A stretch of 22,927 nt of DNA. It comes from a virus. The translations under genes were made by a program, and so were the position numbers. The notes beneath the pieces were generated by a model. It worked only from the letters and a program-made list of their open reading frames with translations. It was not told where the DNA came from and searched no databases. This document shows positions 1 through 22,927 of the stretch, one piece after another. Within the stretch, counting starts at the first letter, position 1; every line of letters begins with the position of its first letter. The DNA lies in IMG/VR virus record IMGVR_UViG_3300047318_000496, positions 1 through 22,927 of that record; one strand, given 5' to 3'.

Positions 1-408
1 CAGCTGCTTGCGGTCGGTGAGGTCGCACCACTCGGCGACGTAGTCGAGGGCGTCCTGTGCGAGGTACAGCTCGCGGGCGAGGCGGTCGACTTCGGCGCGG
101 GCCTCGTCGGCGGTGAGTTCGTCGTCGCTGCTGGCCGCCGGGTTGTCCGGGGCCGTCCGGGCGCCATGTCCGGGGCAGACCCACGGGTACGGGAGGAGCG
201 GGTCGGTGCAGCGGGGGCAGTCTTCGGCGTTGCCGCCGGGCGGGATGGGTCCGGGTGCGCCGTCGACGGGCGGGGTGTCCAGCATGCCGAGGGCGTACAG
301 GACACCGGACGCCGCGTGGTCGATGAGCGGGCCGTTGCAGATGGTGACGGCGTCGGCAACGGCGGCACGGATCAGGTCGGCTGCAACGAGGGTGGGCTGG
401 TCGGTCAC
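1..408 (-). CDS. Zinc-knuckle protein, N-terminal part (runs off left edge)
   Basis: The frame opens at GTG 408, whose GTGA overlaps the stop of the gene before it, and stays open for 136 codons to the window edge with strong GC3 bias, so the protein is incomplete. Residues C64, C67, C78 and H81 (CPRC then CPGH) form a probable zinc-binding knuckle; the stretch after about residue 94 is acidic and predicted helical. I do not recognise a family with a known reaction. It is the last visible member of the leftward early operon. The four-base overlap makes translation coupling to the previous gene likely. Function is unknown; a nucleic-acid or protein-binding role is only a guess from the knuckle. 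Confidence 0.7.
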   Translation of the reverse strand, partial: MTDQPTLVAADLIRAAVADAVTICNGPLIDHAASGVLYALGMLDTPPVDGAPGPIPPGGNAEDCPRCTDPLLPYPWVCPGHGARTAPDNPAASSDDELTADEARAEVDRLARELYLAQDALDYVAEWCDLTDRKQL

Positions 409-587
409 GGGGTCGGCTCCTCGGAGGTGTCCGGTCCAGGGCAGGTGCGGATGTGCGCCAGGGCGGTCTCGGTGTTCGTGGTGATGGTTCCGTTGCCGCG
501 CCGGGTGATGGCGAGGGTGATCGGGATGAGTAGCGGTGTGCGGCAGGCGGGGCAGTGGATCTCGACTGCAGTGCGGTCGGTGGCCAT
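405..587 (-). CDS. Zinc-finger miniprotein, 60 aa
   Basis: Start ATG 587 is chosen because AAAGGA lies 6 nt upstream; longer in-frame starts have no ribosome site and would run through the hairpin at 606-630. C12 and C15 (CPAC) and H45 and C49 (HIRTC) make a plausible C-x2-C / H-x3-C zinc site around a basic, threonine-rich middle. The stop overlaps the GTG of the next gene by 4 nt. Product unknown; this type of small zinc-knuckle protein recurs across the window. Confidence 0.68.
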   Translation of the reverse strand: MATDRTAVEIHCPACRTPLLIPITLAITRRGNGTITTNTETALAHIRTCPGPDTSEEPTP

Positions 588-605
588 GGGTGTCCTTTCG
601 GTTGG

Positions 606-630
606 GCCCGGCCGGGGCGACCGGCCGGGC
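606..630 (-). terminator. Perfect GC hairpin between two early genes
   Basis: A 10-bp perfect stem (GCCCGGCCGG / CCGGCCGGGC, 606-615 with 621-630) with a 5-nt loop lies between the stop at 644 and the ribosome site before 587. There is no T-run, as is common for actinomycete terminators. It may terminate or attenuate the leftward transcript, since coding continues downstream on the same strand. Confidence 0.55.
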
Positions 631-643
631 AACGGGCAGACGG

Positions 644-1039
644 TCAGACGTGGCGGAACGTGATCTCAGCCAGCTCGGCACGGGCCTCGGCGATCGACGT
701 GCGGCCGTTCGCGAGGTCGCCGATCAGCACGGCCGCCTGGTACTCGCCCTCGTCGGTGGCGTCCGTGAGGCGGCTGGCGATCTCGCCGACCAGCGCGAGG
801 ACGTGGCTGTCCGAGTCGGCCGGCTCGTCCAGGTACACGTCGTTGTCGGCGAACGCGGCAACGATGGCCGGGTCGTCCTTGAAGTCCTCCAGCGACTCGT
901 CCTCGGTGTCCCAGTCGCCTTCCTGAAGTCCGGCGATGAGGTCGCCGAGGACTTTTCGCTTGGTGGCGTTGTCGGCGCCGGCGTCGATGAGGGCGCGGGC
1001 GACGGGGTTGAAGATCTGGTTGGCGGATGACCAGCCCAT
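644..1039 (-). CDS. Hypothetical acidic phage protein, 131 aa
   Basis: ATG 1039 follows an AAGG element about 9 nt upstream and a 57-bp gap, so this gene has its own ribosome site rather than the usual overlap. The N-terminus (GWSSANQIFNPVARALIDAG) and the motif GDWDTEDESLEDF are of a type I recall from small proteins of phages and plasmids, with no established function. The protein is acidic, has no cysteines and no membrane segment, and is predicted mostly helical. It is flanked by hairpins on both sides (606-630 and 1079-1094), so it may be expressed somewhat independently. Confidence 0.75.
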   Translation of the reverse strand: MGWSSANQIFNPVARALIDAGADNATKRKVLGDLIAGLQEGDWDTEDESLEDFKDDPAIVAAFADNDVYLDEPADSDSHVLALVGEIASRLTDATDEGEYQAAVLIGDLANGRTSIAEARAELAEITFRHV

Positions 1040-1078
1040 GGCGGTGGCCTTTCGGTGGTGGTTGGGTGTGTCGAGGAG

Positions 1079-1094
1079 CCGGGCACAGGCCCGG
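1079..1094 (-). terminator. Short hairpin after a stop codon
   Basis: CCGGGC (1079-1084) pairs with GCCCGG (1089-1094) across a 4-nt loop, just past the TAA at 1097. The stem is only 6 bp, so it is a weak candidate for a partial terminator. Confidence 0.3.
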
Positions 1095-1096
1095 GG

Positions 1097-1360
1097 TTAC
1101 GGGGCGGGCTTCGGCTTGCAGCTGATGTGGGTCGGGTCGCTGGTGATCCGGTCCGTGGGCGGCAGTTCGAACGGGGTCCTGCCGCAGCACGGGGTGAGGC
1201 CCGAACCGCCCGGCGGGCAGCCGTGCACGACCTCGTAGTCCGGCGGGAAGGCCAGGGCCAGCACCTTGTCCGCGAGCGTCGGACTGGCGTCGGGGTGGCA
1301 GGTGCACGGGTTGTCGGGCCACGGGCGGGGCGGGATCACGGGCGCGGTGGGGGCGGTCAC
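1097..1360 (-). CDS. Cysteine-rich small protein, 87 aa
   Basis: GTG 1360 forms a GTGA overlap with the stop of the MazG-like gene, so translation is probably coupled. Six cysteines (C19, C21, C48, C58, C59, C81) and the proline-rich blocks HGCPPGG and TPCCGRTPFELPPTDRIT suggest a compact zinc-bound fold. I recall similar small proteins among Streptomyces phage early genes but know of no function. It is the only gene in this part ending in TAA, and a short hairpin follows. Confidence 0.72.
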   Translation of the reverse strand: MTAPTAPVIPPRPWPDNPCTCHPDASPTLADKVLALAFPPDYEVVHGCPPGGSGLTPCCGRTPFELPPTDRITSDPTHISCKPKPAP

Positions 1361-1695
1361 TGCTGCTCGCCTCCGACGCGCCGGTCGAGGTCGTAGACCC
1401 AAGCCGCGATCACGGCGGCGGCCTGGATCAGCTCGGCGCGGAGCTTGGCCGGGTCGGACTCGGCGAAGGCTTCGGCGACTTCCTCGCGCAGGATGTGCAG
1501 CCAGTCGAGGTACCCGCCTTCGGCCGCCGACTGGCAGGCCATGCGTGCCACGTCGGCGTCGATGGTCTCGGGGTACTGGCCGGTGCCGTTGGGGTGGTGC
1601 TGGTCGCCCCATTTGGCGAGTTGGGCCTGGCGTTCGTCGTCGATGTCCTCGGCGAAGGCGGCGAGGCCGGGGGTGGTGAAGAGGGTGGGGTACAT
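1357..1695 (-). CDS. MazG-like / all-alpha NTP pyrophosphohydrolase-related protein
   Basis: The 112-aa protein is all-helical. It has E71-E72-x2-E75 (REEVAEAF) followed by E88-L-I-Q91 in a helix rich in Ala (ELIQAAAVIAAWVYDL). In MazG-type hydrolases an EExxE motif and a later ExxD bind Mg and the nucleotide triphosphate; here the second motif is ExxQ, so activity is not assured. The N-terminal DERQAQLAKWGDQHHPNGTG segment is typical of phage and actinobacterial members as I recall them. A nucleotide-pool or house-cleaning role is the likely one. ATG 1695 is preferred over GTG 1737 because GC3 bias in this frame starts there and the register matches the ATGA overlaps used by its neighbours, although the upstream stop has been lost (see the LuxR-type gene). 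Confidence 0.65.
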   Translation of the reverse strand: MYPTLFTTPGLAAFAEDIDDERQAQLAKWGDQHHPNGTGQYPETIDADVARMACQSAAEGGYLDWLHILREEVAEAFAESDPAKLRAELIQAAAVIAAWVYDLDRRVGGEQQ

Positions 1696-2096
1696 GTCGT
1701 GTCCGTTCTGGGGTGGTTCGGGCAGTAGTTGGTGCACCTGGTTCGGGTCGCGTGGGCCTCGCTGGCCCCGTCCGGGGTCAGCAGCGGCTCCCCGGCGGCC
1801 TCTACGGGCTTCGGTGGACCCTTGGGAGCTTCGTGGGTCTGCGCGGGGCGTAGACGGGCGCTCAGCCGCTCCGGTACGTGGATCTCACCCGGCCGCAGCA
1901 AACCCACCCGCAGAGCCACCGCCACCGCATGCGCCCTATCGCCGACACCCAGCGCCCGGTAGACGAGTCGCAGAGAGCTGTTCACCGTGTCCGGCGCGAT
2001 CCGCAACCGGGCTGCGATCTGGGCGGCGGTGTTGCCGTTGGCCACAAGGCGCAAGATCTCCAGCTGCCGAGGCGTCAGCAGCGCCTGACCGCTCAC
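1428..2096 (-). CDS. LuxR-type HTH protein with apparent stop-codon loss
   Basis: GTG 2096 makes a GTGA overlap with the previous gene. Residues 6-64 (LLTPRQLEILRLVANGNTAA...) are a GerE/LuxR DNA-binding helix-turn-helix; there is no receiver or ligand domain. The tail carries a CTNYCPNHPRT knuckle (C121, C125, H129). Codon use is good up to residue 134. The next codon is TGT (1692-1694) exactly where neighbouring genes have TGA overlapping the next ATG, so the frame runs on 88 further residues inside the MazG-like gene with no GC3 bias. The ancestral product was probably 134 aa ending at 1692; the run-on tail is likely non-native. Probable role: a small transcription regulator of the early region. 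Confidence 0.65.
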   Translation of the reverse strand: MSGQALLTPRQLEILRLVANGNTAAQIAARLRIAPDTVNSSLRLVYRALGVGDRAHAVAVALRVGLLRPGEIHVPERLSARLRPAQTHEAPKGPPKPVEAAGEPLLTPDGASEAHATRTRCTNYCPNHPRTDTTCTPPSSPPPASPPSPRTSTTNARPNSPNGATSTTPTAPASTPRPSTPTWHAWPASRRPKAGTSTGCTSCARKSPKPSPSPTRPSSAPS

Positions 2097-2413
2097 CGCT
2101 GCGCCTCCCGCGTCCGGGCCGCCACGTCGTCGGTCGTCGCGAGCACACACCGCGACGGCACGGCGACCAGCCAGCCCGTCCCCGGCATGTCGCAGGCGAC
2201 GGCCGCCGGATGCCGGTCGACGTACACCAGGCCGCGCCGCACGGTGGCCATGTGCTCGTCGCAGAGCAGGGAGAAGTCGGCTTTGGGCGTCAGCCACCAA
2301 GCGACGTGCCAGGTGGCGGCCCTCCCGCAGGGTGCGGCGTCGTGGGTGGGCCGGGACCCGCATCGGGGGTCGCCGCGCCGTGGGGTCGGCGTGAGGTCGG
2401 GGAAGGCACTCAC
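2093..2413 (-). CDS. Zinc-knuckle protein, 106 aa
   Basis: GTG 2413 overlaps the upstream stop by 4 nt. C18, C29, C51 and H54 (CDEH) are spaced as a treble-clef-like knuckle: a short Cys pair, a beta hairpin (WHVAWWLTPKADFSLL), then CxxH. The remainder is beta-rich with no membrane segment. I recall such proteins as common, uncharacterised members of Streptomyces phage and prophage early regions. Function unknown. Confidence 0.72.
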   Translation of the reverse strand: MSAFPDLTPTPRRGDPRCGSRPTHDAAPCGRAATWHVAWWLTPKADFSLLCDEHMATVRRGLVYVDRHPAAVACDMPGTGWLVAVPSRCVLATTDDVAARTREAQR

Positions 2414-2715
2414 CGCTGCTCACCTCGTCGCTGCGCCCAGTCGGGATCGAACGCGGGCGCGGGACCACGGGGTGGCGGCGGGTCGTTGCGGTGCCGCCAG
2501 GCGCGGACCGTGGCCCGGGGGCGGAGCAGCAGCATGCGGGCGATCTCCGCCGCGTACACGGGCTGCGCGAGCCACCAGCGCCAGTCGCGGCGGGTGACGC
2601 GCGGTGTCCGGTACATGAGCCGGTGGGCCCAGTCCGAGGCGCGGTGAGCGGGACGCCAGCGGCCGATGAGGTATCCAGCGAGGATGCCGCCGAGTGCGAC
2701 CACGATCGCGGTCAC
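2410..2715 (-). CDS. Small membrane protein, 101 aa
   Basis: GTG 2715 gives a GTGA overlap. Residues 2-19 (TAIVVALGGILAGYLIGRW) form a single N-terminal membrane helix with a short outside end; the remaining 80 residues are Arg/Trp-rich and basic and so probably cytoplasmic (positive-inside rule). The C-terminus is Pro-rich. No family recognised. It could tether a partner to the membrane, but nothing in the sequence shows this. Confidence 0.68.
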   Translation of the reverse strand: MTAIVVALGGILAGYLIGRWRPAHRASDWAHRLMYRTPRVTRRDWRWWLAQPVYAAEIARMLLLRPRATVRAWRHRNDPPPPRGPAPAFDPDWAQRRGEQR

Positions 2716-2942
2716 CGCTGCGCCCCGCTGCCCAGCGCGGCCCGCTCGGCCTGGTGCTTGGCGCTGTCGACCGGGCACACGACGCGGTCGTCCGCCGTCA
2801 TCAGCCAGCCATCGCGGAGCAGCTCCGCACGGGCCTGCCCCAGGTTGGCGAAGTGCACGTCGCCCCCGCCGTACTGGTCCCTGAACGGGTAGCGGCAGAC
2901 GTCGCAGGCGACCGTGACGCAGTCGTGGCGGCGGACGCTCAT
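2712..2942 (-). CDS. Zinc-finger miniprotein, 76 aa
   Basis: ATG 2942 overlaps the upstream stop (ATGA). C13-x2-C16 (CDVC), H30, C56 (CPVD) and H63 (KHQAE) suggest a single zinc module around the core DVHFANLGQARAELLRDGW, which resembles a small alpha/beta knuckle. I recall close relatives of unknown role in Streptomyces phages. Confidence 0.72.
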   Translation of the reverse strand: MSVRRHDCVTVACDVCRYPFRDQYGGGDVHFANLGQARAELLRDGWLMTADDRVVCPVDSAKHQAERAALGSGAQR

Positions 2943-3196
2943 CGCCGCGCCCCCTCGACGACGGGCCACGCCTGGCGGCAGCCGTTGCTGCGGCAGCGAA
3001 TGTGCTCGGGCACGTCCTCCGGGATCCACGTCAGTCCGTCGTCCAGGACGCTGCGCCCGCAGCGCGACACCGTGCCCTCGCGGATCTTGCGGCCAGCCAT
3101 GTGGACGGCCTTGTGGGAATGGACGTCGGGCCGGGAGTACCAGGACGCGTCACGGCCGGCGGCCCACGGCTCCTCGGCCGGCGTCTCGGTGCTCAT
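2939..3196 (-). CDS. Cysteine-containing hypothetical protein, 85 aa
   Basis: ATG 3196 forms an ATGA overlap. C46, C68 and C73 (RCGRSVLDD ... RCRSNGCRQAWP) together with H26, H28 or H32 could bind zinc. The N-terminal third is polar and probably disordered. The pattern of a basic segment, then CGR, then CRxxGCRQAWP is one I remember from other actinophage early genes, without assigned function. Confidence 0.7.
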   Translation of the reverse strand: MSTETPAEEPWAAGRDASWYSRPDVHSHKAVHMAGRKIREGTVSRCGRSVLDDGLTWIPEDVPEHIRCRSNGCRQAWPVVEGARR

Positions 3197-3903
3197 CGCT
3201 GCACCCCCTCAGCGGCCTCAGGCTGCTGTTCGGCCTCGATCGCGTAGGTCGCCGTCTGCCGGACCAGGCGCTGCGCCCGCGCTCCGGGCCGGGTGATCGC
3301 CGACTCGTAGCGGCTGGCGGCGTCCTCGCGCTGCTCCCAGGCGGGGCCGTCGGGTCGCCACTCGCCTCGCCAGTGGAACTCGATCTGCCACTCGGTGCGC
3401 GGCGGGTGGGCCACGGCCTCGGGCTGGGGTGCCTCGTCGGCCAGGCGGCGCAGCTCGGCACGGGCGGCGGCCAGACGCCTGGCGGGGCTCAGCAGTTCAT
3501 GGCCCGGCACGTACCGCTGGCAGGCGCGCTCATGCAGCCCCTGCGAACGGGCGCAGGTGCACGGGAACTTGGCCCGCACCTGCGTGAGTACGTCGTGCAG
3601 GGCGAGTGCCCGGGTGTCGTCCGGCTCAGCGGCCAGCATCTGCTGGACCTCGTCGGCGGCCCAGCGGAGCACCGAGGCCCGGTCCACGGGCACGGCGGCA
3701 GGCAGCGCGGCCACCGTCTCCGAGATCCACTTCACCCAGTCCCGGATCCGCTCCGCACCCGGGGCGCCGAAGAGTTCGGCGTCCTGGAGTCCGAGAAGCA
3801 TGGTCGGGCCGATGGCTGCGGCGATGACTGCGATGCGGTCGGCGGGTGCGGACGGCACAGCGCCCGGTGTTGCATCGTGGGTGGTTTTGTTGGTTCCTGA
3901 CAT
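3193..3903 (-). CDS. Hypothetical protein with central Cys/His cluster, 236 aa
   Basis: Start ATG 3903 has GGAG 7 nt upstream; the frame is open further up but without a ribosome site. An N-terminal hydrophobic stretch (residues 23-38) is followed by a helical region, a Cys/His cluster (C115, C117, H124, C128, H135), a further helix, and a C-terminal beta-strand module beginning TEWQIEFHWRGEWRPDGPAW. No enzyme motif is visible. An 82-bp gap upstream separates it from the HTH gene, so it is a candidate for an internal transcription start. Confidence 0.68.
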   Translation of the reverse strand: MSGTNKTTHDATPGAVPSAPADRIAVIAAAIGPTMLLGLQDAELFGAPGAERIRDWVKWISETVAALPAAVPVDRASVLRWAADEVQQMLAAEPDDTRALALHDVLTQVRAKFPCTCARSQGLHERACQRYVPGHELLSPARRLAAARAELRRLADEAPQPEAVAHPPRTEWQIEFHWRGEWRPDGPAWEQREDAASRYESAITRPGARAQRLVRQTATYAIEAEQQPEAAEGVQR

Positions 3904-3985
3904 CAGGTCACTCCGGTCTGTCCCGGTATCGCCGGGTTGGCGTGGCGGTCGGGTTGGCGGGTTTGATCGTCTGGATGGGCGGAAG

Positions 3986-4294
3986 TCAGGCGGCGCGGCG
4001 CGGTCGGCGGATGGCTTCGGCGAGTGCGGCCCGGTTCGCGGCGGCCCGCTCGGGGCTGATGGGCGGGCGTTCGGCGCGCGGGGTGGGTCCGTAGTCGCGT
4101 ACGAGGCCGGTGGGGAGGGCTTCGGCGTACAGGCGCTCACTGGGGGTCTGGATCGGGCGGAGCGGTCCGTCGGGGAGGTTGAGGGCGTGGCGGGCCCTGG
4201 CGACGGTGGTGCGGTGGACGCCGGTTTGGGCGGCGATGGCGGTGTTGTTGAAGCCCTGGCGGAGGAGTTCGACGATGTCGGCGCGGATTTTCAC
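3986..4294 (-). CDS. Helix-turn-helix protein, 102 aa
   Basis: GTG 4294 overlaps the stop of a 28-codon ORF (GTGA). Residues 6-38 (DIVELLRQGFNNTAIAAQTG, then VHRTTVARARHAL) form a clear helix-turn-helix of the resolvase/transposase type. The rest is proline-rich with a final Arg/Ala helix. Likely a small DNA-binding regulator in the replication operon. Homeodomain-like HTH proteins next to HNH nucleases can act in terminase or DNA-packaging complexes, but no such genes are in view. Confidence 0.72.
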   Translation of the reverse strand: MKIRADIVELLRQGFNNTAIAAQTGVHRTTVARARHALNLPDGPLRPIQTPSERLYAEALPTGLVRDYGPTPRAERPPISPERAAANRAALAEAIRRPRRAA

Positions 4295-4377
4295 GGCTCG
4301 GTCCTCTCGGGGTGGGTGGTGGTCCAGGTGGTGATGCGGGTGTCGTGGCTGGGGATGGCGAGTGGCCGGCTGCTCAC
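4291..4377 (-). CDS. 28-codon coupled ORF
   Basis: GTG 4377 overlaps the HNH stop by 4 nt and its own TGA overlaps the GTG of the HTH gene by 4 nt, so it fills the gap exactly in the style of this operon. The peptide is short and Thr/Pro-rich, with no domain. It may serve only to hand ribosomes from the HNH gene to the HTH gene. Confidence 0.4.
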   Translation of the reverse strand: MSSRPLAIPSHDTRITTWTTTHPERTEP

Positions 4378-4730
4378 GAGACGTCCAGCGAGGTCTGTCC
4401 GGCGGCCTCGATCGCGGCGAGGCGGGTAGCGGCGGCGGTCTCGCGGTGGTGCGCGGCGTCGTACCTGAGGTGGCACTTCTGGCAGGCGGCGAAGAGGTTG
4501 CCGTCGTCGGCGTTCTCCGGCACGTGGTCCCGGTGGGCCGTGGTGAGGACGACCTTCGAGCCGGTGTCCGGGTGGGCCTGGCCGTGCTCGGCGGTGCATC
4601 GGCCGTCGTGGTCGATGCCGCACTGCCCGGCGCACTCGCAGCGGCCGGCGGCGCGGGCGAAGCGGATCCGCTGGCTGATGGTTTTCCAGTTGCGCGGGTA
4701 GCGGGCGCGGTTCTCGGGACGTACGGGCAT
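4374..4730 (-). CDS. HNH endonuclease
   Basis: A 118-aa protein with the HNH beta-beta-alpha-metal fold: N-terminal basic helix, Cys-rich CECAGQCG and GRCTAEHG loop, then TTAHRDHVPENADDGNLFAACQ with H66 and H69, N78, and zinc-type C83-x2-C86-H87, ending in H94-H95. H66/N78/H87 are candidate catalytic or metal ligands. Phage HNH proteins nick or cut DNA, often near packaging sites or as recombination helpers. ATG 4730 shares one base with the upstream TGA (TGATG). Assignment is confident at fold level; the DNA target is unknown. Confidence 0.88.
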   Translation of the reverse strand: MPVRPENRARYPRNWKTISQRIRFARAAGRCECAGQCGIDHDGRCTAEHGQAHPDTGSKVVLTTAHRDHVPENADDGNLFAACQKCHLRYDAAHHRETAAATRLAAIEAAGQTSLDVS

Positions 4731-5047
4731 CAGGCCACGGCTCCCCTCGGCTGGCTGTCCCTGGTCTCGGCCTGGTGAAGGAGGTCGAGGAGTGCGGGTC
4801 GTACGGGGCTGGTGTTGATGGCGCCGGAGGCGAGGGTCGCCGGGGGTACGAAGCCGGTCCAGTTCTCGGGGGTGGCGAACTTCATGGGCGGTTCGGTGAG
4901 CTTGGCGGCGATGTCGGGGTGGGCGAGGACGGTGGCGCGGCGGCGGGTGTTGCGGGTGGCGGCGGCGCGGGTCTGGTCCTTGATGAAGGCGGTGAGGTCG
5001 TTCTGCTGGCGGAGGGCACGGATGTCGTCTTCGCTGATGTCGGTCAT
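4730..5047 (-). CDS. Hypothetical protein downstream of helicase loader, 105 aa
   Basis: ATG 5047 overlaps the helicase-loader stop (ATGA). The N-terminal 55 residues are charged and helical (TDISEDDIRALRQQNDLTAF, then basic RRRATVLAHPDIAAKL); the rest is loop-like. No domain recognised. Its place between the loader and the HNH nuclease suggests a replication accessory role, which is inference from position only. Confidence 0.7.
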   Translation of the reverse strand: MTDISEDDIRALRQQNDLTAFIKDQTRAAATRNTRRRATVLAHPDIAAKLTEPPMKFATPENWTGFVPPATLASGAINTSPVRPALLDLLHQAETRDSQPRGAVA

Positions 5048-5742
5048 GCGGCGGCCTGGCGGCGGCGGTCGTCGCCGGTGATGACGACCCGGTCGCACAT
5101 CTCGATCAACCGGGATGCGACGCGGTCTCCGACGCGGTCGGCGAGCTGCTTGGGCAGCACGTTGGAGGTCATCAGCGTCGGCAGCTGGTTCTCGTAGCGG
5201 TGGTTCACCAAGCGGAAGTTGATCTCTTCGGTCCACTCGCTGGTCTTGGCGGCGCCGAGGTCGTCGACGAGGAGCAGCGGGGCGTGGGCGTACTTGCGGA
5301 ACTCGGTCTCGGAGTCGATGCCGGCGCGGGGGCGGAGGGCGGCGTACATGTCGGCGCTGGAGGTGGCGGTCCAGCGGAGGCTGATGCCGGTGGGGGCGAG
5401 GTGCCGCAGCGCGCCGTACGCCTGGTAGGTCTTCCCGACGCCGGTCGGCCCGAGGAGGAGGAGGGAGCGGCCGGTGGTGATGGCGGGGACGATGCGGCGG
5501 CCAGAGTGGGCGCGGGTGGTGGCGATGAGGTTGTCGGCCCAGTGCTGGACGTCGGGGTGGTCGGCGTTGGCTCGCTGGTAGATGAACGGGATGTCGTGGT
5601 TGGCGTGGTCGATTTCGCGGCGGGCGGTGGCGGGGCGGTCGTAGGGGTCGCCGGTGATGTCGTTGATCGCGTCGGGGGTGAGCTGGTGGGCGGTGAGGAT
5701 GGCCTGCCAGTTGGTGAGGTCGACGGGGGTGAGGTGGTCCAT
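5044..5742 (-). CDS. DnaC/IstB-like AAA+ helicase loader
   Basis: A 232-aa AAA+ ATPase: Walker A GPTGVGKT at 98-105, Walker B LLLVDDLG at 156-163, sensor-1 TSN at 192-194 and a candidate arginine finger in DRVASRLIE (R208/R211). The N-terminal 90 residues are helical and probably contact initiator or helicase. Proteins of this family load the replicative DnaB helicase at the phage origin, like lambda P or host DnaC. ATG 5742 has AGGAG 5 nt upstream; the ribosome site overlaps the stop of the initiator gene, coupling the two. Order initiator-loader with origin repeats in the initiator matches lambda O-P. Confidence 0.88.
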   Translation of the reverse strand: MDHLTPVDLTNWQAILTAHQLTPDAINDITGDPYDRPATARREIDHANHDIPFIYQRANADHPDVQHWADNLIATTRAHSGRRIVPAITTGRSLLLLGPTGVGKTYQAYGALRHLAPTGISLRWTATSSADMYAALRPRAGIDSETEFRKYAHAPLLLVDDLGAAKTSEWTEEINFRLVNHRYENQLPTLMTSNVLPKQLADRVGDRVASRLIEMCDRVVITGDDRRRQAAA

Positions 5743-5750
5743 GGGTGCTC

Positions 5751-6617
5751 CTACAGGCTTTCGAAGTAGGCGGACTGGTCGGTGGGGTTGGTCCACGGCT
5801 GGTAGTTGCCGCTGGCCACGGCCTTGAGCTGTGGCGCCGACCCGGCGGGGACTTCAGGCAGGCCGCCCCAGCCCGGAAGGAAGTAGCGGGCGGAGTAGGG
5901 CGGGTTCTTCGAGCTGCGCCAGACGCGCTCGGCGTGATCGACGAGGACGGGCACGCTGCGGGTGGCGACGAGGCCGGCGAGCTTCTTCCAGTCGGCTGCC
6001 TGGAGCTGCCAGCTGATGCGCATGCCGCGCAGGGTCATCTCGTCGATGAGCGGCTGGACGATCTTGAGTGCATCGACCTCTCCCGCTGCCGGCTGATCAA
6101 CGGCGCGGGGGGGATGTGGTTGAACATCTACATCGTGGTTTAGCTGGTCTTGGTAGTGGGGTCCGGTTTCCGGACCCCTAGGGGTCTCGTTTTCGGACCC
6201 CTGGGGTCCGGTTTCCGGACCCCTAGCGTTTTCGCTACCGGTCCGGTTTCCGGACCCCTGCGCGGCGCTAGGGGTCTCGTTTCCGTACCCCTGCGATACG
6301 GCTAGAGGTCCGGTTTTCGGACCCCTAGAGCCACGCTCCGGGCGGACATAACCGACGGCGCCGGGCACCCGGTAGAGCGCCGAGCGGGTGCCGCGCGCCT
6401 CCTCCAGGAGCTCCAGCTCGCCGGACTTCACGAGTGCATCGACGGACTTGATCACCGAGGAGCGCGCGGCGTTGCTGAAGTGCGTCAGCTCGGCCGTGCT
6501 TGCCCGGACCGTGCAGTCCGGCCCCGTGATCCAGTTGGCGACGGCCAGCATGATGTGTCGGCCGGTCCCCTTGGACTGGGAGTGGTTCCACACCCAGTAC
6601 ATAGCGTCGATGCTCAC
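5751..6617 (-). CDS. Replication initiator (lambda O-like), winged helix plus C-terminal domain
   Basis: A 288-aa protein from GTG 6617. Residues 1-85 look like a winged helix (MYWVWNHSQSKGTGRHIML, then ASTAELTHFSNAARSSVIKS and a beta wing LELLEEARGTRSALYRV). Residues 98-154 are a low-complexity linker with repeats RGPxTGP, GNETP and SENETP, encoded by six palindromic DNA iterons. Residues 180-288 form a second helical/aromatic domain (WQLQAADWKKLAGLV ... SKNPPYSARYFLPGWGG). This plan, DNA-binding N-terminus, origin repeats inside the gene, partner-binding C-terminus and a helicase loader just downstream, is that of lambda O. The specific family is not certain. The start has only a weak purine-rich ribosome site. 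Confidence 0.78.
   Translation of the reverse strand: MSIDAMYWVWNHSQSKGTGRHIMLAVANWITGPDCTVRASTAELTHFSNAARSSVIKSVDALVKSGELELLEEARGTRSALYRVPGAVGYVRPERGSRGPKTGPLAVSQGYGNETPSAAQGSGNRTGSENARGPETGPQGSENETPRGPETGPHYQDQLNHDVDVQPHPPRAVDQPAAGEVDALKIVQPLIDEMTLRGMRISWQLQAADWKKLAGLVATRSVPVLVDHAERVWRSSKNPPYSARYFLPGWGGLPEVPAGSAPQLKAVASGNYQPWTNPTDQSAYFESL
6157..6326. repeat. Six palindromic iterons: putative replication origin inside initiator gene
   Basis: Six 23-bp units, each arm AGGGGTCCG, 5-nt GTTTT or GTTTC, arm CGGACCCCT, with few changes: 6157-6179, 6180-6202, 6202-6224, 6237-6259, 6270-6292 and 6304-6326. Start-to-start steps are 23, 22, 35, 33 and 34 bp, close to two and three helical turns. A mini version AGCG-TTTT-CGCT (6225-6236) sits between units 3 and 4. 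The units encode the repetitive linker of the initiator. By analogy with lambda ori, they are probable binding sites for that protein and mark the origin. Confidence 0.75.
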
Positions 6618-6727
6618 GTGCTCTTCTCTCGCCGTCGTTGCTGGTCATCGCCTGTTTTCTGGCATGGCTCATGGCGGCTTCATCCGGGCGCGACTTGTGC
6701 GCCGGGCGTGCTTCAATCCTACCCCGG

Positions 6728-6798
6728 GGTGACCGGTCACCTGCCAGTCAAATGAAAGTCGATTACCGGTCAGGGGGTGAACGGTCACAGGGCGGTCA
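6728..6798. promoter_or_regulatory. Phased CGGTCA repeats: probable operator of the ribbon-helix-helix gene
   Basis: Direct repeats of the form nnGGTCA begin at 6733 (CCGGTCA), 6744 (CCAGTCA), 6755 (AAAGTCG, weak), 6766 (CCGGTCA), 6781 (ACGGTCA) and 6792 (GCGGTCA). Within each group spacing is exactly 11 bp, with a 15-bp step between groups. The first overlaps the perfect palindrome GGTGACCGGTCACC (6728-6741). Tandem half-sites one helical turn apart are typical for ribbon-helix-helix repressors; the last two cover the -35/spacer of the downstream gene. Confidence 0.6.
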
Positions 6799-6806
6799 GC
6801 TACATT
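6778..6806 (+). promoter_or_regulatory. Candidate promoter for leaderless ribbon-helix-helix mRNA
   Basis: -10 TACATT (6801-6806) ends 6 nt before ATG 6813; a weak -35 (TGAACG, 6778-6783) is 17 bp upstream. No ribosome-binding sequence precedes the ATG, so the transcript is probably leaderless. Confidence 0.45.
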
Positions 6807-6812
6807 GGCTGT

Positions 6813-7007
6813 ATGACCACGAAGGGAACTACCGGCCGCGTCGTACGCATCGAGGACGACGTGTGGGCTGACTTCGAACAGGTCTGTAAGGAGAAGGGGC
6901 TCGCTCGAGCCACGGACATCCGCATGTACGTCGTTCGCGAGGTCACCGCGTGGCGCCGACAGCAGGCTGCTGACCGTCGCGCCGCCCGCAACATCGCCGA
7001 GTCCTGA
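6813..7007 (+). CDS. Ribbon-helix-helix (Arc/MetJ-type) DNA-binding protein, 64 aa
   Basis: The protein starts with a short basic arm, then a beta strand (GRVVRIEDDVW), helix A (ADFEQVCKEKGLA), turn, and helix B (RATDIRMYVVREVTAWRRQQ): the ribbon-helix-helix pattern, which dimerises and reads the major groove with the strand. ATG 6813 is chosen over ATG 6777 because the -10 box lies just before it and the upstream extension is covered by the operator repeats. It is the only plus-strand gene in the left 19 kb, ends 2 bp from the convergent gene at 7010 and faces away from the replication initiator. Likely an autoregulated repressor that may also control the divergent initiator gene. Confidence 0.75.
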   Translation: MTTKGTTGRVVRIEDDVWADFEQVCKEKGLARATDIRMYVVREVTAWRRQQAADRRAARNIAES

Positions 7008-7009
7008 CT

Positions 7010-7303
7010 TCATCGCCGCACCGCCCCCGCCGGGCAGACGTGGCAGATGACGTGCTCTCTGCCGCACACCGCGCCGGCCGGGCACCGCCACCGCAGGTCG
7101 ACCACCCCGCCGTGCAGCCGGGCCACGCACCACAGCAACCGCCACGGGCCGGGTGTCCGTGCGTCCCCCGTGACGTACGGCGCCACATCGGCGAGGACCA
7201 TGAGCGCGGCGCGGTGGCCGACGAGCTGCCGGTAACAGGGGGCGGTGCAGCGCGGGCAGGTGGTGCGGGTGGCGCCGATCGCCGTCTTGCGTGGTGCGGT
7301 CAC
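7010..7303 (-). CDS. Multi-cysteine zinc protein, 97 aa
   Basis: GTG 7303 has a strong AGGAGG site upstream, so this gene is started independently after the hairpin at 7330-7361. C16-x2-C19-x3-C23 at the N-terminus and C74, C80, H84, C87, H88, C90 at the C-terminus suggest two zinc clusters, separated by a helical/beta core (HRAALMVLADVAPY ... WRLLWCVARLHGG). I recall similar CPRC...HVCP proteins in Streptomyces phages, without function. It is tail-to-tail with the ribbon-helix-helix gene. Confidence 0.75.
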   Translation of the reverse strand: MTAPRKTAIGATRTTCPRCTAPCYRQLVGHRAALMVLADVAPYVTGDARTPGPWRLLWCVARLHGGVVDLRWRCPAGAVCGREHVICHVCPAGAVRR

Positions 7304-7329
7304 GGTCTCCTCCTCTCGTGTGGTGGGGT

Positions 7330-7361
7330 GGCCCGGCGGTGGTGGGGGTCACCGCCGGGCC
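7330..7361 (-). terminator. Perfect 12-bp hairpin terminator of the long early operon
   Basis: GGCCCGGCGGTG (7330-7341) pairs perfectly with CACCGCCGGGCC (7350-7361) across an 8-nt loop. It lies 12 bp past the stop at 7373, where the chain of overlapping genes breaks. No T-run follows, as is usual in high-GC actinomycetes. Confidence 0.72.
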
Positions 7362-7372
7362 GGTCTGGTGGG

Positions 7373-7495
7373 TCAGAGCAGCCAGCGGGCGGCGAGGTAG
7401 ACGAGCCACATGACGGCCGCCGCCCCGGCACCACCGACGAAGCCGGTGACCAGGTCGCGTCGCAGCGAGTGCGTCCAGTCGCGGGGCCGGGGCAT
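7373..7495 (-). CDS. 40-residue single-pass membrane peptide
   Basis: ATG 7495 shares a base with the upstream stop (TGATG). The peptide has a basic N-terminus (RPRDWTHSLRRD) and one membrane helix at about residues 16-39 (VTGFVGGAGAAAVMWLVYLA), ending WLL. Coupling, GC3 bias and the terminator directly after the stop support it as a real gene. Function unknown. Confidence 0.6.
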   Translation of the reverse strand: MPRPRDWTHSLRRDLVTGFVGGAGAAAVMWLVYLAARWLL

Positions 7496-7698
7496 CAGCG
7501 GGCCGCCCTCGGGACGACCCGTGCGCCGCCGCGCGGCCGGAAGACGACCCGGGCCCGGCGGAGCAGGGAGTGCATGCCGCCGTACGAGTAGCCGTACCGG
7601 GTCGCGAGACTGCGGATGGTGTCGCCGGCCGTGTACTCGGCGGCGATGCGCTGGAGGAACGCGTCGGGGGCCGGCCGGGGGGTATGCGTGCGGGCCAT
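7495..7698 (-). CDS. Small helix-turn-helix protein, 67 aa
   Basis: The core (FLQRIAAEYTAGDTIRSLA, TRYGYSYGGMHSLLRRARV) is a helix-turn-helix followed by an Arg/Gly tail (RPRGGARVVPRAAR). This is the widespread Streptomyces small HTH type, with the pattern Y-x-A-G-x-(S/T)-I-R-x-L-A then G-x-S-Y-G-x-(M/V)-H and a final RGG segment. Usually assumed to bind DNA non-catalytically. TGATG coupling on both sides. Confidence 0.8.
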   Translation of the reverse strand: MARTHTPRPAPDAFLQRIAAEYTAGDTIRSLATRYGYSYGGMHSLLRRARVVFRPRGGARVVPRAAR

Positions 7699-8000
7699 CA
7701 GGTGTCCTTTCGGGTGGCGGCTTGTGCGGCGCGGTAGGCGTTGGGTGTGGAGCGGCGTTTCCCGGAGGCGATAGCCCGCTCGTCGATCACGTGAGCGACC
7801 GCATCAGGGGTGGGCGTCGTCCACGCCCCGGGGAGGCGCCCGGGGCCGGGCGGGGGTTCGGGGCGCCCGGCGAGCGCCGACGGGGTGTGGGCCGGGCAGC
7901 ACCAGCCGGTGAGGAAGAACCGCACCCCGGCCGCGCTCCGGCAGTGGCGGCCGGCGGGGCCGTCCCAGTGCTCGCAGGGGGCCGGGGTGCGGGCGGTCAT
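7698..8000 (-). CDS. Zinc-knuckle protein, 100 aa
   Basis: ATG 8000 overlaps the stop of the second WhiB-like gene (ATGA). N-terminal C9 with H11, C20, C34/C35 and H38 (CEHWDG ... HC ... GWCCPAHTP) form a probable zinc module; the middle is a Gly/Pro linker and the C-terminus a basic helix (AYRAAQAATRKDT). I remember the GWxCxxHTPxALAGRPEP segment as frequent in Streptomyces phage early proteins of unknown role. Confidence 0.75.
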   Translation of the reverse strand: MTARTPAPCEHWDGPAGRHCRSAAGVRFFLTGWCCPAHTPSALAGRPEPPPGPGRLPGAWTTPTPDAVAHVIDERAIASGKRRSTPNAYRAAQAATRKDT

Positions 8001-8401
8001 GCGGCGGCCTGCTGCCCGCGCACGGCCTCGTAGCGGGTCAGCGACTTGTTCAGGTAGTCGCGGCTCACGCCGAGCCGATCCGGGACCTGCGTGCGGGGGA
8101 CGCCGTGGCGCTCCAGCCACGCGGTGTCCTCAGCCAGCTGGACGTACCGCGGCGCGGGGCCGCTGGCCGCGGGCGTGGTCGGGTCGAGGTCGGCCCGCTG
8201 CTCCCCGTCCAACGCGGCCCAGATGCCGTGCCGGTCGATGGCCGGCCAGCCCCGTTCCACACCCAGCACCGCGGCCTGGCACACCAGACGAGTCGGGCAG
8301 GCGAGGCACACCGCGCGGGCCTCCGCCTGCTCCTCCGGGTCACGGCTGTGCCACGTGTCGGGATGCCGGATCCCGGACTGGCACGCGGGCAGGCGGGTCA
8401 T
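7997..8401 (-). CDS. WhiB-like protein with degenerate signature and C-terminal HTH
   Basis: 134 aa. C7, C32, C35 and C41 (VCLACPTRLVC) match the four [4Fe-4S] ligands of WhiB proteins. The usual G-(V/I)-W-G-G turn is here GIWAALD (59-65), so contact with the host principal sigma factor may differ. Residues 86-125 (EDTAWLERHGVPRTQVPDRL, then GVSRDYLNKSL) are a helix-turn-helix not found in chromosomal WhiB proteins. WhiB proteins act as transcription regulators; phage members such as the one from mycobacteriophage TM4 down-regulate host genes. ATGA overlap with the first WhiB-like gene. Confidence 0.78.
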   Translation of the reverse strand: MTRLPACQSGIRHPDTWHSRDPEEQAEARAVCLACPTRLVCQAAVLGVERGWPAIDRHGIWAALDGEQRADLDPTTPAASGPAPRYVQLAEDTAWLERHGVPRTQVPDRLGVSRDYLNKSLTRYEAVRGQQAAA

Positions 8402-8847
8402 GAGGCAGCCCGCCCTTCACCGACGAGGGCATGGACGGTCCACCAGGTCAGGCCCTCAGCCGTGGCGATCGCGTTGATGGTCTCGCCCGTCTGGTGCCGC
8501 TCGTGCAGGGCGCGGCCGATCTCCTCGCGGCGGCCGTCGAAGTCCTGCGGCTTCGCGCCCGCCCTCCGCTGGCGGGTCTTGCGGCGCAGGTGTGCGGCGC
8601 GTTCGTTCTCGTCGATGCCGCCCCAGATCCCGGCGGGCTGCCGGGTCTGGATGGCCCAGGTCCCGCAGTCCATGACGACGGGGCAAGTGGCACAGATGGC
8701 CTTGGCCTTCTTGGCGGCGGTGACGGCGGCGGGGTTTTCGCCGATGGGGAACCAGAGTTCGCCGTCCATGTCGCGGCAGGCAGCGTCGTGTCGCCAGTCG
8801 GTGGTGGCGGTGCTGCCGGTGGTGGTGTCGGGCGCGCGGCCGGCCAT
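8398..8847 (-). CDS. WhiB-family iron-sulfur regulator with C-terminal HTH
   Basis: 149 aa from ATG 8847, which shares a base with the methyltransferase stop (TGATG). C24, C52, C55 and C61 (AICATCPVVMDC) are the cluster ligands; GIWGGID (73-79) is the canonical turn, followed by a basic patch (LRRKTRQRR). Residues 108-146 (EEIGRALHERHQTGETINAI, ATAEGLTWWTVHALV) add a helix-turn-helix. The protein probably binds the host sigma factor and DNA together, so it may redirect host RNA polymerase. It precedes a second, diverged WhiB-HTH gene, suggesting duplication or complementary roles. Confidence 0.88.
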   Translation of the reverse strand: MAGRAPDTTTGSTATTDWRHDAACRDMDGELWFPIGENPAAVTAAKKAKAICATCPVVMDCGTWAIQTRQPAGIWGGIDENERAAHLRRKTRQRRAGAKPQDFDGRREEIGRALHERHQTGETINAIATAEGLTWWTVHALVGEGRAAS

Positions 8848-10637
8848 CACGCCACCGCCCTTGAGGTGTGGAGGACGGCTCGCAACCGCAACCCGATCCA
8901 GGCTCCGACCTGTTGGGATACGGCGTTGCCGAACCCGTCCACCTGGTTGCGGGCGCTACCCCAGACGGTGAAGGTGCCGCGGTGTTCGCCGAAGTCGACG
9001 TCGAAGCCGCAGCCTCGGCCGACCTCGTGCGCGGCCATCATCCGGAAGTAGCAGTCCTCAAGCGGCAGATCTGCGAGAGCGGCCCGCCACTGGGCCATGA
9101 GCAGCGCTGTCGTGTCGTGCGCGGTGAGGGTGCCGAGCGGGTCGGTGAGCGGGTGCGGGGCGGTCTCGTTCCCGGTGGAGCCGTTCTGCTTGAACCACCC
9201 GGCGGCCGAGAGCAGGCCCGGGATCTGGTCCGAGGTGACTGTCGGCATCGCCTCGCCGTGCACCGCGGGGAGGGTGTTCTTCCGGTACGGGATGATCCCG
9301 GAGGACACCACGGCGAGGGTCTCCGAGCCGACCTGGGTGGGGAGCGGCTCTCCGGCGCCACGGGGGGCGCCCTGGAAGTTGTCCACCGCGAGCGCCATCG
9401 GCGGGGTGACCAGGCCCGTGGTGTTCGTGGCGGGCTGGGCCCACAGCGGCTGGTCGAAGCCGCGGGAGCGGCAGTTGGAGCCCGGACGCTCGAATGTGTT
9501 CCCCGCTGCCGCGATGATCGCGCCGGTCGACAGGATGGACGTCTCCTGCTGGCTGGTCTGCGTTGCCATGGGCTGCCACGGGTGTCGCTCGGAGCCGTGT
9601 ACGCCCTTCGCCGGCATGAGGATCGCGGGGAAGTCGGCGAACCGCGACCGGCAGCGTTCAGCGCGGGCCATGGTCGACCGCGCGAGCGGCCCGACGAACC
9701 CGTCCGCGAACGTTTTGGCCGGCTTGTCGCCGATGCGGGTCCCGAGGTTGCTCAGGTCGAGCGCGGCCAGCGACGGCGTCATCGGCGGGACCACCGGAGT
9801 ACGGCACGACGGGCACCGGTACTCGTACTGCTTGCCGTAGCGCACGGACCCGGTCGGCGGGATGCCGGTTTTCCACGTCCACACCGCCTCGACGTCCTTG
9901 TCGCAGCGGTGGCAGCGTGCCACCGGCCGGTGGTCGAGGTCGGGGGTGGGGATGGACTTGTCCCAGAAGGCGATGTACAGGCGGTCCCGGGACTGCGGTA
10001 CGCCGAAGAACTGCGAGTTGAGGTACAGCACCTTGTGCCGGTAGTTGAGCAGGTCGAACTGGTTGAGCCACCACCGGTAGGTAGCGCCGTCGCCGACCTT
10101 CGGGCGTCCGGGAATCGCCGGTCCCCACGACGTCAGCTCGGTCGTGCACTCGATGAGGATCAGCCGCGGGTGGTGCTGGGCGGCGTAGTGCAGGACGCAG
10201 TTCGCGGTCGCCCGGTCCCGCTCGGACCGCGTCACCCGCTCCTCGAAGTCGGGGTCGTCCAGCTCGAACAGCGTCAGGCCCTGCTCGTATGCCTTGATCG
10301 TGTTTGCCTGCGAGTGGTTGACGCAACTCACGCCCGCGACCAGGAGGTCGGCGGCGGGAAGGTCTCGGGCGGAGTGGTAGTCCGCTGCCTCGGGGTCGAC
10401 CAGGTCGGCGATCCAGTGTTCGGCGTTCGGGTGGTTCGCCTCGTGGACCTCGACCTTGTAGGCGTTGTGGTTCGCGGCCATGATCGTGGTGAACCCGGCG
10501 AGCTCGATGCCGCGGGTGAGGCCCCCGAAGCCGGCGAACAGGTCGACTGCGGTCGGGTCGTCGTGGCGGAACCGACGTCGCTTGGTGGCCGGCCGGTGCG
10601 TGGCGGTGCGGATCTTCTTGGCGGATGCGCGGGACAT
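8847..10637 (-). CDS. Variant DNA cytosine-C5 methyltransferase
   Basis: 596 aa. Motif I VDLFAGFGGLTRGIELAG (31-48) binds S-adenosylmethionine; motif VIII QSRDRLYIAF (215-224) and the late GFGNAVSQQVG (motif X) are clear. Motif IV reads AGVSCVNHSQAN, so catalytic C105 is preceded by Ser rather than Pro; motif VI is IECTTE (E163), not ENV. A zinc ribbon (C242, C245, C275, C278) is inserted before the long target-recognition region. It lacks a restriction partner and sits between RusA and WhiB, so it is an orphan phage enzyme, perhaps protecting phage DNA or marking it. The motif changes leave open a modified chemistry. ATG 10637 shares a base with the RusA stop. Confidence 0.85.
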   Translation of the reverse strand: MSRASAKKIRTATHRPATKRRRFRHDDPTAVDLFAGFGGLTRGIELAGFTTIMAANHNAYKVEVHEANHPNAEHWIADLVDPEAADYHSARDLPAADLLVAGVSCVNHSQANTIKAYEQGLTLFELDDPDFEERVTRSERDRATANCVLHYAAQHHPRLILIECTTELTSWGPAIPGRPKVGDGATYRWWLNQFDLLNYRHKVLYLNSQFFGVPQSRDRLYIAFWDKSIPTPDLDHRPVARCHRCDKDVEAVWTWKTGIPPTGSVRYGKQYEYRCPSCRTPVVPPMTPSLAALDLSNLGTRIGDKPAKTFADGFVGPLARSTMARAERCRSRFADFPAILMPAKGVHGSERHPWQPMATQTSQQETSILSTGAIIAAAGNTFERPGSNCRSRGFDQPLWAQPATNTTGLVTPPMALAVDNFQGAPRGAGEPLPTQVGSETLAVVSSGIIPYRKNTLPAVHGEAMPTVTSDQIPGLLSAAGWFKQNGSTGNETAPHPLTDPLGTLTAHDTTALLMAQWRAALADLPLEDCYFRMMAAHEVGRGCGFDVDFGEHRGTFTVWGSARNQVDGFGNAVSQQVGAWIGLRLRAVLHTSRAVA

Positions 10638-11137
10638 CAGGCGCTCACCGCCTCGTATGAGAGCGGGTCTTCGCCGGGCTGAAGGCTGCGGACGACGAGG
10701 ACGAGCTGTCCGCCCTTGACGATGTCGCCGAGCCGCATGTCCGGGCCGAGGAGGTGTGTGTGGTCGTCGTCGTCCAGGACGCCGGCGTCGACGATGCCGT
10801 CGACCGCGGCCTTGAAAGAGGGATACCAGTTGGCGGGGTCGGCGCGGCGGCGGGTCGGCGGGTGGAGCACGCCGAGGATGTGGGCGCGGGCGAAGAGCGG
10901 TCCGGGCTTGGCCGTGGCGAGCGCGGCCATCAGGGCGGGGCTGTCGCTGACGGCTTCCATGGCGGCGGCGCGCAGGTCGGCGGTGAGCTTGGCCTTGAGG
11001 CGGTAGTGGGGGCGCTGGTTGGCGTTGAGGAGCCTCAGGCCGGCGGGGAGGGTGATGGTGTGGAGGCGGCGGGTGGGGCCCGCCCCCGCGTGGGGGGAGC
11101 ACGCGGGGACGGGAGTCTCGATGGGCAGGGCGGTCAC
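10637..11137 (-). CDS. RusA-like Holliday-junction resolvase
   Basis: 166 aa from GTG 11137 (GTGA overlap). N-terminal strand and LLNANQRPHYRLKAKLTADL (37-56) match the RusA substrate-binding start; RRRADPANWYPSFKAAVDGI (97-116) followed by DAGVLDDDDHT supplies acidic D100, D113 and D122-D125 with K109, the metal and catalytic set of RusA. RusA dimers cut four-way junctions; in phages they clear branched DNA before packaging. It works naturally with the exonuclease/annealing pair upstream. The usual D-x-DN is D-P-A-N here, a mild variation. Confidence 0.82.
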   Translation of the reverse strand: MTALPIETPVPACSPHAGAGPTRRLHTITLPAGLRLLNANQRPHYRLKAKLTADLRAAAMEAVSDSPALMAALATAKPGPLFARAHILGVLHPPTRRRADPANWYPSFKAAVDGIVDAGVLDDDDHTHLLGPDMRLGDIVKGGQLVLVVRSLQPGEDPLSYEAVSA

Positions 11138-11583
11138 TTCGCACCACCGTTCCGGGCGGCGCGGCGGGCCTGCCACTCCTCCTCGGTCAGGTACTGCACC
11201 AGCTTCGGTACGGGCTTCCTCCGGGGCTTGCGCTCTGCCCCGTCCCGGGCGATGGCCCGCTCGCGCTGGTATTCGGCGGCCCCGGCCTTGCAGTCCGCGC
11301 ACGGCTCCTCGCCCCGGTAGCGGTGCTGCTTGTAGCCGGAGAGCTTGCCGTGCGCGATCGGCTTGAGCCGCGAAGAGTCCTGCACGGCCTGCCGCTGCTG
11401 CACCGCCTTGGCCTTGGTGTTGGCCCGACGGCATGCGTCGTCGATCGGCTCGCCCTTGCGGACGTGCCGGTTGTAGGCGGATTCCGTGCCGCAGTCAGCG
11501 AGGGGGCGGCCGGTGCGCTTGGGCTCGGTGAGGCCGAGCTGGGTGATGAGCTCGTCAAGCTGGTCGTCGGTGAGGTCGGGCAT
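11134..11583 (-). CDS. Protein with two tandem G-x-HxRxGE-Cys modules, 149 aa
   Basis: ATG 11583 is placed by the purine-rich GAGGGGGA upstream. Two similar modules follow an acidic N-terminal helix: module 1 at 31-60 (CGTESAYNRHVRKGEPIDDA, then C51) and module 2 at 78-110 (HGKLSGYKQHRYRGEEPCAD, then C98). Shared pattern: C/H-G, Y, H-x-R-x-G-E, Cys. Module 2 keeps C95-x2-C98. The C-terminus is basic. I know the module from other actinophage small proteins; function unknown, DNA or RNA binding is plausible. Confidence 0.72.
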   Translation of the reverse strand: MPDLTDDQLDELITQLGLTEPKRTGRPLADCGTESAYNRHVRKGEPIDDACRRANTKAKAVQQRQAVQDSSRLKPIAHGKLSGYKQHRYRGEEPCADCKAGAAEYQRERAIARDGAERKPRRKPVPKLVQYLTEEEWQARRAARNGGAK

Positions 11584-11585
11584 GG

Positions 11586-11912
11586 TCAGTCCCCCTCGGT
11601 GGTGGTCGGAATGTGCGCCCCGCATCCGGCGTCGGCGCAGGTCGCGGACCCGTCCGGGTGCACGATGACGGCCACGGTCTGGTGCTCGTCGGGGCAGTAC
11701 CGGAAGGCCATGACGACCAGCCCGAGCGGCGTTTCGACGGTCGTGTGCGCGTCGTAGAACCCGGCGTACTGCACGGGTGCGGGCTCGGCCCGGGGCACGT
11801 CGGCCGGGCGGTTCGTACGCAGCCGGCGGGCGAGGGCCTGAAGCCTCGGCAGCGCGGGCGTGATCCCGAAGACGAGGGCCGCCGCGCCGATGAGGGGAAG
11901 GTCGGGGTTCAT
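11586..11912 (-). CDS. Membrane-anchored small protein with Cys pair, 108 aa
   Basis: ATG 11912 overlaps the coiled-coil gene stop (ATGA). Residues 5-21 (LPLIGAAALVFGITPAL) are a probable membrane anchor followed by Arg-rich residues, so the C-terminal domain is probably cytoplasmic. C73, C92 and C97 with H77 and H85 (YCPDEHQTVAVIVHPDG ... CADAGCGAH) suggest a zinc site. No family recognised. Confidence 0.68.
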   Translation of the reverse strand: MNPDLPLIGAAALVFGITPALPRLQALARRLRTNRPADVPRAEPAPVQYAGFYDAHTTVETPLGLVVMAFRYCPDEHQTVAVIVHPDGSATCADAGCGAHIPTTTEGD

Positions 11913-12253
11913 TCGGTCACCTCGCCCTTGTCGGCGGGGCGCGGGCGGACGGTCAGCAGACCCACGTCACCGGTCCTGGTGGCGTCGGCGAGCTGCTTCT
12001 GCGTCACGGCCAACTGGCGGCGGAGAGCAGCCAGCTCGCGGGGCACATCCGGGGCGCCCGTGCGCGCCTGCTTCAGCTCCCGCTCCAGGCGCACCACGCG
12101 GCTGGAGAGCTCCACCTCGCGCGGGGTGACACCGACACGGGGCGCGGACGCCGTACGGAGAGCCGTCTCCAGCTCGGCGATGCGGTCCAGGCGGACAAGG
12201 TCGCGGGCTTCGAGCTCGGCAACACGGGCACGGAGCTGACGTCGAGTCGCCAT
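11909..12253 (-). CDS. Coiled-coil protein, 114 aa
   Basis: ATG 12253 shares a base with the exonuclease stop (TGATG). Residues 4-33 (RRQLRARVAELEARDLVRLD ...) and 48-95 show heptad patterns of Leu/Val/Ala typical of a parallel coiled coil. No catalytic motif. Likely oligomeric scaffold or partner-binding protein. Confidence 0.7.
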   Translation of the reverse strand: MATRRQLRARVAELEARDLVRLDRIAELETALRTASAPRVGVTPREVELSSRVVRLERELKQARTGAPDVPRELAALRRQLAVTQKQLADATRTGDVGLLTVRPRPADKGEVTE

Positions 12254-12984
12254 CACGCCTGCACCCCCTCGCCGGCAGCCGGGATCAGCGGCCACTCCGG
12301 CGCGCAGTACGCGCCCTCCTCCGTCTTCCGCAGGTGCGCCTGCAGCCCGGCCTGGTGCTCCGCGCGCCACGCCTGCTGAGCCGCGAACAGTTCGGGCGGC
12401 GAGTAGCCGTTCAGGCGCGGGAACCGCTCGAACTGCGCCTCCGCGATCAGCAGCGCCGCCAGCGCGTCCGCCTCGGCGGTGTGCCAGTCCTTCAACTCGA
12501 CGCCATACCGCCCGCAGGTCGGCTTCAGCTTCCGCTGACCAGCGCCCTTGACGTACCGGTCGAACTGCTTGTCCAGGACGATCGGATCGACCAGCGTCAC
12601 CGGCTCCGCGCCGAGCCGCTCCCCGACGGTGGGCAGGCCGTGGCGGATGAGCTCGTAGTGGAGGATCGACCAGTCGAAAGCCTGGTTGAACGCGATCAGC
12701 GGCATCCGAAGCGTCAGGGCCGTGGTGAGGTGTCCGGCGATCTCGTCCAGTGCGGTCTTCGGCTCGACGCCTTCGGCCTGGGCCCTGGCGTCGGTGATGC
12801 CGTGGATCTCGGAGACCTCGGCCGGGATGGGGACGCCGGGGTTGATCAGCCACGAGAAGGGGCGGTCTTTGCGGCCGGGGATACGGACGATGAACGCGGC
12901 GGTGACGATGCGGTCCTCGTGGACATCCGTACCGGTCGTCTCCGTGTCCCAGGACGCCTTCCAGACGTCAGCGAAGGCGTTCAC
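12253..12984 (-). CDS. DnaQ-like 3'-5' exonuclease
   Basis: 243 aa from GTG 12984 (GTGA overlap). Exo I SWDTETTG gives D13 and E15; Exo II AFNQAFDWSIL gives D104; Exo III WHTAEADALA gives H168 and D173, so it is the DEDDh class with all key residues. HGITDARA (61-68) is also typical. The fold removes nucleotides from 3' ends of single-stranded DNA. Its place right after the ERF annealing protein suggests a part in recombination or replication proofreading. A separate C-terminal tail of about 55 residues has no known domain. Confidence 0.87.
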   Translation of the reverse strand: MNAFADVWKASWDTETTGTDVHEDRIVTAAFIVRIPGRKDRPFSWLINPGVPIPAEVSEIHGITDARAQAEGVEPKTALDEIAGHLTTALTLRMPLIAFNQAFDWSILHYELIRHGLPTVGERLGAEPVTLVDPIVLDKQFDRYVKGAGQRKLKPTCGRYGVELKDWHTAEADALAALLIAEAQFERFPRLNGYSPPELFAAQQAWRAEHQAGLQAHLRKTEEGAYCAPEWPLIPAAGEGVQA

Positions 12985-13760
12985 TGAGCACCCCCGGCAG
13001 TGCGCTCCTTGCCGATGCGGACGACCATGTCGCCGATCTGCTCTTCGTCGCCGACCTCGTTCGTCACCAGCGCCCCGAGCTGCCGCGTCTGCTTCAACTC
13101 AAAGTGGATCTGCCGCAGACGGCCGGAACTGGTGCCCGGATTCGCGACCTCATCGACGTACGACACAGCCGGCCGGACCGGAGCCTCACCGCGCTCGATG
13201 CGATCGGAGTCCGGCTCCTTGTCGTGCGTCGGCGTCAGACCGAACGACAGCAACAGCGTCCGCAGCGCAACGCTCTGCGCCTTCGTGGTGCTCTTGTCGG
13301 CCGTGTCGAGAGCCTCGCCCTGCGTCTGGAGGGTGAGCGTGTCGCCCTTCGGCCCCATGATTTCCCAGGTGACCAGGACAGAGCACTCGCGCATCTTGCT
13401 GCCGGACTTGGTGGACTTCTCGCCGTACTCGGCTTCAACCTTGACGGGCATGACGTTCACGCCGTGCTTGAGCGTGACCGGGCCGAAGACGTTGACGACG
13501 GTGTCGACGCCACGGAAGTTGAAGCGGGTGCCGGCGCCGCTGTACTCCTCGCGCTTGCCGATGGCGCGGATGTCCTTGCGGACGCGGAGCCATGCGATGT
13601 GGACGGGCACCATGTCGGGGTCGTCGTCGCCCGGCTCGTAGTCGGCCATTGGGTCGACGGCTGGGGCGGTCGGCGGCTCGTATGCGGGGCCGGGCTCGGT
13701 GCCCGGGGCGGTGGTGGTGCGGCCTGCGGCGGCAGCCGCGCGCTCAGCGATGGTGGTCAC
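12981..13760 (-). CDS. ERF-family single-strand annealing recombinase
   Basis: 259 aa from GTG 13760 (GTGA overlap). After a disordered N-terminal 50 residues the ERF signature follows: VPVHIAWLRVRKDIRAIGK, FNFRGVDTVVNVFGPV (80-95), KHGVNVMPVKVE, then GEALDTADKSTTKAQSVALR (148-167) and TPTHDKEPDSDR. ERF proteins form rings that anneal complementary strands, as in P22. The exonuclease directly upstream would supply the 3' tails. The C-terminal 60 residues vary and may bind a partner such as SSB. Confidence 0.87.
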   Translation of the reverse strand: MTTIAERAAAAAGRTTTAPGTEPGPAYEPPTAPAVDPMADYEPGDDDPDMVPVHIAWLRVRKDIRAIGKREEYSGAGTRFNFRGVDTVVNVFGPVTLKHGVNVMPVKVEAEYGEKSTKSGSKMRECSVLVTWEIMGPKGDTLTLQTQGEALDTADKSTTKAQSVALRTLLLSFGLTPTHDKEPDSDRIERGEAPVRPAVSYVDEVANPGTSSGRLRQIHFELKQTRQLGALVTNEVGDEEQIGDMVVRIGKERTAGGAQ

Positions 13761-14788
13761 GCGGAGAACTCCTCACGGACGGAACGGGGGATGTTGATGC
13801 GGCGGCTGACGCGGTCCTCGACGCACGCCTCGTAGGCGTCCGGGAACTCCTCGCGGAGCCGGGCACGGTCGACGTACTCGCGGGACTCCTCGTCGTAGGA
13901 GAAGGCCGGGCGGTCGTTGTAGAACGCCGCCTCACGGCCGCCGAGGTGGCCGATGAGCTTGGCCTTCGCCGCGTTCTTGGCCTTCTTCGCGGCGGACTCG
14001 GCGGCGGCCTGCGCGATGTAGTCGGCGAGGTCGTCCTGTGCGTCGCCGTCGCGGTCGATCTCGACGTAGCCCGAGCGCTCCGGATGCAGCTGCTCGTACA
14101 GATCGAGCAGCGGGCCCGGCTCCTCGTCGCCGGTCAGCAGCGGCGGGCGCCGGTCGGCAATCTGCTGCCACGCCTGCGCGCCGGCCGCGCGGAGGTCGGC
14201 GATCAACTGGGCGTGGTCGGCGGCGCGTACGACGAACTGCCGGTAGTCGTTACCGCCGATCAGCACCGCGACGTGGATGTGGTCGTAGCCGGTGGTGTCG
14301 GCCTGCCACAGGGTCTGCACGAGGACGTCGTCAGCGACGCCCTTGCGGAACTGGCCGGCCTTCATCTTGTCGCGGCACTTGATCTCGACGGCGCACCGCT
14401 CGGTGACGTCGGTGGAGGTCGGGCAGCGAAGGACGCGGCGGTCGAGGGTGCACATCTCCCACGGCCGGTCGGTGTTGGCGACGAGGCCGACGCGCTGGAC
14501 GACGCTGCGGTTCCTCCGCGCCCACTCGCGGGCGACGGTGTCCTCGATGGCCCGGCCCCACAGGGCGGGTTCGGAGTCGTCGCCTTCGAGGGGCAGTCCG
14601 CCGGTCTTGTCGTGCCAGACGGAGAGGGCGTTGCCGTAGCGGCTGATGCCGAGGATCGCGGCGACGTCGGAGCTGCCGAGGCCGTTGCGGCGGGCGGTGA
14701 GCCAGTCGGCGCGGTCGGCGGTGGCGGGGAGGATGAGGCGGCCGGTGGGGGTGACCCGGCGGCCGGTGGCCTGTGTGGCGGTCGTCAT
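13757..14788 (-). CDS. YqaJ-family phage recombination exonuclease
   Basis: 343 aa from ATG 14788 (TGATG). The lambda-exonuclease/YqaJ fold shows WLTARRNGLGSSDVAAILGI (29-48), GRAIEDTVAREWARR (E82), D116 in CTLDRRVL, E135-x-K137 in AVEIKCRD, and Q162 in TLWQADTTGYDHIHVAVLIG. D116, E135 and K137 are the catalytic PD-(D/E)xK residues. The enzyme resects 5' ends of double-stranded DNA, giving substrate for the ERF annealing protein next door. C-terminal part is helical with an Ala/Lys-rich segment. Confidence 0.88.
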   Translation of the reverse strand: MTTATQATGRRVTPTGRLILPATADRADWLTARRNGLGSSDVAAILGISRYGNALSVWHDKTGGLPLEGDDSEPALWGRAIEDTVAREWARRNRSVVQRVGLVANTDRPWEMCTLDRRVLRCPTSTDVTERCAVEIKCRDKMKAGQFRKGVADDVLVQTLWQADTTGYDHIHVAVLIGGNDYRQFVVRAADHAQLIADLRAAGAQAWQQIADRRPPLLTGDEEPGPLLDLYEQLHPERSGYVEIDRDGDAQDDLADYIAQAAAESAAKKAKNAAKAKLIGHLGGREAAFYNDRPAFSYDEESREYVDRARLREEFPDAYEACVEDRVSRRINIPRSVREEFSA

Positions 14789-15066
14789 CAGGCGGTGCCG
14801 CCCTTCGCGGTGTAGGTGTAGAAGCGGCGGGCCGGGGCGTCGTGCCGCTCCAGGTGGCCGCCGGAGTGCAGGGCTGCGAGGTCGCGGCGGATCGTCGAGC
14901 GGTAGATGTGCCGGTGGCCGAGGAGGCGCCGGTAGGTGTGCTTGACGAGGCCGACGGTCCACTCGCCGCGTTCGGTGCGGATGGTGTGGAGGAGGAGCTG
15001 TCGGCGGTCGATCCGGCGGGGGCCGGCGGCCGGGACCGAAGTCCCGGCCTGCGCGGTGTTCGTCAC
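14788..15066 (-). CDS. Winged-helix-like protein, 92 aa
   Basis: GTG 15066 overlaps the upstream stop (GTGA). Residues 18-75 (RIDRRQLLLHTIRTERGEWT, VGLVKHTYRRLL, STIRRDLAALHSGGHLERH) look like a winged helix with recognition helix STIRRDLAALHSG and wing residues 72-87. No effector domain. Probably a small DNA-binding regulator or a structural helper for the recombination genes that follow. Confidence 0.72.
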   Translation of the reverse strand: MTNTAQAGTSVPAAGPRRIDRRQLLLHTIRTERGEWTVGLVKHTYRRLLGHRHIYRSTIRRDLAALHSGGHLERHDAPARRFYTYTAKGGTA

Positions 15067-16040
15067 AGGGCATCGCCCCGCTCTTCCGCCTCGACGGCGG
15101 CGGTGTTGCGGGCGTCGTCCTCGGCGTCGAGCCGGAACTCGGCGTCGCGGTCCATCTCGTACAGCTCGTCGGCGCTGTGCGCGTCCTCGATGGAGCCGTG
15201 GTCGTCGTAGTTGTCGTATCCGGCGACGGCCCACTGTTCGGTCTGGCGGTCCCAGATCACGGACCAGGCGGTGTGGTCGGTGAGGGTGCCGTCGATGTCG
15301 ATGCCGACGTGCATTCCGGCGGCGGCGCTGGCGTTGAGGGCGTCGGCGATGGCCTGCCAGTACGAGCGCTCGGTGCGGGGTGCGGGCTGGGTGGTCTCGC
15401 CGACGTCGGTGATGTCGGTCCAGCCGTCGAGGTCGTCCGAGTCCTCGGGCGCCCACGTGCTGATGCAGGGCTCCCTGCGCCAGCCGAACGCGATCGGGTA
15501 GCTGCCGCCCGGTGCGGTGGCGACGTGCTCGACGAGGAACTCGATGAGGTGGCCGTGGTGCTGGCGGGTGTAGGTGTGGTCGGGCTGGAAGAAGTTGGCG
15601 GGCTGGGTGGTCTCGCCGCTCGGCGCGGTGACCGTCCCGACCTGCCCGGCGTCGGCCATGCGGCGCAGCTCGTCGCCGATGGCCCTGGCCATGGTGTGCG
15701 GGCCGATGATGCCTGCGGCCTTCATCGCGTCCCAGTCGGGGAAGCGGCCGAGGAAGGTGGCCGCGATGCTGGCAGCCTCGTGCAGTACCTCGTTGCGGGT
15801 GACGACCCCGGCCACGTTGTCCGGGCGGACCGCGCCGCGTGCGAGCTTCGACGCCATCGCGTCAACGGCGTCGGCCTGCGCCTGGCGCTGCTTGCCGCCA
15901 GCGGAGCGGAACTCCTTGGCCTTCTTGCCCAGCCACGCCACGATCTCAGCGTCGCGCTCGGTGATCAGGGCGTCGGCCAGCCGGTTCGCTTCCGCCCGGT
16001 CGATGACGGTCGAGTTGATCAGGTCGTCGCGGGCGGTCAT
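15063..16040 (-). CDS. Modular hypothetical protein with FFQPDHTY domain, 325 aa
   Basis: ATG 16040 overlaps the upstream stop (ATGA). Three parts are visible: a helical N-terminal region (1-135); a module after GETTQPA containing FFQPDHTYTRQHHGHLIEFL and YPIAFGWRREP (142-212), of a type I recall in many Streptomyces phage proteins; and after a second GETTQPA (214-220) a C-terminal region with GIDIDGTLTDHTAWSVIWD (246-264). DIDGTLTD resembles HAD motif I, but no other HAD motif is clear, so a phosphatase call is not justified. The C-terminus is very acidic. The two GETTQPA copies are encoded by an exact 21-bp direct repeat, suggesting module shuffling. Confidence 0.72.
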   Translation of the reverse strand: MTARDDLINSTVIDRAEANRLADALITERDAEIVAWLGKKAKEFRSAGGKQRQAQADAVDAMASKLARGAVRPDNVAGVVTRNEVLHEAASIAATFLGRFPDWDAMKAAGIIGPHTMARAIGDELRRMADAGQVGTVTAPSGETTQPANFFQPDHTYTRQHHGHLIEFLVEHVATAPGGSYPIAFGWRREPCISTWAPEDSDDLDGWTDITDVGETTQPAPRTERSYWQAIADALNASAAAGMHVGIDIDGTLTDHTAWSVIWDRQTEQWAVAGYDNYDDHGSIEDAHSADELYEMDRDAEFRLDAEDDARNTAAVEAEERGDAL

Positions 16041-16288
16041 GCGGCACCTCGGATCTGTGCGGGCAGCAGCTGCTGCACGGCGCGCTGCTGGACGCGGCGG
16101 GACGGGTGCGGGGAGCAGGCCGCGCAGCCGGAGCGGTCGGTGTGCGGGCGGTGGAGGGGGCAGCAGCCGGTGTCCTCCAGGGAGGTCGTGAGCTGCATGT
16201 CCTCGGGGATGCCGCAGTCCGTGTCGTGGACCACGAAGGTGTCGCTGTAGTCGCAGGTGCCGGAGCAGTCCGGGTCGCGGGGCCTCAT
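16037..16288 (-). CDS. Cysteine-rich miniprotein, 83 aa
   Basis: ATG 16288 overlaps the upstream stop (ATGA) and replaces longer frames that lie in the previous gene. Cysteines in CSGTCDYSD, DTDCGIPED, GCCPLHRPHTDRSGCAAC (eight Cys, several His) suggest two zinc sites; the C-terminus is basic and Gln-rich. No known function. Confidence 0.7.
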   Translation of the reverse strand: MRPRDPDCSGTCDYSDTFVVHDTDCGIPEDMQLTTSLEDTGCCPLHRPHTDRSGCAACSPHPSRRVQQRAVQQLLPAQIRGAA

Positions 16289-16800
16289 GCGGTCACCTCG
16301 TGGCGGTCGTCGAGGTTCCGGCACGCCGTCGAGCAGTACGGGGAGCCCGGCTGGGCCGGACGCGGGCACTGCGAGCAGCCCGGCCGCTCGCTCTCGGCGA
16401 CGGCCAACTGCTCGACGACGAACGAGCCGCCGTTGTTGAAGCCGACGACGATGTGGCCGCGCATCGACTCCAGGTCGACGAAGACCTCAACCTCACGGGA
16501 GGCGAGGTACGGGCGGACGTCCTTCATGACGTGCTCGGCCAGGCCGTCGGCACCGATGGCCCACACGGTGAGCGGCGCGGGGGCCGGGCTGCCGTTGCGT
16601 CCGCCGTGGCGGCCGACGCGGTCGTACGTCACGCGGAACTGGGTCTGCGTGGCGCCGGGGCTGGCGGCCATCTCGTCGAGCGACGGGGTGACGATCGCCT
16701 GCTCGGGGTCGCGGGGCTCGTGGCGCCCGGCCTGCCAGTCCGGGCCCACGGACATGGCCAGTTCGGTCATGTACTGCTCGGTGATGTGGCGGTCAGGCAT
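16285..16800 (-). CDS. Hypothetical protein with C-terminal zinc ribbon, 171 aa
   Basis: ATG 16800 overlaps the upstream gene by 8 nt. The first 135 residues form an alpha/beta region (TQTQFRVTYDRVG, TVWAIGADGLAEHVMKDVRP, EVEVFVDLESMRGHIVVGFN) without a known motif. The C-terminus carries C142-x2-C145 and C156-x3-C160, a compact zinc ribbon. Possibly a nucleic-acid-binding accessory protein. Confidence 0.7.
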   Translation of the reverse strand: MPDRHITEQYMTELAMSVGPDWQAGRHEPRDPEQAIVTPSLDEMAASPGATQTQFRVTYDRVGRHGGRNGSPAPAPLTVWAIGADGLAEHVMKDVRPYLASREVEVFVDLESMRGHIVVGFNNGGSFVVEQLAVAESERPGCSQCPRPAQPGSPYCSTACRNLDDRHEVTA

Positions 16801-17248
16801 GGTGGTCCCCGTTCGTGGTGGTGGTGCGGGAGGACCGGCGGGTGGTCAACCGCATGGCTTCGTCGCCGGATAGCGGCGTCATCCACAGGCCAAGCAGGTG
16901 GTCGTGCATGCAGCAGTCATCCGCCTCGCACCGCCACGGGTTGACGCGGGGCGCGAGCGGCATCTGCTGCCACGGCTCGACGCAGCGGCACACGGCCTTG
17001 TAGGCGTTCCGCCGGGCCCGCATGCGGGCGAGGATCTGGCGCTCGGTCGGCTGCTCCCACGGGTGGATGCCTCGGCCGGGCAGCCACTGCCGCCCGTGAT
17101 GGCCGTGCTCGGCACCGCACCAGCGGCAGCCGTACGGCGTCGGCGGGGTGCCGTCGGGCCAGCGGATGTGGCCGTGCAGCATGCCCGTGGCCGCGTCGCG
17201 GCGGCCGTAGCCCTGGAGGTGCTTCGTCGGGTCGTGGGTGGCGGCCAT
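16793..17248 (-). CDS. Cys/His-rich protein, 151 aa
   Basis: ATG 17248 shares its A with the previous TGA (TGATG) and has GGGGGTGG about 6 nt upstream, so it is preferred over GTG 17254. C41-x2-C44 with H48/H50/H51 (CRWCGAEHGHHGR), C87/C89 and C107, C112, C113 with H115/H117 point to up to three metal sites. The WLPGRGIHPWEQPTERQILA stretch (55-74) is conserved in similar actinophage proteins I recall. Function unknown. Confidence 0.72.
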   Translation of the reverse strand: MAATHDPTKHLQGYGRRDAATGMLHGHIRWPDGTPPTPYGCRWCGAEHGHHGRQWLPGRGIHPWEQPTERQILARMRARRNAYKAVCRCVEPWQQMPLAPRVNPWRCEADDCCMHDHLLGLWMTPLSGDEAMRLTTRRSSRTTTTNGDHHA

Positions 17249-17490
17249 CAGCACCCACCCCCAGCCGTCGGGCGATACGTGAAGGGCGGCAGCGGTGACG
17301 AGGGGTCGCGGTGACGGCCGGTCGGCATCGGCTGCGGCATGATCAGCGAGGCGATCGCCTCACGACCCGGATCAGTCACCGTCGGGCGCGGGCCCGGCCG
17401 GTGGTTCATCGCGGCGCAGAACAGGAACCACGCCAGCAGCAGGGCCATCAGACCCGTGAGGAACAGAAGGTCACTCGCCACGGGGCTCAC
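17248..17490 (-). CDS. Small membrane protein, 80 aa
   Basis: GTG 17490 (or 17481) is inside the previous small gene, so they overlap by about 20 nt in different frames. Residues 7-27 (DLLFLTGLMALLLAWFLFCA) form one strong membrane helix; the tail is Pro/Arg-rich and soluble. It is paired with the membrane peptide just upstream, reminiscent of overlapping two-gene holin or Rz arrangements, but its early-operon position does not support a lysis role. Confidence 0.65.
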   Translation of the reverse strand: MSPVASDLLFLTGLMALLLAWFLFCAAMNHRPGPRPTVTDPGREAIASLIMPQPMPTGRHRDPSSPLPPFTYRPTAGGGC

Positions 17491-17593
17491 CCCCACGCCG
17501 CCAGTCCCGCAGCCGGCACGCAACCCACAGGCCGCCACCGACCAGCGCGGACGGGCCGAACACGATCGCGACGACGACCAGGAAGGTGCTCAC
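17471..17593 (-). CDS. 40-residue membrane peptide
   Basis: GTG 17593 overlaps the coiled-coil gene stop (GTGA). Residues 3-26 (TFLVVVAIVFGPSALVGGGL) make one membrane helix, followed by a basic, Arg-rich tail. It is too short for most gene finders, but the overlap on both sides and GC3 bias support it. Function unknown. Confidence 0.6.
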   Translation of the reverse strand: MSTFLVVVAIVFGPSALVGGGLWVACRLRDWRRGGEPRGE

Positions 17594-18063
17594 GAGGCGC
17601 CCTCCTCAACCCGGGGGTGCGCGACACCCGGCAGCGGAAACGCCGTGTCCGGGTCCGCGTCCAACCAGTCGTGCGCAACCTCGGGGTGACCGGCGGCGAG
17701 CAGAGCCTGGCGCATCTCCTCGAACTCGACGGCCCGCAACTCGGCGATCCTGGTGCGGAGCTTGGCGTTCTCCACCTGCACGTCGTGCAGCACGACGTTC
17801 CGCTCAGCCCGCTCCGACTCCAGGGCGGCGACCCGAGCCCGCAGCCGCGCCCCGTACTCCGCGCGGCCCCGCGCCTCCGCCTGGAGACCCTTGATACTCA
17901 TCTGCTGCCGAACAGCCACCGACGACCACAACGACCGCAGCCGCTCAACCTCGGCCAGCAACTCCCGCAGGGCCCGCGACCACGTACCCGGAGCCGGATG
18001 CGGAGCCGCAGCCACAGACGCGCGGATCTCGGCCAGACGCTCAGTGCTCATGGGGGCGTTCAC
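17590..18063 (-). CDS. Coiled-coil protein, 157 aa
   Basis: GTG 18063 overlaps the upstream stop (GTGA); ATG 18051 is a possible alternative. Residues 28-116 contain heptad repeats (LRELLAEVERLRSLW ... RLRARVAALESERAERNVVL, ENAKLRTRIAELRAVEFEEM), a long coiled coil, followed by a soluble acidic tail. Such proteins are frequent in Streptomyces phage early regions with no assigned role. Confidence 0.72.
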   Translation of the reverse strand: MNAPMSTERLAEIRASVAAAPHPAPGTWSRALRELLAEVERLRSLWSSVAVRQQMSIKGLQAEARGRAEYGARLRARVAALESERAERNVVLHDVQVENAKLRTRIAELRAVEFEEMRQALLAAGHPEVAHDWLDADPDTAFPLPGVAHPRVEEGAS

Positions 18064-18332
18064 GCCGCATCACCCACAGCGGGCAGCTCGGTGCCGAAGA
18101 TGGCCTCAAGCTCCATGCGAGTCGACATCACGTACTTCGGGCACTTCGCCGGGTCCACGCCGTCGATCACGAACAGCGCCGCCCCGTTCCTGACGTGCTC
18201 GGTGACGCGCCAGACCTTGCCATTCGGGGCGACCAAGTCACCGGGCAGCGCCGGGGCGTCCGCCGCCGGGAAGGTGGCCACGGGGATGGTCCGGTCGGTA
18301 CGGCCGGGGTGGACAGTAGGATCGATGCTCAT
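18060..18332 (-). CDS. Hypothetical protein, 90 aa
   Basis: ATG 18332 is preferred to ATG 18350 because GAGG lies 6 nt upstream of it. The body is beta-rich (DLVAPNGKVWRVTEHVRNGA, ALFVIDGVDPAKCPKYVMS), like a small SH3-type barrel, ending in an acidic helix. It has no known motif. An 86-bp gap upstream with a weak imperfect hairpin separates it from the early regulator pair. Confidence 0.68.
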   Translation of the reverse strand: MSIDPTVHPGRTDRTIPVATFPAADAPALPGDLVAPNGKVWRVTEHVRNGAALFVIDGVDPAKCPKYVMSTRMELEAIFGTELPAVGDAA

Positions 18333-18418
18333 GGTGAGCCTCGCTTTCATTGGTTGAGCGGGGATTGCCAGGTGGGTCGCTCCAGGCCGGGCAGGTTGGG
18401 AGCGGCCCGCATTCGTTC

Positions 18419-18604
18419 TCAGGCGGCGACGTCAGCGGCCTCTGCCGCAGTGATGGGCCGGCCGCCCGGATTGGCGAAGATCAGCCGCAACCTCGCCAGG
18501 AGCTCGGGCGTCGGGGGTGCGGCTGCAATGGCCCTGCGGGCCTGTGCGCGGGCGTCCTCGATGGCGGCGTCACCGAGGATGGCGCGGCGCTCTTCGGGGG
18601 TCAT
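18419..18604 (-). CDS. Small helical protein cotranscribed with Cro-like gene, 61 aa
   Basis: ATG 18604 overlaps the Cro-like stop (ATGA). The peptide is Ala/Arg-rich and helical (EERRAILGDAAIEDARAQAR, PELLARLRLIF), ending in AAEAADVAA. As the second gene of the lytic-side operon it could assist or oppose the switch proteins; no motif shows this. Confidence 0.65.
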   Translation of the reverse strand: MTPEERRAILGDAAIEDARAQARRAIAAAPPTPELLARLRLIFANPGGRPITAAEAADVAA

Positions 18605-18855
18605 ACGGTGACCTCGATGCCCTGATCTGCATCGATGTCGGTGTCGTCGTCCGTTTCGGTCATCAGGTGCTCGACGCTGACTCCGTAGGCCCTGGCGAAG
18701 CGGAGGATCGAATTTAGGTCAGGCTGTGCTTCCTGCTTGAGGATGCGGTAGACGGAGCTTTCGGCCACTCCAGTGCGCTTGTGGATGGCGTATCCGCTCG
18801 TGTCGCCCTTAGTGCTAGCGACCTTGCGGAGCGTGTCGACGCACAGGCGGGACAT
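18601..18855 (-). CDS. Cro-like XRE-family regulator, 84 aa
   Basis: Helix-turn-helix residues 18-62 (DTSGYAIHKRTGVAESSVYR, ILKQEAQPDLNSILRFARA, YGVSVEHLM) are of the XRE/lambda-Cro type; the tail is acidic. ATG 18855 follows an 11-nt perfect match to the 16S anti-Shine-Dalgarno (GGAGGTGATCC), the strongest ribosome site in the window. An operator half-site (CTCCCT, 18863-18868) overlaps that site. It is first in the long leftward operon and faces the repressor-like gene at 19090, so it probably sets the lytic state. Confidence 0.82.
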   Translation of the reverse strand: MSRLCVDTLRKVASTKGDTSGYAIHKRTGVAESSVYRILKQEAQPDLNSILRFARAYGVSVEHLMTETDDDTDIDADQGIEVTV

Positions 18856-18893
18856 GGATCACCTCCCTTGAATGCTGGTGAGGGAGGGTTTCG

Positions 18894-18905
18894 CCCTCAC
18901 GAGGG
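18894..18905. promoter_or_regulatory. Operator A (CCCT-N4-AGGG)
   Basis: CCCT CACG AGGG, a short palindrome at the start point of the leftward early promoter. Same spacing as operators B and D but shorter arms. Confidence 0.5.
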
Positions 18906-18907
18906 AG

Positions 18908-18936
18908 ACATTACGCGCAATATCCCTCCCTCGCAA
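18908..18936 (-). promoter_or_regulatory. Leftward early promoter
   Basis: On the minus strand TTGCGA (18931-18936), 17-bp spacer, TAATGT (18908-18913). Start point about 18901, giving a 46-nt leader to ATG 18855. One operator covers the -35 (18926-18941) and another the start point (18894-18905). Confidence 0.6.
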
Positions 18937-18941
18937 GGGAG
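18926..18941. promoter_or_regulatory. Operator B (CTCCCT-N4-AGGGAG)
   Basis: CTCCCT CGCA AGGGAG, perfect 6-bp arms, overlapping the -35 box of the leftward promoter. Confidence 0.65.
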
Positions 18942-19034
18942 CTTGTGTGGTGGGAGGTAATATTTTGGAATCAGACATGTGTTCGGCTACTGACGTACGC
19001 TGCGGAAACAGTCGACCATGGCTTGACCTGCATG

Positions 19035-19050
19035 CTTGCGCGCAAGGGAG
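19035..19050. promoter_or_regulatory. Operator C (one good half)
   Basis: CTTGCG CGCA AGGGAG: the right half CGCAAGGGAG is identical to operator B, the left half is degenerate. It lies just upstream of the repressor promoter. Confidence 0.45.
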
Positions 19051-19053
19051 GTC

Positions 19054-19083
19054 GTGACTACTCCCTCGCTAGGGAGTTATGGT
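19054..19083 (+). promoter_or_regulatory. Rightward repressor promoter, leaderless
   Basis: GTGACT (19054-19059), 18-bp spacer containing operator D, TATGGT (19078-19083), then 6 nt to ATG 19090. No ribosome site, so the mRNA is probably leaderless. Confidence 0.58.
19061..19076. promoter_or_regulatory. Operator D (CTCCCT-N4-AGGGAG)
   Basis: CTCCCT CGCT AGGGAG, arms extended by one more pair (A 19060, T 19077). It fills the spacer between -35 and -10 of the rightward promoter, so bound protein would block RNA polymerase. Confidence 0.65.
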
Positions 19084-19089
19084 GCGTCC

Positions 19090-19533
19090 ATGACCGCCGA
19101 CGCACCCCCCACGCGCGCGCAACGCTTCGCCGCCGCCGTCAAACCCGCAGCACACCGGGCTGGTTACACCGGCCACGGCGCGAACGCGCGCCTCGCCCGC
19201 GATACCGGGATCACCGAGAGCACCATCAGCCGCATGATGCTCGGCCAGACCATTCCGGACCCCAAGTTCTTCGAGCCGCTCGCACGCGTTCTCGACCTCA
19301 ACCCGCTCGAACTGCTGGTCGAAGCCGGAATCATCTCAAACGAAACCCTTCGGTCACTGTCCGAAACTCGGCCCTCACAGGTACGCTCACCTTTCACCCC
19401 TGAAGAGGCGGCGACCGAACTGGGCTTCACCGATCCGGTGAGTCGGGAGATGTACTTCGCCATGGTCGAACGCCTCAAGCGCCGCCCGCACGATCAGACA
19501 GGCAGCGAGGGGGGCGCGGCGGCGGAGGCATAG
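19090..19533 (+). CDS. XRE-family repressor-like protein, 147 aa
   Basis: Residues 11-75 contain a helix-turn-helix (NARLARDTGITESTISRMML, GQTIPDPKFFEPLARVL, DLNPLELLVEAG). After residue 95 there is a second helical region (FTPEEAATELGFTDPVSREM) that may dimerise. ATG 19090 is chosen because a -10 box ends 6 nt before it; a longer frame to 19036 would run through the operators. It diverges from the Cro-like gene across shared operators and is coupled to a membrane protein gene, as expected for the lysogeny regulator. No autocleavage (LexA-type) domain is present, so release would not depend on RecA cleavage of this protein. Confidence 0.78.
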   Translation: MTADAPPTRAQRFAAAVKPAAHRAGYTGHGANARLARDTGITESTISRMMLGQTIPDPKFFEPLARVLDLNPLELLVEAGIISNETLRSLSETRPSQVRSPFTPEEAATELGFTDPVSREMYFAMVERLKRRPHDQTGSEGGAAAEA

Positions 19534-19534
19534 C

Positions 19535-20104
19535 GTGGGGGTGCAGGCCATGACGGGAACGAAGATGTCGACGGCAATGCGGAGCTTCACCGCACTCGCA
19601 ATCACACTCTTCGCCAGCGGAATCCTCACCACCCTCGCCGCAACGTGGGCCGACCATCCAGCCCAAGCCGCCGGCGGCAGCGCCGTTACCGTGACCGCCC
19701 TCACGATGTTTGCACTCCCCTGCATCCGGCGGTGGATCCTCGAAGCAGGGGACCTGCGCGACGTCGCCCTCGGCCAGATCGGCGAAGCCCAGAAGGAAAC
19801 GGCCCGCGCGCTGGCCGCCCAGGCCGCCGTCGAGGTCGAGCGGGGCCGCATGCGCCGGGACGCCGCCTACGACGCGCAGCGCAGCGCAGCCGCGATAGCC
19901 ACCGAGAAACGACGGCTACAAGAACAGTTCGACGCAGACCGCACAGAGATCATGTGCAACGCCTACGAGGCCGGCGTCCGGCACGCACTAGCCGGTGTCC
20001 TTGAGGCCCCTGAGCGGCCCGGAGGCAGGTCAGTGGTGCCGTTTCCGTCGCCCGCCGCACGCAGCGAGCAGCTCCAGAAGCGCGGCGTCAGCCATCCTTC
20101 CTGA
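19535..20104 (+). CDS. Two-helix membrane protein with cytoplasmic coiled coil, 189 aa
   Basis: GTG 19535 has GGAGG 6 nt upstream and starts 1 nt after the repressor stop, so the two are one operon. Membrane helices at about 16-36 (SFTALAITLFASGILTTLAA) and 47-65 (GGSAVTVTALTMFALPCI) are followed by a long charged coiled coil at 70-150. Cotranscription with the repressor implies expression during lysogeny; membrane proteins in that position often exclude superinfecting phages, which is inference here. The last 17 nt overlap the convergent integrase gene. Confidence 0.75.
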   Translation: MGVQAMTGTKMSTAMRSFTALAITLFASGILTTLAATWADHPAQAAGGSAVTVTALTMFALPCIRRWILEAGDLRDVALGQIGEAQKETARALAAQAAVEVERGRMRRDAAYDAQRSAAAIATEKRRLQEQFDADRTEIMCNAYEAGVRHALAGVLEAPERPGGRSVVPFPSPAARSEQLQKRGVSHPS

Positions 20105-21851
20105 ACCCCGGCTCGCCCACGAACGACATCGTGATGCGGCCGGGCAGGATCTTCTGCGCCCCCTTCACGTGGGCGTGAAACAGGCGGATCGTGACGATCA
20201 TCCGCATCGCGGAGCGTTTCTGCTCCGGCAGCAGCGCGTTCCACTTCTGCTCGGCGTCCGGGTTCCCGACAAGATCGCGCAGTAGCGGCGGCACACTCGC
20301 CGGGCCCCGATCAGCAACCTCTCGCAGCTCGTCGATCTGCGGCGTCAGCATCGTCTCCATCGCCGCTAGCGACATCACCGACAGCTCCGGCGTGCCGTCC
20401 GCCCTGAACGTGGTGGCGGCCGTCCGCGCCTCCTGCAACTGGTTCTCCAGCGCGAACAGCCGGGTCCTCGCCGCCTTCACCTCGGCAATGTCCTGGTCCA
20501 CCTGGAAGGCAGCCGAAGCCGCCGGCGACCGAAGCCAGCCGATGATGGCCTCCTCGACGTACGCCTCGAACTGCGGAGCGCGAATTCCGGTGTCCCACAC
20601 CGTGGAGCACAGGTAGTAGTGCGTGCCATTGCGCTTGGCCGTTTTGATGAACGGGGGCGGCTCGCCGACGAGGAGCGCCAGCGACGGCTCGTGACGTTCG
20701 ACCTCGTCGCGCAGGGCCCGCAGCGTGTCGTCGTCCACCTCCCCGTGCCCTTTCCGTACGACACGGCGCATCTGCGGCAGCACTGGGCGCCACCCTGCTT
20801 GGTACATCGCGCGCACGGCGTGGCACCGCTCATCGGCGTACACGACCTCGGGATCGGGCGCCGGGATCTCGACCGGGCGCACTCGCCTGCCGGCGGACAG
20901 GATGCCGTCCTCTTCGTGCTCTCCGCACAGGGGGATGTAGGTGAGGAGGTGGGCGAGCCGGGATAGCCGGTGGGTGAGGCGGGTCGGGTCGGCGAGGATC
21001 GCCTGGGCGCGCTGGTAGGTCTCCGGGAAGTCGTCGTCTTCGCCGATGGGGGGCCACTTGGCGTCGCGGACGATTTTCCCTTGATGGACGCGTTTCCCGT
21101 TGTAGGCGGGGTTCCGAAGCACCGTGCCGACGCGCTCAACGGTCCATGGCCGGCCCCCCGGGTGCCAGGCGGCCGGGTTGCTGTTGAGCCACTGCGCGAT
21201 GCCGTACAGCGTCTGTCCAGCCACCAGCCGCGTGAACATCTCGGCGACGATGGGCGCCCGGACAGGGTGTCGAACCTGCTCGACGAGCTCGCCGGTTTCC
21301 GGGTCGTAGCGTCGTTTGTAGCCGAACGGGGGGCGGCCGCCTGGCTTGCCCTGATTGGCGAGCTGGCGCTGCGTACGGACCTGCCGATCGCGGATGCCTT
21401 CGGCTTCGTCTTCGGCGTCGAGGGCGTCCCGCGCAGTCGCCTTTCGGTCCTCGCGTTTGCTGAGGTCGTAGACGGTGCCGTTGTAGCAGAGCAGGACGTT
21501 CGCCTCGTAGCAGGCGTTGCGGAGGCGTACGTAGACCCCGAGGTCGCGGTAGTAGCGGGAGGCCTCGAAGGCGACGACGATGCGGCACTCCCGGGCCCGG
21601 ATGCCTTCGAGCATGGCTTCGAAATCGTCGCGGCGCTTCTTGGCGTGGCGGCTGGCGGAGCGGCCGACGTCCTTGTCGAAGACGCCGACGATCGGGAAGC
21701 TGTGCCGCTCGCAGAGGTCGCGGCCTTCGTGGAGCTGCCCGTCGACGGAGCGGCCTTTGCCGGTGGGGTCGTGGCTGTTGCGGCCGTAGAGGAAGGCGTT
21801 GAAGGTCTCGCCGGGGTAGACCAAGTGCAGGTATGCGGGGTCGACGGGCAT
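20088..21851 (-). CDS. int: Large serine recombinase (phage integrase)
   Basis: 587 aa from ATG 21851, chosen because a -10 box ends 6 nt before it; ATG 21875 lies inside the attachment-like dyad. The resolvase domain (17-165) has nucleophile S26 in LYGRNSHDPTG and the arginines of VGRSASRHAKKRRDDF. The recombinase domain follows (GKPGGRPPFGYKRRYD at 169-184, LRNPAYNGKRVHQGK at 245-259), then a zinc-ribbon region and a coiled coil (about 447-512). The zinc ligands are unusual: C309-x2-H312 and C415, with about 95 residues between them. This family integrates phages by cutting attP and attB with a 2-bp stagger. No excision factor is recognised nearby. Convergent overlap with the membrane gene. 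Confidence 0.93.
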   Translation of the reverse strand: MPVDPAYLHLVYPGETFNAFLYGRNSHDPTGKGRSVDGQLHEGRDLCERHSFPIVGVFDKDVGRSASRHAKKRRDDFEAMLEGIRARECRIVVAFEASRYYRDLGVYVRLRNACYEANVLLCYNGTVYDLSKREDRKATARDALDAEDEAEGIRDRQVRTQRQLANQGKPGGRPPFGYKRRYDPETGELVEQVRHPVRAPIVAEMFTRLVAGQTLYGIAQWLNSNPAAWHPGGRPWTVERVGTVLRNPAYNGKRVHQGKIVRDAKWPPIGEDDDFPETYQRAQAILADPTRLTHRLSRLAHLLTYIPLCGEHEEDGILSAGRRVRPVEIPAPDPEVVYADERCHAVRAMYQAGWRPVLPQMRRVVRKGHGEVDDDTLRALRDEVERHEPSLALLVGEPPPFIKTAKRNGTHYYLCSTVWDTGIRAPQFEAYVEEAIIGWLRSPAASAAFQVDQDIAEVKAARTRLFALENQLQEARTAATTFRADGTPELSVMSLAAMETMLTPQIDELREVADRGPASVPPLLRDLVGNPDAEQKWNALLPEQKRSAMRMIVTIRLFHAHVKGAQKILPGRITMSFVGEPGFRKDG

Positions 21852-21857
21852 GCGTTC

Positions 21858-21887
21858 ACGATAGCGGCAGACCATAACCCCTGACAG
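21858..21887 (-). promoter_or_regulatory. Integrase promoter, leaderless
   Basis: On the minus strand CTGTCA (21882-21887), 18-bp spacer, TATCGT (21858-21863), 6 nt, ATG 21851. The -35 lies within the attachment-like dyad, so integrase binding there could repress its own gene. Confidence 0.5.
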
Positions 21888-21925
21888 GGTTTCTATGGAT
21901 AGAAGTCAGCTAGAGGGTTATGGTC
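21870..21925. other. Dyad-symmetric 56-bp site upstream of integrase: candidate attP
   Basis: Outer arms GACCATAACCC (21870-21880) and GGGTTATGGTC (21915-21925) and inner arms TTCTAT (21891-21896) and ATAGAA (21899-21904) share one centre, the dinucleotide GG at 21897-21898. 19 of 28 position pairs (counting the GG as one unmatched centre) are complementary. Size, AT-rich inner part, central non-palindromic dinucleotide and place next to int fit a serine-integrase attP. It could alternatively be an integrase operator or a hairpin. Confidence 0.62.
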
Positions 21926-22181
21926 ACTCGTTGGAGTCGTTGCTGATCAGGTGACCGTTATCGCCAGGGGGCTGCTGCGAGAGTTCGTCGATCATTCGCA
22001 TGGCGTCGTCGAGAGCGCCCCGGAGGCGCTCGACGAGGAGAACCAGGGCGGCGGGTTCCATGCCTGCGAGGTCGGCGGCTCGTGCGTCGTCGAGGTCGCG
22101 GCGGGCGAGAGCGAGGCGTGTGAGTTGTGGTCGGTCCAGGCGTGGGCGCGCTGGGTCGGGTGTTTCGTTGCGGGGCTGCAC
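21924..22181 (-). CDS. Small helical protein upstream of integrase, 85 aa
   Basis: GTG 22181 has AGGAG 5 nt upstream and is preferred to GTG 22244, which lies in a palindrome upstream of the likely transcription start. The protein is charged with a long helix (LTRLALARRDLDDARAADLA, then VLLVERLRGALDDAMRMID) and a polar C-terminus. Its stop falls in the right arm of the attachment-like site. No family recognised; by position an integration accessory or excision-control protein would be a guess. Confidence 0.68.
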   Translation of the reverse strand: MQPRNETPDPARPRLDRPQLTRLALARRDLDDARAADLAGMEPAALVLLVERLRGALDDAMRMIDELSQQPPGDNGHLISNDSNE

Positions 22182-22220
22182 GGTTCTCCTGAGGTCCGTC
22201 GGCTGACGGTAGTGCTGATG

Positions 22221-22256
22221 AGTGTATAGACCAACGGAATTCACTCGAACGAGTGA
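22221..22256 (-). promoter_or_regulatory. Palindrome and -10 element upstream of the small integrase-linked gene
   Basis: TCACTCG-AA-CGAGTGA (22241-22256) is a perfect 7-bp-arm palindrome. On the minus strand a -10 like TACACT (22221-22226) lies 14 bp further on, with a poor -35 (TTCGAG) inside the palindrome. It is a likely operator for a dimeric regulator, for example the XRE protein at 22420. Confidence 0.45.
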
Positions 22257-22274
22257 GCGAGTCCGGGCGGGGAA

Positions 22275-22316
22275 GCGCCCCGCACGGCGGGCCCATCAGG
22301 CGGCCATGCGGGGCGC
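22275..22316. repeat. Inverted repeat with 10-bp arms
   Basis: GCGCCCCGCA (22275-22284) and TGCGGGGCGC (22307-22316), 22 bp apart. It lies in the 238-bp intergenic space between two divergent genes. It may be a hairpin insulating the two sides; no gene is seen in this space. Confidence 0.4.
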
Positions 22317-22419
22317 GCGGTTGTCGCGAGGGGTCAACCGCCAGCGGCGCCTAACAAGATCACAAAAAGCCTCACTGCTGATGCTGACACAAGATCGTCT
22401 TACCTACAGCGTTTAGGGG

Positions 22420-22656
22420 GTGCCCCGAGAGCTACCCGAGGAGTCGGTCCTCAACCACCGGCGTGCGCTCGGATTGCGAATCTCGCAGCTCAGATATGCG
22501 GCAGACCTCACGCAAGACCGGGTTGCCGATCTGGCGGACATCCCCCGCTCTACCTACCAGCGCATCGAGGCCGGCCTGTCCGATCCCCGCTTCGGCTGGC
22601 TGCTGAGGATCGCCGCCGCCCTGGACGTCACGATCGCCGACCTGGTCGCCGAGTAG
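22420..22656 (+). CDS. Small XRE-family helix-turn-helix protein, 78 aa
   Basis: GTG 22420 is the first possible start; an in-frame TAG lies at 22414. Residues 10-75 (LNHRRALGLRISQLRYAADL, TQDRVADLADIPRSTYQRIE, LSDPRFGWLLRIAAALDV) are a full XRE domain and little else. The run AGGGGG touches the start codon, too close for a normal ribosome site, so the mRNA may be leaderless. It could belong to the phage or to the flanking chromosome. A likely target is the palindrome at 22241-22256. Confidence 0.75.
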   Translation: MPRELPEESVLNHRRALGLRISQLRYAADLTQDRVADLADIPRSTYQRIEAGLSDPRFGWLLRIAAALDVTIADLVAE

Positions 22657-22659
22657 GTG

Positions 22660-22694
22660 CCGCCCGGGCGCCGGGCTGGATGGCGCGCGGGCGG
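22660..22694 (+). terminator. Hairpin after XRE gene
   Basis: CCGCCCGGGCGCC (22660-22672) pairs with GGCGCGCGGGCGG (22682-22694) with one mismatch and a 9-nt loop, 3 bp after the TAG stop. Confidence 0.6.
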
Positions 22695-22763
22695 CGGGGA
22701 CGGCCGCCGCCGGGGGAACGACGACCGCCCAGCTCATATGGCCATCCCGGCCGCATCACACAC

Positions 22764-22801
22764 GGGAGCTCCGCCCGGGGTGCGGTCCGGGCGGGGCTCC
22801 C
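22764..22801. terminator. Strong hairpin between convergent genes
   Basis: GGGAGCTCCGCCCGG (22764-22778) pairs with CCGGGCGGGGCTCCC (22787-22801) across 8 nt with one wobble pair. It lies 40 bp past the stop of the gene at the right edge and can serve transcripts from both sides. Confidence 0.68.
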
Positions 22802-22841
22802 TCATAGGGCGATGACGAGTCGCCGCAGCGGTGTGCCGGGC

Positions 22842-22927
22842 CTATCCGGCGGCGAGCTTCACCAGGAAGTCGGCGTTGGCGGCCACGTCGTGGCCGAGGA
22901 GCACCGAGTGGTGGGGCAACTCGCCGA
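22842..22927 (-). CDS. 3' end of unidentified gene (runs in from right edge)
   Basis: A minus-strand frame enters from the edge and reads 28 codons with GC3 bias (GELPHHSVLLGHDVAANADF, then LVKLAAG) before TAG at 22842. Too little is visible to name a family. The reading direction, good codon use and the terminator behind it support a real gene. Whether it is host or phage cannot be told from this fragment. Confidence 0.55.
   Translation of the reverse strand, partial: GELPHHSVLLGHDVAANADFLVKLAAG

Follow-up and report, generated by a model that had tools for sequence, protein, structure and literature searches.

The initiator gene of the Streptomyces phage analysed here very probably contains a replication origin of the lambda O kind, as judged from sequence comparison and from analogy with known phages. 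The window, a virus record of 22,927 bp (IMGVR_UViG_3300047318_000496, positions 1 to 22,927), was taken up because a first-pass annotation had read six repeats within a gene as a lambda-O-style origin. This reading is supported by the co-variation of the repeats with their presumed reader, by the retention of the palindromes among relatives and by an A+T-rich tract in the position that it has in lambda. Features of lambda-O-type origins present in the window are repeated, initiator-sized sites within the initiator coding sequence, an A+T-rich tract adjoining these iterons and a helicase-loader gene (phrog_50) directly downstream of the initiator (Table 1).

Table 1. Features of the putative origin locus in the window; iterons are numbered in gene order and given as 17-bp cores.
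Feature	Position	Strand	Remarks
DnaC/IstB-like AAA+ helicase loader	5044..5796	-	phrog_50 1e-33, PF01695 2e-11
Initiator gene, 288 aa	5751..6617	-	phrog_6643, AlphaFold2, relatives in SV1, Picard, Eklok
A+T-rich tract, candidate unwinding element	6115..6159		adjoins last iteron; stability and relatives
Iteron 6	6160..6176		centre 6168
Iteron 5, degenerate	6183..6199		centre 6191
Iteron 4	6205..6221		centre 6213
Iteron 3	6240..6256		centre 6248
Iteron 2, degenerate	6273..6289		centre 6281
Iteron 1	6307..6323		centre 6315
Initiator codon 56 (Ile)	6450..6452	-	position counted in codons from 6617

In profile searches, residues 1-155 of the initiator (N-terminal domain and linker) matched phrog_6643, a family annotated as 'replication initiation protein' (5e-26). 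A weaker match was to phrog_391 ('O-like', 2e-8), and Pfam gave none. AlphaFold2 models a winged-helix domain at residues 1-90 (to about 92; pLDDT 92-98), a disordered linker at residues ~98-171, whose codons hold the iterons and the A+T-rich tract, and a helical C-terminal domain at residues 180-251. The phrog_6643 match and the modelled winged helix thus bear out the description of the protein as a winged-helix initiator. Among solved structures, no useful sequence relatives were found and a fold search against the PDB gave generic winged helices only (E above 0.02); a search of a viral fold library led to phage helix-turn-helix proteins, including one annotated as 'protein O' and one 'replisome organizer'.

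The six palindromic iterons (+ strand, GGTCCGGTTTCCGGACC) occupy nucleotides 292-461 of the 867 in the gene, or codons 98-154, with the copy number and positions first proposed. Symmetry is near-perfect in four copies (6-7 of 8 arm positions), whereas one arm is degenerate in the second and fifth (4 of 8); the term 'six 23-bp palindromes' was thus right in number but slightly generous in symmetry. By rising coordinate, their centres lie 23, 22, 35, 33 and 34 bp apart. The proposed steps of about two and three helical turns therefore hold for the clade of the window (22-23 and 33-35 bp), but only in part for the family, which also has steps of 17, 30 and 36-37 bp. A single helical period for all steps was only a partial fit (R 0.48 near 11.25 bp), with the 17- and 30-bp steps out of phase. 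With up to 2 mismatches allowed, the window yielded no further iteron copies.

A tblastn search yielded initiator matches in 14 Streptomyces phage records, among them SV1, Picard, Mojorita, ToastyFinz, SoJo and Eklok. The initiators of these six phages (phrog_6643) are true homologues with 30-36% identity and in-gene palindromic arrays of their own, which differ from that of the window in having GGGCCG or GGTCGG as half-site. Among viral and bacterial contigs, the first query matched 86 loci, and three further queries added more. About 80 relatives, comprising nearly all close ones, have an array of 4-7 iterons in the same part of the gene (~nt 280-470); in a few distant relatives (L091, L097) no array was seen. 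Spacing is fixed for each clade (34-33-35-22-23 in that of the window, 36-30-24-46-23 in that of SV1, 37-30-35-46-23 in that of Eklok and 17-17-23-22-23 in a third group) and half-sites are clade-specific (GGTCCG, GGGCCG, GGTCGG, GGTACG, GGGTCA, GCCCCG), with both arms of the iteron copies changing together between lineages. In the complete Eklok genome every motif match falls within the initiator gene, and in that of SV1 all do except two one-mismatch sites. Two relatives (L063, L109) have a mirror-symmetric array, 24-30-42-30-24, with every copy in one frame.

The linker is also repetitive as a peptide (GPETGP, GPKSGP), as would be expected of a Gly/Pro/Glu repeat that leaves repetition of the DNA as a by-product. 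The chance of this being the explanation is close to nil: it is contradicted by the reading frames, by synonymous shuffling and by conservation at third codon positions. The six copies in the window lie in two frames (0, 1, 1, 0, 1, 0), and therefore a single DNA motif is translated as GPETGP in one place and as GSENETP in another. Eklok iterons likewise encode unlike peptides (RSGIPDT and ESRTQP), and across relatives the copies fall in two or three frames. The repeat-family score of the array, 23, was approached neither by synonymous-codon shuffles that preserve the protein (n=60, maximum 13) nor by codon-order shuffles (n=60, maximum 9); the array is thus destroyed while the peptide stays the same. 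Further, the linker is modelled as disordered.

Codon-position identity, computed in three groups with equal iteron spacing, points the same way. At third positions the iteron arms are 0.91-0.93 identical, compared to 0.57-0.76 in the spacers and 0.52-0.78 in the N-terminal domain. Arm conservation is about equal at all three codon positions, and in the window clade it is highest at the third. In the SV1 group, which consists of more closely related members, arms and spacers differ less. Given these third-position identities in arms and spacers, what selection has conserved in the sequences compared is the iteron DNA and not the encoded peptide. Palindromes are kept while the frame and sequence of the peptide change, the reverse of what the first-pass annotation had named as evidence against its reading, and its view that the linker is repetitive because the DNA is agrees with the mixed frames and the shuffles.

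To see which part of the protein is linked to the iterons, we correlated distances between half-sites with those between protein domains. In 68 genes, half-site distances correlated best with the N-terminal domain (0.53), ahead of the C-terminal domain (0.29) and the loader (0.28). In partial correlations only the N-terminal domain kept its link (0.48, permutation p 0.001; C-terminal domain −0.18, loader 0.09), and the C-terminal domain and the loader stayed linked to each other (0.61). Four relatives (L027, L028, L029, L104) combine an N-terminal domain and iterons of the window type with a different C-terminal domain. In this family, then, the iterons follow the N-terminal domain and the C-terminal domain follows the loader.

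In an unbiased comparison of all N-terminal domain columns with all half-site bases, the top pair, at about twice the score of the next, was residue 56 and the third base of GGN (position −6, 6 bp from the centre). Residue 56 lies within the modelled recognition helix (residues 52-65, AlphaFold2). Arginine at this position goes with G, valine, isoleucine, leucine or threonine with T, and glutamine with C. In a tree computed with the helix columns left out, Arg56 has arisen four times independently, each time with G. Agreement between Arg56 and a purine is found in 79 of 81 genes, a count that leaves out L154 and four rows of uncertain register; the next best column reaches 81%. Of the held-out genes with Arg56, all seven have a purine at that base, which is mostly G in six, and of those with Val56 or Thr56 three of five have T, the exceptions being L177 and L154. 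Eklok and L177 break the rule, as does L154, whose array is weak. Five supported independent changes of residue 56 agree with the rule and none opposes it (two-sided p 0.0625, a value limited by their number). Glu56 occurs with C in L175 and L179, which was noticed afterwards and is thus not independent of the making of the rule. That the repeats co-vary with the N-terminal domain, initially put forward as a check, is accordingly seen both in the partial correlation and in this residue-base pair.

Each palindrome could presumably fold in RNA, and C-terminal domains have been exchanged just downstream of the array, so that the palindromes might be mRNA hairpins or a hot spot for module exchange and not protein-binding sites. 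We consider this highly improbable, since neither RNA hairpins nor recombination by itself would be expected to produce co-variation with one residue of a recognition helix or a spacing fixed in each clade. A further reading, for which we see about even chances, is that the N-terminal domain together with the iteron array is a self-contained cassette that can be exchanged, with origin specificity determined by residue 56 (Arg for G/A, Val/Ile/Leu/Thr for T, Gln/Glu for C).

The A+T-rich tract begins where the array ends. In all 71 genes compared, the 40 bp after the last iteron have a GC content below the mean of their own gene (mean deficit 17.4 points), and no GC dip precedes the array in those genes. 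In the window, the tract lies within the least stable stretch of the initiator gene. Of all 45-bp stretches in the window, just 0.3% are less stable, and several of these are located either at the ends of the listed repressor and integrase genes or between those ends. The same script applied to lambda O showed this order and polarity too, with the iterons at nt 349-433 and then a tract 25.6 points under the GC mean of the gene. Both this tract and the residue-56 link are additional to the claims of the first-pass annotation.

All of the co-variation is evidence of binding, and would fit equally well if the array were an autoregulatory operator or a copy-control site for the same protein, with the origin elsewhere; plasmid iterons can also act in copy control. 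We regard this as unlikely: the array lies ~300 bp inside the gene and not at its promoter, in all 71 genes compared an A+T-rich tract of very low stability comes directly after it, and its layout equals that of the lambda origin. GC skew, suggested at the outset as a check on an origin, shows no switch at 6.2 kb; in compact phages, GC skew mostly tracks gene direction.

The neighbouring gene is a DnaC-like loader as first described (phrog_50, 1e-33). Its listed GTG start at 5796 overlaps the initiator gene, and an in-frame ATG at 5742 is the likelier start. Initiators of the same type are followed by three kinds of partner, namely a DnaC/IstB loader (window), phrog_8924 (SV1 and SoJo, which differ from the window in this respect) and a DnaB-like helicase (L077; phrog_19, 5e-91); the loci compared were L006 3904-4635, L009 3894-4583 and the downstream genes of L077 and L079. 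Because one initiator type occurs with these three partners, phrog_8924, which has no assigned function, is a candidate for a helicase loader of an undescribed kind.

In-gene origins are established in lambda and Stx phages (PMC7466680) and at SPP1 oriL (PMC6316719). The lambda O gene resembles the window initiator in having its iterons mid-gene (nt 349-433 of 900; window 292-461 of 867) and in several frames, with an A+T-rich tract directly downstream and then the helicase loader gene (PMC7466680). It differs in having four 18-bp iterons of unrelated sequence, and P (phrog_109) as loader in place of a DnaC/IstB AAA+ protein. The two initiators have only the mixed family phrog_391 in common, which they match with different halves; hhalign gave a probability of 0.3 for the N-terminal domains, and phrog_277 is matched by lambda O but not by the window protein. 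By these comparisons, the window initiator is not a member of the lambda O family by descent, but would work like one.

Gene 38 of the Bacillus phage SPP1, with oriL, is likewise similar, with direct repeats and an A+T-rich unwinding element within the initiator gene and a loader, gp39 (PMC6316719). In contrast to the window, where a search for a further array found none, SPP1 has another origin, oriR; it also encodes a helicase of its own. In the Staphylococcus phage 80alpha an in-gene origin is inferred; ORF20 cannot be complemented in trans, and a DnaC-like gene, ORF21, comes next (PMC5499656). This order of an initiator with embedded origin and a DnaC-like loader is that of the window, a likeness in gene order to a Firmicute phage. 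Gene 18 of the Salmonella phages P22 and L contains lineage-specific iterons inside the coding region of each initiator (PMC8022706); these differ from those of the window, and the partner gene encodes a DnaB-type helicase, not a loader. For mycobacteriophage RepA, an origin has been suggested within or just upstream of repA, but no repeats were found in the neighbouring region (PMC7157519).

By analogy with lambda, SPP1 and 80alpha, the initiator gene would embed the theta-type replication origin of the phage. The winged-helix domain would bind as dimers to the six palindromes, and the base 6 bp away from an iteron centre would be recognised through residue 56 in the recognition helix. The resulting complex may strain and open the A+T-rich tract, as in lambda and SPP1 (PMC7466680, PMC6316719), whereupon the C-terminal domain would hand over to the DnaC-like loader. 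The loader, in turn, would deliver the DnaB helicase of the host to the opened strand, and replication would start here.

Among more distant proteins, several share parts of this arrangement. Helix-turn-helix initiators of this more distant kind likewise have in-gene repeats in the corresponding position, some of which are direct repeats. Many distant phage initiators whose helix is SERSVQRDI (L217-L267) contain direct repeats around CAGGGGTGACA in ~21-bp steps (gene nt ~265-350). A gene of Darolandstone and Raleigh (L011, L013, 2443-3393) has the C-terminal domain in common with the initiator (45-46% identity), next to an unrelated N-terminal domain and without a comparable palindromic array; its annotation as 'mucin-2' looks wrong. 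The conjugative Streptomyces plasmid pMDJK44.2 encodes an initiator relative (26% identity, L278 20508-21344) directly before an AAA+ loader. It has no array but one perfect inverted repeat with 17-bp arms (20911-20947); because the pair of initiator and loader persists here without it, the array is not a feature of every member of the wider family. Plasmid relatives were also considered as proof of autonomous replication, which neither plasmid-type record provides, since one, of 20.9 kb, is a phage fragment and pMDJK44.2 lacks the array.

As regards the wider genome, two copies of the locus, separated by 57,480 bp, are present on a near-identical contig of 68,059 bp (IMGVR_UViG_3300046499_000422), an arrangement suggestive of a genome of about 57.5 kb that is circular or terminally redundant. 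At up to 3 mismatches, the only further iterons in this contig were the second copy of the same array. Positions 8847-15073 and 18601-21875 of the window encode a RecE-like exonuclease, an Erf-like annealing protein, a cytosine-5 methyltransferase, two Cro/C1-type repressors and a large serine integrase, a gene set that is the early region of a temperate phage.

In line with the first-pass annotation, we found no described Streptomyces phage origin of this form in the open-licence literature, which is weak evidence of novelty, and the annotation tables of related Streptomyces phages that we examined contain no origin feature. Origins of this kind are already known from lambda, P22, L, SPP1 and 80alpha, and since other phages have in-gene origins, existing ideas are not overturned; the most interesting new element is the residue-56 rule. 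The array provides a concrete and testable candidate origin for a large group of Streptomyces phages, the vector phage SV1 among them, for which we found no earlier origin description. Natural variation in the family yields a residue-to-base rule for origin recognition by the initiator. The sharing of one gene by site and reader makes this family a natural experiment in the joint change of initiator and origin, and means that it could supply narrow, non-interfering replicons for Streptomyces. If the cassette reading is true, these lineages would hold a ready set of mutually orthogonal origins whose compatibility is predictable from sequence.

Follow-up and report, generated by a model that had tools for sequence, protein, structure and literature searches.

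The window analysed here, an entire IMG/VR record of 22,927 bases, is a linear fragment of viral DNA. Towards its right end, on the minus strand, lies int (20088–21851), which encodes a large serine integrase of 587 residues. The product scores above the Pfam cut-offs for Resolvase and Recombinase (PF00239 and PF07508), matches phrog_95 (integrase), and carries the domain order expected of a large serine recombinase, with an N-terminal resolvase domain holding the catalytic serine followed by a recombinase domain; S26, in the motif YGRNS, is invariant across the 17 aligned sequences. We place the start of int at the ATG at 21851 (MPVDPAYLHLV), which aligns with the conserved start MPxxPEYLHL of all relatives. 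An ATG at 21875 was rejected as the start; it falls inside the dyad described below, and the extra residues of the longer reading frame are not conserved. The dyad therefore lies upstream of int and not within it. Further to the right, a small phage ORF of 106 codons with no assigned function (21924–22244, minus strand) is followed by a gene for an Xre-type helix-turn-helix (HTH) protein (22420–22656, plus strand), divergent from int, which matches Pfam HTH_31/HTH_3 and phrog transcriptional repressors and is a possible repressor.

Alignment of the integrase identifies the zinc-ribbon ligands C309, H312 and C415, the fourth being without clear assignment. Between C309/H312 and C415 we observe an insertion of about 83 residues (about 314–396; window positions 20664–20912) that none of the 16 aligned relatives has and that falls in a low-confidence region of the structural model. 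Since this insertion sits beside the zinc-ribbon ligands, the activity of the integrase is not certain. The AlphaFold model is mediocre (pLDDT 73.5, pTM 0.44); at its moderate confidence it contains two long helices, residues 452–480 and 492–519, as expected for the coiled-coil insertion. No solved structure related to the integrase was found by phmmer.

Between int and the small ORF lies an imperfect dyad (21870–21925) composed of two 27-nt half-sites around a 2-nt centre, its edge 18 nt from the int ATG. The elements described in the initial annotation are all present: the outer arms (21870–21880, GACCATAACCC; 21915–21925, GGGTTATGGTC) are complementary at 11 of 11 positions, the inner arms (21891–21896, TTCTAT; 21899–21904, ATAGAA) at 6 of 6, and both pairs share one centre, GG at 21897–21898. 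Across the whole 27+2+27 span, 19 of 27 positions pair. Shuffles of the same 56 bases pair at 6.8 ± 2.3 of 27, and none of 200,000 reached 19. The dyad alone is not extraordinary, as 17 of 100 shuffled 22.9-kb windows hold one of 19/27 somewhere, and the strongest dyad of the window, 21/27 near 6230, is not the int-side site and lies within an iteron array. Its significance comes instead from its position before int: in a frame of 24 positions modelled on that region, 19/27 is reached in just 0.1% of random cases.

Protein-only pattern scans of viral and genome collections found no close relatives; alignment-based scans recovered seven viral contigs and 14 Streptomyces genomes with a related int. 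The plasmid collection gave a match to a circular element of 51.7 kb from Streptomyces sp. NBC_01177 (NZ_CP108596.1; L003), with genes ordered as in the window (HTH, small ORF, int, two hypothetical genes, HTH), the first HTH gene occupying the same place, and with a 19/27 dyad centred on CC at the same location relative to int. Together with the prophage of Streptomyces sp. NRRL S-337 (L026), L003 carries one of the closest integrases found (61% overall identity to that of the window for L026, 50% for L003); both share the gene order, the CC centre and the leaderless promoter layout of the window, and differ from it in their arm sequences and in lacking the zinc-ribbon insertion. Dyads at the equivalent place and distance from int are also found in L012 and L013, again with arm sequences that are not conserved, and one unintegrated relative, L009, has no clear dyad (11/27). 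L003 is phage-like and has an intact attP-type site and a serine integrase, and it was deposited as a circular plasmid; an excised phage and a phage-plasmid are both possible identities for it.

Integrated relatives indicate where recombination takes place. In the closest relative found, NRRL S-337, a 54.6-kb prophage with int at one end interrupts a DUF4192 gene, and we defined its junctions against the uninterrupted DUF4192 gene of other Streptomyces (29 of 30 loci examined). On the int side the junction is ...GGGCTTCTATCC|AAACTACC (host to phage), on the far side ...GGGGTTTCTTC|CCGGACGAC (phage to host), and the two share exactly two bases, CC, equivalent to GG on the plus strand of the window. 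Rejoining the phage halves gives CCTACCCCTCTAGCGGGGTTTCTTC-CC-AAACTACCGACGCTAGAGGGGTAGG, a 25+2+25 dyad whose symmetry centre is the same CC, and joining the host halves restores the DUF4192 frame (PYLMGFYPDDSVVLVALHG). Three prophages that interrupt comEC (ISL-98, S. cahuitamycinicus 13K301 and S. stelliscabiei) again have CC as the joint of best symmetry. The junctions of all four relatives thus break at the central dinucleotide, where the initial annotation had placed the crossover, and we predict GG at 21897–21898 (CC in the int orientation) as the crossover dinucleotide of the window. Exact searches of the genomes with the att arms found no integrated copy of the window phage and no identical arm, so its own crossover and attB are predicted from these relatives.

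The same junctions bear out the earlier expectation that symmetry would be lost in hybrid sites. The rejoined attPs of the four integrated relatives pair at 20, 17, 13 and 14 of 27 positions, compared with 5–11 for their attL, attR and attB sites. Across all 21 relatives, unintegrated records score 11–19 and chromosomal copies 10–15 (P = 0.001, which is indicative because the relatives are not independent). By its pairing of 19/27, the window site falls in the attP class.

The DNA uptake gene comEC, identified by the translated motif DLTHLLAVSGxNLT and not by a family search, is interrupted by related serine-integrase prophages in L027, L029 and L034 (sequence upstream of int), paired with L060, L055 and L057, with crossover at CC; these comEC insertions agree with the reported enrichment of DNA competence genes among integrase targets (PMC10083194). 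BK340 (L028/L056) offered no unambiguous junction and is not among the four relatives counted. G022, considered as a second split DUF4192 gene, is actually a contig break. Upstream of int, L031, L032 and L035 share one common host target, AAGGGGAGTAGCTCTTCGCCC, which lies outside any identified gene; a yybP-ykoY riboswitch was discarded as this target after the remaining half gave no Rfam match.

The right flank bears on the state of the phage DNA. The stop codon of the small ORF reaches the dyad. Homologues of this ORF occur upstream of int in six of eight viral or plasmid relatives (E values down to 4e-15), and in several integrated genomes they lie near the far end of the prophage. Integrated copies therefore hold the whole prophage between the small ORF and int, whereas in the window the two adjoin, which is the unintegrated arrangement. 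The sequence to the right of 21925 is phage, so the site has phage DNA on both sides, unlike attL or attR, and the contig is not an integrated end, in line with the non-integrated origin first suggested for it. Judged by this gene order, the contig represents part of an unintegrated phage genome (virion, circularised or excised) and not one end of a prophage.

We propose that the dyad at 21870–21925 is, with high probability, the intact attP of a non-integrated temperate Streptomyces phage with a large serine integrase, and we infer that the integrase of the window acts on it. The site has the form expected of an attP, an imperfect inverted repeat of roughly 50 bp around a central dinucleotide beside the integrase gene. 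In such a scheme, an integrase dimer would bind the two half-sites, the bound attP would synapse with a host attB, both strands would be cut at the central GG/CC dinucleotide, and the integrase would rejoin the halves to give attL and attR.

The location of the dyad, overlapping the putative int promoter and 0.5 kb from an HTH gene, could also suggest an operator through which a dimeric regulator, for example the divergent Xre-type protein, controls int, with attP elsewhere. We regard this as improbable. A search of the window found no further arm copies beyond chance, the equivalent site in relatives is the place of recombination, and Xre operators are generally shorter than 56 bp. Less probable again is a chance dyad, or an RNA hairpin or terminator serving the small ORF. 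The frequency of comparable dyads in shuffled windows favours the former and the contact with the stop codon the latter; however, a terminator scan found no terminator-like site, the interior of the dyad is wide and unpaired, and L003, L012 and L013 each have a dyad with this same spacing from int although the arms are not conserved in sequence. We consider it least probable of all that the site is an attL/attR hybrid at the end of an integrated prophage. The record is indeed linear, and its right end lies about 1 kb beyond the dyad, but the site far exceeds the 5–11 of 27 seen in the hybrids of relatives, and the phage ORF on its right flank, upstream of int only in unintegrated relatives, already contradicts this origin.

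An attP beside int is ordinary in kind, and the int/attP arrangement is already known; integrase/att pairs have been predicted by the thousands (PMC10083194), and the attP half-sites of a Listeria integrase, about 25 bp each, are contacted along their whole length (PMC3783163). The nearest parallel is Streptomyces phage Joe (phiJoe; KX815338), a serine integrase phage whose attP, likewise an imperfect inverted repeat of about 50 bp, has GG at its centre and lies 18 bp upstream of int (PMC5311408); we also find TAnnnT 7 nt before its int ATG. phiJoe differs in its arm sequences, in the RDF gene that adjoins its attP, and in its attB, which is at the SCO2603 locus and not in DUF4192, the candidate for the window; it is not among the best phage matches listed for P0001. 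phiC31 and phiBT1 (AJ006589 and AJ550940) also encode serine integrases and have imperfect attP dyads (15 and 17 of 27) just upstream of int, but with centres TT and GT, a greater distance to int, and no TAnnnT-N6-ATG layout.

In the window site, the half distal to int ends with CTTCTATCC, which is also the B half-site of NRRL S-337. The same sequence is found in DUF4192 genes of some other Streptomyces (L062, L064, L072 and L073), and L061 has TTCTATCC in common with it. Seven matching bases beside CC would arise by chance with a probability of about 6e-5 for one given site. Because this inner distal half-site equals the B half of the nearest relative, we give about an even chance to the 'GFYP' stretch of a DUF4192 gene being the attB of the window phage. 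As the chance figure covers a single site and not all possible targets, and the arms are absent from every genome searched, this assignment is a lead and not a result. With its predicted crossover and with the 'GFYP' codons of DUF4192 as candidate attB, the well-defined int/attP pair would offer Streptomyces vectors another integration locus.

A putative −10 element, TATCGT (21858–21863, minus strand), lies outside the dyad, between it and the int ATG, ending 6 nt before the start codon. TAnnnT ends 5–7 nt (usually 6) before the ATG in 19 of 21 related int genes, compared with just 1.3% when every ATG in these loci is counted. Leaderless promoters have this spacing; for S. coelicolor, −10 motifs of the form TANNNT are reported, and about 21% of mRNAs are reported to be leaderless (PMC4895711). 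The best putative −35, inside the site as the initial annotation had it, is CTGTCA (21882–21887, minus strand; 4/6, spacer 18) in the int-proximal arm; the same hexamer and spacer occur in L003, and the −35 region is otherwise poorly conserved among relatives. A sigma-70 scan at a strict threshold found no promoter before int, and the promoter call therefore rests on comparison with relatives. On that basis, a leaderless promoter probably drives int, its −10 lying between attP and the ATG and its −35 in the int-proximal arm.

That integration itself alters int expression, as originally proposed, is not supported as stated. The half carrying the −35 and −10 stays with int after recombination, so the core promoter should survive integration, and host DNA takes over only from about −47 upstream. 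Any effect on int would need upstream elements, host read-through or integrase binding; in NRRL S-337, int and the host DUF4192 gene are co-directional. Tentatively, integrase occupying attP, or the hybrid site beside int once the phage has integrated, might mask the promoter and hold down its own production. It is also possible, if doubtful, that throughout this family of integrases the attP arm nearest int also serves as the −35 region of a leaderless promoter for int, that bound integrase represses its own gene, and that recombination swaps only upstream activating or read-through DNA, making attachment site and expression switch a single element. The literature searched yielded no account of an integrase regulating its own gene through a promoter embedded in attP, which is weak negative evidence. 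A conserved leaderless promoter abutting attP makes such autoregulation directly testable.

Elsewhere in the window, at 6153–6329, a palindromic iteron, GGGGTCCGGTTTCCGGACCCC, occurs six times in imperfect form at spacings of 22–35 nt. The iterons sit inside a replication-initiation (O-like) gene (5751–6617) and also hold the 21/27 dyad, and the region looks like a lambda-type phage origin.
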